Of a stretch of DNA of 64,000 nucleotides, positions 1-64,000 are shown piece after piece. Below the pieces are notes generated by a model that saw only the letters and a list, made by a program, of their open reading frames with translations, was not told where the DNA came from and did not search any database. The position numbers and the translations under genes are program-made. Within the stretch, counting starts at the first letter, position 1, and every line of letters begins with the position of its first letter. Source of the stretch: Hyphococcus sp. (GTDB lineage Bacteria > Pseudomonadota > Alphaproteobacteria > Caulobacterales > Parvularculaceae); contig JABDJK010000005.1 in assembly GCA_013002535.1 (NCBI GenBank), positions 1 through 64,000 of the forward strand. The letters run 5' to 3'.

Positions 1-72
1 GCCGCAAGCCGCAGTGAAATGTTGGACCAGATGAGCCGCAAAGCCAGTGAGAGCCCGGGCAAAGGAAGTTGA
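1..72 (+). CDS. C-terminal tail of an unidentified upstream gene (partial)
   Basis: Reading frame 1 is open from the window edge to a TGA at 70-72, while the other two forward frames hit stops within about 35 bases. It gives only about 23 hydrophilic residues (Ser/Arg/Lys rich), too few to recognise. The stop lies 8 bases before the ATG chosen for argB, so this gene probably precedes argB in the same transcript. Identity unknown; in related genomes engB or another housekeeping gene could stand here, but the tail does not show it. Confidence 0.4.
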   Translation, partial: AASRSEMLDQMSRKASESPGKGS

Positions 73-80
73 CGAAAGAG

Positions 81-1421
81 ATGTCTAAAAATTCTGATCC
101 CAAAAATCTCGCCTCAACCCGGGAAACGATTGTCCAGCTCCTGTCGAATATGTCCGACGGGAAGGAGATCCGGTCTTATTTGCAGCGGTTTTCGTCCGCC
201 GATCAGTCGCAATTCGCGGTCATCAAGATCGGCGGCGCTATCCTGCGCGACCAACTTGAGGAAACAGCAGCGGCGCTCGCGTTTCTCCACACAGTTGGCC
301 TGACGCCCATTGTCCTTCATGGCGGCGGCCCGCAGATGGATGAAACATTGGCGGCGCGCAAAATTGAGACGCCTAAAATCGACGGGCTCCGGGTGACAAA
401 CGCTGATGCGCTGGACGTCGCCCGGGACGTATTCACCGGCGAGAACATTCGCCTTGTCGAGGCGGTGCGCGCGCAAGGGGTCTCCGCCCATTCTCTTACC
501 TCTGGCGCCATTGAGGCGGATTATCTTGATCGAGAGAAGTATGGATTTGTCGGCGAACCGAACAATGTGCGATTGGGGCTTATCCGCTCGATTGCGCAAT
601 CGGGCGCTATTCCGATTTTGACCTGCCTCGGCATTGCGCCCGGCGGGCAGCTCTTAAACGTCAATGGCGACTCGGCCACGCGTGCGCTGGTCGATGCCTT
701 GCAGCCGCTGAAGATTATTTTTCTGAGCCAGATTGGCGGGTTGCTCGATGCGAACGGAAAAAAAATCCACTCCATCAACCTCGCCTCCGATTACGACGAA
801 CTGATGAATGCAGACTGGGTTGAGGGCGGCATGCGCCTCAAGGTCCAGGAGATCAATCGGTTGCTCGATACTGTGCCGCTTTCAACGTCGGTCTCCATCA
901 CGACGCCGTCCGGTTTGGTCAAGGAACTCTTCACTCATGGCGGATCGGGCACGCTTGTCCGAATGGGCGAGCATATCTATCAGCATAAGGACAAAAGCGA
1001 AATCAATGGCGCTAAATTAAAACCGCTTATCGAAGACGCCTTTGAGCGCAAGCTGAAGCCGGATTGGTGGGACGACCTGGAAATTTTTGATGCCCACATT
1101 TCCGAGACCTACCGTGCGGGCGCAATTCTCACAAAGATTGATGACTTTATCTATCTCGACAAATTCGCCGTGGTCGAGGACGCCCGCGGCGAGGGACTGG
1201 CGCGCACCGTATGGCGGGCCTTTAGCGAGAACACAAAGACGTTTTATTGGCGCTCGCGCAATGAAAACGGGTTCAATTCATTTTATCACAATATCGCCGA
1301 CGGCGCTGTGAAAAGCGGCCCGTGGACGGTTTTTTGGATCGGTGAAAATGATTTTGAGAAAATATCTAAAGTCGTTGCCCGAATCGCGGAATTACCGGGA
1401 TCATTCGAAGGGGAGGAGTAA
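81..1421 (+). CDS. argB: Bifunctional acetylglutamate kinase / N-acetylglutamate synthase
   Basis: Phosphorylates N-acetylglutamate in arginine synthesis, and probably also makes N-acetylglutamate from acetyl-CoA and glutamate. The amino-acid kinase domain fills about residues 40-285, with the Lys-Ile-Gly-Gly phosphate loop near 49-53 and the His-Gly-Gly-Gly-Pro loop near 80-84. The C-terminal ~150 residues form the DUF619-type acetyltransferase domain, recognisable by Arg-Gly-Glu-Gly-Leu-Ala and the Phe-Tyr-Trp-Arg-Ser stretch. At 446 residues it is far longer than a plain ArgB (~300) and matches the NAGS/K enzymes known from Maricaulis and Xanthomonas. The ATG at 81 is preferred to the in-frame TTG at 69. 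argC follows after 3 bases. Confidence 0.93.
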   Translation: MSKNSDPKNLASTRETIVQLLSNMSDGKEIRSYLQRFSSADQSQFAVIKIGGAILRDQLEETAAALAFLHTVGLTPIVLHGGGPQMDETLAARKIETPKIDGLRVTNADALDVARDVFTGENIRLVEAVRAQGVSAHSLTSGAIEADYLDREKYGFVGEPNNVRLGLIRSIAQSGAIPILTCLGIAPGGQLLNVNGDSATRALVDALQPLKIIFLSQIGGLLDANGKKIHSINLASDYDELMNADWVEGGMRLKVQEINRLLDTVPLSTSVSITTPSGLVKELFTHGGSGTLVRMGEHIYQHKDKSEINGAKLKPLIEDAFERKLKPDWWDDLEIFDAHISETYRAGAILTKIDDFIYLDKFAVVEDARGEGLARTVWRAFSENTKTFYWRSRNENGFNSFYHNIADGAVKSGPWTVFWIGENDFEKISKVVARIAELPGSFEGEE

Positions 1422-1424
1422 TCG

Positions 1425-2375
1425 ATGAGCGAACCTTTCCTGGTTGGCCTGGTTGGCGCGCGCGGTCATACGGGCCGCGAGTTGATCCGGTTGATTGCCG
1501 GTCATCCCGAACTGATGCTCGCCTATGCCGTAAGCCGAGAATTCGCCGGTCGCCGCGTCGCGACGATTGCGCCAGAAGACAAAGACGAGTGCATCTTTGA
1601 AGCGCTGGCGCCCGACGAGGCCGCGCGCCGACGCGCCGACGTTGTTATTCTCGCAGCGCCCGACGGCGCCGCTGCGCCTTTTGTCGAAGCGCTGGAAAAA
1701 GAAGCGCCGCACAGAATTATCATCGATCTTTCGGCGGATCATCGCTTCGACGATGATTGGGCTTACGGGCTTCCTGAGCGCCATCGCGCCAAAATTGCCG
1801 GCGCCAGGCGCATCGCTAACCCTGGTTGCTATGCGACGGCGATGCAGCTGGCGCTGGCGCCGCATATAGATAATTTGCGCGATGTGCCGTTCGCCGTCGG
1901 TGTGTCCGGTTATTCCGGGGCCGGCACAAAACCCTCGCCCAAGAATGATACTGAACGCCTAAAAGACAATCTAATGCCGTATGCGCTTGTCGGTCACAAG
2001 CATGAGCGCGAAGCGTCCCGTTATCTCGGAACGCCCATTCGGTTTGCGCCGCACGTTCATCCTGCGTTTCGCGGGTTGCTTGTCACAGTGCACATCCCGT
2101 TGAAATCTTCGATGGATAAAGCGTCGTTTGCCGCGAGGTATAAAGAAGCGTACGCTAACGAGCCGTTGATTGAGCTGCGTGATAGCGCACCTGAATTGAA
2201 AGACGGCGCCGGCGCAAAGGGCGTTGTCATTGGCGGTTTTGATGTTAGCGATGATGGCATGAACGGAATTGCTGTCGCTGCCGAGGACAACCTATTAAAA
2301 GGCGCCGCCGTACAGGCAATTCAAAACGTCAATCTATCGCTTGGCCTTTCTGAAATGATGGGGCTCGATAAGTAG
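1425..2375 (+). CDS. argC: N-acetyl-gamma-glutamyl-phosphate reductase
   Basis: NADPH-dependent reduction of N-acetylglutamyl phosphate to the semialdehyde, the step after ArgB. The dinucleotide loop Gly-Ala-Arg-Gly-His-Thr-Gly is at residues 11-17, and the catalytic cysteine is C135 in Asn-Pro-Gly-Cys-Tyr. A Gly-Tyr-Ser-Gly-Ala-Gly loop follows. Length (316 residues) is normal. A strong Shine-Dalgarno (GGGGAGG) overlaps the end of argB, and the 3-base gap indicates translational coupling of the two arginine genes. Confidence 0.95.
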   Translation: MSEPFLVGLVGARGHTGRELIRLIAGHPELMLAYAVSREFAGRRVATIAPEDKDECIFEALAPDEAARRRADVVILAAPDGAAAPFVEALEKEAPHRIIIDLSADHRFDDDWAYGLPERHRAKIAGARRIANPGCYATAMQLALAPHIDNLRDVPFAVGVSGYSGAGTKPSPKNDTERLKDNLMPYALVGHKHEREASRYLGTPIRFAPHVHPAFRGLLVTVHIPLKSSMDKASFAARYKEAYANEPLIELRDSAPELKDGAGAKGVVIGGFDVSDDGMNGIAVAAEDNLLKGAAVQAIQNVNLSLGLSEMMGLDK

Positions 2376-4133
2376 ATGGCGACTGCGGAAGGCGACTTCC
2401 TTGTTCAGGCGGCAACCTATTTAGGCGCAGCGGCGATTGCTGTTCCTATTTTTAATCGTTTTAAACTGGGTTCAATTCTTGGGTATTTGGCTGCCGGCGT
2501 TATTGCCGGTCCGCATATGCTCGACCTTCTTCATCAGGAAGAGGGCGTATTTCATATTGCCGAGCTCGGCGTTGTCCTTTTTCTCTTTGTTATTGGTCTA
2601 GAATTGTCGCTGACGCGGCTCTGGTCCATGCGCAAACAGATATTTGGGCTGGGCGCGGCGCAAATGGGGATCACCGGCGCCGTGATTGCCGGGTTTTTTG
2701 TCGCCGCCGGCGTTATGCCGATGAACGCGGCCATCATCGCTGGTTTGTCATTCGCGTTTTCGTCGACAGCGTTTGCATTGCAATTGCTGCGTGACCGCGG
2801 CGAACAAAACTCGCCCTATGGGGCCCGTTCTTTTTCAATTTTGCTCTTTCAAGATCTCGCGGTCATTCCCCTCTTGGCCGCTATTCCGTTCATCGCTGGC
2901 GCCGGCGGCGACGGCGCAGACTGGACAGCGGCGGCGAAAGCTATCGGTGTTCTTGTTGCGTTGGTCGTCATCGGAAAATACGCGCTTGATCCAATGTTCC
3001 GGCTAGTCGCCGGATCAGGCTCGCGCGAAGCATTCGCTGCAACTGCGCTGTTTCTGGTTGCGCTGACGTCGCTCGCCGTTTCATGGGCGGGACTGTCCAT
3101 GGCGCTCGGCGCTTTCCTTGCCGGCGCGTTGTTGGCGGAGTCATCTTACCGCCATCAAATTGAAACCGATATCGAACCCTTCCGTGGTCTTTTGTTGGGC
3201 TTGTTTTTTATCTCAATCGGCATGCGCCTCGATCTCAATGTCATTGCGCAATATTGGTGGATCGTATTCGCCGGCGCCGTTGGTCTCGTTGCGATCAAAG
3301 CAGGACTACTTTTCATTGTAGCGCGCCTCGCCGGCGCGGCTCGCGGCGAAGCCATGAAAACAGCAGCGGTCCTGTCGCAAGGCGGGGAGTTTGCCTTTGT
3401 CGTCATCAGCCTTGGCGTCAGTGCATCGCTCTTTTCAAATGGCGAGTCGACATTGATGTCGGCGATCATCACCGTTTCAATGGCGTTAACGCCAGCGGTG
3501 CTCGCGCTGGCCATGCGTTTTTCGAACGACACTGTGGAAACCAGCGAAGGGCTGGAAGAAGCGCCGCAAAAACAAGACCACGTCATTGTCGCCGGCTTTG
3601 GTCGAATGGGACAAATAATCTCGCAAGTGCTGAACAGCTCCGGCGCAGACGTCACTGCGATCGACAAGGATCCGGGACACATCCGAAATGCGCAGCGCTT
3701 CGGGTTTAAAGTATATTTCGGTGACGCATCACGGCTGGATATTCTTTTGACCGCCGGCGCCCTGGAAGCCAAAGCCATTATTTTCTGTATGGACGACACC
3801 AAGGCCGTCAATCAGGCCGTGACGGCGATGCGCGAACGCTGTCCGCAGGCAGTCATTATTGCCGTTGCACACGATCGCGTGCATGAGATCGAACTGCGTC
3901 CCCTCGGCGCTGATTTCATTGTTCGTGAGACGATGGAGTCCAGCCTGCTTGCCGCGCGTGAAGCCTTGTCGCGAATGGGGCATGACAGTGCGACTATCGA
4001 AGATTATGTGCAGCAATTCAGAAAGCTCGATCGCGAACGATTGTTGGCGCAAGTCGATGCGGGGCCAGAGGCGGGCATGGAGTTTTTGCATAAACCATTC
4101 GTTCAACCGGAGCGTCGGGACAGCGATGGGTAA
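2376..4133 (+). CDS. CPA2-family monovalent cation:proton antiporter (KefB/KefC type)
   Basis: Inner-membrane cation/proton exchanger with about 12-13 hydrophobic segments over residues 1-385. A cytosolic TrkA-N (RCK) nucleotide-binding domain follows, starting near residue 400 with Val-Ala-Gly-Phe-Gly-Arg-Met-Gly. The Gln-Gly-Gly-Glu-Phe-Ala-Phe-Val motif of Kef-type transporters is visible near residue 335. Its ATG directly abuts the argC stop codon, so it is probably co-transcribed with argBC although unrelated in function. Potassium efflux is the usual role; the exact ion cannot be read from sequence. Confidence 0.88.
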   Translation: MATAEGDFLVQAATYLGAAAIAVPIFNRFKLGSILGYLAAGVIAGPHMLDLLHQEEGVFHIAELGVVLFLFVIGLELSLTRLWSMRKQIFGLGAAQMGITGAVIAGFFVAAGVMPMNAAIIAGLSFAFSSTAFALQLLRDRGEQNSPYGARSFSILLFQDLAVIPLLAAIPFIAGAGGDGADWTAAAKAIGVLVALVVIGKYALDPMFRLVAGSGSREAFAATALFLVALTSLAVSWAGLSMALGAFLAGALLAESSYRHQIETDIEPFRGLLLGLFFISIGMRLDLNVIAQYWWIVFAGAVGLVAIKAGLLFIVARLAGAARGEAMKTAAVLSQGGEFAFVVISLGVSASLFSNGESTLMSAIITVSMALTPAVLALAMRFSNDTVETSEGLEEAPQKQDHVIVAGFGRMGQIISQVLNSSGADVTAIDKDPGHIRNAQRFGFKVYFGDASRLDILLTAGALEAKAIIFCMDDTKAVNQAVTAMRERCPQAVIIAVAHDRVHEIELRPLGADFIVRETMESSLLAAREALSRMGHDSATIEDYVQQFRKLDRERLLAQVDAGPEAGMEFLHKPFVQPERRDSDG

Positions 4134-4232
4134 CAACATGTCCGTCGTCGAAACACGTTTCTCGGTGCCAATGATATGGACCGGAAACTTTCGATGCGCT
4201 AACACGGCGCTGCACGATTGGAGCAATTCAAT

Positions 4233-4937
4233 ATGAAAAAGATTTTTAACGATGCGAAATCCGCCCTGGAGGGTGTCGTGTTTGACGGCATGACCGTTAT
4301 GTCAGGGGGCTTTGGGCTTTGCGGCATTCCGGAAAATTTGATTGCTGCGCTCCGCGATACCGGCGTGAAAGATTTGACCGTTATATCAAACAATGCCGGC
4401 GTTGATGATTTTGGTCTCGGCCTGTTGTTGCAAACACGTCAGATCAAAAAAATGATCTCGTCTTATGTGGGTGAGAATAAGGAATTTGAGCGCCAATATC
4501 TTTCCGGCGAACTTGAATTGGAATTTAATCCGCAAGGAACACTGGCGGAGCGCTGTCGCGCTGGCGGCGCCGGCATTCCCGGTTTCTTCACTAAAACGGG
4601 TGTCGGAACCTTGATCGCCGAAGGCAAGGAGCACAAAGAATTCGACGGAGAAACCTACATTATGGAAACCGGCCTTGTTGCCGATCTCTCTATCGTCAAA
4701 GCCTGGAAGGGCGATGAACAGGGCAATCTCATCTTCCGCAAAACTGCGCGCAACTTTAACCCGATGATGGCGTCCGCCGGCAAGGTCACGATTGCTGAAG
4801 TCGAAGAGATCGTTCCGCTAGGCTCGCTTGACCCGGATAACATTCATACGCCGGGTATTTTTGTTCAGCGCATTATCAAGGGCGAGCACGAAAAACGCAT
4901 TGAGCAACGCACAGTGCGTGAACGGGAGAACGCATAA
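4233..4937 (+). CDS. scoA: 3-oxoacid (succinyl-CoA:3-ketoacid) CoA-transferase subunit A
   Basis: Alpha subunit of the class I CoA-transferase that moves CoA from succinyl-CoA to acetoacetate. The glycine-rich Gly-Gly-Phe-Gly-Leu-Cys-Gly-Ile-Pro segment (about residues 25-33) is the family hallmark. The ATG at 4233 is chosen because GGAG lies 9 bases upstream; an in-frame TTG at 4218 would place the start before that site. The stop codon overlaps the next ATG by one base (TAATG), coupling it to subunit B. Length 234 is typical. Confidence 0.92.
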
Positions 4938-5575
4938 TGGCTTGGGATAGAAATGACATGGCGCGCCGCGCAGCCAAAGAAATGGAAGACGGTTTTTACG
5001 TCAATCTAGGCATCGGCATTCCGACCTTGGTCGCCAATTATATTGATGATGATATTGACGTTACGTTGCAGTCCGAAAACGGCATGCTCGGCATGGGCCC
5101 CTTTCCTTTCGAGGATGAGGTCGATCCCGATCTCATCAATGCCGGCAAGCAAACGATCACCGAATTGCGCCGCACGTCGTATTTTTCCTCTGCGGATTCA
5201 TTCGGCATGATCCGCGGCGGTCACATTGATCTGTCGATTTTGGGCGCCATGGAAGTCGCCGAAAACGGCGACCTCGCCAACTGGATGATTCCGGGCAAGA
5301 TGGTCAAGGGCATGGGCGGCGCCATGGATCTCGTCGCCGGGGTCAAGCGCGTCGTTGTCGTCATGGATCATACGTCCAAATCCGGTGCGCCAAAGTTGCT
5401 TCACGAATGTTCGCTGCCGCTAACCGGCAAGGGCGTCGTTGATATGGTGATCACCAATCTTGGCGTCTTTGAGATCGCCGAAGGCGGCGGCATGAAATTG
5501 ACGGAACTTGCAGACGACGTTTCCGTTGACGATGTCAAATCGTCAACGGAAGCCAACTTTGAAGTTGCGGTTTAA
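4937..5575 (+). CDS. scoB: 3-oxoacid (succinyl-CoA:3-ketoacid) CoA-transferase subunit B
   Basis: Beta subunit of the same enzyme. It carries the catalytic glutamate, E47 in Gln-Ser-Glu-Asn-Gly, which forms the enzyme-CoA thioester, and the Gly-Ile-Gly-Ile-Pro oxyanion-type loop at 25-29. The pair allows use or turnover of acetoacetate and ketone bodies. Length 212 is normal. It ends 3 bases before the convergent metallo-hydrolase gene, with no obvious terminator hairpin between them. Confidence 0.93.
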   Translation: MAWDRNDMARRAAKEMEDGFYVNLGIGIPTLVANYIDDDIDVTLQSENGMLGMGPFPFEDEVDPDLINAGKQTITELRRTSYFSSADSFGMIRGGHIDLSILGAMEVAENGDLANWMIPGKMVKGMGGAMDLVAGVKRVVVVMDHTSKSGAPKLLHECSLPLTGKGVVDMVITNLGVFEIAEGGGMKLTELADDVSVDDVKSSTEANFEVAV

Positions 5576-5578
5576 CGG

Positions 5579-6478
5579 TTATTCGTTGTCGGCGGTGAGC
5601 GAGCGATAAGCCGTTCGCGTCATCCGTTCGCCATTGATGTAGCCGCCGCCCCATTCGCCATTCAGATCGGCGAGCGGATCTGCGGAGGCAACTTCATCTT
5701 CAGTTTTGCCGTCGTCAATCATTGCCTGAACACGGCTTCTGACAGTTTTCAATATATCGACGGTTTTTTGCAGGTCAGCCTTTGCCGCAAGCGGGCCGTG
5801 ACCAGGAATAATTTTTGTTTCGCCGTCGATTTTACTCATGACTTTTTCGTGTGTCGCGATATAGCCGTCGAGGTCGCCGCCAGACTCCAGATCGACGTAA
5901 GGATAGCTTCCATTAAAGAACACATCGCCCATGTGAACGACATTGGCGTCTTTGAAAAAGACGATTGCATCACCGTCAGTATGGGCATTGTCAGGATGCC
6001 ATACGCGAATTTTTTCGCCATTCCAGTGAAATGATAAGGCGTGGGAAAAAGTGATAACCGGCAACGCGCCGGGCGCTGCTGGTTCGGTCGGCCTGCCGCC
6101 GGCGCGGGTCAAGCCTTCCTTCAGGCGTTTCCGCACATTGTCATGGGCGACAATATGCGCGCCTGCATCGCCCATAGCTTCATTGCCGCCAGTATGGTCG
6201 CCGTGCCAATGGGTGTTCAACACGAATGCAACGTCATTATCGGAGACTTCGTCGATTGCTGCGAGGATTTTATCCGCCAGCGGCGCAAACTGGTCATCGA
6301 TGACGAAAGCGCCATCATCGCCGGTTGAAAGACCGATATTCCCGCCCGCACCCTGCAACATATAAATGCCGTCACTCACTTCGATCGTCTTGATTTCGAC
6401 CTCTGAGAAATCTCGCTGCGCGCATGCGCCGGTTGCTGCGCCGAAAAATACTGCGCCTGCTAGAATTATTTGTTTCAT
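5579..6478 (-). CDS. Periplasmic metallo-beta-lactamase-fold hydrolase
   Basis: Exported zinc hydrolase of unknown substrate. An N-terminal hydrophobic signal segment ends in Ala-Cys-Ala-Gln near residue 20. The metal-binding motif His-Trp-His-Gly-Asp-His lies at about residues 90-95, and later His and Asp ligands (Asp-Asn-Ala-His-Thr-Asp-Gly and Gly-His-Gly) are present. The ATG at 6478 is preferred to the GTG at 6487 because a GGGGTGG stretch sits just before it. The layout resembles broad-specificity MBL-fold proteins more than a true class B beta-lactamase; antibiotic hydrolysis should not be assumed. Confidence 0.85.
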   Translation of the reverse strand: MKQIILAGAVFFGAATGACAQRDFSEVEIKTIEVSDGIYMLQGAGGNIGLSTGDDGAFVIDDQFAPLADKILAAIDEVSDNDVAFVLNTHWHGDHTGGNEAMGDAGAHIVAHDNVRKRLKEGLTRAGGRPTEPAAPGALPVITFSHALSFHWNGEKIRVWHPDNAHTDGDAIVFFKDANVVHMGDVFFNGSYPYVDLESGGDLDGYIATHEKVMSKIDGETKIIPGHGPLAAKADLQKTVDILKTVRSRVQAMIDDGKTEDEVASADPLADLNGEWGGGYINGERMTRTAYRSLTADNE

Positions 6479-6634
6479 CAAATCCACCCCAGGTTCATAT
6501 TGGTTTGCGGCAACTTACCCACGCTTTAGCCTTGCGCGAAGTCAAATCGCAGCGAGGTGAATTGTCACTCCTTGATCACACTTGTTGCAGTGCAGCGATG
6601 AAAGCGTTAGAGATTCAATGAGTTGGAGATGAAA

Positions 6635-7996
6635 ATGAGTTGGACGCCCGAAAGCTGGCGGGGAAAACCCGCACTGCATATTCCGGATGATTATCCGGAA
6701 CCGAAAGCCTTGGCTGCAGTTGAGGGGGAGTTGTCGTCTTATCCGCCGCTGGTTTTTGCCGGCGAGGTTCGAACTTTGCGCGCATCTTTGGCGGATGTGG
6801 CGCGCGGCGACGCGTTTCTTTTGCAAGGCGGTGATTGCGCAGAAAGCTTTAAGGAATTCCACCCCGATAATATTCGCGACACTTTCCGTGTTTTGTTGCA
6901 GATGTCGGTCGCACTGACATTCGGCGCCGCGATGCCAGTCGTGAAAGTTGGTCGGATAGCAGGGCAATTTGCGAAACCGAGAAGCTCGCCCATCGAAACA
7001 AAAGACGGTGAAACGCTGCCGAGTTATCGCGGCGATATCATCAACGGGATGGATTTTTCTGAAAGCTCCCGCCGGCCTGATCCGCAGCGGTTGATAAAAG
7101 CATATGGTCAAGCCGCGGCGACATTGAATCTAATCCGCGCATTCGCAAGCGGCGGTTACGCTGATTTGCGCAATGTTCACCGCTGGAATTTGGAATTTGT
7201 TTCGGGCAACCAGCAGGAAGACCGCTACCGCGCTTTGGCCGACAAAATTTCCGAAGCCATTACCTTCATGGAAGCGTGCGGGATTGACGGCAAAGGCGTC
7301 CGCGCCATGCGCGAGGTGGATTTCTATACCAGCCATGAGGCGTTGTTGCTAGGCTACGAAACGGCAATGACGCGCACCGATTCAACGACTGGAAAGTGGT
7401 ACGACACGTCAGCGCACATGGTCTGGATTGGCGATCGGACCCGCCAGCCCGAAGGCGCGCATATTGAGTTTTGCCGCGGCATCGAAAACCCGATTGGCGT
7501 CAAATGCGGGCCTAGCCTCGATCCAGACGATTTGTTGCAAATACTGGATAAGCTCGATCCCGAAAATGAAGCAGGCCGTATCGTCTTGATTGCGCGCTTC
7601 GGCGCCGGGAATACGGTGAAGTATTTGCCGCCGCTAATCAAGAAGGTTCATGCGGCTGGCCGGCAGGTTGTTTGGTCGTGCGATCCGATGCACGGCAACA
7701 CCGTTAAAACTGAAGGCGGCTACAAGACGCGGCCATTTGATTCTGTGCTCACCGAAATCAAGGATTTCATGGATATCTGCCGCGCCGAAGGCGCCCATCC
7801 AGGCGGCGTCCACTTTGAGATGACCGGTCAGAATGTGACGGAGTGCATCGGCGGATCACAGCAAATCTCCGAAGCCGATCTGTCATCGCGATACCACACC
7901 CATTGCGATCCGCGGCTGAATGCGAACCAGGCCCTGGAACTTGCTTTTATTTTGGCCGATAGCTTCAAAGAAACTCGGGAAAATGCACGGGAATAA
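6635..7996 (+). CDS. Class II (plant-type) 3-deoxy-7-phosphoheptulonate synthase
   Basis: First step of the shikimate pathway: condensation of phosphoenolpyruvate and erythrose-4-phosphate. The class II signature is clear: Gln-Gly-Gly-Asp-Cys-Ala-Glu (about 64-70, with the metal-binding Cys) and [10 protein letters not shown] (about 107-116). Further metal or substrate residues appear in Asp-Pro-Met-His-Gly and His-Phe-Glu-Met-Thr-Gly. The ATG at 6635 is favoured because GGAG lies about 6 bases upstream; TTG and ATG codons at 6623 and 6629 are alternatives. Length 453 fits the family. Confidence 0.95.
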
Positions 7997-8107
7997 CGCG
8001 TAACCGCCTGAAATAGAACGAAACATTGTTTTATCGAATTGTGGGTTTCGCAGGATTTCCCCAGGCGCGAGACACATGTATGTTGATGGCGAAACGGGGG
8101 AGCAGGT

Positions 8108-8158
8108 ATGATTATACCAACGATAATTATCTACGCCGGAGCGTTTAGTGTCAGGTAA
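8108..8158 (+). CDS. Possible 16-residue leader peptide overlapping the next gene
   Basis: A short hydrophobic reading frame starts with ATG behind an unusually good Shine-Dalgarno (GGGGGAGCAGGT). It ends in TAA 11 bases inside the following oxidoreductase gene, which itself begins with GTG. The arrangement would let ribosomes finishing the peptide re-initiate at the GTG. Only the ribosome site and the overlap support it; no homologue is known to me. It may instead be chance. Confidence 0.3.
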   Translation: MIIPTIIIYAGAFSVR

Positions 8159-9095
8159 AGTCAGAGTAGGCGTCGTCGGCGCAGGCGTTTTTGGCGGCTA
8201 TCATGCAGCTAAAATCGCTGATCTTAATAGCGCGGAATTGACTGCGATTTACGATATTGACAAAAGTCGCGCATCGAAATTGGCGACGCACCATAACACG
8301 AATGCAGCCAACTCGTTTGACGAAATCATTGCAGAAACGGACGCGCTGATTATCGCGGCGCCGGCGAGCGAACATTTTGACCTTGCAAAGCGTGCGATGC
8401 TTCGGTCTCGGCACGTATTGGTGGAAAAGCCGATCGCATTATCGACTGATGAGGCGGAGGAATTAGTCCAGATATCAAAAGCAAAAAATGTCGTCTTGCA
8501 GGTTGGTCACCAAGAGCGCTTCGTATGCCAAAGCGCCGGCTTGCTGCCGCTCCAAGGCGAGCCGTTTAGGATCGATTGTGTGCGAGAAGTTGCTGCCACT
8601 GGTCGTTGTGAAGATGTATCTGTAATTTTTGATTTAATGATTCACGATATCGATATCGTGCGACAGATGACGGGCGCCGACATAGTCAGGTCTAAAGTGA
8701 GCGGTGATTACAATGACGTCGCCGCAGAATTGTTGCTGGAAAATGGCGCTGTCGTTACGCTGAAGGCTAGCCGTCGTTCCATGTCGCCGAAACGCGAAAT
8801 AAAAATCACCCAGAATTCTGGCGTTATCTCATTTAATTTTGTCGATCACGAGTTGTCGGTAAGCGGCGCCGAAGAAATGCAACAGCGTTATGCGGAATTT
8901 GATAAGAACTCGATTTTGCGCGATCCGTTAGCGCATGAGGACAATCTCTTTATTTCAGCGGTCGCTAACGGAGAGCGACCGGCGGTAACCGGCAAGGAAG
9001 CGCTTGCATCTGTCGCCTGGGCGCAACATATAGAATTCAAATCTGGAATTGCGACGATGCCGGAACAAGCATTCGCAAAAGAACTGCAGGCATAA
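8148..9095 (+). CDS. Gfo/Idh/MocA-family NAD(P)-dependent oxidoreductase
   Basis: Probable sugar or cyclitol dehydrogenase. It has an N-terminal Rossmann fold with Gly-Ala-Gly-Val-Phe-Gly-Gly near residues 10-16, the Glu-Lys-Pro motif of the family near residue 93, and a C-terminal Gfo/Idh/MocA substrate domain. The GTG start at 8148 has CGGAG shortly upstream. The substrate is not evident; homologues often act in nucleotide-sugar metabolism. It stands alone between DAHP synthase and NAD synthetase. A second member of the family, fused to an epimerase, lies at 31.5 kb. Confidence 0.85.
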   Translation: MSGKVRVGVVGAGVFGGYHAAKIADLNSAELTAIYDIDKSRASKLATHHNTNAANSFDEIIAETDALIIAAPASEHFDLAKRAMLRSRHVLVEKPIALSTDEAEELVQISKAKNVVLQVGHQERFVCQSAGLLPLQGEPFRIDCVREVAATGRCEDVSVIFDLMIHDIDIVRQMTGADIVRSKVSGDYNDVAAELLLENGAVVTLKASRRSMSPKREIKITQNSGVISFNFVDHELSVSGAEEMQQRYAEFDKNSILRDPLAHEDNLFISAVANGERPAVTGKEALASVAWAQHIEFKSGIATMPEQAFAKELQA

Positions 9096-9161
9096 GCGCC
9101 TAACGCATGGCGTAACTCATCATCGTTGGTATTGACGCAGCGATAGATGCGGATAATTTTC

Positions 9162-10823
9162 ATGGCTGATCGCCTCACAATTGCAATCGCACAAATTCCC
9201 CCAATCGTTGGCGATGTCGACGGCAATGTCGCGAAAATCCTTGCTGCGCGAAACGTTTCTGCGGATCAGGGGGCAGACATTGTGATTTTTTGTGAGCTGG
9301 TGGTTTGCGGATACCCCCCCGAAGACCTTGTGCAAAAACCGGCTTTCCAGCGAGCATGCCGCGCCGCAGTGAAAAAACTCGCAAACGAAACGTCTGATAA
9401 TGGTCCGGCGATGATCGTTGGCGCACCGTGGCGCGACGGCGATAATCTTTATAATGCGGGATTTTTTCTCGCTGACGGTGAAATCAAAGACACGCGGTAC
9501 AAAAAACGTTTGCCGAATTACGGCGTATTCGATGAACCCCGAAGGTTCACGCCAGCGCCGGCGTTTCCGGAGCCGATCGAATATAAGGGCGTGAAACTCG
9601 GCCTGATGATTTGTGAAGATATGTGGCTCCCGGGCGCGGGCGAGTATTTGGCTTCCCAGGGCGCTGAAATATTTATTGTCCCTCATGGGTCGCCTTTTCG
9701 GGAAACAGGTATTGGCGAGCGTGTCGCCGCGGCGCGCAACCGAACACAAGCGACGAGGTTGCCGTTGATTTTCGTAAATCAGCTCGCGGGTCAAGACGAA
9801 GTTCTGTTTGAAGGCGCGAGTTTTGTAATGGATGCGCAAGGAGAAGTATCTCATCGTGCGCCTCAATTCGAAGACGGTGTTTTTATCACAGAATGGTCGA
9901 AGTCCGGCGACGTATGGCAATGCGACGCTGGCCCCGCTTCAAACTGGGTCGATGGTGAAGAGCAAGCCTATCGAGCCGTAACCATGGCCGTGCGCGACTA
10001 TGTTCAAAAGAACCATTTTCGGGGTGTCGTGTTGGGACTATCGGGCGGGGTAGATTCTGCATTGACCGCGGCTATTGCGGTCGACGCCTTGGGCGCTGAG
10101 AACGTTCGTTGCGTTATGATGCCGTCCAAATACACCTCAAGTCACAGCATTGAAGATGCGGAAGACTGCGCGAAAAAGCTCGGGGTTTGTTATCAATCAA
10201 TTGCAATTACGCCGGCCGTGAACTCTTTTGACGAGATGCTCGGTGACGTATTCGCGGGATTGGAAAAAGATACGACGGAAGAAAATATTCAATCGCGCAT
10301 TCGCGGTGTCATCTTGATGGCGCTCTCCAATAAATTCGGCGATATGGTTCTGACGACCGGCAATAAATCAGAAATGTCCGTTGGCTACGCAACGCTCTAT
10401 GGCGATATGAATGGTGGGTACAATCCGCTTAAAGACATCTATAAATCTGATGTTTACGCGCTTTGCCGCTGGCGGAATAAACATCATGCCAACGACCTGT
10501 TAGGCCCCGTTGGCGAGGTCATTCCCGAACGTATTATCATAAAGGCCCCGTCAGCGGAGTTGCGTGAAGATCAAACGGACCAAGACAGCCTGCCCCCCTA
10601 TAACGTGCTTGACCCAATTCTTGAGTATCTGGTCGAGAAGGAAATAGCCGTCCGTGATATTGTTGAGCTGGGATTTGACGAAAAAACGGTGCGGCGGATT
10701 GAGCACTTATTGTACGTCGCCGAATATAAACGTCGGCAGGCGCCGCCCGGTCCGAAAATCACGTCGGTGAATTTCGGCCGCGACCGGCGCTATCCTATTA
10801 CAAATGGTTGGCGCGATCGTTAG
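9162..10823 (+). CDS. nadE: Glutamine-dependent NAD+ synthetase
   Basis: Converts nicotinate adenine dinucleotide to NAD+, using ammonia released from glutamine. The N-terminal nitrilase-type amidase has the catalytic triad E45, K114/K115 and C151 (Met-Ile-Cys-Glu-Asp). The C-terminal ATP-pyrophosphatase domain has Ser-Gly-Gly-Val-Asp-Ser at 293-298. The ATG at 9162 gives the usual Met-Ala-Asp-Arg-Leu N-terminus; an in-frame ATG at 9147 is possible. Its 3' end overlaps the convergent remains of a PEP-CTERM protein gene by 26 bases. Confidence 0.95.
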   Translation: MADRLTIAIAQIPPIVGDVDGNVAKILAARNVSADQGADIVIFCELVVCGYPPEDLVQKPAFQRACRAAVKKLANETSDNGPAMIVGAPWRDGDNLYNAGFFLADGEIKDTRYKKRLPNYGVFDEPRRFTPAPAFPEPIEYKGVKLGLMICEDMWLPGAGEYLASQGAEIFIVPHGSPFRETGIGERVAAARNRTQATRLPLIFVNQLAGQDEVLFEGASFVMDAQGEVSHRAPQFEDGVFITEWSKSGDVWQCDAGPASNWVDGEEQAYRAVTMAVRDYVQKNHFRGVVLGLSGGVDSALTAAIAVDALGAENVRCVMMPSKYTSSHSIEDAEDCAKKLGVCYQSIAITPAVNSFDEMLGDVFAGLEKDTTEENIQSRIRGVILMALSNKFGDMVLTTGNKSEMSVGYATLYGDMNGGYNPLKDIYKSDVYALCRWRNKHHANDLLGPVGEVIPERIIIKAPSAELREDQTDQDSLPPYNVLDPILEYLVEKEIAVRDIVELGFDEKTVRRIEHLLYVAEYKRRQAPPGPKITSVNFGRDRRYPITNGWRDR

Positions 10824-11503
10824 ATCGCAACGGTTTGGTTCTTTTTCCGACGACGCGATAACTAAACCCGGCAAAACCAGTCAGCAACATTGGAAGCGCG
10901 CCCGGCAGCGGCGTATCGAATGTAATCAGATCTTGAGTGCCGCGAGCGGCAAATACGTCGAAACTGCTCTTTGTAAAATCACCATTCGCGATCGCCATCC
11001 AGAACGAATTGGCGACATCGCGAACACTTTCCGTGTTCATCGTGAAAGCGCCAACTTCAAGATCGAATGAGGTGGCGCCGTCTTCAATAATTTCCCAGAT
11101 AATCACTTGGAGAGCGGCCGCCGTGGTAGAATTTTCCAGACCGGTGGATGAATTCAGAAAATTGTTAACGAGCGCCGCAAACGCCTCGAAATCTCCATCA
11201 TTTGAATTGTAGTCCGTTCCTGACACTCTTTCATGCAATTTCGGCAGCGTCAGGCGCTCCAAAAGTTAGAGGCAAAAGGTGAGAAAATCCGTCCACCCGT
11301 CCATTTCAGAGCCATAATGGAGACTAAAAGCGCCGGCGAGCGACGCCGTCATGCTCTATGGAAACACTGCGACCCAGACCGGATGCGAATACGGATTCGC
11401 CATTATCGGGATTGTCCCGAACCATGACGGGCGCTGCCGACGCTTGTGTAGAAAATATTAAGGCGGCTGCGGCGCCTGCCAAAACAGCATCAAACCACGA
11501 CAT
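10798..11503 (-). pseudogene. Disrupted VPLPA/PEP-CTERM sorting-signal protein gene
   Basis: Remains of an exported, exosortase-sorted protein. From the ATG at 11503 (GGAG just upstream) a signal peptide and mature N-terminus are readable down to about 11340. The coding sense then moves to another frame somewhere within 11324-11366. The new frame continues through ...Phe-Leu-Thr-Phe-Cys-Leu to an in-frame TAA at 11266-11268, after which the same frame runs on to 10798. The C-terminus has Thr-Pro-Leu-Pro-Gly-Ala-Leu-Pro, a hydrophobic helix and a basic tail, as in VPLPA-CTERM proteins. One frameshift plus one stop mean no full-length product as sequenced; sequencing error at both sites is the alternative. 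Confidence 0.75.
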
Positions 11504-11631
11504 TAACGGCTCCAATTCAAGTATCCGACGAATTTTCGATGGGTTCTGCACAATTCGCGCGCTAGCGGGCGGGTATGTTTGACCATGCGCGGTGAACCGG
11601 TTATGCGACGCCGGTTAAGTAAAGGACCAAA

Positions 11632-12960
11632 ATGACCGCTGTTGTTAGATTTGCGCCGTCGCCAACGGGAAAACTTCACGTCGGAAACGTGCGAGCTGCG
11701 CTCTGGAATTGGTTGCTGGCGCGCAAAAATGCCGGGACATTTATCCTGCGCATCGACGATACCGATAAAGAGCGGTCCACGATTGAATTTGAGAACGCCA
11801 TCAAGGCTGATCTTGAATGGCTTGGCCTGAAATTCGATAAGACTTTCAACCAATCAGAACGCTTCGCAAAATATGATGCAGCGCGCGACAAATTGATCGA
11901 CGCGGGTCTTTTATATCCTTGTTATGAAACAGCGGACGAACTTGATCGCAAAAGAAAGCTGCAGCGCGCGCGCGGATTGCCGCCAGTATATGACCGCGCC
12001 GCGCTAAGCCTAAACGAAAATGAGCGCCGAGCGCTTGAATCAGAAGGTCGTAAGCCACATTGGCGGTTCAAGTTGTCTGGGGATGTAGTCAGTTGGAACG
12101 ATCATATTCGCGGGGAAACAGTCGTCGATACGAAAAGCGTTTCTGATCCGGTGCTGATCCGCGCAGACGGCATGTATCTTTATACGTTGCCAAGCTGCGT
12201 CGATGATATTGAATTTGAAATCACGCATGTTATGCGCGGTGAGGATCATGTCACCAATACTGGCGTGCAAATCGAGATTTTCAACGCGCTTGCAGGACGC
12301 GCCCCCGAATTCGCGCATCATTCACTTTTGATAGGTGCAGACGGCGAAGGTCTATCAAAGCGATTGGGCGCCCTTTCGATTGAAGCGATGCGGGAAGACG
12401 GCATCGAGGCGGCAGCGATCACCAGTCTTTTGGCAAAGCTTGGCACTGCCGACCCGGTGCGGCCGGTGTCGTCACTGGACACGTTAAGCGATGAATTCAG
12501 TTTTGAACGCGTTGGCAGGGCGCCGGCGCGCTTCGATTATTCCGAGCTGGAAGGTTTGAACGCAAAACTTCTTCACGAATTGCCATTTGCTGCGATTGCA
12601 AATCGTTTGTCAGCCAAGAATGTGAGCGAAAAACTATGGGACGCAATCAAAGGAAATCTTTCGCGCCTTAGCGATGTCGAAGATTGGATTGACGTCATTG
12701 AAGGCGAAATCGACCCAGTTATCGAAAATGCAGCAATGCTCAACGTCGCCGCCGAGTTGGTCCCGGAAAATGTTGATGAGAATACTTGGACGGAGTTATC
12801 CAGCGCCGTTAAAGAACGCACCGGCGTCAAAGGAAAAAACCTCTTCATGCCGCTGCGCCTTGCAATTACTGGAAAGCAGCGCGGACCCGAAATGGCCGCG
12901 TTGTTGCCTTTAATCGGCGCCGATAAAATAAGAATGCGGTTGTCCGGAAAGCGTGGCTAG
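11632..12960 (+). CDS. gltX: Glutamate--tRNA ligase (short, GltX2-like)
   Basis: Charges glutamate onto tRNA. The class I synthetase signature is Pro-Ser-Pro-Thr-Gly-Lys-Leu-His-Val-Gly at 9-18, and the KMSKS-loop counterpart is Leu-Ser-Lys-Arg-Leu-Gly at 241-246. At 442 residues, and with an SKRLG-type loop, it resembles the second GluRS that many alphaproteobacteria carry, which may prefer tRNA-Gln. An inverted repeat AACCGG/CCGGTT (11595-11600 and 11611-11616) and an AAGGA ribosome site precede the ATG. Confidence 0.93.
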   Translation: MTAVVRFAPSPTGKLHVGNVRAALWNWLLARKNAGTFILRIDDTDKERSTIEFENAIKADLEWLGLKFDKTFNQSERFAKYDAARDKLIDAGLLYPCYETADELDRKRKLQRARGLPPVYDRAALSLNENERRALESEGRKPHWRFKLSGDVVSWNDHIRGETVVDTKSVSDPVLIRADGMYLYTLPSCVDDIEFEITHVMRGEDHVTNTGVQIEIFNALAGRAPEFAHHSLLIGADGEGLSKRLGALSIEAMREDGIEAAAITSLLAKLGTADPVRPVSSLDTLSDEFSFERVGRAPARFDYSELEGLNAKLLHELPFAAIANRLSAKNVSEKLWDAIKGNLSRLSDVEDWIDVIEGEIDPVIENAAMLNVAAELVPENVDENTWTELSSAVKERTGVKGKNLFMPLRLAITGKQRGPEMAALLPLIGADKIRMRLSGKRG

Positions 12961-12964
12961 GCGC

Positions 12965-13519
12965 TCACACCTTTGCGCTTAACAATCCCGATTTAGCGAT
13001 TTCGAATACCTCATCAATCGATTCAACGAAGGTTAGGTCCGACAAAAGCTCTTTATCGGCGTATCCTTCATCGACAACATGTTCAAAAAGTTCTTTCAAC
13101 GGCGACCAAAAGCCTTTCAAGTTGAGAACAATTATCGGCTTTCGGTGAAGCGCAAGGCGGGCCCACGAGAGGACCTCGATCAATTCTTCCAAAGTGCCAA
13201 TGCCGCCCGGCAGCGTTAAAATTGCGTCGGATTCTTCGAACATCAACATTTTGCGCTCGTGCATGGTCGAGACGACTTTATGATCAACGCCTTCTAGGAT
13301 GCCCTCAAGTTCCACGAGGAAGTCTGGAATGACGCCGAAAACCTTGCCGCCGGCGTCACGGGCTGCGCCGGCTGTGGCGCCCATAAGGCCCATTTTCCCG
13401 CCGCCGTAAACGATGCGCCAGTTTCGCTTCGCTGCTTCGGTTCCAAATGAAATTGCGGCTTTTTTGAAGTCCGGATCATTTCCGGGACGCGAACCGCAGT
13501 AAACGCAAATTGAATTCAT
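12965..13519 (-). CDS. LOG family protein (nucleotide 5'-monophosphate phosphoribohydrolase type)
   Basis: Likely cleaves the N-glycosidic bond of nucleoside monophosphates; plant homologues activate cytokinins. The family marks are Tyr-Gly-Gly-Gly-Lys-Met-Gly-Leu-Met-Gly (38-47) and Pro-Gly-Gly-Ile-Gly-Thr-Leu-Glu-Glu (103-111), the second holding the catalytic glutamate. Length 184 is typical of the TIGR00730 group. It converges on gltX with a 4-base gap. Confidence 0.9.
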   Translation of the reverse strand: MNSICVYCGSRPGNDPDFKKAAISFGTEAAKRNWRIVYGGGKMGLMGATAGAARDAGGKVFGVIPDFLVELEGILEGVDHKVVSTMHERKMLMFEESDAILTLPGGIGTLEELIEVLSWARLALHRKPIIVLNLKGFWSPLKELFEHVVDEGYADKELLSDLTFVESIDEVFEIAKSGLLSAKV

Positions 13520-13614
13520 TGGTTAATTTTTCTTTTCGCTGACCGGCCATTGTACGCCGATTTCCGGAAGGGTAAAGTAAATTTCTGAAATCATGGTGGA
13601 TTGGGAGAATCGTT

Positions 13615-14595
13615 GTGCGTGTCGTTATTATTGTCCTTTTACTGATTGTTATCGGTTTCATCGGCTGGAAGGCTGCCGAGCGGTTCAAAATCGTAGAGGA
13701 TGACTCGGCAATCGAGACCACGGACACGGACTCTGACGAGCCGACAGATGCGGCGCCTGATGGTGACGCAGAGTCGGCTTTGCCAAGTTTCGATATCGTT
13801 TATGTGACGCGGAGCGGCTACGCGACGATTGCAGGGCGCGCTGTACCGGCCTCAACAGTGAATATTTATGCCAATGGCGACGATTTGGCTGAAACCGAAG
13901 CGGAAAGTTCCGGGTCGTGGGCGATTGCTACTGAGACGCCGTTGGACGCCGGCCCGGTTGAATTAAGCCTTTCAATGACAACGCCCGATGGATTGACGAT
14001 CAGATCAGAAGAAACAATTTTGATTTATGTACCGGAACGCGACGGTGATATTCCGCTTGTTTTGCGGACGACGCCTGGCGGCGCGACGGAGGTATTGCAA
14101 GATCCGCGTGATCCGCCAGAAGGTGTAGGGCCGCTGACGCTTGATGTCATTGACTATGACGACTCTGGCGCCGTGATTTTCTCCGGTCGCGCTGAGCCGG
14201 ATCGGGTCGTTCAATTGTTCATCAACCGAACATTGATCGGGCAGACGACTTCGTCGGAAAACGGCCGATGGCGGATCGCTCCTGAAGCGCAAATTCCACC
14301 GGGCGTTTATCAATTGCTCGTTGTGCAACTCGATATGGAAGGGCGTCCAGCCTACGCGATTGAATTGCCGTTTGAACGCGCCAGTGCTGATGCTATCGCC
14401 CTGCGCGATGGCCGGGTAGTTGTGCAGCCCGGCAACAGCCTGTGGCGTATTGCCCGGCGCGCTTACGGGCAAGGCGCGCAATACACCATTATTTATGAGG
14501 CGAATGCAGACCAAATCCGTGATCCGGATTTAATTTATCCTGGCCAGATTTTTGATGTGCCGGATTCTGATGATGCAGACGATAGCGACGAATAA
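13615..14595 (+). CDS. Membrane-anchored LysM-domain protein
   Basis: Probable cell-envelope protein that binds peptidoglycan. One hydrophobic anchor covers residues 1-20. An Asp/Glu/Ser-rich linker (about 25-55) follows, then two Ig-like beta-sandwich segments (about 60-140 and 175-255). The C-terminus has a LysM domain with Pro-Gly-Asn-Ser-Leu-Trp-Arg-Ile-Ala near residue 270. The start is GTG with GGGAG about 10 bases upstream. LysM proteins of this layout are common in alphaproteobacteria without a fixed function. It converges on the RND permease gene. Confidence 0.85.
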   Translation: MRVVIIVLLLIVIGFIGWKAAERFKIVEDDSAIETTDTDSDEPTDAAPDGDAESALPSFDIVYVTRSGYATIAGRAVPASTVNIYANGDDLAETEAESSGSWAIATETPLDAGPVELSLSMTTPDGLTIRSEETILIYVPERDGDIPLVLRTTPGGATEVLQDPRDPPEGVGPLTLDVIDYDDSGAVIFSGRAEPDRVVQLFINRTLIGQTTSSENGRWRIAPEAQIPPGVYQLLVVQLDMEGRPAYAIELPFERASADAIALRDGRVVVQPGNSLWRIARRAYGQGAQYTIIYEANADQIRDPDLIYPGQIFDVPDSDDADDSDE

Positions 14596-14604
14596 ATCTT
14601 GCAG

Positions 14605-17600
14605 CTATTCGGCGGCTCGTTTGTAGTCGGCGCTTCCCGGGCTTAAATTTCCTAGCGATTTTGGCGCTTGCGACCCCGTGAATCGCCCTTTAATCTTTGT
14701 GATCGCCGTTGGAATTTGCTTACGGATTACCGTCGGCGCTGCGAGCAATACCGGCGTCAAAACGAGCGTCAACATGGTCGAGAATGCGAGACCATATACG
14801 ACCGCTGACGACAAAAGCACCCACCAGTCCGAAACGGACGACCCAAAACCGACAACACCTGTCGCATAATTTACATTCAATTCGAACACCATCGGCAAAA
14901 GGCCAAGAATGGTTGTTGCCGTCGTAAGTAAAACCGGTCGCAATCGCTGTGCTGCGGTCCGGACAACGGCGTCTTCCACTGCCAGGCCCTTGCGCCTCAA
15001 ATTTTGATACGTGTCAATTAGAACAATATTATTATTCACCACAATCCCGGCGAGGGCCACGATGCCAACGCCGGTCATAATGATACTGAAATATTGCCCG
15101 GAAACAGCGATGCCGAACAATACGCCGAATACAGAGAAAACAACGGCTGAGAGCGTCAAAATTGAATGATAGAAACTGTTGAATTCCAATAGCAAAATCA
15201 TCGCAATCATAAACATTGCCGCCGCCATAGCGCTTTGGAAAAATGCAGCCGCATCGGCAGTTTCCTCATCGGCGCCGCGCATGATCCAGGTGACGTCCTC
15301 TCCGAGAGCGTCGGATTCCAGCCAGGTGCGCAAATTCGAAATGGCTTTGTCTTGACTAACTTCGTGGCCGCTCAAACGAGTATAACCATTGGCCTTAAGC
15401 TCTATAATGCGGTTTCCATTGCGCCGGGTAATGCGGTCAACTTGCGGTTTTGCTTCGCGCGTCACGAAATTGGAAATGGGAACAGGCCCGGCGGGCGTTT
15501 GCAGACGGACAGTGTCCAGCGCCGAAATATTTCGGCTTTCTTCCGGGTAGCGAATGCGAATATCGATCTCGTCCTCGGAATCGTCAGGCCGATATTTGTC
15601 GATGAGCAAACCGTCAGTGACGAATTGCAATACGGCGCCGGCCTGCTGAACCGATAATCCATATCGACCTGCAAGCGCGCGATCGACCTCCATAGACCAT
15701 TCAATGCCGGGCAGGGGCATCGTATCTTCGATATCCATATAGGTCGGCACTTCCGCGCCGTTTATTGTCGATTTCGATGATTCAAGAAAATTACGCGTCT
15801 TTTGCGCGGCGGCCATCATCGCGTCGAATGATGGCCCGGAAATCTCAACCTGTGCGTCTTTGCCTACCGGGGGTCCGCCTTCACGTTGGCGCACTTCGAC
15901 AAGGACGCCGGGAACGCCCTGTACTCTGTCTCTCAGTTGTTCCGTCACAATACGCGAGTGCTCTCGCTCGGAATAATAGTTCAGACTGACGGTAATCTTC
16001 GCAATTGTTTCTGGCGGGAGATTGTTGTCGCGTGACAACTCCAAACCAGTTTGAAGATAAGAATTTTTGATCGCTGGATGGTCTTCAATGCGCGCTGAAA
16101 CTGTCTTGGCTATTTCAAGTTTTTGGTCTTCAGACAGGTTTCCGCGGCCTAACACCAGAACATTGATCTGATCGTCATCATTGCGGATGAAAAATTCTAC
16201 ATCGGGACTAACAGCATTGAAGGTGGCAAGGCAAACCCACATGACGCCGATCGAAACCGACATCACGAGGATCGGCCTTTTGATGAGCCGGGCCAAAACT
16301 CTTGAATAAGAACCGACGAATCCCGAACCTGTTAAAGGGTCGGAGTCGTCAACATGCGAGCGTTTGGGTCCGTCTGTTTTGCCCTTCGTCTTGAATTTTC
16401 GCTTCAACCAGTCGGGCGTCGCGAGCATCGATCCGGACACCGGCAAGAAGATTAGCGCGACCGTCAACGACGACAGCAAAACGAAAATTAAAGTGATCGG
16501 CAAATATTTCATAAATTCGCCGGGCAATGATTGCCAGAAAAGAAATGGTGTGAACGCCGCTAATGTCGTTGCAGTGGAAGTGACCACAGGCCAAAACATG
16601 CGCTTTGATGCTTCGGAGAACGCCGCTTTGCGATTCGCGCCCTCGGCCATCCGCCGGTCTGCATATTCGACGATGACTATAGCGCCATCGACAAGCATGC
16701 CGACAGAAAGGACAAGCCCGAACATGACCATCATGTTCAAGGTGTAGCCAAAACTAGAAATCAGAAAAAACCCGATCAGGAAGGTTGATGGAATAGCGAT
16801 GCCGACCATTAAGCCAGATCGCAGTCCTAAGGCGGCGACGACGACGATCATCACCAGCAAAACGGCTGTAACAACGGATGACGTCAAACTTTTGAGGGAA
16901 TCACGGACGAAAACGGATTGATCGCCGATGAACTCATATTGCACCGAGGCGGGCCAGAACTTTGATTCCTCTAGAACGATCTCGCGCGCAGCTTCAATTG
17001 TTTCAACAATGTTGGCTTCGGCGCGTTTCGAGAGCTCGATGCCAATTGCCGGTTCGCCGTTAAACAGCGCGTAACCGGATCGATCTTTAAATGTGCGCCT
17101 GACTTCTGCGATATCAGCAATGGTGACCTCGCCATCAGGTCCGGCGCGTATAACTATGGAACCGAGATCTTCGGCGCCTTTCACGAGGCCCGGCGACTTT
17201 ACCGTAAAACGCCCGCCTGATGAGCGGATTGCGCCGGCAGTAATTAAACGGTTGTTCGCAGAGACTGCATTGATGACTTCAATTTCAGTGATGCCGTATG
17301 CTTCAAGCGTTTCCGGCCGGACAATGATTTCCAGCAATTCTTCGCGCGATCCGGTAAGCTTTGCCTCGAGAACGCCCGGCGCGGAAGCCAGGCGATCTTC
17401 AAGCTTTCTCGCCAAATCAAACTTTGTGCGTTCCGGCGCCGGGCCGTATAGTATGGTCGTTAATATCGGAAATTGATTTTGTACATTGAATTCCTGCACC
17501 AACGGCTCTTCAGCATCCGTTGGATATTCTGACTTTGCCCGATCGACCGCTTCACGCACATCAAGCACTGCCTGGTCGATGTCTATTGTGACTTCAAATT

Positions 17601-17883
17601 CTATAGCTATTTGTGCGACACCATCAAAAGCCAGTGAATCCATCTGGACCAGACCTTCGACTTTCTGGAGTTCCAATTCCGTCGGCCGGATAAGCAAGCG
17701 CTCCGCGTCTTCGGGCGATACGCCGGGCAACGGAAGCATCACCATGACAAACGGAGCCGGAATATCGGGATCAGCTTCTCGAGGAATGTTTCGATAGGCG
17801 GAAATGCCGAATAGGATGAGCGCAATCAGCGCGGTGATAACTACGCGGCTTCTGGCGAACGCAGCGTCGATCAGAAAATTCAT
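14605..17883 (-). CDS. RND-family efflux transporter permease
   Basis: Proton-driven inner-membrane pump of the HAE/AcrB superfamily: about 12 membrane helices, two large periplasmic loops, 1092 residues. TM4 carries the proton-relay type segment Gly-Met-Leu-Val-Asp-Gly-Ala. The start codon overlaps the adaptor's stop by four bases (ATGA), so both are made from one message. No outer-membrane factor lies nearby, so it probably uses a TolC made elsewhere. The substrate is unknown. Confidence 0.93.
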   Translation of the reverse strand: MNFLIDAAFARSRVVITALIALILFGISAYRNIPREADPDIPAPFVMVMLPLPGVSPEDAERLLIRPTELELQKVEGLVQMDSLAFDGVAQIAIEFEVTIDIDQAVLDVREAVDRAKSEYPTDAEEPLVQEFNVQNQFPILTTILYGPAPERTKFDLARKLEDRLASAPGVLEAKLTGSREELLEIIVRPETLEAYGITEIEVINAVSANNRLITAGAIRSSGGRFTVKSPGLVKGAEDLGSIVIRAGPDGEVTIADIAEVRRTFKDRSGYALFNGEPAIGIELSKRAEANIVETIEAAREIVLEESKFWPASVQYEFIGDQSVFVRDSLKSLTSSVVTAVLLVMIVVVAALGLRSGLMVGIAIPSTFLIGFFLISSFGYTLNMMVMFGLVLSVGMLVDGAIVIVEYADRRMAEGANRKAAFSEASKRMFWPVVTSTATTLAAFTPFLFWQSLPGEFMKYLPITLIFVLLSSLTVALIFLPVSGSMLATPDWLKRKFKTKGKTDGPKRSHVDDSDPLTGSGFVGSYSRVLARLIKRPILVMSVSIGVMWVCLATFNAVSPDVEFFIRNDDDQINVLVLGRGNLSEDQKLEIAKTVSARIEDHPAIKNSYLQTGLELSRDNNLPPETIAKITVSLNYYSEREHSRIVTEQLRDRVQGVPGVLVEVRQREGGPPVGKDAQVEISGPSFDAMMAAAQKTRNFLESSKSTINGAEVPTYMDIEDTMPLPGIEWSMEVDRALAGRYGLSVQQAGAVLQFVTDGLLIDKYRPDDSEDEIDIRIRYPEESRNISALDTVRLQTPAGPVPISNFVTREAKPQVDRITRRNGNRIIELKANGYTRLSGHEVSQDKAISNLRTWLESDALGEDVTWIMRGADEETADAAAFFQSAMAAAMFMIAMILLLEFNSFYHSILTLSAVVFSVFGVLFGIAVSGQYFSIIMTGVGIVALAGIVVNNNIVLIDTYQNLRRKGLAVEDAVVRTAAQRLRPVLLTTATTILGLLPMVFELNVNYATGVVGFGSSVSDWWVLLSSAVVYGLAFSTMLTLVLTPVLLAAPTVIRKQIPTAITKIKGRFTGSQAPKSLGNLSPGSADYKRAAE

Positions 17884-18947
17884 CTGATCTCACCTTCTGT
17901 CGTCGTCGAAACTTTTTGTCCGGCTTCAACAAAATTTTGCCCGCGTATTATTACATTCACGTCACCGTTTAGGCCCGCAACCCAAATGCCGGCGTCCGAT
18001 TCACCAAGCAGCGATACAGGTTGGAATTCAACGCGTTCCTCGTCTGACAGGGTCTTTACGCCGGTCGCGCCATTGTCGTGCAATACAAGCGCTGAATGTG
18101 GAACGACATGTGCGTTTCGGTTTTCGGCGAATATTACAAATTGCGCCGTGACGCCGTCGCGGATGTCTCCGTTTTCGTTAGGAACTTCAATCTCAACGAG
18201 GAAGGTTCGTGTGGCCGGATCGGCCGCACGTGAAATAAATCGGACGATGCCGTCAATGTTCTGGCCGGTTGCCAGGGCCGCTTTCACGCTGTCGCCAGTT
18301 CGTATTCGCTGAACTTCTTTTTCAGCCACCGCGCCCACGACCAGAAATGGATCTTGTTGGATAACCGTTCCGCATGGCGAGCCAACATTAACGAAATCGC
18401 CGACTTCAACGTTGCGGGCATCGAACACACCGTCAAAAGGCGCTGTGATTTCAGTTTTCGACAATTCAACCTTTGCGCGTTCAACAGCGGCAACTGCCAA
18501 ATCGTATGCCGCCTTAGCGCTTGCGACGCCCGTTTCAGAACGAAACCCGTCCTTGCTCAGTTCGATGGCGGCGTTATAGTCAAGACGCGCCTTTGCAAGT
18601 GCAGCGCGCGCCTCGGACAGTTGTGCGCTTCTCGCATCAACTTCTATCTCACATAAGACATCGCCCGCCGAGACTTGCGACCCTTGCGCTACTGGTGTTT
18701 TTGCAACGACGCCGGCAGTTTCAGATTTCACCAGAACTTTTTTTAGAGCCTTGGTGCGTCCGCGGACTTCAATCTCATCTCGCCACTCGCCTAGCGCGAC
18801 CGTTGTGGTAACGACTTTAAAAACATCTTCGTCTGCGGCGATTGCATCCAACGATGGCTCGCCCGCGAAAAGCGTCCGCAATAAAAAATATGCAACGAGG
18901 CTCGCCAATATAATGCCGGCGAGTTTTACGGATTGCGGGACATTCAT
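17880..18947 (-). CDS. RND efflux periplasmic adaptor (membrane fusion protein)
   Basis: Links the RND pump to the outer-membrane channel. An N-terminal hydrophobic anchor (about residues 8-25) is followed by a biotinyl-lipoyl-like hairpin region with an Ala/Glu/Lys-rich coiled coil (about 100-165) and beta-barrel domains, as in HlyD/AcrA proteins. It is the first gene of the pump operon. About 80 bases upstream is an imperfect palindrome that may be an operator. Confidence 0.92.
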   Translation of the reverse strand: MNVPQSVKLAGIILASLVAYFLLRTLFAGEPSLDAIAADEDVFKVVTTTVALGEWRDEIEVRGRTKALKKVLVKSETAGVVAKTPVAQGSQVSAGDVLCEIEVDARSAQLSEARAALAKARLDYNAAIELSKDGFRSETGVASAKAAYDLAVAAVERAKVELSKTEITAPFDGVFDARNVEVGDFVNVGSPCGTVIQQDPFLVVGAVAEKEVQRIRTGDSVKAALATGQNIDGIVRFISRAADPATRTFLVEIEVPNENGDIRDGVTAQFVIFAENRNAHVVPHSALVLHDNGATGVKTLSDEERVEFQPVSLLGESDAGIWVAGLNGDVNVIIRGQNFVEAGQKVSTTTEGEIR

Positions 18948-19025
18948 TTTGTTGCCTGCACTGGTTTTCGCGCAATATTACCCGAAAACTTTGAAAAACG
19001 TGTGAACCAAATCTTCACCATTCAC

Positions 19026-19041
19026 TATACTGGTCAGTTTA
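19026..19041. promoter_or_regulatory. Imperfect palindrome upstream of the RND operon (candidate operator)
   Basis: TATACTG-GT-CAGTTTA has 7-base arms with one mismatch, the size bound by TetR/AcrR-type repressors. On the minus strand it overlaps a TATAGT that could be the -10 box of the adaptor-permease message. No regulator gene is adjacent, so the binding protein is unknown. Confidence 0.3.
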
Positions 19042-19109
19042 CCGCTTGATTCAAGAGGCGACGGGTGGATTTTCATAGGAAATGACAGCGCGGTCAGCGC
19101 TGCTCCGCG

Positions 19110-19934
19110 CTAATAATACTGATTAGGCATTAACGCAGCGGGAGCCTTATTTAAGACGGTGCCAATAACGTTCACGTCGCGCAAAATGCGTTTGGCTTCT
19201 TTTAGCTCATGGGCTCGTGTTTGCCCGCTGGCTGCGACAATCAGGACGCAATCGATTTTCGGCAAGAACGCTAAAGTATCGTCACACCCCAATAAGGGCG
19301 ACATATCAAAAATTACGGCGCGCGAATTAAACTTCGCTTTCGCTGCGTTGATAAGTTGATCGGCGCGTTCTGACGTCAAATGTTCTGCGCCGCGACGGGT
19401 CACGCGTTCGTTCGGCATCAGCAGCAAGTTCGGCAAATCCGGACGTACGGTAACGTCTTCAATTTGTTTGGCGCCTTCAAAATAATCAAGAACGGACGGA
19501 AATTCCTGGATACCAAGATAGCGCGCCACGCTTGGACGGTAAAAATCAAGATCAACAAGAACCGGCTGTATGCCGTCTTTCGATCCCATTGCAATCGCCA
19601 AATTGATCGCAGTCACAGTTTTGCCGGCGCCAGCGCCAGGCGAAACGACAGCGATGGTAGACCAATTTTCGGTTTCCATTTTTTGCAACACACGCGTTCG
19701 AAGTACGCGGTATGCATTCAATATTGGATCTTGTTCATTTGAAATGATTCTGTTCTTTGAAAAATTTTCAAAGTCGCAGCTGACGCTTGCAATACTCTCC
19801 GGCGACGCGATCGTCTGCTCGACTGCGGGCGCACTCGCAGTCTGCGGCGCGAGCGTACTTTTCTGCGTTGGCTGCTGCGCTGCTGCGCCTTTTGAGACGC
19901 GTGCGCGGGAAATTGCTTCTCGTATGCGATCCAT
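19110..19934 (-). CDS. CpsD/CapB-type polysaccharide tyrosine autokinase (XrtA-associated type)
   Basis: Cytosolic BY-kinase partner of the chain-length determinant, controlling polymer length and export. The Walker A motif is in Ser-Pro-Gly-Ala-Gly-Ala-Gly-Lys-Thr, the Walker A' in Val-Leu-Val-Asp-Leu-Asp-Phe-Tyr, and a Walker B-like Ile-Phe-Asp-Met-Ser follows. The usual C-terminal tyrosine cluster is reduced to two terminal tyrosines. The N-terminal ~60 residues are a low-complexity Ala/Gln/Pro linker. It follows the Wzz-type gene after 15 bases on the same strand. Length 274. Confidence 0.88.
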   Translation of the reverse strand: MDRIREAISRARVSKGAAAQQPTQKSTLAPQTASAPAVEQTIASPESIASVSCDFENFSKNRIISNEQDPILNAYRVLRTRVLQKMETENWSTIAVVSPGAGAGKTVTAINLAIAMGSKDGIQPVLVDLDFYRPSVARYLGIQEFPSVLDYFEGAKQIEDVTVRPDLPNLLLMPNERVTRRGAEHLTSERADQLINAAKAKFNSRAVIFDMSPLLGCDDTLAFLPKIDCVLIVAASGQTRAHELKEAKRILRDVNVIGTVLNKAPAALMPNQYY

Positions 19935-19949
19935 TAACTCAGTGCCTTA

Positions 19950-21554
19950 CTAAATTGACGCTGGCGCCGTTTTCGGACGGTTTAAAAACGGCAAAGCGAA
20001 ACGTTTTTCATCAACGCCGTGTATGTATGGAATGACAGCGATTGGATGACTTTCGACAATGTTGGTCAGGTGATTTCTTCCGCGAACGGTTTGCAGCATC
20101 ATTTCAACGCCAAGAGCAATCGCGCCGCCGACCCCCAATGCGGCGAAAAGCACCATTGCCAGCAACTTGCCTCGCTGCGGGCTCGAAGGAGCGTCCGGCA
20201 TCAGCGCTGGTTCTAGAATCGAGAATTTTTCTGCTTGCTGATTTTCTTCCAAATTTTCTGCAAGTTGAGCGTCTTGCTGCTTGTTCAGAACATCTTGATA
20301 TTCACGGAAGAGATTTTCGTGATCGCGGGAGAGCGCGGCCAAACCGCGCTCGATCTCAGGCGTTGCCGCAACACGTTGCTGATATTCTTGAATTTTTTCT
20401 TGAGAGCTGTCGGCTTGGCGCATCGCCATGCGAATGCGGTTATCAATAATCGCGAGACGGCCTTCTAATTGAACCCCGGCAATATCAGATGTGCCGCGTC
20501 GTGATTCTTCAGTAATTTTGTCGCTAAGCGCCAATCGCGCAGCTTCAACATTTTGTTCGGCTTGCAGCACTAATTCGACATCCGGTTCATCTGTTCGCTC
20601 CAATGCGGTCAATGCTGCCTCAGCAGCGCCAAGGTCTGAACGCAGCCGTTGAATCTCGGCGCTCGGCGCCATCTGGCGTTTAATTGCTGCGATCTCGTCG
20701 CGCTTGGCTTTTACAGCGGGATAGTTGTCATTGAATGTTGCGCGCAATTGAGCAAGCTCAGCCTCGAGGCGTGCGAGTAATTGATCAAGGCCATTTTCCG
20801 CGCTAGCCCCGGAAATAAGTTGTGTCTCCAGAAAGCGTTTTTCTTCCTCTAATTGTGCAATCGTCGCTTGAGAATTGTTATAATCACGAGTTACGCGCTC
20901 CAGCATATCGAGGTGCATATTTAAGTGTTCAGGCAGCGCATCGGCGTTTTGCGACTTGTACTCAGAAATCCTCTCTTCAAGATCTGCTACACTATCGCGC
21001 AATCGTGCTGCTTCGCGAATGAAAAATTCGGTTGTGTTTGATGCGCCGGCAGTCCGCGTCCGGACGTCTTCGCTCAAGAACAGCGTCATAAATTCATTGG
21101 CTGTCAAATACGCCTTATTTCGATCAGGATCAGTATAGGAAACCGTAAAGGCGATCGTCCCGTCGCGATTGGCGCCGCTGCGGCCGCTAGCCGTAATCAT
21201 GTTAACTTTGAGGTTGTTGCGCATAATGCCGACGCGTTCGCTTTCAGATAAGCCGCTCGCGTTGGAGAATAGCGAAAATTTCTTGGCCACTTCGAGCATT
21301 TGATTGCGCGTCATCACGCGTTGGCGAATAGTTTGAATTCGCTCCTGGGCGTAGGCGGTAATCGTCGAGCGAACAAGCTCGGTTGGAATCTGCTGCGATT
21401 CAACGAGAATTGTTCCCTGCGCGGTATACTTGGACGGCAACAACATTACGCCGGCGACGCCCAATATAATCGTTGCAACGGCAGGTATGACGAAATAAAA
21501 AAAGCGTCGCTGTAGAATGATTATCAGATCTTCTACCGAAAATTCTTCACCCAT
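19950..21554 (-). CDS. Polysaccharide chain-length determinant (Wzz/GNVR type, XrtA-system like)
   Basis: Inner-membrane co-polymerase controlling exopolysaccharide length. A membrane segment lies at about residues 15-37, followed by a long periplasmic region rich in heptad coiled coil (about 165-430) and a second membrane segment near 485-510. The long coiled coil and split kinase partner match the chain-length proteins of XrtA/PEP-CTERM loci. It is transcribed divergently from the glycosyltransferase genes and is coupled to the downstream tyrosine kinase. Length 534. Confidence 0.88.
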   Translation of the reverse strand: MGEEFSVEDLIIILQRRFFYFVIPAVATIILGVAGVMLLPSKYTAQGTILVESQQIPTELVRSTITAYAQERIQTIRQRVMTRNQMLEVAKKFSLFSNASGLSESERVGIMRNNLKVNMITASGRSGANRDGTIAFTVSYTDPDRNKAYLTANEFMTLFLSEDVRTRTAGASNTTEFFIREAARLRDSVADLEERISEYKSQNADALPEHLNMHLDMLERVTRDYNNSQATIAQLEEEKRFLETQLISGASAENGLDQLLARLEAELAQLRATFNDNYPAVKAKRDEIAAIKRQMAPSAEIQRLRSDLGAAEAALTALERTDEPDVELVLQAEQNVEAARLALSDKITEESRRGTSDIAGVQLEGRLAIIDNRIRMAMRQADSSQEKIQEYQQRVAATPEIERGLAALSRDHENLFREYQDVLNKQQDAQLAENLEENQQAEKFSILEPALMPDAPSSPQRGKLLAMVLFAALGVGGAIALGVEMMLQTVRGRNHLTNIVESHPIAVIPYIHGVDEKRFALPFLNRPKTAPASI

Positions 21555-21902
21555 AAGGCCAAAGTCCCAATATCGAACTATCGTGCTTCGCTGAACCCAA
21601 AAATTACCAGGCGGGTCACCGCAGCGTTTCGCTTAGACAATTGCAATTCGCAAGCCGTTTTTTACCATTCTGCCAATTCAACAATATTGGGAACTGGTAA
21701 AAGCATCGTTCAGACGACCTGAGCGCTCAATCCTTGCAATTATCGCAAGAGTTCATTCTTCGGCGCTGATCACACAATTGCCGATAACTTATTATAATTC
21801 CTGCAAAATTTGATTTAAAGGGCGAATGGATAAAAAGATGTTGGATATTTTGAGCCAGGGACCTCAGACGTAATTTGCGGTTTGGCGGCTGAGACAGGAC
21901 TT
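21555..21902. other. Divergent intergenic region of the polysaccharide locus
   Basis: This 348-base stretch must hold promoters for the chain-length gene (minus) and the glycosyltransferase (plus). Visible are a CTTGC-N7-GCAAG inverted repeat near 21733-21749, a TATAAT at 21793-21798 without a good -35, and a 15-codon frame at 21826-21873 (ATG after AAAGGG, ending TAA) that may be a leader peptide or chance. No RNA gene was recognised. Confidence 0.4.
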
Positions 21903-22862
21903 ATGAAATACCGAATTGGCGTAATCATTGTGAATTATAAGACGCCGGCGCTAGTCATTGACGCCCTAGATTCACTTCAGCCGTCGATGGCCAGCGAAGA
22001 TGTTGGCGTCGTCGTTGTCGATAACGCCTCGGCGGACGACTCAATATCAATTCTGAAAAATAATCTTGCGACCCGCGCTTACGCTGAACGCTTCAACCTC
22101 GTTGAAACTGAGAGAAATGGCGGGTTTTCGTTCGGGAACAATCGAGGTCTAGCTGCGATTGAATGCGAATTCGTGCATTTCTTGAACAGCGATGCGATAG
22201 CCAAACCCGGCGCCCTCGGCGCGTTAGCGTCGGCTCTTGAGAATGATCGACAACTGGGCGCTGTTACCCCAAAAATTGTGAATTCTGACGGAAAACAAGA
22301 GGTGTCTCGTTTCAGAAACCATCACCCTTTAAGCGAATTGGTGGACGGCGCTCAGTCGGACCCGCTAACCAAGCTTTTTAGATTTGCCGAGACGCCGATT
22401 TTTCCTGACGACACCGTGACAGCGCCGGATTGGGCGAGTTTTGCATCCATAATGGTTCGGCGGTCAGTAATCGAGCAAGTCGGACCCATGGATGAAGGCT
22501 TTTTCCTATACTACGAAGATTGCGACTACTGCCGGCGCATTAAAAAAGCTGGTTACTCCATTGAATATATTGAAAAAGCAGCCTTCGTACATGATGCCGG
22601 CGGGTCAACCCAATTGGCGAAAATGACTCGCGAAAAAACCAGACTGCCAGAATATTTTTTTCGGTCCAGAAACAGGTATTACCGAAAATACTACGGGCCG
22701 TTGGGACCAATAACCGCAAATATTCTATGGGCGATCGGCCGAGGGTTGGCGCTTTTGCGGGGGGTGTTTGGCCGCCCGGCGCCGGCGCTTAGCCCCGATT
22801 TTGGTCGAGACATCTGGATTGGTTGGCGAGTGCAAGACTGGGACAAGCCGGATAATCGGTGA
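21903..22862 (+). CDS. Glycosyltransferase family 2 (rhamnosyltransferase-like)
   Basis: Transfers a sugar from a nucleotide or lipid donor during exopolysaccharide assembly. The GT-A start Val-Ile-Ile-Val-Asn-Tyr-Lys-Thr, the Val-Val-Asp-Asn-Ala-Ser motif and Leu-Asn-Ser-Asp-Ala in the DXD position are typical of WbbL-like rhamnosyltransferases. So is the Phe-Phe-Leu-Tyr-Tyr-Glu-Asp motif near the C-terminal part. The ATG at 21903 is favoured over a TTG at 21882. The sugar specificity is inferred only by resemblance. Length 319. Confidence 0.85.
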   Translation: MKYRIGVIIVNYKTPALVIDALDSLQPSMASEDVGVVVVDNASADDSISILKNNLATRAYAERFNLVETERNGGFSFGNNRGLAAIECEFVHFLNSDAIAKPGALGALASALENDRQLGAVTPKIVNSDGKQEVSRFRNHHPLSELVDGAQSDPLTKLFRFAETPIFPDDTVTAPDWASFASIMVRRSVIEQVGPMDEGFFLYYEDCDYCRRIKKAGYSIEYIEKAAFVHDAGGSTQLAKMTREKTRLPEYFFRSRNRYYRKYYGPLGPITANILWAIGRGLALLRGVFGRPAPALSPDFGRDIWIGWRVQDWDKPDNR

Positions 22863-23060
22863 CGGATTTACATTACATTTTGTTGGGGGCGTCGCTGATC
22901 AACCGCTAAAGCCGCCGGGCGTTGGACTTTTTGCGGCGTTATCCAGCGAAAATCGGCGAATTCTTCAAAAAACCATATAAATTTAAGCGCTTGTTTAGTA
23001 TAAATTCTTGGTGAACAGGCCCGTTAACTTCCGTCGAAATTTTTCGTGTCTGGGTTGATT

Positions 23061-23077
23061 TGTGCCGAACCAGCACA
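23061..23077. promoter_or_regulatory. TGTGC-N7-GCACA dyad, candidate enhancer-binding-protein site
   Basis: A 5+7+5 inverted repeat centred about 69 bases upstream of the -24 element of the sigma-54 promoter, within the usual distance for an activator of the NtrC class. XrtA systems encode such an activator (PrsR), but none is present in this window and its DNA site is not known to me. The assignment is positional inference only. Confidence 0.3.
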
Positions 23078-23129
23078 GCCGCGGGGGGAAATTGGCCGCA
23101 TAAAAGCTGGGATTAATCCAGTTTTTCAG

Positions 23130-23146
23130 TTGGCCCGGCCCTTGCT
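23130..23146 (+). promoter_or_regulatory. Sigma-54 (RpoN) promoter, -24/-12 elements
   Basis: TTGGCCCGGCCCTTGCT matches the consensus YTGGCACGRNNNTTGCW at every defined position except one (A to C). Spacing between the GG and GC dinucleotides is exact. It lies 43 bases before the WecG-STAS gene, so the start of transcription should fall near 23158. It probably drives the co-directional run up to 33732. Sigma-54 control fits the PrsK/PrsR/RpoN circuit known for XrtA/PEP-CTERM systems. Confidence 0.75.
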
Positions 23147-23188
23147 CAAAGAGGTTGCGCTCTGGGACACCAGCCAGCGTGAAAATTG

Positions 23189-24478
23189 ATGAGAATGCCG
23201 GTTGGCGAGCAAGGTTCGAAGTTCAAATTGATGACACCGCAATCAAAAAACACCCCAGTTGGCGCCGCACAATCGATCCGGGCCGAGCGGCGCTCCAGAA
23301 CCGTAATTCGGAATAACGAGCGGCGCAGTGAAGCGACGTTGTTTCGCGACGATTTTGATCGGGATGTATGGTGTCTCCTTGGGATTCCGGTAGACGTTAC
23401 TGATATTAACGGCGCTGTCGGTACAATAGATTCCGCAATTAGGACGGGCGAGCCGCTCTCTTTTGTCACGCCCAATGTGAATTGGCTTGTGCGGGCAACG
23501 CGCAATCCTGTTGCGCGCCGCGAGATTTTGAATGCGAATTTGAGCCTTGTCGACGGCGCGCCGCTCGTAAAACTCGCTCGTTTTCTCGGTGTCCCGGTAA
23601 CGTCACGGGTCGCCGGATCCGATGTGTTTGAGGCCTTGCATCGCAGGCCAGATTTTGTTGGCCGCAAAATTCGCGTTTTCTTTTTCGGCGGCCGCGATGG
23701 CGCCGCTGAAACTGCAGTCGAAAGGCTGAATGCCGCCGGCGGCGGCGTTGAGGCGGTTGGCGCTTTGAATCCAGGGTTTGGTGATGTCGATAGTATGAGC
23801 ACGCCGGCGACGTTGGGTGCGATCAATGACGCTGAGCCCGACTTTATCGTAGTTGCGCTGGGCGCAGCAAAAGGCCAAGCTTGGATCGACGCAAATCGCG
23901 AAAAGCTCAATGCACCGGTTATTGCTCACCTTGGCGCCGTTGTCGATTTCGCAGCTGGTTCGATCAAGCGAGCGCCAAAGGCATTTCAAAAAGTTGGCCT
24001 CGAATGGTTGTGGCGCATCAAAGAGGAACCGTCATTGTGGAAGCGCTATTTTGACGATGGAAAGGCGCTATTGGCTATCTTGTTCTCTGGGGTCCTTCCA
24101 CAATTGGGCCGTCGGCCCAATGAAGCTGACTCGAAATCAGACGTCGGGCTGGTCGAATACGCCGAGCAGGCAGTCATTAAACTTTCAGGATGCTTCCGCA
24201 AGGACAATCTCGCAGAGATCAGGAAGGTGTTCCGCCAGGCGGCATCGTTGCAGACCGACGTGATATTGGATTTTAGCGATGTCAGTGAATTCGATTTATC
24301 GTTTCTAGGCCTTGTTTTGATGCTTGAGAAAGCATCGAGCGCTAATAAATGCGAATTATCTGTGCGCGGTATTGCCAAATCGCATCGTAAGGTTTTGAAA
24401 GCGAACAACATGAATTACCGCGATTTCGATAAAATCGAGCATCAGGAGATGTCGCCAAGTTTGGCGGCCGCATCGTAA
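23189..24478 (+). CDS. WecG/TagA/CpsF-family glycosyltransferase fused to a STAS domain
   Basis: The N-terminal part (about residues 55-305) is a GT26 enzyme that adds a sugar to a lipid-linked intermediate. It shows the Thr-Pro-Asn-Val-Asn-Trp-Leu segment, Val-Asp-Gly-Ala-Pro, and Val-Ala-Leu-Gly-Ala-Ala-Lys-Gly-Gln. Residues about 330-425 form a STAS-like (anti-sigma-antagonist type) domain. There the usual Asp-Ser-Ser-Gly phosphorylation loop reads Asp-Leu-Ser-Phe, so a serine remains but the glycine is gone. The ATG at 23189 follows a TTG; the ribosome site is weak. It is the first gene after the sigma-54 promoter. Length 429. Confidence 0.85.
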   Translation: MRMPVGEQGSKFKLMTPQSKNTPVGAAQSIRAERRSRTVIRNNERRSEATLFRDDFDRDVWCLLGIPVDVTDINGAVGTIDSAIRTGEPLSFVTPNVNWLVRATRNPVARREILNANLSLVDGAPLVKLARFLGVPVTSRVAGSDVFEALHRRPDFVGRKIRVFFFGGRDGAAETAVERLNAAGGGVEAVGALNPGFGDVDSMSTPATLGAINDAEPDFIVVALGAAKGQAWIDANREKLNAPVIAHLGAVVDFAAGSIKRAPKAFQKVGLEWLWRIKEEPSLWKRYFDDGKALLAILFSGVLPQLGRRPNEADSKSDVGLVEYAEQAVIKLSGCFRKDNLAEIRKVFRQAASLQTDVILDFSDVSEFDLSFLGLVLMLEKASSANKCELSVRGIAKSHRKVLKANNMNYRDFDKIEHQEMSPSLAAAS

Positions 24479-24545
24479 AGGTCGACAAAGCACCTTTTCG
24501 GAATAACTTCAAATTGGAATTGAAAGAGAGCAGGCAAACTCAATC

Positions 24546-26963
24546 ATGGCATTAAGAACAAAACGATCGAACGCGAACGCAATTTCAGGATTAAAGCTGT
24601 GCGTAGCAAGTTTTGCATTATCGATAACTGCAGCCTGTTCTTCGCCGGAACAAAAGGTTGAAAAATATTACAGCAGCGGCCAGGAGTTTCTCGCCGAAGA
24701 CGATCTTGGTCGGGCCAGCGTTCAATTCAAAAGCGCGTTGCAGATTAACGAAGAGCATGTGCCAAGCTTAGTGGGAATGGCGGAAATTGCCGAGCGTCGG
24801 CAAGAATTTCGTGATATGCACGGAGTTTTGCAACGCATTGTTCGACTCGATGCGCTACACATTGAATCGCAAGTAAAGCTGGGGCAACTCTATTTAATTG
24901 GCAGTGATGAAACGACTGCGCTGGAGCAGGCAGAAAAGGCGCTTGCAATCGACCCAAGAAACGCAGACGCACTCGCGCTAAAAGGCGCGGTGCAATTTCG
25001 ATTGGGCGACACCGAAAACGCGCTGAGGCTTGCGCGGGAGGCTTTGGCAATCCAGCCTGGTCATACTGAAGCGACAACGATTCTCGCTACTGAACGCACG
25101 CAGGCGAAAGAATTCGATGAGGCGCTGAAAATTTTGGACACCTCGATCGCCACAAACAAAGAGGCGGCAATTTTGCAGCTGCTTCGCATAAGAGTTTTGA
25201 CGTTGATGGGCCGGGAAGATGATTCCGTAGATGGCTACCGTCAGTTAATCGCAAATTTCCCGGATAACAGTGCGTATCGCAAAGCGTTAGCCATTGAGCT
25301 CATCAGGCGTGAAGATCTCGACGGCGCGTTGGTTGAACTCGAAGAAATTACACGCATTGAAAACGACAGCATTGAAGCCAAACTTGATGTTGTCCGCCTA
25401 TTGAATGAACGGGACGGTGCGGATGCCGCAGCCGCTAAACTAAGAGAATTCGCTGAAGCAGAACCGGAGAATGCCAATCTAAGTTTTGCGCTGGTTGATT
25501 TCTATCTCGCCGAAGACAAAGCGTCAGAGGCGGAAGACCTCGTTCGTTCAATGATGAATTCGAAGGACGACGAAACGGCGCTGCGTGCAACAAACAAGAT
25601 GGTGGTAATGCATTTGGCGGCGGGCAATCGCGATCAGGCCGGGGTGCTAATCGGCGAAATTCTTGAACGCGATGCGAGCAATACCGACGCCCTAATTCGG
25701 CGCGCTGGATTGGCCATAGGCGACAAAGACTTTGACGCGGCGATATTGGATTTGCGATCAGCACTGAATAACGAACCGGATTCATTCGAAGCGATGGCCT
25801 TAATGGGCGCAGCGTTTGAGGCCCAAGGCAACATCGATTTCGCAAGAGCTGAATTTCGAAAGGCCTTCGACGCCAGTGAAAAGTCCGCGCGAGTTGGAAA
25901 CATCTATGCAAAATTTCTTCGGCGAAACGGCGATTTTGAGACCGCCGAAGATATTTTGACACAGTCGCTTGCATCAAACCCGAACGACCGTGCAAATCTT
26001 CAATTGTTGGCGGCAACGCGCCTAACTTTGCAGGACTGGCGTGGAGCAGATGAAGTCGCGACGATTATCGATGCCCTGGAAAATGAGGGCGACGAAAATA
26101 TTGTGCGCAATATTCGCTCGCTCGCGATGACAGGCCTTGAAGATTTCGACGGCGTTATCGAAATGCTGTCGGCAGAAGACGAGCGAAAGCCCCTTGAGAG
26201 CCGCCCGTTGTCGGTCTTGATTTCTGCATACATCCGTGCAGGCCGTGTTGACCAAGCGAAAGAAAAGCTTTCGAGCATATTGGCCTCAAACCCGGACAAT
26301 TATCCGGCGCGGATTTTAATGGCGCAAGTTTTGGCCGCTAATGATGAACTGGATGAAGCTGAAGTTGCATTGGTAAGCGCGGTTGACGCTGAGCCGGGCC
26401 GAATTGAAGCCTACGAGCTTTTATACCGATACTATTTGCGAACAAGCCAACCACAAAAAGCGACGAGCCTCATTGATGGCGGCCTTGCAAATGCGCCTGA
26501 AAATGCTGGGCTTCGATTTTTCAAGGCTGATATTTATCTGTCGACTGGGAATTTTGATGCGGCGCTCGATCTCTATTCCGATCTCATCCAGGAACGCCCG
26601 AATGATAAGATTATCGTGAACAATTTTGTCAGTCTGACCAGTGATTTGCGAGAAGATCCGGCGAGCCTTCAAGAGGCTGTGGATGTTTCTGCAGTCCTTG
26701 AAGACGAAAGCAATCCATTTTTTGTGGATACTGCGGGATGGGCCAACTACCGGGCAGGAAACTACGACAAGGCGCTGACATTGCTTTCTTCTATCGAGAG
26801 CGACATGAGTGGAAACGCCGAATTTCTTTATCATCTCGGCGCAGCAAAAATAGCGACCGGTGATGTGGAGGACGGAACTGCGTCGTTGCGCAAAGCGCTT
26901 GAGGTTGGCGGCGCCAATTTCCGGTTCAAAGACGAGGTCGAAAGTTTGATCGCGGCAAATTAG
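24546..26963 (+). CDS. prsT: PrsT-like TPR-repeat lipoprotein of the XrtA/PEP-CTERM system
   Basis: Exported lipoprotein made almost wholly of tetratricopeptide repeats (about residues 40-800). The signal peptide ends in a lipobox-like Thr-Ala-Ala-Cys, with C31 as the expected lipidated residue. Length (805) and architecture fit the TIGR02917 family found next to XrtA-type exopolysaccharide genes, where it is thought to scaffold assembly or export. It lies 67 bases after the WecG-STAS gene and 65 bases before the ATPase fusion, in one apparent operon. Confidence 0.85.
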   Translation: MALRTKRSNANAISGLKLCVASFALSITAACSSPEQKVEKYYSSGQEFLAEDDLGRASVQFKSALQINEEHVPSLVGMAEIAERRQEFRDMHGVLQRIVRLDALHIESQVKLGQLYLIGSDETTALEQAEKALAIDPRNADALALKGAVQFRLGDTENALRLAREALAIQPGHTEATTILATERTQAKEFDEALKILDTSIATNKEAAILQLLRIRVLTLMGREDDSVDGYRQLIANFPDNSAYRKALAIELIRREDLDGALVELEEITRIENDSIEAKLDVVRLLNERDGADAAAAKLREFAEAEPENANLSFALVDFYLAEDKASEAEDLVRSMMNSKDDETALRATNKMVVMHLAAGNRDQAGVLIGEILERDASNTDALIRRAGLAIGDKDFDAAILDLRSALNNEPDSFEAMALMGAAFEAQGNIDFARAEFRKAFDASEKSARVGNIYAKFLRRNGDFETAEDILTQSLASNPNDRANLQLLAATRLTLQDWRGADEVATIIDALENEGDENIVRNIRSLAMTGLEDFDGVIEMLSAEDERKPLESRPLSVLISAYIRAGRVDQAKEKLSSILASNPDNYPARILMAQVLAANDELDEAEVALVSAVDAEPGRIEAYELLYRYYLRTSQPQKATSLIDGGLANAPENAGLRFFKADIYLSTGNFDAALDLYSDLIQERPNDKIIVNNFVSLTSDLREDPASLQEAVDVSAVLEDESNPFFVDTAGWANYRAGNYDKALTLLSSIESDMSGNAEFLYHLGAAKIATGDVEDGTASLRKALEVGGANFRFKDEVESLIAAN

Positions 26964-27028
26964 GCGCAGCCTGGCGTCTAATGCGTTCGCTTTCGATTTC
27001 GCCCAGCGATCAGAAACGGTAAGCCGGC

Positions 27029-29149
27029 ATGTACGAAAAATTCTTTGGACTAACGGAAAAACCGTTTTCGATCCAGCCGGATCCATCGTTTCTGTATTGG
27101 GGGCGCACCCACCGCCTTGCCTATGCAATGTTGGAGTACGGCGTTCTTAACCATGCTGGGATTTCTGTTGTCACCGGCGAAGTTGGTTGCGGTAAAACAA
27201 CACTTATCCACCGGTTACTTGATCAGCTTTCTGATACGCACACGGTTGCGCTGCTTTCAAATATTCAGGAAGGCAGAGGAGATCTGTTAAGCTGGGTCTT
27301 GATGGGGTTTGGTCAGCCATTCTCGGGTAAGACCCATGTTGAATTGTTTTCCGACGTTCAGTCGTTTTTCATTTCAGAATATGCGAAAGGAAAACGGGTC
27401 GTCATGATCATTGACGAGGCTCAAAACCTCTCTTTGGACATGCTCGAAGAACTTCGACTTCTCTCAAACATCAACGCCGGCAAGGACCAGCTTTTGCAGT
27501 TGATTCTTGTAGGGCAGCCACAGCTGAAAGGGCTGTTGAACAGGCCAGAACTAGTGCAGCTCGCCCAGCGAGTTGGCTCTGATTTCCATTTAACGCCGCT
27601 TAGCCGCGATGAAGTGCATGCTTATATTGAGACCCGATTGGCGATTGCCGGGTGTCGCCGGCGCGTATTCACTGATCGCGCTATCGATTTGATCGCAGAA
27701 AAATCGCGTGGCGTGCCGCGGATCATAAATGTAATCGCCGATACGGCGCTGGTGTATGCGTTTTCATCCGAGGAATTGGTTGTTGGCGTGGAATCCATTC
27801 GCAGCGTTATTCGCGACAAAACCGATTATGGGGTTTTTGGCCTCGCGGCCGACGAAGAAACTGCACCGCCAATTAAACCTACCAAAGACGATGCGATTGA
27901 CAAGTTTTCGCTGCAAACAGACCGCGCGCCAACACCTGGCGACGATGGGTCGGCGTCGCAATCGACGGGAGGCCGAGGCAACCCTTCTGACACAATAAAG
28001 CCGAAACAGCCGGTGATCGGGGAGCAACCAATTGTAAGTGCAACAGCACAGACAAAAACGCTCACAGACGTGGCGGCGTCTGTTAAAGCGCCGGCAGAAA
28101 AACCTGAAGCTGTTCAAACGGCCACTGCTGGAAAGACGGTAGCGAGAGAAGAATCTGCAATAACTGGGATTGTCGTCGTTGGCGAAGATCCAAAGATTTC
28201 TCCGGAAGCGACAATTCGTTCAGCGGGCGACGGCCGTGCTATAGTTTACGTTCTCACGAAAAAATCACCGACGACTGTAGAGATCGCGCGAAAAGCAGGC
28301 GCCGTTGTAGTTGAACATGCGGAAAAAGCGCTAAATTCGCGCGGCCGTGCTCGAAATGCCGGCTATCGCCAGTTGAAAAAGATTATGCCGCACCTGCAAT
28401 ATGTCCAGTTCATTGATGCAGGTGACGCAGTTGATCCGGATTGGATCAGCAACGCAGAACGTTTTATGGCGCGGCGCCCGGAAGTCACAATTGTGGAAGG
28501 CGTAGTTCAAAAAGGCGGCGATAAACAATCCAATCAATCCGTCCTGGAATCTGCCGAGCCCATTGGTGAAACGCAGAGTATTTCGACGGGCGCGGCTTTT
28601 ATGCGCGCAGACGCATTTGAGGCGGTTGGCGGTTTTCGCGGTGATCTCGCCACCGCGTCATTCGTCGATTTGTGTATTCGTCAGCGCCGTCGCGGCGGGC
28701 GTATATGGCGTACTGAAAAGCCTATGATCATTTCCCGGAAAAAATCAGAAAATTTATCCAGTTGGTGGTCGAAGAAGGTGGATGGTGGTTTTCGATCTGC
28801 TTTTCTTGCTTCGCTTCATGGCGGGCCGCCGGAGCGCCTTGGAGTCATGGAAACGATTGGAAATATTTTCTGGGGGTTTGCTTTCCCGGCGGCGATATTC
28901 GTTTTTTCAATTTTTGGCGTGGTTGCAGCCAGTAAATATTCGCCGGGAATGCCTTGGTATTTTATCATTGCCGTAATTTTTGGTTTCGGCGCAGCAATAT
29001 ACGGCGTCCGATATATACTTCAGGTTTTCGCCGGCGGAATATTCAAAAAATCATCCTGGGCCAACGCGTTTGGCGATGTCTTGGGAAAGCTGCCTGAGTT
29101 CTTTGGCGTCCTGAAATTTTTGTTTAACAAAAAGGCACGCGCCGCTTAA
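27029..29149 (+). CDS. XrtA-associated AAA ATPase fused to a GT2-like domain and membrane segments
   Basis: Residues 1-270 are an ExeA/PrsA-like AAA ATPase of the kind tied to XrtA loci (TIGR03015 type). It starts Met-Tyr-Glu-Lys-Phe-Phe-Gly-Leu, with Walker A at 50-58 (Gly-Glu-Val-Gly-Cys-Gly-Lys-Thr-Thr) and Walker B at 124-132 (Ile-Ile-Asp-Glu-Ala-Gln). A Pro/Thr/Lys-rich linker spans about 280-385. Residues about 400-590 resemble a GT-A glycosyltransferase lacking its first strand, with Ile-Asp-Ala-Gly-Asp at the DXD position. Two membrane helices follow near 612-665. Stand-alone family members are about half this length. Whether the transferase half is active is doubtful. Confidence 0.82.
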   Translation: MYEKFFGLTEKPFSIQPDPSFLYWGRTHRLAYAMLEYGVLNHAGISVVTGEVGCGKTTLIHRLLDQLSDTHTVALLSNIQEGRGDLLSWVLMGFGQPFSGKTHVELFSDVQSFFISEYAKGKRVVMIIDEAQNLSLDMLEELRLLSNINAGKDQLLQLILVGQPQLKGLLNRPELVQLAQRVGSDFHLTPLSRDEVHAYIETRLAIAGCRRRVFTDRAIDLIAEKSRGVPRIINVIADTALVYAFSSEELVVGVESIRSVIRDKTDYGVFGLAADEETAPPIKPTKDDAIDKFSLQTDRAPTPGDDGSASQSTGGRGNPSDTIKPKQPVIGEQPIVSATAQTKTLTDVAASVKAPAEKPEAVQTATAGKTVAREESAITGIVVVGEDPKISPEATIRSAGDGRAIVYVLTKKSPTTVEIARKAGAVVVEHAEKALNSRGRARNAGYRQLKKIMPHLQYVQFIDAGDAVDPDWISNAERFMARRPEVTIVEGVVQKGGDKQSNQSVLESAEPIGETQSISTGAAFMRADAFEAVGGFRGDLATASFVDLCIRQRRRGGRIWRTEKPMIISRKKSENLSSWWSKKVDGGFRSAFLASLHGGPPERLGVMETIGNIFWGFAFPAAIFVFSIFGVVAASKYSPGMPWYFIIAVIFGFGAAIYGVRYILQVFAGGIFKKSSWANAFGDVLGKLPEFFGVLKFLFNKKARAA

Positions 29150-29218
29150 CCCTGATTATCGGCGATCGTCGCGCTCTTGCGAATTTGACAAGCAAGTCTA
29201 ATTGAAAGTTCATTTTGG

Positions 29219-30445
29219 ATGGATGTCGTATTATCAACGCCCGCATTTATCCTGAGTGCTCTTGGCTTTTCGATGTCGTTCTGGCTAGCGCTCGAAGTGG
29301 CCGGCGCTTTTGTCGGTAGGCGTAGGCGGAAATTCGATGCGCGCACCCGAACAATAGCTGTTATCGTGCCTGCGCATAACGAAGCCGGCGTTATTAAGAA
29401 TTGCCTTCAGTCCATTACCGGACAATTGAAAGCACGGGACCGCGTTATTGTTGTTGCGGATAATTGCACCGATTCAACTTGCGATGTAGCACGCGCAGCC
29501 GGCGCCGAGTGCCTTGAGCGAGAGAACCAGAACCAGCGCGGCAAAGGTTTTGCGCTGCAGTTTGGCATTGATCATTTAGCGTCGGACCCGCCTGGGACTG
29601 TCGTATTTATCGACGCAGATTGTGTGGTGAAAGAAGGCGCGCTCGAAACGCTAGCGGCCGCAGCAGAGCAATCGGAAGCGCCTGTTCAAGCGCTATATTT
29701 AATGACGGCGCAATCGTCGGCGGATATCGACGAGGCGCGAAACTCAGCTTCGGCCGTAGCCGTATTTGCGTGGGCGTTTATCAATAAAGTGAGAATGCGC
29801 GGTCTTGACCGGCTGTTTGGCGTAACGCGCCTTACAGGATCGGGTATAGCGATGCCATGGCGTGTTGCATCGGCCAGTTCGTTTGGCAGCTCCGAAATTG
29901 TTGAGGACTTGGCGATGACTGTTGATTTTGTAAAGCGCGGTTTGGCGCCCCGGCTAGTCGAAGGCGCTGTCGTTACCAGCGAATTCCCGATCTCGCAGCA
30001 AGAGCGCATTCGCCAAACTGCGCGTTGGGAACATGGGTCCCGGCGACTCGCGAAGCGCAACACAATTCAAAATCTTTTTAGTTCTTTGTCTGCTGGAAAC
30101 TTCAAATTATTTGCGCTGACAATGGATATGCTCGCGCCGCCGCTTGTCATGTTTTTCATTTATTTGTTCGCTGTCGCTAGCTTCGCGGGCATTGCTGCAA
30201 TCGCCGGAAACGCAGCCCCGTTAATCGTTGCGGTTTGCGCCATTGTAATCGCCTTTTTGGCGGTCTTTGCTGGATGGCTGGGTTTTGGGCGAGAAATTAT
30301 TGGTCTCCGTGACATTGGCGGCTTGTTCAGCTTCGCGTTTAGCAAGATTGGCGTATACGGAAAGGCCGGTAGAGAATCTGCAAAAACCTGGACGCCGACG
30401 CGTATGGACGATGGTATTGATCGACCCAGCGACGGATCGAATTGA
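29219..30445 (+). CDS. Membrane glycosyltransferase family 2 (processive type)
   Basis: Inner-membrane sugar transferase for polymer extension. An N-terminal helix (about 7-25) leads into a GT-A domain with Val-Pro-Ala-His-Asn-Glu, Ala-Asp-Asn-Cys-Thr-Asp and the DXD in Phe-Ile-Asp-Ala-Asp-Cys. Arg-Gln-Thr-Ala-Arg-Trp matches the QxxRW motif of processive enzymes. Two or three C-terminal helices (about 295-365) follow. Its stop overlaps an alternative TTG start of the next glycosyltransferase. Length 408. Confidence 0.87.
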   Translation: MDVVLSTPAFILSALGFSMSFWLALEVAGAFVGRRRRKFDARTRTIAVIVPAHNEAGVIKNCLQSITGQLKARDRVIVVADNCTDSTCDVARAAGAECLERENQNQRGKGFALQFGIDHLASDPPGTVVFIDADCVVKEGALETLAAAAEQSEAPVQALYLMTAQSSADIDEARNSASAVAVFAWAFINKVRMRGLDRLFGVTRLTGSGIAMPWRVASASSFGSSEIVEDLAMTVDFVKRGLAPRLVEGAVVTSEFPISQQERIRQTARWEHGSRRLAKRNTIQNLFSSLSAGNFKLFALTMDMLAPPLVMFFIYLFAVASFAGIAAIAGNAAPLIVAVCAIVIAFLAVFAGWLGFGREIIGLRDIGGLFSFAFSKIGVYGKAGRESAKTWTPTRMDDGIDRPSDGSN

Positions 30446-30504
30446 AACTGGGCGCCAACCCGACTAAGGCAATCAAACCGTCGGTAATCAAAACCTCAAC
30501 CATC

Positions 30505-31488
30505 ATGGCCAATAGGATAGAAAATTTTGCGATAGTCGCGATCGGCCGCAACGAAGGTGAGCGGTTGGTCCGCTGCCTCGCCGCGCTTTGCAAAGTTTCC
30601 GATCAAATTGTCTATGTCGATTCCGACTCCACCGATGAAAGCATCGAAATTGCTCGTGCGGCGGGCGTTGAAATCTTATCGCTCGATGCTTCGGAAAAAT
30701 TCACCGCAGCAAGGGCTAGAAATGCCGGCGTTGCTTTCGCTGCAACGAAGTGGCCGGCAGCAGACCTCATATTTTTTATCGATGGCGACTGCGAATTGGC
30801 TGACGGTTTTCTGGAGGCGGCCAGCAAGGCATTTGAGAGCGACAACGAGATCGGCATCGTCACCGGGCGATGCCGGGAATTATTTCCGGATGCCACCATC
30901 TACAATCGGCTTTGTGATCTCGAGTGGGACGGGCCGATAGGTGATATCGAGGCTTGCGGCGGCATTTTCTCGGTCCGTAAAGCAATATTTGACAAAGCTG
31001 GCGGATTCGATCCGGAAATCATTGCCGCTGAAGATGATGAGTTTTGCATCCGTGTTCGACAAACCGGTTCACGAATCGTTCGCATTGCTCATGAAATGTG
31101 TTTCCACGATGCAAACATAACGCGCTTTGGACAATGGTGGCGCCGCGCATATCGCGCTGGCTATGCCTTCGCACAAGTCGGTGATATGCACGAAGGATAT
31201 TTCCGCCGGTCGCGGCGGCGCGCACTACTGTGGGGGTTGATACTGCCTGCGGTTGCGATAGCGATCGCATTTTTTACGAACGGCTTGGGCTTGGGCTTGC
31301 TTGCGCTCTATCTGTTGTCCTTTCTTCGAAACCGCAGAAATCTGATCAAGGATGGAAAGTCTAAAAGTAATGCAACGATTTATTCATTATTCCTGACGAT
31401 CTCAAAATTTCCAAACCTGCTAGGCATGGCTGACTACTGGCGAAAGCGGCTTTTAGGCCAAACAGTAAGAATTGTTGAATACAAATGA
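30505..31488 (+). CDS. Glycosyltransferase family 2
   Basis: GT-A enzyme with Ile-Gly-Arg-Asn-Glu-Gly-Glu, Val-Asp-Ser-Asp-Ser-Thr-Asp and the DXD motif in Phe-Ile-Asp-Gly-Asp-Cys. The later Glu-Asp-Asp-Glu-Phe segment should hold the catalytic base. A short hydrophobic helix lies near residues 250-285. The frame extends upstream to a TTG at 30442 overlapping the preceding gene, but the ATG at 30505 gives the normal N-terminus; neither has a strong ribosome site. Acceptor and donor unknown. Length 327. Confidence 0.86.
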   Translation: MANRIENFAIVAIGRNEGERLVRCLAALCKVSDQIVYVDSDSTDESIEIARAAGVEILSLDASEKFTAARARNAGVAFAATKWPAADLIFFIDGDCELADGFLEAASKAFESDNEIGIVTGRCRELFPDATIYNRLCDLEWDGPIGDIEACGGIFSVRKAIFDKAGGFDPEIIAAEDDEFCIRVRQTGSRIVRIAHEMCFHDANITRFGQWWRRAYRAGYAFAQVGDMHEGYFRRSRRRALLWGLILPAVAIAIAFFTNGLGLGLLALYLLSFLRNRRNLIKDGKSKSNATIYSLFLTISKFPNLLGMADYWRKRLLGQTVRIVEYK

Positions 31489-31512
31489 TGCGCACTCTGG
31501 ACTTCGGGCAAT

Positions 31513-33732
31513 ATGAATAGCGAAAAAATAAGAGTTGGATTACTTGGCGCCGGCTATATTTCGTCTTGGCACCTTAATGCGCTCAAGCGAAACTCCGATG
31601 TTGAGGTGGTCGCTGTATGTGACTTGTCAGAAAGCGCGGCCCACGCAATTGCCGCCGCCGCTGCGCCCGCAAAAGTCTATACTGCGCTCGACACAATGAT
31701 GGCCGAAGGCGTATGCGACGCCATCCACGTTCTAACGCCGCCCAATGCACATTATGCAAACGCAAAAGATATCATTTCCGCAGGCGCTCATGTGTTTCTC
31801 GAAAAGCCGGCGACCCTTAGCGCAAAAGAGAGCAACGAGCTAGGCGAACTCGCGATAAAAAAGGGCGTGCAAATCGGCGTCAATCACAATTTCCTGATGT
31901 TGCCTTCTTATGACCATTTAAAGCGAGACATTGAGTCTAAGCGTATCGGCCCTATCGATACGATCGAGATTAACTGGCAGTTTCCCTTGGCGCCGCTTAG
32001 GTCCGGCCCCTTCGGGCTATGGATGCTTCGTCAGCCTGGCAACATTTTGTTTGAGATCGGGTCGCATCTTTTTGCGTTCGTCGCAGACCTGTTTGGCGAG
32101 CTAAGTGATATTCACGTGCGGTTGAAAAATCCGATCACTATTCCCGGCGGGGTCACGCATTTCCAATCTTGGCAAATTACCGGCGTGTCAGCTGGCGCAA
32201 ATATCACGCTTAATATTTCAATGACAGAAGGTCACGACAATCGCAGTGTTTCGCTGCGCGGCGCCGGCGCTGCGGCAAAGTATGATTTTGCCAATGACGT
32301 TTATCGGTATGAGCAGGCGCCGATGAACGACATTGTCATTGGGCCGTTAGCGGCGCAATTAAATCTTGCGGGCCAGGCTTTATCGACTGGCTGCCGAAAC
32401 GCCGTTCGGCAAATTATATCACTGAATTCGCTATCGCCTTATGGGCTTTCCATTTCGCGCGCTGTTGATGCATTTTACCGAGCCATATCGCTTAGTGAGG
32501 TTCTCGACCAACGTCTTTCGATTTCGCGCGCCGCCAGCGCTACCGCACTTATTGAGCAGACGTTAGACGCCGCTGCAGAAAATGTTTCCCAAGCGCAGAC
32601 GGATCCAATTCAAAGCAAGTCCAATAATGTTGCGGCCGAGAATGGAAAAACTGTTCTTGTCATAGGCGGCACCGGGTTTATCGGGCGGTATCTTGTTACG
32701 GCGCTCGCCGATAAGGGGTATCACGTTCGTGTGTTTTCGCGGGGGAAAGGCGGCGGACTTGAACGCTGCGACGGCCGGGTGAGCATTTATACCGGCGATT
32801 TGAAATCTATGGATGATTTGCAATCTGCGATGGTTGGCGTAACCGGCGTTTTCCATCTTGCAAGGGCCGCTGAGACGAGTTGGGAAGGGTACCTCGAGAA
32901 TGATGTAGCCGTAACGAAAGGGATCGGGGAGGCTGCGCTTTCTAAAAATGTTGAGCGATTTATTTACACCGGCACAATTGATTCCTACGATGCGTCACAG
33001 GCGGACCGCATAATCAACGAGGACACGCCTTTCGATGAAAACCTGGAACAACGAAACTTGTATGCGCGCTCGAAAGCCGCGTGTGAAGAGACGTTAAAAA
33101 TACTCTCTACAGAGAAAAAATTGCCACTGACCATCGTTCGACCAGGAATTGTTATCGGGCGCGGCGGCCCTTTGCAACATTGGGGGATTGCGATGTGGCG
33201 CGGCGCGACGGCGTGCAAATTATGGGGTGACGGAAAGAACATTTTGCCGTTTGTTTTGGCTGATGACGTTGCCGACGGTCTGGTAAATTCCCTTGAAGCC
33301 CCAGGCGCCGTTGGGAAGTCATATAATTTGATCGGTGAACCAATGCTATCGGCGGTGGATTATTTCGCTGCAGTATCAGAGGTCAATCGCGTCAGCGTGC
33401 GGGCGAAGCCGACGCCCATCTGGACATATTTCTTGGTAGATATTGTAAAATATTGGGCGAAGAGGCTGCTCGCGAAGAAAAGCGGTCTCACAAAACCAAG
33501 TTTTCGGGATTGGAAATCGCGCGCGCAGCTTTCTCCTTACGACAATTCGCGAGCGAAGACAGAATTGGAATGGAATCCTGAAGCTGATCCGGATCAATTC
33601 GTCAAGCGCGGAATTGTCGATGCGAATTTGTTCGGATATTCATCTGGTGATCTACCCGATGAGGGTATGTGTGAGGCATTGCCGCAAGTCGATGATGCAA
33701 AGCCGGCGCCGGATTTCAAAGCATCGGCCTAA
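31513..33732 (+). CDS. Fusion of Gfo/Idh/MocA oxidoreductase and SDR epimerase/dehydratase
   Basis: Two nucleotide-sugar enzymes in one chain. Residues about 1-355 form a Gfo/Idh/MocA protein (Leu-Gly-Ala-Gly-Tyr-Ile-Ser near 9-15, Glu-Lys-Pro near 96). Residues about 375-700 form an extended SDR protein, with the dinucleotide loop Gly-Gly-Thr-Gly-Phe-Ile-Gly and the active-site pair Tyr-Ala-Arg-Ser-Lys. A two-step conversion (oxidation or reduction, then epimerisation) of an activated sugar for the polymer is plausible. It is the last gene of the plus-strand run. Substrate unknown. Length 739. Confidence 0.87.
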   Translation: MNSEKIRVGLLGAGYISSWHLNALKRNSDVEVVAVCDLSESAAHAIAAAAAPAKVYTALDTMMAEGVCDAIHVLTPPNAHYANAKDIISAGAHVFLEKPATLSAKESNELGELAIKKGVQIGVNHNFLMLPSYDHLKRDIESKRIGPIDTIEINWQFPLAPLRSGPFGLWMLRQPGNILFEIGSHLFAFVADLFGELSDIHVRLKNPITIPGGVTHFQSWQITGVSAGANITLNISMTEGHDNRSVSLRGAGAAAKYDFANDVYRYEQAPMNDIVIGPLAAQLNLAGQALSTGCRNAVRQIISLNSLSPYGLSISRAVDAFYRAISLSEVLDQRLSISRAASATALIEQTLDAAAENVSQAQTDPIQSKSNNVAAENGKTVLVIGGTGFIGRYLVTALADKGYHVRVFSRGKGGGLERCDGRVSIYTGDLKSMDDLQSAMVGVTGVFHLARAAETSWEGYLENDVAVTKGIGEAALSKNVERFIYTGTIDSYDASQADRIINEDTPFDENLEQRNLYARSKAACEETLKILSTEKKLPLTIVRPGIVIGRGGPLQHWGIAMWRGATACKLWGDGKNILPFVLADDVADGLVNSLEAPGAVGKSYNLIGEPMLSAVDYFAAVSEVNRVSVRAKPTPIWTYFLVDIVKYWAKRLLAKKSGLTKPSFRDWKSRAQLSPYDNSRAKTELEWNPEADPDQFVKRGIVDANLFGYSSGDLPDEGMCEALPQVDDAKPAPDFKASA

Positions 33733-34390
33733 AACTCGCCAAATTCCGAACCAGAAAAATTGCGCGGCCAGTAGACCTCGGAAAGCACCGCGCGCAAATC
33801 TTAAATTCCAGTCATGCTGCGGTTAATAGTGACGCCGATCGGAATAAATGCGACGATGGACATTAACGATCCCAGTGAGCAGCGCTATGCGCTTTGATGC
33901 GGATGATAATGTGAAATTTCTGAATCAGTTTTCATTTCGATCATTCGTCATCGTATAATTTGAGAAGTCGTGACTAAACGTTTTTGCTGGCTGTCGCTAT
34001 GAAGAAACCTTGAAATCAAAAAATAATTTGGGTTCACGGTTGAATTCGAATCGCGCCGCTAAAGCTATATTGCCAGTCCGGAAAACGTTCAACTATTTAA
34101 CAATATGTCGCGGAATTTACCGATTTCGTACTTTATTCATTTCCGCTGCGTTCGCTGCATATTGGAATTCTGCTGCAATTCGATCTTTTCTCGACATACC
34201 CCTAACCAAAACCCTATCGCCAGATCATCATTTTTCGCAAAAATTGAGCCGCATTGTCCCGCTTCGCGGAACGCTTGTCTAAGACCCTTCACATAGTTTC
34301 CCGCGTTACGTGGTTCGCTTTAGCGGCCATATAATACGTGCACGAATAGGGCTCTGCAGGGTTACCCCTTTTGATTTGCGGAACAAATTT
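33733..34390. other. Gene-poor stretch between the polysaccharide run and the G8 protein gene
   Basis: About 660 bases with no convincing gene. The frames present are short, poor in codon bias and lack ribosome sites. A TATAAT at 34330-34335 is the best promoter-like element for the following gene, and another TATAAT lies near 33953-33958. No hairpin with a T-run was seen after 33732. The stretch may contain an unrecognised RNA or regulatory region. Confidence 0.4.
34330..34335 (+). promoter_or_regulatory. TATAAT, possible -10 box for the G8 protein gene
   Basis: A perfect -10 hexamer about 55 bases before the chosen ATG; the -35 region is poor. Transcription from here would begin after the alternative upstream ATG at 34310 and so supports starting translation at 34391. 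Confidence 0.3.
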
Positions 34391-37300
34391 ATGAGCGTTG
34401 AGTACCGAAGCAAACAAGGCGCGATGACGGCGGGCGCAGTTAATATCGATAAAATTCTTCAGCTCTCAAGCGGTGCTGAAATCGGCGCGCCAATTAAACG
34501 CGGCCGCCGTGCGCGCAAACGTCGGATGAAGGCGACAGCTGCAAAATCTGGACTGTTGGCGCCATTGCTGGCCGCAGAGGGCTGTAAAACGCTCGGTAAG
34601 GATGACATCGACTTGGGCGCCGACGCCGGCGGGCCTGCGGCTGGCGGCGTTAGCGCTGGCGGGCCTGCGGCTGGCGCTGGCGGCGCAGTTGGTGTGCAGC
34701 CCGCTACCGGATCCGCGCAAAACGACTTTTTTACGGGTGAAACCAACCACACTATCGAATTGACGGTAGATGATATTCTAGCCAATGATGATATGATCAG
34801 CGGCGGCTCATTAGAGCTTGTTCGTGTATTCGATGCGGTGAATGGTACAGTGTTTTTTGACGGCGCAATTGTGCAATTTGTCCCGGCGGAGGATTTCGCC
34901 GGGAACGCGCATTTTTCTTATGAAGTTCGCGATGAAAACGGCGAACTCCACATTGCGCGGGTCGATTTCCATATTGCCGGGGAAGGCGATCATAGCGACC
35001 ATGGCGATGATCACGGCGATCATGGCGGTGGTCAAGCGCATCCCGATGACCCATCCAAAGCCAGTGAGCACATGGCGTTACTGTCGTTGACGCCAGTATC
35101 TGACGCCACTCACATAGCCGTAAACAATGGCTCATGGTTTGATCCAAATACATGGGCCAGCGGCGAAGTGCCGGGCGAAGGCGCCAAAGTGCTTATCAGC
35201 GACGGAATCAAAGTTACGTATGATGGTGAAAGCGACGTATCGTTATTTACTGTTCGCGTTGACGGAATGCTCGAATTCTCGACGACAAAAGATACATTCA
35301 TGGAAGTGGACACTTTTGTTGTTTCGCCATCCGGGCACCTGACAATCGGAACGATCGACAACCCTGTTCACGCAGGCGTCGAAGCCGTTATTCAAATTGC
35401 CGATAACGGACCAATCGACACCACCTGGGACACGCATTTGCTTTCCCGCGGTCTTATTAGCCACGGAACGATAGATATTCACGGCGCCGAAAAAGATACT
35501 TTTTTGAAAGTTGCTGTAGATCCCATGAAGGGAGATGTATCCATCACGCTGGAAGAAGTTCCGGATGGTTGGCAAGTCGGTGACAATCTGGTTTTAACCG
35601 GCACCCACTTGCCAAACCTGGGCACCAGTCAAGCGAATGCTTTTGATCCGGAAACCGTCACGCAAGACGAAGAATTGGTCATCACGTCAATTGTTGGAAA
35701 CACAATTCATTTTGATCGCGCGCTTCAGTACGATCACGACGGTCCGCGATCAGACCTGAAGGCGTATGTTGCGAATTTCACTCGCAATGTGAAGATTCAA
35801 ACCGAGAATTTCGACGATGTTCCCGTTCATCAGCGCGGCCACGTCATGCTGATGCATTCTGACAATATTGACGTTCGATACGGTGAGTTTCTGGAGCTCG
35901 GTCGAACAGACAAATCCGTCCGCGCCTTTGACGTAGACGATCTTTCGTCGGTTGAATCGGATTCTAATGTCAAAGGCCGTTATTCGCTTCATATCCACCG
36001 CGCCGGCGTTAGCGATCTCGATGATCCGGCAATGTTGGTCGGTAATGCAGTTTGGGGGTCGCCAGGCTGGGGCGTTACCCATCACGATTCGAATGCCGTC
36101 ATTGTCGATAATGCGGTTTATGATGCATTCGGTTCTGCGTTCGTGGCAGAGACCGGAAATGAAACCGGGCGCTGGTCACACAATATTGCGATCAAATCGA
36201 TCGGCTCATCTAGTGGTCCGAAAGACGGGCCCGATGTCGTAGCATTCGATAATGCGCGCGGCGGATCGGGCTTCTGGTTCCAGGGACGCACGGTCGACGC
36301 GGTAGATAACGTTGCGGCCGGCATCCCGTCGGGTCATGGTTTTGTCTACATGTCCCGCGGGCAAGGCTTCGGAACGATAAAGATTAACCCGGACGACGCG
36401 CCGCATGCGGAAACGCTGCGTTATAGGAATTCGGCTGAGATTTATCAGCCGGCAATTTCGTCATTCGTAGGCAATGAGGCATTTGCGGTTGAACGCGGTC
36501 TCGAAGTCATTAAGCCCGGACCAAAACAAGGGCATGACGTTCGTTCAGTAATATCGGATTTCACGGCGTGGGAAGTCAAAATCGGCGCATTTCTGCAGTA
36601 CACCGCTCACTATACATTCGAGAATTTGGACATATCTGCCGCTCGCGACCCCGCAATTGGCGCCGAGTATGGCTTCCTGCTGCATACGAATAGCATCGAC
36701 TTCGTCATTAACGGCGCGCGAATCGACGGCTTCGACACGGGCGTTCAACTTGACAAGAATGTTTTCGTCTCCGACTTCGACGGCAACTTTCACTATGCGT
36801 TCATTGACGTGGAAATCTTAAATGCCGTTACGCCGTATGCAAATCTAGACAGCGGCGATCGCATTTTGAGCAGCGCCAGTTTAGCCGATGTGCCTGTAAC
36901 ATATACACCGAACGCCGGAAGTATCGGCGATTTGGCGTTCACTATTGACAATACAGTCAACTATCTTTCAGGGATAAAAACGGATGCGCTCGGCGATATT
37001 GCTGTTGGCGACGGTTGGGACAGGCCGGAATACAACGCGCAGTCCTTAAAAATTGCCATAGAACAAGAGGGTTGGTGGACGTTGCCAGATGGCCGCAGCG
37101 TCACTGTGTTAGAACAGTTTGTTGCAGACCGGTTGACGGGCGATCTAATTAAGGTCGCAAATATAGCCGTTTTCGATCCTAAAATTCCACCGACTGATAC
37201 GCCTGAAAATTACAATGGCGTATTTGACTTCGCGAATTCTGCGCCGATCGGTGTTGCTGATAGCGCGACAGTAGCTCGAAACGGTTCTGTAGTGATCGAC

Positions 37301-37516
37301 GTTCTGGCAAATGACTCGGACCCGGATGCCGGAGATTTGCTGAGCGTCGACGGAATTCAATATGCCGAGCATGGCAGCGTTTTCGTTAATCCGGATGGAA
37401 CGATTACCTATACGCCCGATCCGAACTTCACTGGTACGGATGAATTTTGGTATTGGGTAGAAGATGACAACGCCAACATGACGAAAACCCACGTGCAGGT
37501 GACGGTAGATATCTAA
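34391..37516 (+). CDS. Large G8-domain, beta-helix surface protein with cadherin/tandem-95 repeats
   Basis: Probable exported or surface protein of 1041 residues. A basic N-terminal leader (Arg/Lys cluster about 40-52, then Leu/Ala-rich) precedes a Gly/Ala-rich linker. A cadherin-like/tandem-95 unit follows (about 117-195), then a His/Asp-rich stretch (about 197-218). The G8 domain (about 240-337) opens with Asn-Gly-Ser-Trp-Phe-Asp-Pro-Asn-Thr-Trp. A right-handed beta-helix region (about 470-835) and a C-terminal tandem-95 unit (about 950-1040) complete it. G8 plus beta-helix is the layout of animal CEMIP/TMEM2 hyaluronan-degrading proteins. Next to exopolysaccharide genes it may bind, trim or anchor the polymer. 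No standard signal peptide, RTX repeats or sorting tail is visible. The ATG at 34391 is preferred to 34310. Confidence 0.8.
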   Translation: MSVEYRSKQGAMTAGAVNIDKILQLSSGAEIGAPIKRGRRARKRRMKATAAKSGLLAPLLAAEGCKTLGKDDIDLGADAGGPAAGGVSAGGPAAGAGGAVGVQPATGSAQNDFFTGETNHTIELTVDDILANDDMISGGSLELVRVFDAVNGTVFFDGAIVQFVPAEDFAGNAHFSYEVRDENGELHIARVDFHIAGEGDHSDHGDDHGDHGGGQAHPDDPSKASEHMALLSLTPVSDATHIAVNNGSWFDPNTWASGEVPGEGAKVLISDGIKVTYDGESDVSLFTVRVDGMLEFSTTKDTFMEVDTFVVSPSGHLTIGTIDNPVHAGVEAVIQIADNGPIDTTWDTHLLSRGLISHGTIDIHGAEKDTFLKVAVDPMKGDVSITLEEVPDGWQVGDNLVLTGTHLPNLGTSQANAFDPETVTQDEELVITSIVGNTIHFDRALQYDHDGPRSDLKAYVANFTRNVKIQTENFDDVPVHQRGHVMLMHSDNIDVRYGEFLELGRTDKSVRAFDVDDLSSVESDSNVKGRYSLHIHRAGVSDLDDPAMLVGNAVWGSPGWGVTHHDSNAVIVDNAVYDAFGSAFVAETGNETGRWSHNIAIKSIGSSSGPKDGPDVVAFDNARGGSGFWFQGRTVDAVDNVAAGIPSGHGFVYMSRGQGFGTIKINPDDAPHAETLRYRNSAEIYQPAISSFVGNEAFAVERGLEVIKPGPKQGHDVRSVISDFTAWEVKIGAFLQYTAHYTFENLDISAARDPAIGAEYGFLLHTNSIDFVINGARIDGFDTGVQLDKNVFVSDFDGNFHYAFIDVEILNAVTPYANLDSGDRILSSASLADVPVTYTPNAGSIGDLAFTIDNTVNYLSGIKTDALGDIAVGDGWDRPEYNAQSLKIAIEQEGWWTLPDGRSVTVLEQFVADRLTGDLIKVANIAVFDPKIPPTDTPENYNGVFDFANSAPIGVADSATVARNGSVVIDVLANDSDPDAGDLLSVDGIQYAEHGSVFVNPDGTITYTPDPNFTGTDEFWYWVEDDNANMTKTHVQVTVDI
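34628..34676 (+). repeat. Two-copy 30-base in-frame tandem repeat
   Basis: A 19-base identical core occurs at 34628-34646 and 34658-34676, coding for two copies of a ten-residue Gly-Gly-Pro-Ala-Ala-Gly unit in the linker of the G8 protein. Such repeats commonly expand or contract by slippage. Confidence 0.7.
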
Positions 37517-38646
37517 GCATCGTCAAGGAATGGCTTCGCTGAAGCCGCCCATTCCTCACGCACTGATGGCGCTGTTTCTTGCAATAGTTTTTGCTCGCGA
37601 CGTTGTGAAAATTCTTCGTCCGACACCGTCTGTTGCAAGGCCCATACGGCTGCACCCCGAACGAGTTCGCTTTTGTCTTCTATCAAGGCGTCGATCACAT
37701 CCACAAAAGCGCGATCATTGGCGTTGCCGATTGCAATCAATACATTCCTGACAAAACGGTCCCTGCCAGTCCTTTTAATTGGAGATCCGGAGAAAAAACC
37801 CCGAAAGGTTTCGTCCGTCAACATAGCCAGATCGCGCAGCAACGGCCCTTTCAGATCTTCCCTCGGATGAAACGCCGCTTCTTTTGTGTGCTTGGCAAAC
37901 TTATTCCAGGGGCAAACTGCAAGGCAGTCATCGCAACCGTAAATTCTATTTCCGATAGCAGAACGGTATTCGCGGGGGATTGGCCTTTTATGCTCGATCG
38001 TTAAATACGAAATGCATTTGCGTGCATCGAGTTGGTAAGGCGCTGGAAAAGCGTCAGTTGGGCAAACGTCCAGACATCTGCGGCACGCGCCGCAGTGATC
38101 AGTTTCGTTTTCGTTTGATAATAACATTTTGGTTGTGAAGATAGCTCCGAGAAACAACCAGGATCCAAACTCACGTGAAACCAGATTTGTGTGTTTTCCC
38201 TGCCATCCGACCCCTGCGCTTTGGGCGAGCGGTTTTTCCATTACGGGCGCTGTATCAACAAATACTTTTACCTCGTCGCCGGTTTCTTCGTGGAACCATC
38301 GCGCCAGCCGTTTCAAACGCTTTTTTACGATGTCATGATAGTCCTTGTTGCGCGCATATACGGAAATGATTGCACGATCGTGTTGCGACAGGTTTTCCAT
38401 GGGGTCGATATCGGGTCCGTAATTCACGCCAACGGCGATTACGGATTTTGCGTCGCGCCAAAGCGCAGTTGGACCTTCGCGTTCTTTCACCCGCTGGGCG
38501 AGCCAATCCATGTCGCCATGAAAACCAGCGCTGACAAAATCATGCAGCCGGTCCGAAGTCTCTTGCGGCAATCGCGCCTCTGCAATGCCAATAGTGTCGA
38601 AACCCAATTCCAAGGCCTTGTGTTTGACCGCGTCCTCTAGCGTCAC
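37513..38646 (-). CDS. queG: Epoxyqueuosine reductase
   Basis: Last step of queuosine tRNA modification: cobalamin-dependent reduction of epoxyqueuosine at tRNA position 34. Two 4Fe-4S clusters are marked by Cys-Gly-Ala-Cys-Arg-Arg-Cys-Leu-Asp-Val-Cys-Pro and Cys-Asp-Asp-Cys-Leu-Ala-Val-Cys-Pro, with HEAT-like helices at the C-terminus. The start is GTG, 3 bases after the fzlA stop, so the two genes are coupled. Its stop overlaps that of the convergent G8 protein gene. Length 377 is normal. Confidence 0.95.
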   Translation of the reverse strand: MTLEDAVKHKALELGFDTIGIAEARLPQETSDRLHDFVSAGFHGDMDWLAQRVKEREGPTALWRDAKSVIAVGVNYGPDIDPMENLSQHDRAIISVYARNKDYHDIVKKRLKRLARWFHEETGDEVKVFVDTAPVMEKPLAQSAGVGWQGKHTNLVSREFGSWLFLGAIFTTKMLLSNENETDHCGACRRCLDVCPTDAFPAPYQLDARKCISYLTIEHKRPIPREYRSAIGNRIYGCDDCLAVCPWNKFAKHTKEAAFHPREDLKGPLLRDLAMLTDETFRGFFSGSPIKRTGRDRFVRNVLIAIGNANDRAFVDVIDALIEDKSELVRGAAVWALQQTVSDEEFSQRREQKLLQETAPSVREEWAASAKPFLDDA

Positions 38647-38649
38647 AAC

Positions 38650-39333
38650 TTAAAAATCCAAATCATTGTAATGAGCTGGCGGCGGTAGACCATCGACGCG
38701 GTCATTGAGAATGGGCCGAAAACTGGGACGCGATTTTATCTTCGCGTACCAGTCTTTTACGGATGCATATTTTTCCCATGGCACGGCATCGACATAGTCA
38801 AGTGATGAAAGATACGCGGCTGCCGAAAAGTCAGCGAGCGTCATAGTCTCACCGGCGATCCATGTGCGTTGATCAAACAACCAGGAAAAATAATCGAGGT
38901 GCCAATCAAGCGCTTCGATCCCCACCTTCAACAATTCGTAGTCAGGTTGCCCGCGGCGCATCATCCGTTTATCGATTTTCTCTGCGACAATGTTTTGTGA
39001 AACTTCGCGCTCAAATTTTCCAAGCATCCAAGCGCACAGTCGTCTCGCTTCCGCGCGCGCTGCCGACGTTGAGGGCATTAAAACGGTCGTGGAGTAGGCG
39101 TCCTCCAGGTATTCTGCGATAGGTATTGCTGGCGCAATTGATATTTGACCGCCGGTCGGCGGCTCATCAACCAATACAGGAATTTCGCCCGACGGATTGG
39201 CCGCAATTAACGCGCCGTCCTCATCGTTCCAAATAGCCTTTTCAACCTGCTGCGCTGGCAGGCCTTTTTCGGCTAACACCAGCCGAATGAACCGGCAAGC
39301 GGGGTCGGTGCGCATGTGAAAAAGCGTTCGCAT
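38650..39333 (-). CDS. fzlA: FzlA-type glutathione-S-transferase-fold cell-division protein
   Basis: Binds FtsZ and is needed for constriction in Caulobacter; it is GST-like in fold but not known as a detoxifying enzyme. The thioredoxin-like N-terminus has Asn-Pro-Ser-Gly-Glu-Ile-Pro-Val-Leu. The conserved C-terminal block includes Ser-Leu-Asp-Tyr, Lys-Ser-Arg-Pro-Ser-Phe-Arg-Pro and a terminal His-Tyr-Asn-Asp-Leu-Asp-Phe, which is diagnostic for FzlA. The fzlA-queG order is the one I recall from Caulobacter. Length 227. Confidence 0.88.
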   Translation of the reverse strand: MRTLFHMRTDPACRFIRLVLAEKGLPAQQVEKAIWNDEDGALIAANPSGEIPVLVDEPPTGGQISIAPAIPIAEYLEDAYSTTVLMPSTSAARAEARRLCAWMLGKFEREVSQNIVAEKIDKRMMRRGQPDYELLKVGIEALDWHLDYFSWLFDQRTWIAGETMTLADFSAAAYLSSLDYVDAVPWEKYASVKDWYAKIKSRPSFRPILNDRVDGLPPPAHYNDLDF

Positions 39334-39496
39334 TAAGCTTCGGAATTTCTCCAGACATCAACAAGCTAGCGCGTTATGGCTCAAATTTCCAAGCCTCTTC
39401 GACGTTAGCGTGGTTAACGGCAGGTCATTTGCAGTTCTTTCGTTAACGATTTCCGGGCTGATCCGGAATGGCACATTAGTTCTGCGGGGCGGATCA

Positions 39497-41125
39497 ATGA
39501 GCGGCAAAGAAACGACCATTGAAGATTTTGAAGAGTTCGGCTGGCGCCGGACCGCGCCATTTGCGCGGCGCGCCGTAATGACGCTTTTTTCCTGGCAGCA
39601 ACCCGGATGGACATTTCTTTGGGCCGTCGCAGCCGGGCTGGTTTTTTGCGCCTTTGCTTTTATGGCGCCGGCCCTGTTAAGCGTTTCGCCGACAGTTGAT
39701 CTGATTGCTCCAATCGCCACCGCGCGCGCGATCACTGGCGGCGAAGCAATGCTCGTCGATCAGCAATCGCCGTTTTATTTGTTTTTGATCATGGGCGCCG
39801 ATTATTTTGCGGACTCGCCGGGGCGCATACATCTGGTCGCAAAGGCGTTTAGTGCTCTGATCGTTGCCTATTCACTTTCACACATCGCATCGTCCCGTTT
39901 GCCAATAATTCAGACAGTATTGATTTCCGCCGCTTTCGCCGCATATGTCGCAGCTCCATTCGCCGGTCCGGCTGAATTCGGCCTTGCGTTGCTGCTCGTT
40001 TGTTCGCTTTGCTTTGTATCTGCAAGCGCCGATAATAGCGCAAAACGTGCTCGCGGTGAGGGGCTGCTCGCCGGCGCCTTGTTATATTCATTGTGGATAT
40101 TGAGCCCGGTATTTTCGCTCGCGGGCTTTTTGGTTTTGTCGGCATGTCCGTTTCTTTCAGGCCGCAGTGGCCTTACCCGATACGCAACAACGCTTATTGC
40201 ATTTGCAGTGTTGGCCGGGGTTTGTGAATACTTCGCGCCGGGAATAAATCTGGCGCGTGCATCGGCGGCATCCGGGGTTTTGACAATGGATGCGACTTTC
40301 AGCAATCGTGAAACAGCAATTGGTCTCAGCGGTATCGCCATGAGCACGATCGTCATCATCGCCGCGACGGTTGTTTTCGGCGGCCGTGAGCATGCCCGCG
40401 GATGGATCGCGGCCTTTGCGCTGGGCGTCGTTGCGTTTGTCGCCGCTCGGTTGGCTGGGGCGAATGTGCTGCCGGTATTCATTATCGTTGCGGCGATCAC
40501 ATGCTTTTCAGTATCTTCACCATTTTATGACGGCTTATTCAGCAATCATGACCGCGCCAGCGTTGCGACGGCGCTGACGGCTTCATCGCTGACTTGCTTT
40601 TGGACGGTGGCGATTATCATCAACGCATTCGGGCAATTTTCGCTGCAGCGCCAGGTTGCAGAAGACACGCCGGAAAACATCAAGTCTGAACTTGCGCTTG
40701 TTCAACCGGGCGGGCCTACGATTGCACGCTGGGTCGAAGAGGGGCGTTTCACAACACCCGAGGCGCGAGAGTATTTCGCGCTCGCGCCAATCGATCAGTC
40801 GGTCATGCTTCTGGAGGCCGCAAGCCGCGCGAAAACAATCTCTGAGCAAGGTCTGGAAGTCGCAATTTTAACAGGCGCTGATACTGCCTGTATATTGACG
40901 AATGCCCGCAGCTGTCGTGCAAATGGCGCACAAGCTGCTGCTGGGGCCAAAGTCGTTTTTGTGCCGCGTCTGGATCTCGATCCCGCAACGGCGGAAACGA
41001 AGGATAAAGCCGAAGCTTTGCTTTACACAGAATTTGAATTGATTGAGCGCAGCGCACTTTGGGAAATCTGGGTGCGGCGGGGCGTCACCATTCCAGCAAA
41101 TTTCTGGAGCGGCGCTCAAGGATAA
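39497..41125 (+). CDS. Multi-pass membrane protein of unknown function
   Basis: About ten hydrophobic segments over residues 35-385 and a soluble C-terminal domain of about 150 residues. A loop after the first helix contains Asp-Gln-Gln-Ser-Pro-Phe-Tyr-Leu, reminiscent of the first loop of GT-C (ArnT/PMT-like) glycosyltransferases. The match is too weak for a firm call. The ATG at 39497, preceded by GGCGGA, is preferred to 39410. It stands alone on the plus strand, converging on cysQ with a 3-base gap. Length 542. A role in cell-envelope sugar transfer is only a guess. Confidence 0.7.
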   Translation: MSGKETTIEDFEEFGWRRTAPFARRAVMTLFSWQQPGWTFLWAVAAGLVFCAFAFMAPALLSVSPTVDLIAPIATARAITGGEAMLVDQQSPFYLFLIMGADYFADSPGRIHLVAKAFSALIVAYSLSHIASSRLPIIQTVLISAAFAAYVAAPFAGPAEFGLALLLVCSLCFVSASADNSAKRARGEGLLAGALLYSLWILSPVFSLAGFLVLSACPFLSGRSGLTRYATTLIAFAVLAGVCEYFAPGINLARASAASGVLTMDATFSNRETAIGLSGIAMSTIVIIAATVVFGGREHARGWIAAFALGVVAFVAARLAGANVLPVFIIVAAITCFSVSSPFYDGLFSNHDRASVATALTASSLTCFWTVAIIINAFGQFSLQRQVAEDTPENIKSELALVQPGGPTIARWVEEGRFTTPEAREYFALAPIDQSVMLLEAASRAKTISEQGLEVAILTGADTACILTNARSCRANGAQAAAGAKVVFVPRLDLDPATAETKDKAEALLYTEFELIERSALWEIWVRRGVTIPANFWSGAQG

Positions 41126-41128
41126 AAT

Positions 41129-41947
41129 TTACGGCGCAGCGCGCATCGGCGTTCTACCCCACGCAATGAAAAATGGATTGTCGTATCCGCGGGATATCTT
41201 GCGATAGGTCAATTGATCACCATACGGATGTATCTGAACGCAGCCGCCGGCCGCTTCAAGAACTGCCTGGCCAGCCCCGGTGTCCCATTCCATTGTTCGA
41301 CCGAGCCTTGGGTAGACATCTGCTTTGCCCTCGGCGAGAAGGCAAAATTTCAATGATGACCCCGCCGCGGCAAAATCCTTAACCTCCAATTTTTCCAGAA
41401 ATTCGTCCGTTTCGGGAGAACGGTGAGAGCGGCTTGCAACGGCCGTCAGACCATTTTCCGGTATATTTCTCGTTGCAATGGGAGATCGCTCTTCGAGCGT
41501 GAAATCCACAGTTGAATTTGCTTTCCATGCGCCGGCGCCAGTGCGGCCAGCGTACAGCACGTTGATCGCTGGCGCATAAACAACGCCGCTGATCGGCCGC
41601 TCTTTCTCGATGAGCGCAATATTTACTGTGAACTCGCCGGTCTTGTTGATAAATTCCTTGGTGCCATCGAGGGGATCAACAAGAAAGAATAAGTCGCCCA
41701 ATTCGGGTATATTCCCCTCCGAGGCGCATTCTTCCGCGAGAATCGGTATTCCCGGCGCCAATCGCGCCAGTTCGGATAAAATGATCTTTTCGGCTGCGCG
41801 ATCCGCGTCCGTTACCGGCGAATTGTCGGCTTTGCTTGTGACTTCCGCGCCATTCTCATAAAAATTCATGATGCAACGGCCAGCCAAGAGAGCGATTTTG
41901 GCCAATTCGTCAGTAAATTCGTCGGTAAGATAAGTTTCGCGGTTCAT
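41129..41947 (-). CDS. cysQ: 3'(2'),5'-bisphosphate nucleotidase
   Basis: Removes the 3'-phosphate from PAP formed in sulfate assimilation and by sulfotransferases. The Mg-dependent inositol-monophosphatase fold is shown by Asp-Pro-Leu-Asp-Gly-Thr-Lys-Glu-Phe and by Trp-Asp-Thr-Gly-Ala-Gly-Gln-Ala. The ATG at 41947 is used; the frame opens at a TTG at 41983. Length 272. The sulfotransferase at 55.9 kb would generate its substrate, though CysQ is also a general housekeeping enzyme. Confidence 0.93.
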   Translation of the reverse strand: MNRETYLTDEFTDELAKIALLAGRCIMNFYENGAEVTSKADNSPVTDADRAAEKIILSELARLAPGIPILAEECASEGNIPELGDLFFLVDPLDGTKEFINKTGEFTVNIALIEKERPISGVVYAPAINVLYAGRTGAGAWKANSTVDFTLEERSPIATRNIPENGLTAVASRSHRSPETDEFLEKLEVKDFAAAGSSLKFCLLAEGKADVYPRLGRTMEWDTGAGQAVLEAAGGCVQIHPYGDQLTYRKISRGYDNPFFIAWGRTPMRAAP

Positions 41948-42001
41948 TTTGCCGGGAATGGCCGACAATTTACGATTTTTCAAGGGGAAACTTAGCTTGC
42001 T

Positions 42002-42226
42002 CTAGCGGAACGCAACGACCGTGAATGCGGCTGTTTGCTTCGATGCCAGGCCGGCGGCCGGGATTATTTCCTGAATGATCCATCCTTCTTCTGCGAGGGC
42101 GTTTAATCGCTCCTGCAGGGCTGCTGCCGCGGCTCTACCGTAATCGCGCTCATCGGCGAACAGACCAATGGGCCGCCGCGGCGCATCGCGCCAAGTCACA
42201 TGAAACGTCGCAAATTGTTTCGACAT
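42002..42226 (-). CDS. Small conserved-looking hypothetical protein
   Basis: A 74-residue soluble protein with predicted beta-alpha-beta character: an N-terminal strand, an Ala/Leu/Glu helix about residues 28-44, then Gly-Trp-Ile-Ile-Gln-Glu and a C-terminal strand. The pattern recalls small DUF4177-type proteins, but I cannot name the family. The ATG at 42226 is chosen because the upstream extension reads like intergenic sequence. It is 54 bases upstream of cysQ on the same strand and may share its transcript. Confidence 0.55.
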   Translation of the reverse strand: MSKQFATFHVTWRDAPRRPIGLFADERDYGRAAAAALQERLNALAEEGWIIQEIIPAAGLASKQTAAFTVVAFR

Positions 42227-42415
42227 GGGACAAAAATCCGGTTTTTCGGCGCTTAAATTGCTAATCAACACTTAATAGGCAATTCCCACACCGAAATGCC
42301 ATAAATCTTTCATGAGCAAAGGCTACGGCTATGGCTGAAAATGCTTGTAATTGTTACGAATTATTTGGTATCGCGCGGTTAAGGTTATTGCTTGGCTGAC
42401 CTGCGTGAAGGGTAC

Positions 42416-43873
42416 ATGGTGAACGTTGAAGCGAAAGCGACTGACGAATTTTCGCGGGATGGGGTCCGCAAGCGCTCGTCTGTGACGCGCGCGCTTTTTG
42501 GCGATGTCCTACAGCTCGTCGATTTTGCTTTATTGATCGCTTCTTCCGTACTCGTTGCATATGTTTATCATCGCTTTGCGCTGGGGTCTGAATTCGACTT
42601 TCAGAAATATGCCGCAGCAGGAATAGTTGGCGCCACCGGACTGACAGCGTTGTTGCGCCGTGACGGGTATTATGAATTTGACCAGGTGATGTCTCAGGCA
42701 GGCGCGATACGCGCCATTGCGTCGAGATGGATTCTCGTGGTCTTGGGACTTCTGGCGTTTGTTTTCGCGCTGAAGATTTCTGACAATTTTTCGCGTGTAT
42801 GGTTGTTTACTTGGTCTGTCTCAGCTGTTTCTCTTGTCTTGGCGGCGCATGCGATTGCGGCTGCGTGGGGACGCCGCCTGAGCCGCGACGGCGGCCTGTT
42901 CTCCCGTAGGATTGCTGTTGTCGGGGCAACTGATTTAGCCGAAAAATTTGCGCAGCACGTCGGGTCGCCTGACAATGGCATCTACGTCGTTGGCATTTAT
43001 TCGGCTGGATTACCCAACAATGGTGATGATCTCTATGATTGCGTCAAAGGCGATTTGAATGATTTGGCGATTGCGGCGCGGGCCGGCGAGATTGACGATA
43101 TTGTGGTTACGGCGCCGCGCACCTCGCCAGAAAATATGGAACAATTGCTGCGGCGATTGTCGATATTGCCGGTGTCAATTTCGCTATGCGCAAATGTCCA
43201 TTGGCTGGATCATACTGGCGGCGCTGTCGCAAATGTTGGCGGGGCGAAGGTCTTGTCGCTCTATCGCCGACCGCTCGAGGGCTGGGGCGGTGTTTTAAAA
43301 AATGCGGAAGACTTTGTGTTAGGCGCGATTGCGCTGGTGATCGCGTCGCCGGTGCTGTTGACGATTGCCTTAGCCATCAAATTACAGGGCAAGGGCCCAA
43401 TATTATTTGCTCAGCAAAGGCATGGCTTTAACAATGCTGTGTTTAGAATTTACAAATTTCGGACCATGACTGTCGCGGAAGACGGCGATATAGTCACGCA
43501 AGCAAGTGAGGGTGATGCTCGCATAACGCCCCTCGGAAAATTCCTTCGCCGTTACAGCCTCGATGAATTGCCGCAATTAATAAATGTGGTTCGCGGAGAA
43601 ATGTCGCTCGTCGGCCCTAGACCGCATGCGTTAGCGCACAATCACCAATATGCACTCGCAATCAAAAATTACTCTGGGCGCCATAAAGTCAAACCAGGCA
43701 TCACGGGATGGGCGCAGGTGAACGGTTTGCGCGGCGAAACGTCAGAAAATGAACTGATGGAACAGCGTGTTCAGTATGATCTCTCTTATATTGACAATTG
43801 GTCGATTTGGTTTGATCTCAAAATATTGCTGCTTACCGTATGGGCGGTGCTTTATCCGAAAAACGCCGTTTGA
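42416..43873 (+). CDS. Undecaprenyl-phosphate sugar phosphotransferase (WcaJ/ExoY type)
   Basis: Initiates exopolysaccharide repeat-unit synthesis by moving a sugar-1-phosphate, often glucose, to undecaprenyl phosphate. Four to five N-terminal membrane helices lead into a CoA-binding-like Rossmann region and then the bacterial sugar-transferase domain. That domain shows Lys-Phe-Arg-Thr-Met, Asp-Glu-Leu-Pro-Gln and Ser-Leu-Val-Gly-Pro-Arg-Pro. The ATG at 42416 has GAAGGG 4 bases upstream; a TTG at 42392 is less likely. A strong terminator overlaps its stop. It lies about 9 kb from the main polysaccharide run. Length 485. Confidence 0.92.
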   Translation: MVNVEAKATDEFSRDGVRKRSSVTRALFGDVLQLVDFALLIASSVLVAYVYHRFALGSEFDFQKYAAAGIVGATGLTALLRRDGYYEFDQVMSQAGAIRAIASRWILVVLGLLAFVFALKISDNFSRVWLFTWSVSAVSLVLAAHAIAAAWGRRLSRDGGLFSRRIAVVGATDLAEKFAQHVGSPDNGIYVVGIYSAGLPNNGDDLYDCVKGDLNDLAIAARAGEIDDIVVTAPRTSPENMEQLLRRLSILPVSISLCANVHWLDHTGGAVANVGGAKVLSLYRRPLEGWGGVLKNAEDFVLGAIALVIASPVLLTIALAIKLQGKGPILFAQQRHGFNNAVFRIYKFRTMTVAEDGDIVTQASEGDARITPLGKFLRRYSLDELPQLINVVRGEMSLVGPRPHALAHNHQYALAIKNYSGRHKVKPGITGWAQVNGLRGETSENELMEQRVQYDLSYIDNWSIWFDLKILLLTVWAVLYPKNAV

Positions 43874-43888
43874 TTTGACGGCGTTTTT
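43859..43888 (+). terminator. Rho-independent terminator overlapping a stop codon
   Basis: A perfect 11-base stem (AAAAACGCCGT / ACGGCGTTTTT) with an 8-base loop that includes the TGA of the sugar transferase gene, ending in five T. It separates this gene from ugd. Confidence 0.9.
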
Positions 43889-43927
43889 CAATATATCCGA
43901 ACATGAAACCTGAAGCGGGACTTTTCT

Positions 43928-45229
43928 ATGCGCGTAACAATGATCGGAACTGGCTATGTTGGCTTGGTGTCGGGAGCATGTTTTGCTGATTTCGGCCATG
44001 ACGTCGTTTGCGTCGATAAAGATGAATCCAAAATTGACCTGCTCGAAAACGGGAAGATTCCGATTTACGAGCCGGGGCTTGAGGCGCTGGTCGCCGAAAA
44101 TGTGAAAGCTGGGCGACTATCATTTAGCCGCGATCTTGAGGCCTCGGCGCCAAATTCTGATGCAGTTTTTATCGCCGTCGGCACGCCGTCCCGCCGGGGC
44201 GATGGATTCGCTGATCTTTCATACGTCTATAAAGCCGCAGAAGAATTGGCTGGCGTCATTGAAGGCTTCACGGTGGTCGTTACGAAATCGACTGTCCCTG
44301 TCGGCACCGGCGCTGAAGTTGACGCGATTATACGCAAGGCGCGGCCTGATGCAGACATATCTGTTGTTTCAAATCCTGAATTTTTACGTGAAGGCGCCGC
44401 AATCGATGATTTCAAACGTCCGGACCGCGTCGTTGTCGGCGTCGAAGATGATCGTGCTGTAAAAGTGATGCGTGAACTCTATCGCCCACTTTATCTTAAC
44501 GAGACGCCGATCGTATTTACCAATCGCGCGACATCCGAGTTGATCAAATATGCAGCCAATGCATTCCTTGCGACGAAAATAACGTTCATCAATGAGATGG
44601 CGGATCTTTGCGAGGCCGTTGGCGCGAATGTGCAGGAGGTTGCGCGCGGCATTGGCCTGGATGGCCGCATAGGCGGAAAATTTTTGCATGCCGGACCCGG
44701 ATATGGCGGATCATGCTTCCCAAAAGATACATTGGCGCTTGTTCGGACAGCACAAACCAACGGGGCGCCGACAAAGATCGTCGAGGCAGTTGTTGAAATA
44801 AATGATGCGCGCAAAAAGAAAATGGCGGAACGCGTCATTGCGGCTTGCGGCGGTTCCGTTCAGGGTAAGAAAATTGGTGTGCTGGGGCTTACATTCAAGC
44901 CGAACACGGACGACATGCGCGACGCGCCATCGTTAGATATTCTGCCCGCCCTGACGGAAGCTGGCGCGGAGATTAACGCATACGACCCAGCCGGGATGCA
45001 AGAAGCAAAAGAAATGCTGAATGGAATTTCTTTTTGTGACGGCCCTTATGCAGCGATCGAAGGAGCGGATGCAATGGTCATCATCACAGAGTGGGATGAA
45101 TTCCGTGCGCTGGACCTTGGTCGTGTGAAAGAGATTATGAAAACGCCAATCCTGGTCGATTTACGCAATATTTATCAGCCGGAAGAAATGGCCGAACAAG
45201 GCGTGCAGTATTATTCGATTGGCCGTTAA
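43928..45229 (+). CDS. ugd: UDP-glucose 6-dehydrogenase
   Basis: NAD-dependent four-electron oxidation of UDP-glucose to UDP-glucuronate, supplying uronic acid for polysaccharide. The Rossmann start Gly-Thr-Gly-Tyr-Val-Gly-Leu is at residues 7-13, and the catalytic cysteine lies in Gly-Pro-Gly-Tyr-Gly-Gly-Ser-Cys-Phe-Pro-Lys-Asp. The C-terminal UDP-binding domain contains Phe-Lys-Pro-Asn-Thr-Asp-Asp. Length 433. It is separated from the sugar transferase by a terminator and so has its own promoter. Confidence 0.95.
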   Translation: MRVTMIGTGYVGLVSGACFADFGHDVVCVDKDESKIDLLENGKIPIYEPGLEALVAENVKAGRLSFSRDLEASAPNSDAVFIAVGTPSRRGDGFADLSYVYKAAEELAGVIEGFTVVVTKSTVPVGTGAEVDAIIRKARPDADISVVSNPEFLREGAAIDDFKRPDRVVVGVEDDRAVKVMRELYRPLYLNETPIVFTNRATSELIKYAANAFLATKITFINEMADLCEAVGANVQEVARGIGLDGRIGGKFLHAGPGYGGSCFPKDTLALVRTAQTNGAPTKIVEAVVEINDARKKKMAERVIAACGGSVQGKKIGVLGLTFKPNTDDMRDAPSLDILPALTEAGAEINAYDPAGMQEAKEMLNGISFCDGPYAAIEGADAMVIITEWDEFRALDLGRVKEIMKTPILVDLRNIYQPEEMAEQGVQYYSIGR

Positions 45230-45243
45230 ATTCGGACCGGCCG

Positions 45244-45753
45244 TCACGCCGCGCGTAATTTTTTCAAGATGGACGATGACTTTTTGCCTGAACGCTCCGG
45301 GGCAGAAATATTCAACTGTGCACGCTCGAGGATATCGGCTGTCAACATTGGCGCTTCCCGGCGAAAGCGCGTCTTTCCCTCATCATCAACAAAGATAATG
45401 TAAAAGCCCTCATCGGCGTTGAGTGCATGTCGCAGAAGCGATGGGTCGAGCCAATCCATCAGTTCGCCGTTTTTTCGCGGCGTGTCCTCGCCATATACTT
45501 CCATGATTGTGATGTCTTCGCGAATAAACGCTGGAATTGCCGGTTTCAACAAGCGCCGTTGCATTCGGCATGCGGAATGGTTTGCGTTTGGACCGATTAG
45601 AAACAGTGTGTTGCGGGGGGAAAACTTGTTGACCTGATTCACGTCGCGTAAGTTTGCGCCAAGTTCTGGCAACAAATTTGGCCGGAACGATGCGACCGCG
45701 GCGACAGACCCAAAAATCAGACAGGTCGCAATTATCAAAAATGTGACACCCAT
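45244..45753 (-). CDS. DUF4174 domain protein, exported
   Basis: A hydrophobic N-terminal segment (about residues 1-22) acts as signal or anchor. The rest is a thioredoxin-like DUF4174 domain with Leu-Phe-Leu-Ile-Gly-Pro and the late Gly-Phe-Tyr-Ile-Ile-Phe-Val-Asp-Asp-Glu-Gly-Lys strand. The domain has no established function. Length 169. It converges on ugd with a 14-base gap; its promoter must lie in 45754-45975. Confidence 0.75.
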   Translation of the reverse strand: MGVTFLIIATCLIFGSVAAVASFRPNLLPELGANLRDVNQVNKFSPRNTLFLIGPNANHSACRMQRRLLKPAIPAFIREDITIMEVYGEDTPRKNGELMDWLDPSLLRHALNADEGFYIIFVDDEGKTRFRREAPMLTADILERAQLNISAPERSGKKSSSILKKLRAA

Positions 45754-45907
45754 ACGGATTAAAAATTACTCGTTGGTCCTTGCCGTTACGTTAAACTAAA
45801 TGCGAGGGTTACTAAGTTTTTTGAGTAAAATGGTTAGCGCCAAACCTGTTTTTTTCTGCTGCGCCAACAGCTTTGAGTGATTAACGCAAGATTAACCGCC
45901 AATTGTC

Positions 45908-45965
45908 CGAATGCCAGCACTAAGTGGCGGGGGAATGAAACCCCGCATCGGCATTTCGTTTTTTT
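45908..45965 (+). terminator. Nested-hairpin terminator without a gene in front of it
   Basis: The outer stem CGAATGCC (45908-45915) pairs with GGCATTTCG (45950-45958, one bulged T). The inner stem GCGGGG/CCCCGC is at 45927-45932 and 45941-45946. Seven T follow at 45959-45965. The orientation is plus, but both flanking genes are on the minus strand, so a plus-strand non-coding RNA starting within 45754-45907 is the simplest explanation. No -10/-35 pair was firmly identified. Confidence 0.6.
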
Positions 45966-45975
45966 GCCTTGATTT

Positions 45976-47331
45976 TCAGCGGTTTGTCTCGCCACCGGCA
46001 TAAAATAATTCGTCGTAAAGACCGTGGTCGAGCGTTTTGCGCCGATAAAGCATGATGCCGGAAATCGCCAGCATCGCCGCGCCGACGCCCAAAAAGGCGG
46101 CGGTCGGCGGCAGGCTGGTCGCGGTGACCGCTAGCACAGCGAGCGAACCCGGAATAGCGAATGCGGCATTGGCGAATATACTGGCGGCTAGAATGCGTGC
46201 GCGTATTGGCGCTGGCGCACGCCTTTGAAGGGCCGCTTGCAACGGCGCTATGTAAATGCCGGAGAGCGCCGAGGTTGCGATTAACAAAACCGCGAGAAGG
46301 ATCCCGAACGGTGATGAAAACATTTCACCGAGTGAAAGCGGTTCGGTCGGGCTTCCGGCGGCGAGGGGAGTAATCAGCGCAGTAACAAATGTTAGAATGC
46401 CGGCTATCCCGATTGCGAATGTCGAAAAGCCGAGCCCAGTTCGGGTTTTAGCAAGGCTCGCCGCGCTGACAGCGCCAATGCCGGCGCCAATTGCAAAGAG
46501 ACCATTAAGGACTGTCCAGACTACCGGCGACGCATACAGCGCATCGCGTCCGTAAAACGGGATGACGACGGTAATCGCCGTCGAAAGAAAATAGAAAACG
46601 CCGACGCCAAGAAGAGGAGGAGTGACGCCGCGCGACGTGAAGACATAGCGAAACATTTTATAGGTTTGCGTGACGCCGTTGAAACTGATTTTCAGGTCTG
46701 GCTCATTCGCGGCCGCAACAGGCGTGCGCAATGCGGCGAGCCAGCCAATTGTTGCTGTAATGATCAGAACCGCGCCAACGAGATAGCGGCCATTTTCCTC
46801 AATGATCAGAAAGCCGCCAACGACATATCCGAGCAAAATGAAGGTGAATAATCCTGCATTACACAAGCCGTTCCCGCGGACCAGTTCGTCGGTCTGCAAG
46901 TATTTGGGCATCGCCGATACGCGGACTGGTGAAAAAAATGCCGACTGTGCGCCCATGACGAAGAGCATCGCTACAGCTAATAGGCCTGACCCAGTTATGA
47001 AGGCAGTCGCCGCCGCGCCCATTAGAATAATCTCAGCAAATTTTGTTCGCCGGAACATCATCGACGTTTCGTATTTATCGGCCAACTGCCCGGAAACTGA
47101 TGAAAACAGCAAAATCGCTATGGGCAAAAGCGCGCCTATGTAGGGGACTGCGTTGTCGGTATTCTCGAAAACGGGAAGTTGAATAACCCCGGCCGGTATC
47201 CCAATCAGCAAAGCCTGGCGCAATGTATTATCAGCGAAAGTGCCGAATGAAAGCGCAGTCCACATGGGTAGAAAGCGGCGCTGAAAAAATAGAGGGCGCG
47301 CGTCATTTGCCGCCACCGCTGGCTCGGTCAT
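45976..47331 (-). CDS. MFS transporter (LplT-like context)
   Basis: Twelve-helix major facilitator protein of 451 residues, beginning with a cytosolic tail and Phe-Gly-Thr-Phe-Ala-Asp-Asn in the first helix region. Its start lies 7 bases after the stop of a lysophospholipid-type acyltransferase. In E. coli lplT-aas, a similar pairing forms a lysophospholipid import and re-acylation route. That role is inferred from context and not proven by motifs. It is the last gene of the TetR-acyltransferase-MFS operon. Confidence 0.85.
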   Translation of the reverse strand: MTEPAVAANDARPLFFQRRFLPMWTALSFGTFADNTLRQALLIGIPAGVIQLPVFENTDNAVPYIGALLPIAILLFSSVSGQLADKYETSMMFRRTKFAEIILMGAAATAFITGSGLLAVAMLFVMGAQSAFFSPVRVSAMPKYLQTDELVRGNGLCNAGLFTFILLGYVVGGFLIIEENGRYLVGAVLIITATIGWLAALRTPVAAANEPDLKISFNGVTQTYKMFRYVFTSRGVTPPLLGVGVFYFLSTAITVVIPFYGRDALYASPVVWTVLNGLFAIGAGIGAVSAASLAKTRTGLGFSTFAIGIAGILTFVTALITPLAAGSPTEPLSLGEMFSSPFGILLAVLLIATSALSGIYIAPLQAALQRRAPAPIRARILAASIFANAAFAIPGSLAVLAVTATSLPPTAAFLGVGAAMLAISGIMLYRRKTLDHGLYDELFYAGGETNR

Positions 47332-47338
47332 ATTTTTC

Positions 47339-48103
47339 TCAGATCTGCGGATCAGGCAATTCAGCGCCAATCACGATGCCATCCGGACGCTCATCGCCCA
47401 GAAGTTCAATCGAGCGTGTTTCGATCGCTTCTTCAAGGCGATTCATGAATTCATCTTTTCCAAGTCCCGGCGGGATTGGGTCCAAAAACTCAAGGACAGC
47501 CACGCCCGGCCGCAGTTGCCAGCTTTGTTGCGGCCAGCGCAGGCCAAGATTGGTCGCCACCGGAACCGCGGGGCAGTCGTATCCTTTATACATGTGATAA
47601 ACGCCTTTGCGGTATCGGTGCCGTTGACCGACCGGTGACAGGTGGCCCTCGGGATAGATCAGAATTTTCCGGTTTTCTCTTTGCGCTTTTCTTAAATCAG
47701 TGTCGACGAGACGTGCGCGCGCGACTGCGCCGCCGCAGTTATCCACGACAATGGCGCCCATTTTCTGGAGAATTCCGCCGAGAAGCGGAACTTTTTCAAG
47801 GTGGTCCCCGGTGACGAACGCCAAATCAAAAAACTGCGAAAACATGACGAAACCATCGCCCCAACTCTGGTGCTTGGCGGCGATGATGCACGGGCCTTCC
47901 GGGAGTCGTTCACGCCCGCGCACCTCGATTTTTATTCCGGCAAGAACACGCATCCAGAAACACATCGTTCGGGTATAGGCCAGGATCCAAAGCATCAGCG
48001 GCTTGCGAGTCGGCAGGGCGATAAAGGGGAGAGCGCCAAGAGCAAAGATAATAGACGTCATCCAGTATGCGGTCTGGAATAGTATGTTTCGTATAAGGAT
48101 CAT
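47339..48103 (-). CDS. 1-acyl-sn-glycerol-3-phosphate acyltransferase family (LPLAT/PlsC type)
   Basis: Membrane acyltransferase of phospholipid metabolism. It has an N-terminal hydrophobic hairpin, the catalytic His-x4-Asp motif as His-Gln-Ser-Trp-Gly-Asp, and motif III as Tyr-Pro-Glu-Gly-His-Leu, where histidine replaces the usual threonine. The ATG at 48103 has GAGG 8 bases upstream. The gene sits 22 bases downstream of the TetR regulator. Length 254. Confidence 0.9.
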   Translation of the reverse strand: MILIRNILFQTAYWMTSIIFALGALPFIALPTRKPLMLWILAYTRTMCFWMRVLAGIKIEVRGRERLPEGPCIIAAKHQSWGDGFVMFSQFFDLAFVTGDHLEKVPLLGGILQKMGAIVVDNCGGAVARARLVDTDLRKAQRENRKILIYPEGHLSPVGQRHRYRKGVYHMYKGYDCPAVPVATNLGLRWPQQSWQLRPGVAVLEFLDPIPPGLGKDEFMNRLEEAIETRSIELLGDERPDGIVIGAELPDPQI

Positions 48104-48125
48104 AATCTGGTTCCTCTGACAGCGC

Positions 48126-48734
48126 TCACGAATGAAGCACTGCATTGACGGCGCGCGTGAGTTCCGTTTCGTAATGGGACATTGGCTCCAGAAGTTTACC
48201 GTAGACTTTGTGAAGGGCTGCTTGCAGAACAACGCCGAGGCAAAGCGCAGCTTTTAGATTCGCATCACCACGTTTGATTTCGCCTTGATCCATGGCGCCC
48301 GCAATGATTGCCTCGACTTGCGCAACCGGATTTTTTCTTGGTTGATTATCGCTAGCAGCTAGCGCTGGCAAAAACCGATGCGTATTCAAAAGATGGTAGG
48401 TGAAGAGCGTCCAGTCATTATCAGCGGCGCGACAATACGCTCGAACAATTGCTGCAGCATTTTCTTCGATTCTTAAATCCGCTGAAGAGACAGCGGTAAT
48501 CTCATCGGCCAATGTTTCGTGGATGGTTCGGAACAGCGTTTGCGCCAATTCTGCTTTGCTTTTGAAGTGCCGGTAAAGAGCGCCTTCCGAAATTCCGGCG
48601 TCTGCTGCGATTTCGCGCGTAGTCACGGCGTCAACACCTTTTGATGCGAAACGATCGACCGCGGCGCGTTCGATGCGCGCCTTTGTTCCCCCGTCCAGGA
48701 CGGTGACGCCAATGATGTCCATTTGGGTTTCCAT
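48126..48734 (-). CDS. TetR/AcrR-family transcriptional regulator
   Basis: The N-terminal helix-turn-helix (about residues 20-65) includes Thr-Thr-Arg-Glu-Ile-Ala and Ser-Glu-Gly-Ala-Leu-Tyr-Arg-His-Phe. The C-terminal ligand domain is helical and not identifiable by motif. Length 202. It is the first gene of an operon with the acyltransferase and MFS genes. The promoter about 90 bases upstream carries a perfect palindrome, so autoregulation is likely. The inducer could be a lipid or fatty-acyl compound, judging from the downstream genes. Confidence 0.92.
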   Translation of the reverse strand: METQMDIIGVTVLDGGTKARIERAAVDRFASKGVDAVTTREIAADAGISEGALYRHFKSKAELAQTLFRTIHETLADEITAVSSADLRIEENAAAIVRAYCRAADNDWTLFTYHLLNTHRFLPALAASDNQPRKNPVAQVEAIIAGAMDQGEIKRGDANLKAALCLGVVLQAALHKVYGKLLEPMSHYETELTRAVNAVLHS

Positions 48735-48823
48735 TTAACCTGTCCCGAATTTCAAATTCGACCTGTGAGACGCGTCGTCTGCGGCCGCGGAATTTTCCTT
48801 GATCGCTTTCGCAGCGCTCATTC

Positions 48824-48851
48824 AATATACGGTCGCATTTGGTGAAAACAA
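48824..48851 (-). promoter_or_regulatory. Promoter of the TetR-acyltransferase-MFS operon
   Basis: On the minus strand TTGTTT (-35, 48851-48846) and TATATT (-10, 48829-48824) are separated by 16 bases. The -35 abuts the palindrome at 48851-48864. A second, degenerate copy of the operator core (GAGCGCTGCG on the minus strand) lies at about 48811-48820, just downstream of the -10. Confidence 0.55.
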
Positions 48852-48864
48852 GTGAGCGCTCACT
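48851..48864. promoter_or_regulatory. Perfect palindromic operator AGTGAGCGCTCACT
   Basis: A 14-base perfect palindrome adjoining the -35 box of the TetR operon, followed by an extra CACT repeat. Position and symmetry are typical of a TetR-family binding site; the adjacent TetR gene product is the natural candidate. Confidence 0.7.
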
Positions 48865-49203
48865 CACTATTTTTTAGATCGTGAAATTCTAAAAAATGTG
48901 AATAAAAACAGACCATTAAAGGCTGAGACGGATAAGGCGTCTTTCGTCGCGATTGCAAAATCCTGACATATGCCGGCTGACCATCGCAAAAATGCAAAGA
49001 GACGATTCCAACAAAGACGGCCGTTGGTCGGTTCGAGCCAGTATGGCGGGCCGACGGTCGAAAAGCCTCCGCCGCGGTCGGTTTTCCGGCGAAACCAGTT
49101 TTGGGTTTTGGGTAATGCGGGTTCTCGCTGCGCGGCGACGGTTTTTGTCTAATTCTGCGGCCGTGGGGCCATTAATTCTGCCTGTACAATGCAATCTCGC
49201 ATC

Positions 49204-49231
49204 ATGCGGTGGGGCTGTTTAATCACCGCAT
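49204..49231. repeat. Inverted repeat ATGCGGTG-N12-CACCGCAT
   Basis: Eight-base perfect arms with a 12-base centre, ending exactly at the -35 box of the putative yajC promoter. It could be an operator for an activator or repressor, or a terminator remnant; there is no T-run. Confidence 0.5.
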
Positions 49232-49258
49232 TGCAACTCCCCACGTGATCGCTATATA
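49231..49258 (+). promoter_or_regulatory. Putative sigma-70 promoter of yajC-secD-secF
   Basis: TTGCAA (49231-49236) and TATATA (49253-49258) are separated by 16 bases. The predicted start near 49265 would give a leader of about 85 bases containing two small hairpins before the yajC ribosome site. Confidence 0.45.
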
Positions 49259-49350
49259 TCCCGCAATCTTGACCAGCCAAGCTGGCAAAAATCATAAGCA
49301 GTTCGGGCGGTTCGCGCCCAAGCAGCAGGAAAATCTGGGAGACAATAAGT

Positions 49351-49683
49351 ATGTGGATATCGCCCGCCTATGCGCAGGCCGGAGAAGTCGCCGCGCCAAA
49401 TCCGTTAATGCAATTGGCGCCGCTGATCTTCATCATGGTCATCTTCTATTTCTTGTTGATCCGCCCACAAATGACGGCGCGGAAGAAGCACATGGAAATG
49501 GTTTCCAATGTCCGTCGCGGCGATACGGTCGTCACCGCCGGGGGCGTCATTGGTAAAGTCACCAAAGTTCTCGATGACAATGAAATCATGGTTGAGATCG
49601 CCGATAATACGTCGGTCAAAATTGTCAAACAGACACTGACCGATGTGCGCAACAAACCGCAACCGGCGGCAAACGATCAATAA
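49351..49683 (+). CDS. yajC: Preprotein translocase subunit YajC
   Basis: Single-pass inner-membrane accessory of the Sec translocon. One hydrophobic helix with Phe-Tyr-Phe-Leu-Leu-Ile-Arg-Pro-Gln, then a basic cytosolic domain with Gly-Asp-Thr-Val-Val-Thr-Ala-Gly-Gly. Length 110. A GGGAG ribosome site precedes the ATG. It is the first gene of the yajC-secD-secF operon. Confidence 0.95.
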   Translation: MWISPAYAQAGEVAAPNPLMQLAPLIFIMVIFYFLLIRPQMTARKKHMEMVSNVRRGDTVVTAGGVIGKVTKVLDDNEIMVEIADNTSVKIVKQTLTDVRNKPQPAANDQ

Positions 49684-49722
49684 TTGTTTGGCGACGACAC
49701 GACCTGAAACGGAAATTTTTCC

Positions 49723-51357
49723 ATGCTAAAATTTACGAAAGCTCAGATCGCCGGTGTTTTTGGTTTGATCCTGTTGGGCTTGATGTTCGCCGCGCCCAAC
49801 TTGTTGAGCGAAGACGCGCGAAACAATCTTCCGAATTTCCTGCCGAAAACGACCATTAATCTGGGGCTCGATCTTCAGGGCGGTTCATACCTTCTGCTTG
49901 GTGTTGATACAGAGAAAGTTATCGACGACCGGATGCGGTCGTTCATGCAGGACGTGCGGCGGGAAATGCGCCCGAACCGTGCGACGGGTCGCGAACGGGT
50001 GTCTATCGCGGGCATCAACTACAATGAAGACGCCGATACAATCACGCTCCGGATTCGTGAGGCCGCCGACGCAGACGAGGCAAGCAAGCGCGTTCGCGAT
50101 TTAACGCGTGGCGGCATCGGCGGGGCCCTTGGCCTCGGCCTTCGTTCTTACCTCGTTTCTGAAGAAGACGACCGGATAACCGTCACGATGGCGCCGGAAG
50201 CAAAGAATTTTTACGCGTCCGAAGCGGTGCGGGATTCGATTGAAGTCGTCCGTCGCCGGATCGACCCGGCCGGCAATAAAGAAGTTTCGATCCAGCCGCA
50301 GGGCGTTGACCGCATCGTGGTGCAGGTGCCGGGCGACGATGACCCGGAAGCGCTGAAGGCGATCATTAACCGCACAGGCCAGCTCAGTTTCCATCGTCAC
50401 GATCCGACCGTCAGCGCGCAAGATGTTGCTGACGGATTGTTGCCGCCGGGCCGCATCGTTGTGCCATACGCTGACTTTGAAGGTTCCGGCGGGCCGCCGC
50501 TTGTGCTGTTTGAAGAAGCGGAAGTCACCGGCGATATGGTCGAGACAGCGTCGGCGGGTCAAAATACAGACGGCGGCGGTTTTCAGATTAACTTCTCCTT
50601 CGACAGCCGCGGCGCACGCCGGTTTGCCGACTATACCCGGAACAATATCGGCGCGATTTTCGCGATTGTCCTGGACGGCGAAATCATATCAGCGCCGACG
50701 ATCCAGTCTGCGATCACGCAAGGGTCCGGCCGTATCACCGGTAATTTTTCTGCAATTGAAGCTTCCGAAACCGCGTTGCTCATTCGTTCGGGCGCCTTGC
50801 CAGCTGAGCTGACAACGCTGGAGCAGCGCTCTGTCGGCGCGCAGCTTGGCGCCGATTCCGTGCGCGCCGGCGCCATGGCCCTCGTCATCGGCTTTGTTGG
50901 CGTCATTATCTACATGGTTTTGAGCTATGGGCGATTTGGCGTCTACGCAGACATTGCGCTGATTGCGAATGTCATTCTTATCGCCGGGCTTTTGTCGCTT
51001 ATGGGTTCGACCCTTACGCTGCCGGGCATTGCTGGGATCGTCCTGACGGTGGGGATGGCGGTTGACGCAAATGTTTTGATATTCGAGCGCATCCGCGAAG
51101 AATTGAAAAACGGCAAGCCGCCGGTGAACGCCGCAGAGATGGGTTACAAAAACGCATGGTCGGCGATATTTGACGCCAACGTCACAACGTTTCTCGCAGC
51201 GCTTATCATGTTTCAACTGGGCGCCGGCCCGGTGCGCGGTTTTGCAATTACGCTGGCCGTTGGCGTCGTGACGTCCGTATTCACTGCTTATGTTTTGACC
51301 CGCATTTTCGCCGGGAATTTCCTGCTCACCAAGCGCCCAAAAGCGCTCGCTCTATAA
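49723..51357 (+). CDS. secD: Protein translocase subunit SecD
   Basis: Uses the proton gradient to pull proteins out of the Sec channel on the periplasmic side. An N-terminal helix is followed by a large periplasmic domain (from about residue 30 to 370) with Leu-Gly-Leu-Asp-Leu-Gln-Gly-Gly. Six helices make up the C-terminal part, including Gly-Met-Ala-Val-Asp-Ala-Asn-Val-Leu-Ile-Phe-Glu-Arg. Length 544. secF starts 18 bases downstream. Confidence 0.96.
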   Translation: MLKFTKAQIAGVFGLILLGLMFAAPNLLSEDARNNLPNFLPKTTINLGLDLQGGSYLLLGVDTEKVIDDRMRSFMQDVRREMRPNRATGRERVSIAGINYNEDADTITLRIREAADADEASKRVRDLTRGGIGGALGLGLRSYLVSEEDDRITVTMAPEAKNFYASEAVRDSIEVVRRRIDPAGNKEVSIQPQGVDRIVVQVPGDDDPEALKAIINRTGQLSFHRHDPTVSAQDVADGLLPPGRIVVPYADFEGSGGPPLVLFEEAEVTGDMVETASAGQNTDGGGFQINFSFDSRGARRFADYTRNNIGAIFAIVLDGEIISAPTIQSAITQGSGRITGNFSAIEASETALLIRSGALPAELTTLEQRSVGAQLGADSVRAGAMALVIGFVGVIIYMVLSYGRFGVYADIALIANVILIAGLLSLMGSTLTLPGIAGIVLTVGMAVDANVLIFERIREELKNGKPPVNAAEMGYKNAWSAIFDANVTTFLAALIMFQLGAGPVRGFAITLAVGVVTSVFTAYVLTRIFAGNFLLTKRPKALAL

Positions 51358-51375
51358 TCACAGGCTGACCCAAGC

Positions 51376-52353
51376 ATGTTTTTGAAACTCGTTCCCGATA
51401 ATACAAATGTACAATTCACGCGCATGCGATTTGCTGCGATGATTTTGTCTGCCCTGATGATCGTTGGTTCAATTGTTGCGCTTTATACAAAAGGCCTCAA
51501 CTTCGGGATCGACTTTCTCGGCGGAATTACAATCGAAATTGCCGATTCCGAACCGATCGATGAAGCCGCCGTGCGCACAACCGTCGGCGCACTCGACGTT
51601 GGTAATTTCAATGTCCAAACGATCCGGGATTTCGCCGGCACAGCGCCCGCCGTTGTTATTTTTGTCGAGCGTCAACAGGCCGAAGAAGGAAATGAAGACG
51701 CCGAGCGAGCGGCGGAGATTGCGCAACAAGAAGCACAACGTAAAGTCCTAGACGCCATGCGGGAGCTCCTTGGCGACGATATAGACGTAAGAAAAGTGGA
51801 CGTTGTTGGCCCGACAGTGTCGGGCGAATTGATCCAGAAAGGTGTTACAGCGGTCATTTTGGCGGTTGCGATGATGCTGCTCTATATCTGGTTCAGATTT
51901 GAATGGCAGTTCTCGATTGGCGCGGTTCTGGCGCTCGTCCACGACGTTGTCATTACGCTCGGCATGTTTGCGGTGACGCAACTCAAATTCGAACTCGCGA
52001 TCATCGCAGCGCTCTTGACCATCGTCGGTTACTCGATGAACGACACTGTTGTCGTCTATGACCGCGTGCGTGAAAATTTGCGCAAATATAAAAAGAAACC
52101 GCTGGCAGAACTCCTGGATATCTCCATCAACGACACACTCAGCCGCACTGTGATGACGTCGGTAACAACGCTGCTCGCGCTTTCGGCGCTCGTGATTTTT
52201 GGCGGAGTGGTTTTGCGAGGCTTCACCTTGGCGATGATATGGGGAATCCTGATCGGGACATATTCGTCGATCTTTGTCGCATCGCCGCTTTTGTTGGCGA
52301 CTGGCGTCAAGCGCGACTGGTCTCAAAACACGGCTGCCGCTGCAACGCCGTAA
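51376..52353 (+). CDS. secF: Protein translocase subunit SecF
   Basis: Partner of SecD: one N-terminal helix, a small periplasmic domain with Leu-Asn-Phe-Gly-Ile-Asp-Phe-Leu-Gly-Gly, then five helices with Gly-Tyr-Ser-Met-Asn-Asp-Thr-Val-Val-Val-Tyr-Asp-Arg. Length 325 is typical. No terminator hairpin was seen behind it. In many alphaproteobacteria a Mth938-type gene and a phytoene-synthase-family gene follow secF; here a TonB receptor follows. Confidence 0.96.
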   Translation: MFLKLVPDNTNVQFTRMRFAAMILSALMIVGSIVALYTKGLNFGIDFLGGITIEIADSEPIDEAAVRTTVGALDVGNFNVQTIRDFAGTAPAVVIFVERQQAEEGNEDAERAAEIAQQEAQRKVLDAMRELLGDDIDVRKVDVVGPTVSGELIQKGVTAVILAVAMMLLYIWFRFEWQFSIGAVLALVHDVVITLGMFAVTQLKFELAIIAALLTIVGYSMNDTVVVYDRVRENLRKYKKKPLAELLDISINDTLSRTVMTSVTTLLALSALVIFGGVVLRGFTLAMIWGILIGTYSSIFVASPLLLATGVKRDWSQNTAAAATP

Positions 52354-52453
52354 ATTGTTGAAAATTAACCAAAACAAGACAATTGTGAGGGTGATCGACC
52401 GTCGCAATAATGTCACGCTGACAGATATAGAATAACAGTTGCGTGAATCAATG

Positions 52454-52482
52454 TTGACCATCCCGTAATGTTGGTTTGAAAT
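52454..52482 (+). promoter_or_regulatory. Possible promoter of the TonB receptor gene
   Basis: TTGACC and TGAAAT are spaced by 17 bases, about 105 bases before the receptor ATG. The -35 is good, the -10 weak. The 232-base gap after secF holds no gene. Confidence 0.3.
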
Positions 52483-52585
52483 CAAGGCAGACGGGTCGGG
52501 ATTATTGCCAAAACCCAGATAAAAATCGGAACGTTTGCATTCGGGGATGCAGTGTTCAGTTTATGCAAGTGACAAAGGGGTTCAA

Positions 52586-55500
52586 ATGAATAAATTAAAA
52601 AAATCACCATCTGCGGTTGAAAAGTTTCGCAATGTTCTAGGATTTGGCGCATCCGCTATAGCAATCGCGGCTATGGTGCCGGCTTATGCCCAGGACGTTG
52701 AAACCGTCCCGGACGCAGACGAAATCGAAGATCGCAGCGATGACGTTGTCGTTGTCACCGGTTCGCGACTGCGTCGTGACGAATTCTCAAGCTCTTCGCC
52801 GGTTCAGGTCATCAATCCGGAAATTGGCGAATTGCGCGGTGAATTTGACACCGCTGCATTAGTTCAGTCGTCCTCTGTTGCCGCAGGTTCAGCGCAAGTA
52901 ACGGCGGCGATCTCGTCAAACTTCGTCACCAATGGCGGTCCTGGCGCGCAAACGATTTCACTGCGCGGCCTTGGCGCTGAACGCACACTTGTTCTCTTGA
53001 ACGGTCGTCGCGCCGGTCCGGCTGGTACGCGCGGCGGGGTTTCCGCGTTTGACCTCAACGTTATCCCACAATCCGTTATTGGCAACGTCGAAATTTTGAA
53101 AGATGGTGCGTCATCGACTTATGGATCTGATGCAGTCGCCGGGGTTGTTAACATCATTACGAATAAGAGCCTCGAAGGTTTAGAACTAAGCGCGTTTGCA
53201 TCGCGCCCAATGTCTGACGGCGGTGAAGAGTATCGAGCTAGCGCCGCATTCGGAAAAAGCCTTGATCGCGGCCACTTCCAGCTTGCGTTTGACTACTACA
53301 AACGTGAAGAACTGCAGCGCCGCGACCGTTCTTATCTCGATTGCCCTGAGGAATATATCTACGACACCAGCGGCAATCGCGTTGACGTGCGCGATCCGCG
53401 TCCGTCAGGCACAAACTATACGGGTCCAAACGGATATCGTTGTGCCGGTACGACTTGGGGCCACATTTGGCTCTATGATTATCAGTATTATTATACTGCC
53501 GATGGGTCTTCGAACCTCGATTTCCCGGATCAGATTGGCGGCGTGCGTACGGCAAACCTTGCGCAGGCTGATTACGATAATAACCTCGGCATGTTCATAC
53601 CGGGCTATGCCGCAGCTACAGATCCAGCGAACTTTGTCGCGCCTGGCTTTTTCCCGGTTGGCTACAACCGCCCGTCCTTGGGCGTTCAAAACTCGTATCA
53701 CGAATTTAATCGGAATGATTCAGTTATTCCGGAAATTGAACGTTTTACAATTTACGCGGACGCCTCTTATGAGATTCTGGACGGTGTAGAGGGCTATATT
53801 GAAGTTCTCGCCAACCGCCGCGAAACACAAGCCAAGGGATCGCGTCAGTTCTGGAACTTCACGCTGACCAACAACTTTCCGCTATTCGGGCTTCCGCCCG
53901 ACGGGGTCGTTGAAAATGTAGGCGGCGCGGCTCTGATTTCACCGACCGCGTTTACCGATCACGCAGGGTCTTCATCCCGGGTCGATTATGTGCGCGCCAT
54001 GGGCGGCTTCCGCGGTGATTTTGGTTCATCGCTTCGGGATTGGACCTGGGATATATACGGCCAGTACAGCCGCTCGGATGGTAAGTACACTAACGACCGC
54101 ATCCTTCAGGACGCTGTAGACCTCAATGATATTCCGTTCCGGTTGGGTGGCACGGGATGCGCCGGATTGACCACGCCGGTTAGCATGCGGCCGTGTATTG
54201 ACATTGATTTTAATGATCCGGAATTCCTGCGTGGCAACCTTACGCCGTCGCAAAGAGCGTTCCTGTTCGATATGGAGACTGGCAATACTATTTATGAGCA
54301 GACTTATGTGGAGGGCTTTTTCCAGGGCCCGCTCTTTGATTTGCCGGGGGGTACAGTGCAGGCTGGCGTTGGCGGCACATGGCGACGTGATGAAATTGTC
54401 GACACGCCGGGCGATATAACGCTTGCCTTTAATGCTTGGGGTGATAGCGGCGCCGGCGTAACCGAGGGGTCTCAGAATACAAAAGAATTTTACGGTGAGG
54501 TACTTTTGCCGGTCTTCAGTGACCTGCCAATGATTCAATCTTTTGAAGTAGAAGGCGGTCTTCGCTTCACTGATACTTCAACGGCTGGCAGCGACTTGAC
54601 CTGGAAAGCCGGTGTGAACTGGCAAGTAATGGATTGGCTCAAACTGCGCGGCACATGGGGCACTTCATTCCGTGCGCCAGCGCTGTTCGAATTATTCCTC
54701 GCTGATCAGACAAGCTTCCTTTCACAGCGTTCTGTTGACCCATGTATAAACTGGGGAGCAAACCTCGCAGGGGGCGCGATTTCGCAACGCGTTGCGGACA
54801 ACTGTGCAGCGCAAGGCGTTCCAGACAATCACTCCGGCGCAGGTGTATCGGCAACAATTATTACAGGCGGCGGTCTCGGCGTTCTTGAGCCGGAAACTTC
54901 AACGGCGCGGACAGCTGGCGTTGTACTTTCGCCAAATATCTTCGGCGATGATCAAACGCTGGAGATTGCGGTTGAGTATTTCGACATTGAAGTGAACGGC
55001 GAGATTGCGACCTTGCCTCCGGGGAACATTGTCCTGGGCTGCCTGGATTCTGATTTTTTCCCGACCGATCCGCTGTGTAGCTTATTCTCGCGCGGGCAAA
55101 CGGGCGCGCCTTCAAACATCAATGAAATCCGGGCGTCCTTCCTGAACATCAACAGTCAGGTTAACCGCGGAATCGACCTAACGGGTCGCTATCAGCATGA
55201 GCAGTTGATTGATGGTTGGGACTTCGACTTCCTGGCGCAATTCACCCGTCAAACTAGAGACGACGTTGCGCTATTTGCGGGAACTACGGTTTCAAACAAT
55301 GGCGAAGATGGCGAACCGCGATGGGTCGGCGATGCTAACTTCTCACTCTTTAAAAACGACTGGACATTGTTCTGGAACGTCGATTTTGTTGGTCAGACTT
55401 CTGACGAACAAGACTATCTGGACGCAAATGGAACACTTTGCCCAGGCGATGCGGTTCGCGGGCCGTACTGCCTCGATCTGACAGCGGAGCGCACAATCGT

Positions 55501-55696
55501 GCACAACTTCTCAGTCAAAAAAGACTGGGAGAACTTCAGCGCGACGCTTGGTATGGCGAACGTCTTTGATGAACATCCGCCGCGCGTTTCCGTCATAAAC
55601 GGCGCAGAGATTTCGACGATCGGTCAAATTCCATTTGCATCGAACTACGAAATCCTCGGTCGCCGCATTTTCTTCAACGTGAAGGCGACCTTCTAA
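52586..55696 (+). CDS. TonB-dependent outer-membrane receptor
   Basis: Energy-coupled outer-membrane uptake channel, substrate unknown. The signal peptide ends near Ala-Tyr-Ala-Gln. A TonB-box-like Asp-Val-Val-Val-Val-Thr-Gly-Ser-Arg is followed by the plug domain, with Gly-Leu-Gly-Ala-Glu-Arg-Thr-Leu-Val-Leu-Leu-Asn-Gly-Arg. A long beta-barrel ends in Val-Lys-Ala-Thr-Phe. The ATG at 52586 is preceded by AAGGGG; the open frame reaches back to 52535. Several cysteine pairs in the extracellular loops suggest disulfides. Length 1036. A terminator follows. Confidence 0.93.
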   Translation: MNKLKKSPSAVEKFRNVLGFGASAIAIAAMVPAYAQDVETVPDADEIEDRSDDVVVVTGSRLRRDEFSSSSPVQVINPEIGELRGEFDTAALVQSSSVAAGSAQVTAAISSNFVTNGGPGAQTISLRGLGAERTLVLLNGRRAGPAGTRGGVSAFDLNVIPQSVIGNVEILKDGASSTYGSDAVAGVVNIITNKSLEGLELSAFASRPMSDGGEEYRASAAFGKSLDRGHFQLAFDYYKREELQRRDRSYLDCPEEYIYDTSGNRVDVRDPRPSGTNYTGPNGYRCAGTTWGHIWLYDYQYYYTADGSSNLDFPDQIGGVRTANLAQADYDNNLGMFIPGYAAATDPANFVAPGFFPVGYNRPSLGVQNSYHEFNRNDSVIPEIERFTIYADASYEILDGVEGYIEVLANRRETQAKGSRQFWNFTLTNNFPLFGLPPDGVVENVGGAALISPTAFTDHAGSSSRVDYVRAMGGFRGDFGSSLRDWTWDIYGQYSRSDGKYTNDRILQDAVDLNDIPFRLGGTGCAGLTTPVSMRPCIDIDFNDPEFLRGNLTPSQRAFLFDMETGNTIYEQTYVEGFFQGPLFDLPGGTVQAGVGGTWRRDEIVDTPGDITLAFNAWGDSGAGVTEGSQNTKEFYGEVLLPVFSDLPMIQSFEVEGGLRFTDTSTAGSDLTWKAGVNWQVMDWLKLRGTWGTSFRAPALFELFLADQTSFLSQRSVDPCINWGANLAGGAISQRVADNCAAQGVPDNHSGAGVSATIITGGGLGVLEPETSTARTAGVVLSPNIFGDDQTLEIAVEYFDIEVNGEIATLPPGNIVLGCLDSDFFPTDPLCSLFSRGQTGAPSNINEIRASFLNINSQVNRGIDLTGRYQHEQLIDGWDFDFLAQFTRQTRDDVALFAGTTVSNNGEDGEPRWVGDANFSLFKNDWTLFWNVDFVGQTSDEQDYLDANGTLCPGDAVRGPYCLDLTAERTIVHNFSVKKDWENFSATLGMANVFDEHPPRVSVINGAEISTIGQIPFASNYEILGRRIFFNVKATF

Positions 55697-55720
55697 ACGT
55701 TGAAAATCGCAATCTTTGGG

Positions 55721-55751
55721 AAAGGCGGCGGAGAAATTCGCCGCCTTTTTT
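55721..55751 (+). terminator. Rho-independent terminator after the TonB receptor
   Basis: AAAGGCGGCG and CGCCGCCTTT form a perfect 10-base stem with an 8-base loop (GAGAAATT), running into six T. Confidence 0.92.
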
Positions 55752-55782
55752 ACATTGAAGCGGTACGAATATGGTGGGTTTT

Positions 55783-55805
55783 CGCCGCCCTTGCCAAGGG
55801 CGGCG
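55783..55805. repeat. Perfect 10-base-stem hairpin between receptor and sulfotransferase
   Basis: CGCCGCCCTT-GCC-AAGGGCGGCG, with no T-run on the plus strand. It lies about 70 bases before the sulfotransferase start and may lower read-through or shape that gene's leader. Confidence 0.6.
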
Positions 55806-55877
55806 CGCTAAGGCATTCCCATTGCATATGTTGAAAGAGATTGCTGAAAGATCGGGTCAATCGAACTGGAGTAAAAG

Positions 55878-56663
55878 ATGCCGAGAGTTCGCCTGCAGCC
55901 TGATACGCTGAACGAGGAAAACCGGAGGTTTTCGCAAACTCCGTTGACACAGCCCGTATTCATAAACAGTGTGCCCAAAAGTGGCACGCACCTTTTGCGC
56001 AACATCATCCGTATGTTCGTTCCGGTAGAACAACAATATGACGCACAGTTTATCCAATGGCCGAATTTGCATCAGCACCTTGAGGCGTTTGATACGTCCA
56101 AAAATTATTTAAGTTGGGGCCATCTTCTATTTTCAGACGAGTCTGCGTTTGAGCTGGCTGGCGTGCGAAAACTTATTCTGGTGCGCGACCCATACAGTTG
56201 GGTATTGGCGCGAACGCGTTTTTTCCTTTCCGAGGAATTTCAAAGCAATATTGAACGTGTAAAAGACGGAACACTACAGATAGATGAATTAATGACGTTG
56301 ATGATTTTTGGCGTCCATCAAAAGACGCCGCCGCTTTCGGAAATGTATATGTTTAACGCTGTGTCTTGGCTTGGCACTAGCGCAAAGCTCGTCCGGTACG
56401 AAGACCTTATCAAAAATCTTAAATCACTGGATACGCCGGAAGCGGAGGCATATTTTTCGGATTTGCTTGGTGCTTGCGGCATCGCGATGACCGAGGATTG
56501 GCGCACGCGCATTCGGATCGGCGCAGACCGAAAGCAAAGTGGCACGGCGCGGGAAAATCTGCATACGGCCGAAATTGAAATACCAAGCGAATTGCCCGAT
56601 ACTCATAAGAGGCTCGTCAATGTAGCAGCGCCCGGTATCCGGTCGCTGCTTGGGTATGAGTAG
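55878..56663 (+). CDS. Sulfotransferase-family protein
   Basis: PAPS-dependent sulfotransferase by motif. The 5'-phosphosulfate loop is Ser-Val-Pro-Lys-Ser-Gly-Thr (residues 31-37), and the 3'-phosphate motif is Leu-Val-Arg-Asp-Pro-Tyr-Ser (101-107). The acceptor is unknown; carbohydrate, lipid or peptide are all possible. GGAG precedes the ATG. Length 261. It lies behind a TonB receptor but is separated from it by a terminator and a hairpin, so it is likely to have its own promoter. Confidence 0.8.
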   Translation: MPRVRLQPDTLNEENRRFSQTPLTQPVFINSVPKSGTHLLRNIIRMFVPVEQQYDAQFIQWPNLHQHLEAFDTSKNYLSWGHLLFSDESAFELAGVRKLILVRDPYSWVLARTRFFLSEEFQSNIERVKDGTLQIDELMTLMIFGVHQKTPPLSEMYMFNAVSWLGTSAKLVRYEDLIKNLKSLDTPEAEAYFSDLLGACGIAMTEDWRTRIRIGADRKQSGTARENLHTAEIEIPSELPDTHKRLVNVAAPGIRSLLGYE

Positions 56664-56830
56664 GCATTTTCGATCTCGAAACATTGTTGAACGCATATTT
56701 TTCAACGATCTGGGTTATTGCATCCAATGCGCATTTCGCGGTTTAATGCCTGACTTCGCAAGGTGATTCTTTTCCTTCTTTGCTATGCGCGCGAAAAGAC
56801 GCTGCATTTCACAAAAATTGGAGAGCAAAA

Positions 56831-57457
56831 ATGGCTGGCATACTTTCAAATCTCAAAAGCACTGTCATTGCGGGGTCGATCCTCGCGTTGATTATGTTGC
56901 TGCTTTACGCGACCGTCTGGGGCGGGGCGCTTGACGCTGGGTTTTGGCGGTTCCTGTTCCGCTGGCTGCATGTTCTTTCCGGCGTGATGTGGATCGGCTT
57001 GCTCTGGTATTTCAACTTCGTTCAGATCCCGACCATGCCGTCCATCCCGGACGATCAAAAACCGGCAATCGGTAAACACATTGCGCCGAACGCCCTGTTC
57101 TGGTTCCGCTGGGGCGCTATGGGTACGATCGCGACGGGTCTGATCCTTGCTGTCCTTAATAATTATTTTGTCAGCGTCATTACGCTTGGCGCCTCAAACG
57201 GTTTCGCGGTGCCTGGGCATACGGCGCTTGGCATCGGCATGTGGTTCGGCATTATCATGTGGTTCAATGTCTGGTTCATCATCTGGCCGAACCAGCAGAA
57301 AGCGTTGAACATCGACAACAAATACCCGGATCTTCCTGCTGACGATAAAGCAAAATCGGCGCGCACCGCGATGTTGTTCTCGCGGACAAATACGCTGCTT
57401 TCCATTCCGATGTTATTTGCTATGGTTTCAGCACAGGGGCTATTTCGCATTTCGTAA
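56831..57457 (+). CDS. PuuD/DUF989-type membrane protein (urate hydroxylase family)
   Basis: Integral membrane protein with about five or six helices. It contains the family segment Trp-Leu-His-Val-Leu-Ser-Gly-Val-Met-Trp-Ile-Gly and Trp-Tyr-Phe-Asn-Phe-Val-Gln. Members with a C-terminal cytochrome c domain hydroxylate urate; this 208-residue form lacks that domain, so the activity is uncertain. The ATG at 56831 follows GGAGAGC. The next gene starts directly after its stop codon. Confidence 0.8.
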   Translation: MAGILSNLKSTVIAGSILALIMLLLYATVWGGALDAGFWRFLFRWLHVLSGVMWIGLLWYFNFVQIPTMPSIPDDQKPAIGKHIAPNALFWFRWGAMGTIATGLILAVLNNYFVSVITLGASNGFAVPGHTALGIGMWFGIIMWFNVWFIIWPNQQKALNIDNKYPDLPADDKAKSARTAMLFSRTNTLLSIPMLFAMVSAQGLFRIS

Positions 57458-58165
57458 ATGACGAGCCCATCGTCTGATTATTGTGAGAAATTGGTGCGAG
57501 CCGGCGATGAAGATCGCTGGCTCGCTTCACAATATGCGGGCGAATCCAATCGGCGCGGGCTTATTGCGCTGCGTGCATTTCAGTTGGAAGTGGCGCGCAT
57601 TCCACAATCAGTGTCGGAGCCGCCGCTTGGTGAAATTCGCCTGCAATGGTGGCGCGACGCGTTTGCCGAAATTCGCTCTGGCGATACGCCGCGGGCGCAT
57701 CCTGTTATTGAGGAAATCGCTGCGACCGGGATCGCCGATGAGCGATTCGAAAAATCGATCAGTGCAATTCTCGATGCCGGCGCACAGCCGCTCTATCGCG
57801 GCAAATTTCAGTCTGTGGACGAACTCGCGAAATGGTTAGCGGATATGCCAGCCGCATTCGATGTTCTTGCGGTTCTCTATTTGGGCGCAGAAGACTGCCA
57901 CATCGATGCCGTTAGAAAAGGATCGATTGCGTATGCGCTCGCGCGCGACAGCATGATTACAGCGCCGAATTTGTCTGAGGCAGCGCAAAAGAAAGCCTTG
58001 GACGCATGGTCAAAAGCAAAAGCGCGAATAAAAAAACTGCCTGCCGAAATTGCACCAGGGTATTTGCATACAGCGCTAACGCCGAAATACGTTGCGAAGG
58101 GATTGCATCCGTTTCCAATTCAAAAGCGTTTGACTCTCTTGCGCGCTATGGCGCTTGGCGTTTGA
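57458..58165 (+). CDS. Squalene/phytoene-synthase family protein (NDUFAF6-like)
   Basis: All-helical isoprenoid-synthase-fold protein of 235 residues, with Leu-Arg-Ala-Phe-Gln-Leu-Glu and Ile-Arg-Leu-Gln-Trp-Trp-Arg-Asp-Ala near residues 30-70. The two Asp-rich DxxxD motifs of true phytoene synthases are not evident. It therefore resembles the short alphaproteobacterial proteins related to the mitochondrial complex I factor NDUFAF6. Its ATG abuts the PuuD-like stop (TAAATG), indicating coupling. Carotenoid synthesis is unlikely. Confidence 0.78.
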   Translation: MTSPSSDYCEKLVRAGDEDRWLASQYAGESNRRGLIALRAFQLEVARIPQSVSEPPLGEIRLQWWRDAFAEIRSGDTPRAHPVIEEIAATGIADERFEKSISAILDAGAQPLYRGKFQSVDELAKWLADMPAAFDVLAVLYLGAEDCHIDAVRKGSIAYALARDSMITAPNLSEAAQKKALDAWSKAKARIKKLPAEIAPGYLHTALTPKYVAKGLHPFPIQKRLTLLRAMALGV

Positions 58166-58171
58166 ACGCTC

Positions 58172-59806
58172 TTAAGTGTGGTGTTCGATATTCTGATCGA
58201 TCATTGCTTTGTTGTAAGCGGCGAGCGCTTTGACACGCGACAAATAACCGACGACTTTCTCGCATTCGTCCGGATCAACAACGGGAAGGCCGTGTTGATT
58301 CGCTTCAGTCAGTTGCGCCAGCGCTTCGCCAAGGGAATGACTTGCAACAAGCCGTTCAGCGTCGGGCGAAAGCGGCGCTCCCGGCGGCATCGCCTCCATC
58401 ACTTCGCGCACACGAATCGTTTGCAAAAGAACGCCGTGCGGGCCCTCCGACAAATCATAGCCCCGCCGTGATAATTGCCAATGGAAGAATGACTGACCAC
58501 AAAGCCATTGCGTCATGACCGTTGAAATTGCGACTGCAACCATCAACGCAATAGTGATGCCGTATTCGCCTGTCATTTCGAAAACGATCAGCGTCGTAGA
58601 AATGGGCGCGCCGAGAATGGCGCCGCCAGCCGCGCCCATGCCAATCATGGCGTAGAAACCGGGGCTGGCGGTTGCGCCCGGAAACATCTGGCTGACGACG
58701 GCGCCGAACGCAGCCCCGCTAAAAGCGCCGAGCACCAATCCAGGCGAGAATACGCCGCCGCCGAATTTACAGGACAAAGTTATCGCCGTTGCCGTCAATT
58801 TCATGATGAGGAGAACCGTTAAGAGAAAAATAGAATATTCTCCAGCGAGCGCTTTTGTCACGGCTTCATACCCGACGCCGAATACTTCGGGGAAAAACGC
58901 GCCGATGAGACCAACGATAGCGCCGCCGAGCGGTGGCAAAAGCAGCGGCGAAAATTTGTATTTTTCCGCCATGTTGCGAACGCCCACAGTTAAACGCTCT
59001 GTCGATTGAAGAAAACCGCTGGCGACGAGCCCGCAGATTATGCCAAGAAATGCTGCCAGCGGCACATCAACGGGACTGATGGCGCCGTATTCCGGCGGTA
59101 TGAAAGCGGGAAAATTGCCGAGGTGAATGCGGGTGACAATTGTCGCGGTAACGCTTGCTGCGGCTATCGGGCCGAAAACTGACAGAGCGTAATTACCCAG
59201 AATGACTTCCAGTGCAAAGAGAACACCGGCGACAGGCGCATTAAAACTCGCAGAAACCGCCGCCGCCGCGCCGCATCCCAAAAGCGCCCGGCGTTGCTTT
59301 GCTGAAAACCCCATATGCCGATCCAGGAATGAAGCGATGGTCGCCCCCAGATGAACAGCGGGCCCCTCGCGCCCGGCGCTTGCGCCTGACCCAAGCGAGA
59401 CCGCCGAAACCGCAGCGGCGGCCATCCCGGCGCGCAAGCTGATTTGCCCGCCAGTAACTGCGCGCGCTTCGATAACGTCTGCGATACCTTGAGCGCGCCC
59501 GCTTTTTAGCCAGCCAAATCGATCAGCTAGGTAAAGGATTGCAGACACTACGAGCCCGCCAAGGACCGGCGCAGCCCAGGCGCGCCCAAAGGAGAGCGAT
59601 GCGGCGCCGCTGGCGACGTTTTCTTCTGTCGCGCCAAAGGCCAATTCAGAAACGATATCTATAGCGAAGCGGAACCCGATAACGGCGTATGCCGCCGCTG
59701 CGCCAATGATGATGGCGAAAATCCAGACGCGGAAAATACCGAAATTCTCAAATCGGCGCCCGGTCTTTCGGAGATAAATTAATAGTCGAGCAACATTCCG
59801 GGGCAT
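58172..59806 (-). CDS. ClC-family chloride channel/exchanger with C-terminal CBS region
   Basis: Homologue of E. coli ClcA: about 18 hydrophobic helices (about residues 25-440), with the filter motif Gly-Arg-Glu-Gly-Pro (gating glutamate) preceded by Gly-Ser-Gly-Ala-Ser-Ala. A cytosolic CBS-type region fills residues about 455-535. The first filter motif, usually Gly-Ser-Gly-Ile-Pro, reads Arg-Ala-Gln-Gly-Ile and is altered. Channel or proton-exchange mode cannot be decided from sequence. Length 544. Confidence 0.9.
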   Translation of the reverse strand: MPRNVARLLIYLRKTGRRFENFGIFRVWIFAIIIGAAAAYAVIGFRFAIDIVSELAFGATEENVASGAASLSFGRAWAAPVLGGLVVSAILYLADRFGWLKSGRAQGIADVIEARAVTGGQISLRAGMAAAAVSAVSLGSGASAGREGPAVHLGATIASFLDRHMGFSAKQRRALLGCGAAAAVSASFNAPVAGVLFALEVILGNYALSVFGPIAAASVTATIVTRIHLGNFPAFIPPEYGAISPVDVPLAAFLGIICGLVASGFLQSTERLTVGVRNMAEKYKFSPLLLPPLGGAIVGLIGAFFPEVFGVGYEAVTKALAGEYSIFLLTVLLIMKLTATAITLSCKFGGGVFSPGLVLGAFSGAAFGAVVSQMFPGATASPGFYAMIGMGAAGGAILGAPISTTLIVFEMTGEYGITIALMVAVAISTVMTQWLCGQSFFHWQLSRRGYDLSEGPHGVLLQTIRVREVMEAMPPGAPLSPDAERLVASHSLGEALAQLTEANQHGLPVVDPDECEKVVGYLSRVKALAAYNKAMIDQNIEHHT

Positions 59807-59944
59807 GAAGAACTTCGGTTAACGCGTTAAAGGTTCATAGCAGCATTCGCCGGCAAGTCGAAATGCAATGAAATGCTTAACGGCGGATTCATCCTGCTTT
59901 GCGACCATGCGGTCCTTCAAAATAAACCGGGGATACGTTTCGGC

Positions 59945-62758
59945 ATGGCAAATTCTGGCGTTCACAAACCCGCAGGCGCAAATGATAAAATCGATCCGAA
60001 GCGTGCTGCTTCCGCATTGAAACGGTGGCGCCGTTCCGTTGCCGAGGCAATCGGACAAGATCCTGGTGCGCCGCTTGACCAGCCGGATAGAAAACTCTTG
60101 ATGCTGCGCGTCTTTGGCGCAACCCAACGATTGGGTGAATTGTGTTTGATCCATCCTGACGCGGCGGCTGCTGCTCTAACAGATGGTCCGTCAACGGTGC
60201 TTGCTGAAGCAGCGAGGGATTTAACCGGACTGAAAGGCGGCGTCGGCGGCCCGGATGCGCTTCATGCCGCGTTGGCGCCGCTCAAAAATCGAGCGGAAAT
60301 CGCGATTAATCTGGGTGAACTCGGCGGGCGATGGAGCGTTGCAGACGCGACCGCGGCGCGCGTTGACTTTGCCGAACGCCTTGTTGAAACCGCGTTGCAA
60401 TGGCTCGTGCAGGCGGCCGTCAAGCGCGGCGAACTGAGCGTTGAGGATGCTGACAACTTCATGCAAGGCGTTTTCGCTGTTGCCGGCGGTGATTTCGCCC
60501 ATGAAGATCTTGCGCCTCACGGGCCAGTGGATTTGATCCTTTTGTACGACGACAAATATTTTACCGGTCAGGCTGCCCGCGGCGCCGACCGCGTTTTTGT
60601 TCGTATCGGCGCTGAGTTCCGCGAAGCCTTTGAAGGCAAGCCGGGCGAATACCCATTGTTCGCGCTGCGCACGCCTTTGGGGTCCGGAGTTGGCGGCGCA
60701 GGCTATGCTGAAGCTGCAAGCCGTGTTGAAGAAACGGCGAAAGGCCCGCAGGCGCAGAGCCTCAAGACGTGGCTCGCAACAGCGCGCATCGTCGCTGGCG
60801 ATCGAACGGCGGGCGGCGCATTTTTAGAAAAAATCGAAGATCTCGTCTGGGGCGAAACACCGATCCTCAACGATGAATTGCGCGAGGCGCTAGAGAAATC
60901 GAGCGATGATCCGCGCATGCCGTTTCGCCGTGTCGCAGACCTTTGCCGTCTGGCGATCGGCGGCGCGCGGCCCGTTTTTCGAACCGCTTCGGCAAGACAA
61001 GTTTTTGAGACGGCCGCGGAGTCGCGAGCGATCAGCAGCGACGCCATGCGCCGATTATGCGCCGGGGAGGAGCTGGCGCATCTCGTTGTTTCTCGCCTGC
61101 AAATGATTAAAGGGGCGGCGGCTGTCGAAGTGACACGCGAGGACGAACAAACCGCGCTCGCAATCCTCTGCGGTTTCGGCGCCTATGACTGTCTTGCCGC
61201 TGCGCTCGACGGCGCGCGTATTGATGCAGAAAATACGCTGCGCCGGATGATGCGCGGAACGCAAGACGAAGTCGCCTTGTATGAGAATAAAGAAGCCGCC
61301 GTTGACGACGTGGACAAACTTGAAGACCTTGGTTTCATTAATGGCGCATCACTCTCGGCCGCTGTTGATGAATGGGCGAAACGCGCTGCAGACAAACACG
61401 GCACGACCAGATTTTCGGCAATCGCGCCAGGCCTTCTGACGACGCTCGGTGAAACGCAAAAACCTGAAGCCGCGATCCGCCGTCTGGACCAACTGATCGA
61501 GAACTGTGATGAAGGGCGCGATGTCTTTTCGTTGTTTGGCGAAGGCGCCCCGCAAAGAGACGCAATTATTGACGCGTTTGGTTGTTTCGGCGCCGCAGTG
61601 GAACCGCTGGTCGGCGATGCAACCTCTATCGACTTTATTTTCGATCAAGAAAACGGCGCGGTGCCAGAGACAGCCGACGAGTGGATTTCGCGGTTTGCGC
61701 CGCCGGCGATCACCGCCGGCGTTAAAATTGAAGAAATTGGCGCCTGGCGCTGTCAGACTATCGCCAAGATTGCCTATTGTGCGGCAAGCGGCGCCACTTC
61801 GTTTGATGCGGCCGCGCGCGCGCTCGAAAAAATTCACATCAGAACGTTGGCCGATACTTACAAGTTCGCGATGTTAACCGCCAAAGGTGAAAAAGCGGCG
61901 GCGGCGCGCGATATCGCAGTTCATATTTATGACGGTGCGGGCGCTCATGTGCCGGGTGCGGCGACATCTATCGGCTTTATGGCGGGCAATCGCGTTACTG
62001 AGGCCGGGGAAACTTTCGTCAAAGACTATCTCGTCATGCTCGACAGCCTCGGCGGTGGCGTCTTTGCCATCGTGCCGGACACAACGCATCGACCAGGCGG
62101 CGTTAGCGGCGCGCTTGTGCCAGACGTCGAAGCATTCAAGGGTTTTGTTCAATCAGAAGCAGTTGCCTACGAGCAGATTATGCTGGCGCGCGGCCGCGTC
62201 GTAGCTGGCGAAAGCGCCATCGCTGATGCCGCGCACGACGCCCTTCGTCATGCAGTTTCGGGCGCCCGCCGCGCTGACATATTATTTCGCGACCTTGACC
62301 GCGCGCGCGCTCAACAGATGCGTCGCAATCGTCCGAATTCAGAATGGGATATCGATCGCCTTGATGGCGGCCGCATGGACGCTGAGCTCGTTATCAGCTC
62401 ACTGATCTATCGCCACGCGCCAACTCACCCGTCGCTTCAAGAAAAGAGCGTTGATGAGGCATTGAATATCATGGCTCGGTCCGGTCTCATTAGCGAGGAC
62501 GCCGCAAAAGCGCTGCAATCAGCGCGGGCCTTCTGGATGCGATTGCAGGTCGCCCGCGCTTTTGCGCTATGGAGCGATCCGGTTCGCGAACCGGTGCGCC
62601 CGCGTTTCGGCGCGGTTATCGCTCGCGCCGCCGGCGTTGAAAGATACGATCAGGTCCGGCCGTTGATGCTGGGATATGCCGATGACATTTTGCGTATGTA
62701 TTCGCAATTCGTTCTTGGACGTCCGCCACTTAGCGTTGTGGCGCAAGCCGCCGGTTAA
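59945..62758 (+). CDS. GlnE-like protein with degenerate adenylyltransferase motifs
   Basis: The whole 937-residue chain follows the plan of glutamine-synthetase adenylyltransferase. The central linker has Leu-Glu-Asp-Leu-Gly-Phe near 459. The second transferase half has Arg-Pro-Gly-Gly near 717 and Arg-Gly-Arg-Val-Val-Ala-Gly soon after. The C-terminal helical domain has Gly-Gly-Arg-Met-Asp-Ala-Glu near 805. The catalytic motifs are damaged. In the N-terminal domain the expected Ser-Asp-x-Asp-Leu reads Gly-Pro-Val-Asp-Leu (about 193-197), losing the first aspartate. In the C-terminal domain no Gly-Lys-x-Gly/Ser-Asp-x-Asp block is seen. The chain is unbroken with coding-like composition, so it is maintained. 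The ATG at 59873 is an alternative start. It may be a regulator rather than an enzyme. Confidence 0.78.
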   Translation: MANSGVHKPAGANDKIDPKRAASALKRWRRSVAEAIGQDPGAPLDQPDRKLLMLRVFGATQRLGELCLIHPDAAAAALTDGPSTVLAEAARDLTGLKGGVGGPDALHAALAPLKNRAEIAINLGELGGRWSVADATAARVDFAERLVETALQWLVQAAVKRGELSVEDADNFMQGVFAVAGGDFAHEDLAPHGPVDLILLYDDKYFTGQAARGADRVFVRIGAEFREAFEGKPGEYPLFALRTPLGSGVGGAGYAEAASRVEETAKGPQAQSLKTWLATARIVAGDRTAGGAFLEKIEDLVWGETPILNDELREALEKSSDDPRMPFRRVADLCRLAIGGARPVFRTASARQVFETAAESRAISSDAMRRLCAGEELAHLVVSRLQMIKGAAAVEVTREDEQTALAILCGFGAYDCLAAALDGARIDAENTLRRMMRGTQDEVALYENKEAAVDDVDKLEDLGFINGASLSAAVDEWAKRAADKHGTTRFSAIAPGLLTTLGETQKPEAAIRRLDQLIENCDEGRDVFSLFGEGAPQRDAIIDAFGCFGAAVEPLVGDATSIDFIFDQENGAVPETADEWISRFAPPAITAGVKIEEIGAWRCQTIAKIAYCAASGATSFDAAARALEKIHIRTLADTYKFAMLTAKGEKAAAARDIAVHIYDGAGAHVPGAATSIGFMAGNRVTEAGETFVKDYLVMLDSLGGGVFAIVPDTTHRPGGVSGALVPDVEAFKGFVQSEAVAYEQIMLARGRVVAGESAIADAAHDALRHAVSGARRADILFRDLDRARAQQMRRNRPNSEWDIDRLDGGRMDAELVISSLIYRHAPTHPSLQEKSVDEALNIMARSGLISEDAAKALQSARAFWMRLQVARAFALWSDPVREPVRPRFGAVIARAAGVERYDQVRPLMLGYADDILRMYSQFVLGRPPLSVVAQAAG

Positions 62759-62973
62759 TCACCTTTGGCTAGTGATTTCAGGACGAACACCCGCAAAGCC
62801 GATGCGAGCCCCGGCGGCGGTGAGGATTTTAGTCGCCGCCGATCAATATCGCTAATCAATTCCGGAAGCGTACGCCCGGCGGTTGTCGCTAGGCTATCGA
62901 GCTCTGTCCAGAATTCTTCCTCAAGGGCGATGCTGGTGCGATGGCCTTTAAGGGTAATTGATCTCTTCAACAT
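62755..62973 (-). CDS. Ribbon-helix-helix domain protein
   Basis: A 72-residue protein of the alphaproteobacterial RHH_4 type: an N-terminal beta strand with Arg-Ser-Ile-Thr-Leu-Lys-Gly-His-Arg-Thr-Ser, then two helices (Glu-Phe-Trp-Thr-Glu-Leu; Leu-Pro-Glu-Leu-Ile). Probably a DNA-binding dimer. The start at 62973 is chosen because the family begins here; no Shine-Dalgarno is seen, and instead a hairpin ends 4 bases upstream. It lies downstream of fumC and a small hypothetical gene, and overlaps the GlnE-like stop by 4 bases. Confidence 0.82.
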   Translation of the reverse strand: MLKRSITLKGHRTSIALEEEFWTELDSLATTAGRTLPELISDIDRRRLKSSPPPGLASALRVFVLKSLAKGD

Positions 62974-62977
62974 CAAA

Positions 62978-63008
62978 CGAACCCGGCTCGTATTCCGAAC
63001 CGGGTTCG
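62978..63008 (-). promoter_or_regulatory. Inverted repeat directly before the RHH gene start
   Basis: CGAACCCGG and CCGGGTTCG form a 9-base perfect stem with a 13-base loop, ending 4 bases before the ATG, where a ribosome site should be. It could be an operator bound by the RHH protein itself, an mRNA hairpin limiting translation, or a weak terminator for the upstream small gene. Confidence 0.5.
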
Positions 63009-63049
63009 CTGATTTTACCGTGCAAGTAAAGAGACAAGCGGTGAGGGCC

Positions 63050-63271
63050 TTAGTTCTTGGCCCAGTTATCGACGCCATGGGCGCGAATTTTTGTTGTCGC
63101 CAAGGTAACGCCGTCAATGACGCCGGCCATATGCGAAACGGCTTCCGCATCGGCGCTGGAAAGGTCTGCGCCAAGGGCGCCGTATAATTTTTCTATATCG
63201 ATATTGTGCGCGAAGAGAAATTGCACAAGCTGCAGTCGAAGCTGGCTGTCAGAAATTTTGTTGTCCGCCAT
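63050..63271 (-). CDS. Small hypothetical protein between fumC and the RHH gene
   Basis: A 73-residue, mostly helical soluble protein (Asn-Lys-Ile-Ser-Asp-Ser-Gln-Leu-Arg near the N-terminus; an amphipathic Ala/Glu segment about 35-55). I do not recognise the family. The ATG at 63271 has GGA about 8 bases upstream, while the frame opens earlier at 63361. It is co-directional with fumC and may be read from the same message. Confidence 0.55.
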   Translation of the reverse strand: MADNKISDSQLRLQLVQFLFAHNIDIEKLYGALGADLSSADAEAVSHMAGVIDGVTLATTKIRAHGVDNWAKN

Positions 63272-63394
63272 CAATCCGGTCCTTATCCCACGAATCCTGT
63301 ACGCCATTACGGCGCTCGTCACAGAAGTAGCAAGAAGCGGTCCAGTTACCAATCGCGCCAATGATTAACCAACGCCAATGTTGATTTGACGCAA

Positions 63395-64000
63395 CTATTG
63401 CGGCCTCACCATTTTTTCCGGTCGAACGATTTTATCGTACTCATCAGCAGTAACGAAGCCCAAATTTACCGCCTCTTCGCGCAGGGTTGTCCCATTTTTG
63501 TGCGCTGTCTTGGCGATTCTCGTTGCGTTGTCATAGCCGATTATCGGCGCCAGCGCCGTCACCAGCATTAACGACTGTTCCATGAGCGCGTTGATGCGCG
63601 ATTGATTGGCCTCAATTCCGACGACGCATTTGTCAGTGAAGGAATACGCGCTATCGGCGAGAAGCCGGATCGATTGCAACGTATTGTATATGATCACCGG
63701 CTTGAAAACGTTGAGTTCAAAATGTCCCTGACTGCCGGCAAAACTGACTGTCGTATTGTTGCCCATAACCTGTGCGCAGACCATGGTTATTGCCTCACAC
63801 TGGGTTGGGTTCACTTTGCCGGGCATAATGGATGAGCCGGGTTCATTTTCCGGCAAGCTTATCTCACCGAGACCCGAGCGCGGACCCGAGCCCAGCAACC
63901 GGATGTCATTGGCAATCTTGAAAAGGCTGACAGCGACTTCATTAAGCGCGCCGTGGGCCTCGACCATGCCATCGTGGGTTCCGAGAGCTTCGAATTTGTT
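63395..64000 (-). CDS. fumC: Class II fumarate hydratase, C-terminal part (runs off the window)
   Basis: Interconverts fumarate and malate in the TCA cycle. The superfamily signature [12 protein letters not shown], with the catalytic serine, is present. So are the Gln-Gly-His-Phe-Glu-Leu-Asn and Thr-Ala-His-Lys-Asn-Gly-Thr-Thr-Leu segments. About 200 C-terminal residues are in the window; the N-terminal half lies beyond 64000. Confidence 0.95.

Follow-up and report, generated by a model that had tools for sequence, protein, structure and literature searches.

A conserved paralogue of GlnE with apparently inactive catalytic sites in Hyphococcus and related Alphaproteobacteria

GlnE tunes glutamine synthesis as the bifunctional adenylyltransferase/adenylyl-removing enzyme of glutamine synthetase (GS). 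The cycle that GS, PII and GlnE form appears in textbooks as a bicyclic cascade with a closed set of proteins. Searches of open-access papers turned up no account of a GlnE that is inactive or present as a second copy, and none is mentioned in the available part of a GS-ATase survey (PMC4454073). In the case of the trypanosomatid prozyme, a catalytically dead paralogue shares the cell with its active enzyme, and the accessible part of PMC5201418 reports a functional complex of the two. The GlnE paralogue described here may be an analogous case.

The window analysed is a stretch of 64,000 nucleotides from Hyphococcus sp. (Parvularculaceae; contig JABDJK010000005.1). The gene of interest, here called pseudo-GlnE, and its surroundings are composed of the following features:

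58172..59806, minus strand, ClC chloride channel gene (PF00654, by Pfam), the upstream neighbour
59807..59944, no strand, genus-conserved intergenic region separating the divergent ClC and pseudo-GlnE genes
59945..62758, plus strand, pseudo-GlnE coding sequence of 937 aa, starting at the conserved MA.. N-terminus
61286..61624, plus strand, equivalent of the linker/regulatory region, residues 448-560, with motifs LEDLGF and APGLLT
62225..62734, plus strand, C-terminal helical domain, residues 761-930, with 62 positions at 90% or above within the pseudo-GlnE family, the most of any part
62755..63174, minus strand, ORF with a ribbon-helix-helix C-terminal half (RHH_4, PF13467, 84.5 bits), the convergent neighbour
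63395..64000, minus strand, C-terminal part of fumC (Lyase_1, FumaraseC_C), extending past the window end

The pseudo-GlnE reading frame has no internal stops, and an alternative in-frame start lies at 59873. The Pfam GlnE model (PF03710) matched the protein with 53.8 bits against a gathering cut-off of 24, establishing homology, and GlnD_UR_UTase was likewise above its cut-off. The protein resembles GlnE (PF03710, PRK14108, PDB entries 1v4a and 3k7d) in length, in its tandem nucleotidyltransferase and helical domains with a linker, and in a fold match to both halves of the E. coli enzyme. Unlike GlnE, it has broken acidic sets and conserved positions of its own, coexists with a true GlnE, and scored 155.4 bits with the NCBIfam equivalog PRK14108, below the cut-off of 724. 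Coordinates, length, Pfam and fold matches agree with the first-pass annotation in describing an intact 937-residue GlnE homologue. The linker and helical landmarks that it called retained are recognisable but weak, with 103 of the 154 near-invariant canonical positions (residues 60-930) altered, and 15 of 20 in the linker/regulatory region.

A Foldseek search of the PDB at E<=0.001 returned E. coli GlnE chains as sole matches, namely 3k7d (two chains) and 1v4a. With VIA-align, residues about 500-925 were matched to 1v4a (Z 27.7) and 3k7d (Z 27.6), and residues 101-448 to the adenylyltransferase domain of DrrA/SidM (Z 18.8, 304 residues, 4.1 A). The latter is a structural likeness of the nucleotidyltransferase fold in the first half of the protein, with no sequence relation claimed; DrrA carries a G-x11-D-x-D motif, according to the available part of PMC12409994, whereas the window protein lacks it. 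Many further VIA-align matches had Z values of 8 or less. The predicted model, of moderate confidence (mean pLDDT 72.8, pTM 0.51), contains strands and helices in both halves, with a large part of the site-1 loops at pLDDT <50. The GlnE fold was recognisable in this model, which points to two nucleotidyltransferase domains plus helical domains with a linker.

The regions equivalent to the two catalytic sites are as follows:

60485..60532, plus strand, pseudo-site 1 (AR-like domain), residues 181-196, GGDFAHEDLAPHGPVD, with Pro194 in place of the first Asp but the glycine motif and the second acidic residue retained
60656..60694, plus strand, site-1 third-acid block, residues 238-250, LRTPLGSG where canonical GlnE has the DxRLRP stretch, R242 at the place of E. 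coli D223
61913..61990, plus strand, pseudo-site 2 (AT-like domain), residues 657-682, two predicted strands, SDxD without either Asp
62063..62110, plus strand, site-2 third-acid block, residues 707-722, FAIVPDTTHRPGGVSG, D712 corresponding to E. coli D752, kept

Site 1 of the window protein reads AGGDFAHEDLAPHGPVDL, in which the E. coli SSDID is replaced by HGPVD; D173 corresponds to P194 and D223 to R242, while D175 is kept as D196. At site 2 the SDxD motif is absent, both D701 and D703 are gone, and the third Asp, D752, is kept as D712. Two of the six metal-binding Asp of GlnE are therefore retained, one in each site. All six were Asp in 42/42 aligned canonical GlnE rows. Among 29 paralogue rows (one per genome, the window protein included), D173 was replaced by Pro and D223 by Arg, Lys or Thr in every row, and residue 175 was acidic throughout (Asp in 18, Glu in 11). 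D701 and D703 were lost in 29/29, and D752 was Asp in 27/29. Gap placement at site 2 of the Parvularculaceae rows differs between two MAFFT runs, with the SDxD Asp pair absent in both. In one pseudo-GlnE row (G004) the letters SDLD occur at residue 699, outside the site. The site-1 pattern hG[GSA]x(9,13)Ph[DE]h was found in 33 of 37 pseudo-GlnE sequences; the misses were two C-terminal fragments without the site (G500c and G591), a partial sequence (G019) and the full-length G008.

The first-pass annotation had reported Gly-Pro-x-Asp in place of the N-terminal Ser-Asp-x-Asp and no Gly-Lys/Ser-Asp-x-Asp block in the second half, and both observations hold. Its conclusion that both active sites were lost applies to the acidic sets, which are broken at both, but one acidic residue survives per site. 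Intact metal-binding Asp sets at both sites, specified beforehand as a counter-check, were looked for and not found: the window protein family has neither the complete AR-site set (E. coli D173, D175, D223) nor the complete AT-site set (D701, D703, D752). Catalytic motifs have been lost within an intact, constrained gene, and judged from the sequence the catalytic centres of the window protein look dead.

A second, canonical glnE, which the first-pass annotation had proposed to look for, is present in the same genome (PRK14108, 930 bits) with both sites intact (SSDID and ASDID). The GS of this genome retains DLYDLP, which we take to be the adenylylation context. Copy numbers of GS and PII, judged by eye in 62 family genomes, showed no visible tracking of pseudo-GlnE presence.

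Counting partial copies at contig ends, pseudo-GlnE was found in 27 of the 28 genus genomes and in 39 of the 62 family genomes; in the order sample it was present in 4 of 54 genera. Five family genera yielded no copy (0/21 genomes), nor did the order sample outside the family. Rapid loss of the gene in relatives, the other counter-check defined beforehand, was not found, though several family genera do without it. A class-wide search, in which matches of 90-113 bits were assigned as canonical from score and place, revealed relatives of pseudo-GlnE in two other small alphaproteobacterial orders, in families f95 (G390, G668, G500, G591, G681) and f127 (G422, G525), with a fragment in f141 (G436).

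The four full-length proteins from f95 and f127 were 26-29% identical to the window protein. The change of the first site-1 Asp to Pro is common to these relatives wherever that part is present, and the third site-1 Asp is replaced across the pseudo-GlnE rows by Arg, Lys or Thr, or by His or Asn. Unlike in the window protein, site 2 of the relatives, G681 included, is less eroded, having lost only the first Asp (to Pro) and keeping the second and third acidic residues (Asp or Glu at 703, and D752, in six rows). In the phylogeny, which included G390, G668, G500, G591, G422 and G525 and omitted the fragments G436 and G681, the 17 pseudo-GlnE rows clustered as a single clade, separate from the canonical GlnE of Parvularculaceae, and the window protein grouped with the relatives of the two other orders with a support of 100 and a long stem. 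For G500 and G591 the alignment covered C-terminal parts that lack site 1, and the N-terminal part of G500 was read separately; G005 and G011, which are partial, were left unaligned, and the partial G019 was excluded from the genus tree and the conserved-position tally. The relatives in two other orders and the single clade rule out a recent duplication inside Parvularculaceae, and the sequence comparisons identify pseudo-GlnE as an old paralogue of glnE. Long branches meet where the E. coli outgroup joins the tree, which makes both the rooting and the depth of the duplication unsure.

Horizontal transfer among the three lineages, in place of ancestral inheritance, would concern the history of the gene only and is compatible with any functional reading. 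The patchy distribution, the long stem and the unsure rooting agree with it, as do differences between the pseudo-GlnE and canonical trees, which position G145 differently and disagree on grouping f95 and f127 together. However, the gene order ClC, pseudo-GlnE, RHH_4, fumC, SspB, thyA is colinear between Parvularculaceae and f127, and the topologies of the two trees inside the genus look broadly similar by eye; transfer is rather improbable.

In a phylum-wide profile search, 78 of 398 genomes gave matches at E<=1e-40, with canonical GlnE reaching up to 409 bits on the wider profile. Eight loci outside the genus (L208-L215), which define the scope of this search and beyond which fragments or weaker members could be missed, had the four motifs intact in all cases, with no new pseudo-GlnE among them. 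A plasmid search gave 29 records, all with <60% identity.

The ratio of nonsynonymous to synonymous change (NG86 omega) was 0.04-0.13 for pseudo-GlnE versus 0.10-0.20 for canonical glnE, and was lower for pseudo-GlnE in 12/12 computable genome pairs, which are not independent and in several of which dS is >1, where NG86 saturates; the cleanest comparison is the trio G006/G007/G010 (dS 0.43-0.49). Relative to ClC, pseudo-GlnE had the lower omega in five of six pairs and an about equal one in the sixth; relative to fumC it was lower in two of three pairs and higher in one. In the pair G009/G022 it was slightly above ClC and also above fumC. In 273 of 276 genome pairs pseudo-GlnE had a higher pairwise identity than the canonical enzyme, and of 269 positions conserved at 90% or above in the pseudo-GlnE family, 206 are its own and 37 are shared with GlnE. 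These comparisons place pseudo-GlnE under strong purifying selection, in line with the first-pass view that the gene is not in decay. A duplicate on its way to becoming a pseudogene would explain the two degenerate sites and why the gene was not found in five family genera and in other families of the order sample; but no internal stop occurs in any of the listed paralogue matches from family genomes, omega lies below that of active glnE, and the gene is spread across four genera plus two other orders. Selection rules this candidate out, leaving it next to no probability, and a conserved pseudoenzyme is very probably what is encoded.

No nitrogen genes adjoining pseudo-GlnE were recognised when the loci were read by eye, with Pfam on ten neighbours. 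Upstream regions of 250 bases, scanned for 27 of the 29 paralogues, contained no convincing sigma-54 or NtrC site; the scan gave two sigma-54-like matches with two mismatches and five NtrC-like matches with three, and the only recurring matches were those of the near-identical G006, G007 and G010. The suggestion of a part in nitrogen control thus received no positive evidence from gene neighbours, upstream sites or GS/PII copy number. The absence of such linkage or co-regulation says little, because the E. coli glnE cascade genes are themselves reported as not nitrogen-regulated (a 1993 paper cited in the available part of PMC12409994).

The second GlnE copy probably has a non-catalytic job. 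The tandem nucleotidyltransferase and helical architecture has been kept, the acidic sets of both sites have been lost and an intact canonical GlnE is found alongside, suggesting that pseudo-GlnE acts without adenylyl transfer, as a binding module. The new regulatory or scaffolding role put forward in the first-pass annotation is a sensible proposal for a constrained pseudoenzyme, the support stopping short of its nitrogen part. The explanation that we tentatively prefer overall is a conserved, binding-type pseudo-GlnE, with GS, PII or active GlnE as its likeliest partner, since its architecture is inherited from an enzyme that deals with both GS and PII. Bound to one of them as a decoy, a scaffold or an allosteric partner, pseudo-GlnE would bias adenylylation or deadenylylation. 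With its glycine motif and one acidic residue kept, site 1 may still bind a nucleotide or metabolite and so act as a sensor. A partner within this circuit, taken by itself, is possible but somewhat less likely than not: the gene was not found in five family genera or in the order sample outside the family, so the canonical circuit works without it there, an observation that counts against a circuit role, as do the 15 altered positions of the linker/regulatory region.

The GlnE scaffold might instead have been re-used for an unrelated partner or ligand outside nitrogen control, with its GS/PII surfaces lost. This fits the altered canonical positions and the 206 newly conserved ones, the recurrent neighbours (ClC, RHH_4, fumC, SspB, thyA), which are not nitrogen genes, and the upstream regions, and we regard it as a serious if doubtful possibility. 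However, the nearest neighbours lie on the opposite strand and therefore indicate neither an operon nor another role, and a GlnE-like character persists in both the architecture and the linker motif. Alternatively, the protein could be an unorthodox nucleotidyltransferase or AMP-removing enzyme that acts on GS or another substrate with a single acidic residue in each site, or with residues that have migrated. Such an enzyme would agree with the recurrent site-1 pattern, the invariably acidic residue 175 and the residues kept at site 2 of f95 and f127. It has precedents in Tam41, with one of three acidic residues (PMC11646218, available part), and in SelO, an AMPylating protein without the catalytic Asp of kinases (PMC12409994, available part). 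Against such activity, the first site-1 Asp is Pro in every row that has the site, the third is replaced, Parvularculaceae site 2 has neither SDxD Asp, and the usual two-metal chemistry of the fold would need acidic residues that are now gone; we consider it unlikely.

Taken further, binding-type pseudo-GlnE would give one alphaproteobacterial branch an extra, ancient component of the GS cycle, a dedicated non-catalytic GlnE with a ligand-sensing pseudo-site and with GS, PII or GlnE as its binding partner, adenylylation being set by an active/inactive GlnE pair and not by GlnE alone; this picture is speculative. Pseudo-GlnE would be either a regulator so far missing from the cascade or a clear-cut example of a large bifunctional enzyme being re-used as a binding protein. 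A Pfam-level label of GlnE can, as a warning, cover a protein that is probably incapable of the reaction. Spanning several genera and three orders, under constraint tighter than that on the active enzyme where measured, pseudo-GlnE is a natural family for asking which non-catalytic GlnE surfaces matter.

The paralogue of GlnE encoded in the window, here called pseudo-GlnE, occupies a single open frame:

59945-62758, + strand, pseudo-GlnE coding sequence, intact open frame of 937 residues

Its Pfam GlnE match scored 53.8 bits (cut-off 24), a second Pfam match was to GlnD_UR_UTase (23.1 bits, cut-off 21), and the NCBIfam GlnE equivalog PRK14108 gave only 155 bits, below its cut-off of 724. The AlphaFold2 model, built on 26 aligned sequences, had a mean pLDDT of 72.8 and a pTM of 0.51, with pLDDT under 50 over most loops of site 1, in the AR-like domain (185-194, 232-244 and 246-251). 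The sole Foldseek matches of this model in the PDB at E<=0.001 were the E. coli GlnE half chains 3k7d and 1v4a. In a second structural comparison residues about 500-925 matched 1v4a (Z 27.7, 391 residues, 3.5 A) and 3k7d (Z 27.6, 396 residues, 4.7 A), and residues 101-448 matched the DrrA adenylyltransferase (Z 18.8, 304 residues, 4.1 A). Pseudo-GlnE descends from GlnE and lacks the active-site features that define that enzyme. Pseudoenzymes are known from many families, and no description of a conserved GlnE pseudoenzyme was found in the open-access literature searched.

Both catalytic sites were inspected in an alignment of 72 rows, of which 42 were canonical GlnE, 29 were paralogues and one was the E. 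coli protein. In E. coli numbering the acidic triads of the two NT sites are residues 173, 175 and 223, and 701, 703 and 752. All six were kept as Asp in 42/42 canonical rows. Among the 29 paralogue rows, D173 was Pro in every one, D175 was D in 18 and E in 11, and D223 was replaced by R (17), K (11) or T (1); Asp was found at D701 and D703 in none, and D752 was kept in 27. Neither site of pseudo-GlnE retains the full Asp set, and the window protein has one acidic residue left per site. The NT signature carries three acidic residues, according to PMC11646218. A site-1 pattern running from the glycine motif to the second acidic position, hG[GSA]x(9,13)Ph[DE]h, was present in 33/37 pseudo-GlnE sequences, the other four being two fragments missing the site, one partial copy and one full-length protein.

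The window genome also carries a canonical glnE on a different contig (from C83:62532 on); its PF03710 domains score 170 and 201 bits, its SSDID and ASDID motifs are intact, and it reaches 930 bits against PRK14108. The one glutamine synthetase (GS) match of this genome keeps DLYDLP, presumably the sequence context of the modified Tyr. Since a canonical glnE with both motifs intact coexists with a GS that keeps DLYDLP, the paralogue is no stand-in for GlnE. A PF03710 domain of at least 181 bits, far above the paralogue scores, was found in 24/24 genus genomes searched (the window's included), and the 16 other genomes of the order likewise had PF03710 matches above the cut-off. Eight genus genomes have the pseudo and canonical genes on one contig, about 55-90 kb apart:

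Genomes with both genes on one contig: G003, G004, G009, G016, G020, G021, G022, G023
Example pair in G004, pseudo and canonical glnE: C1:517835-520639 and 594107-596812

Nei-Gojobori omega for 13 genome pairs ranged from 0.04 to 0.13 in the paralogue and from 0.10 to 0.20 in canonical glnE, which was higher in 12/12 computable pairs, the 13th being saturated. Paralogue identity exceeded that of canonical GlnE in 273 of 276 pairs from 24 genomes (medians 66% vs 56%). Against control genes from the same genomes, where readable, paralogue omega was lower than that of the ClC chloride channel in 5/6 pairs and about equal in the sixth (0.129 vs 0.125), and lower than that of fumC in 2/3 pairs and higher in the third (0.129 vs 0.076). 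Under constraint about as tight as that on its housekeeping neighbours, pseudo-GlnE is not decaying. In the copy-bearing genomes of the genus that were measured, canonical glnE (for example L035:6350-9268), at omega 0.10-0.20, evolves faster than ClC, fumC and the pseudo copy; this might reflect relaxed or shifted constraint alongside the pseudo copy.

Conservation was counted over residues 60-930, summed over seven regions. The paralogue had a different majority letter at 103 of the 154 near-invariant canonical positions (conserved in at least 95% of 42 rows). At least 90% conservation among 28 paralogue rows was found at 269 positions, of which 37 were shared with canonical GlnE and 206 were the paralogue's own, with another majority letter in canonical GlnE or conservation under 60% there; the largest own sets were in the C-terminal helices (49), N-terminal helices (43) and site-1 domain (37). 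This set is compatible with a protein maintained for binding, and as a first guess its partners would be the inherited ones, GS, PII and GlnE. Against this guess, no nitrogen genes were present among the neighbours read, no convincing sigma-54/NtrC sites were found in 27 upstream regions, and GS or PII copy numbers did not visibly track the paralogue. An unorthodox enzyme would be a live minority option because of the precedents of Tam41 and SelO, as described in PMC11646218 and PMC12409994, respectively.

When matches were split by score, the paralogue, whole or partial, was found in 39/62 genomes of the family sample: 27/28 in the window's genus and 9/9, 1/1 and 2/3 in genera g14, g16 and g13. 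It was not found by score in g12 (0/10), g15 (0/6), g17 (0/3), g18 (0/1) or g19 (0/1); family genomes lacking it had a weak match as for canonical GlnE, or none. In G014, the sole genus genome without it (86% complete), the contig ends 520 bases from fumC on the flank expected to hold the paralogue, which may therefore have fallen into an assembly gap. The negative g13 genome has a completeness of 66%. Of 299 genomes in the order sample, 37 were positive (E<=1e-100), every one in Parvularculaceae. Named genomes contributed 27 loci, under Marinicaulis, Parvularcula, Amphiplicatus, or just Parvularculaceae or Alphaproteobacteria bacterium.

A class-wide search with the paralogue profile matched 52/385 genomes at E<=1e-25. 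Families f95 and f127, from two other small orders, scored 358-554 bits (best piece per genome) and a fragment from family f141 scored 120.6 bits; the remaining listed matches outside the window genome reached at most 113 bits, except a second piece in genome G500 (209). Pseudo-GlnE was carried by 2/2 genomes of the f127 order and 5/5 of the f95 order, three via fragments (including that of G681). Canonical GlnE was present in six of these seven bearers and not found in G591 (83% complete); all four catalytic motifs were detected in four genomes, three by pattern in G500, and two in the incomplete copy of G681. In the f95 and f127 pseudo-GlnE, Pro replaces the first Asp of site 1 wherever that part is present, and at site 2, in the AT-like domain, 6/6 aligned rows have Pro at D701, D or E at D703, and D752 kept.

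In a tree of 46 rows, including 17 pseudo and 28 canonical, all 17 pseudo rows formed a single clade (SH-aLRT 100) apart from the canonical rows, with a long stem whose junction with the outgroup was flagged. Pseudo-GlnE is old; the simplest history would be a single silenced GlnE copy that stood beside fumC in a common ancestor and was afterwards lost in many lines. Horizontal transfer of pseudo-GlnE is also conceivable, as the pseudo and canonical trees disagree on the placement of genome G145 and on the f95-f127 grouping.

Gene order and orientation around the f127 pseudo-GlnE match those in Marinicaulis flavus, with ClC upstream and RHH_4, fumC and SspB downstream, all on the other strand, and thyA farther along on the pseudo-GlnE strand. 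By Pfam, the fumC, SspB and thyA assignments held for M. flavus as well as for f127; ClC was borne out for the window and f127, and RHH_4 for these two and also for locus L086. A motif survey of 36 readable loci of 37 (window's included; several too short, and patterns miss some copies) placed RHH_4 downstream and convergent in 29, once at 7 kb, and ClC upstream in 21. In the f95 locus L174 fumC is near pseudo-GlnE, with a CoA-transferase family III gene in between. Four paralogue-free genomes of Parvularculaceae (G082, G091, G050 and G077) have different genes on that flank of fumC.

In f127, RHH_4 and DUF4169 genes, small families without known role, separate pseudo-GlnE from fumC (L175:10992-11523, L176:11411-11918). 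The divergent ClC/pseudo-GlnE intergenic region (window 59807-59944) is conserved in the genus, with the blocks TCATATCAGCATT ... GTCTAAATGTCAC ... TTAACG ... GCTTTG in most of 13 aligned rows, and no regulator was identified for it. At G063:C1:1773600-1774987 (L186) fumC is split between neighbouring frames, one holding residues 1-325 and the other 321-463, possibly through a frameshift or an assembly error.
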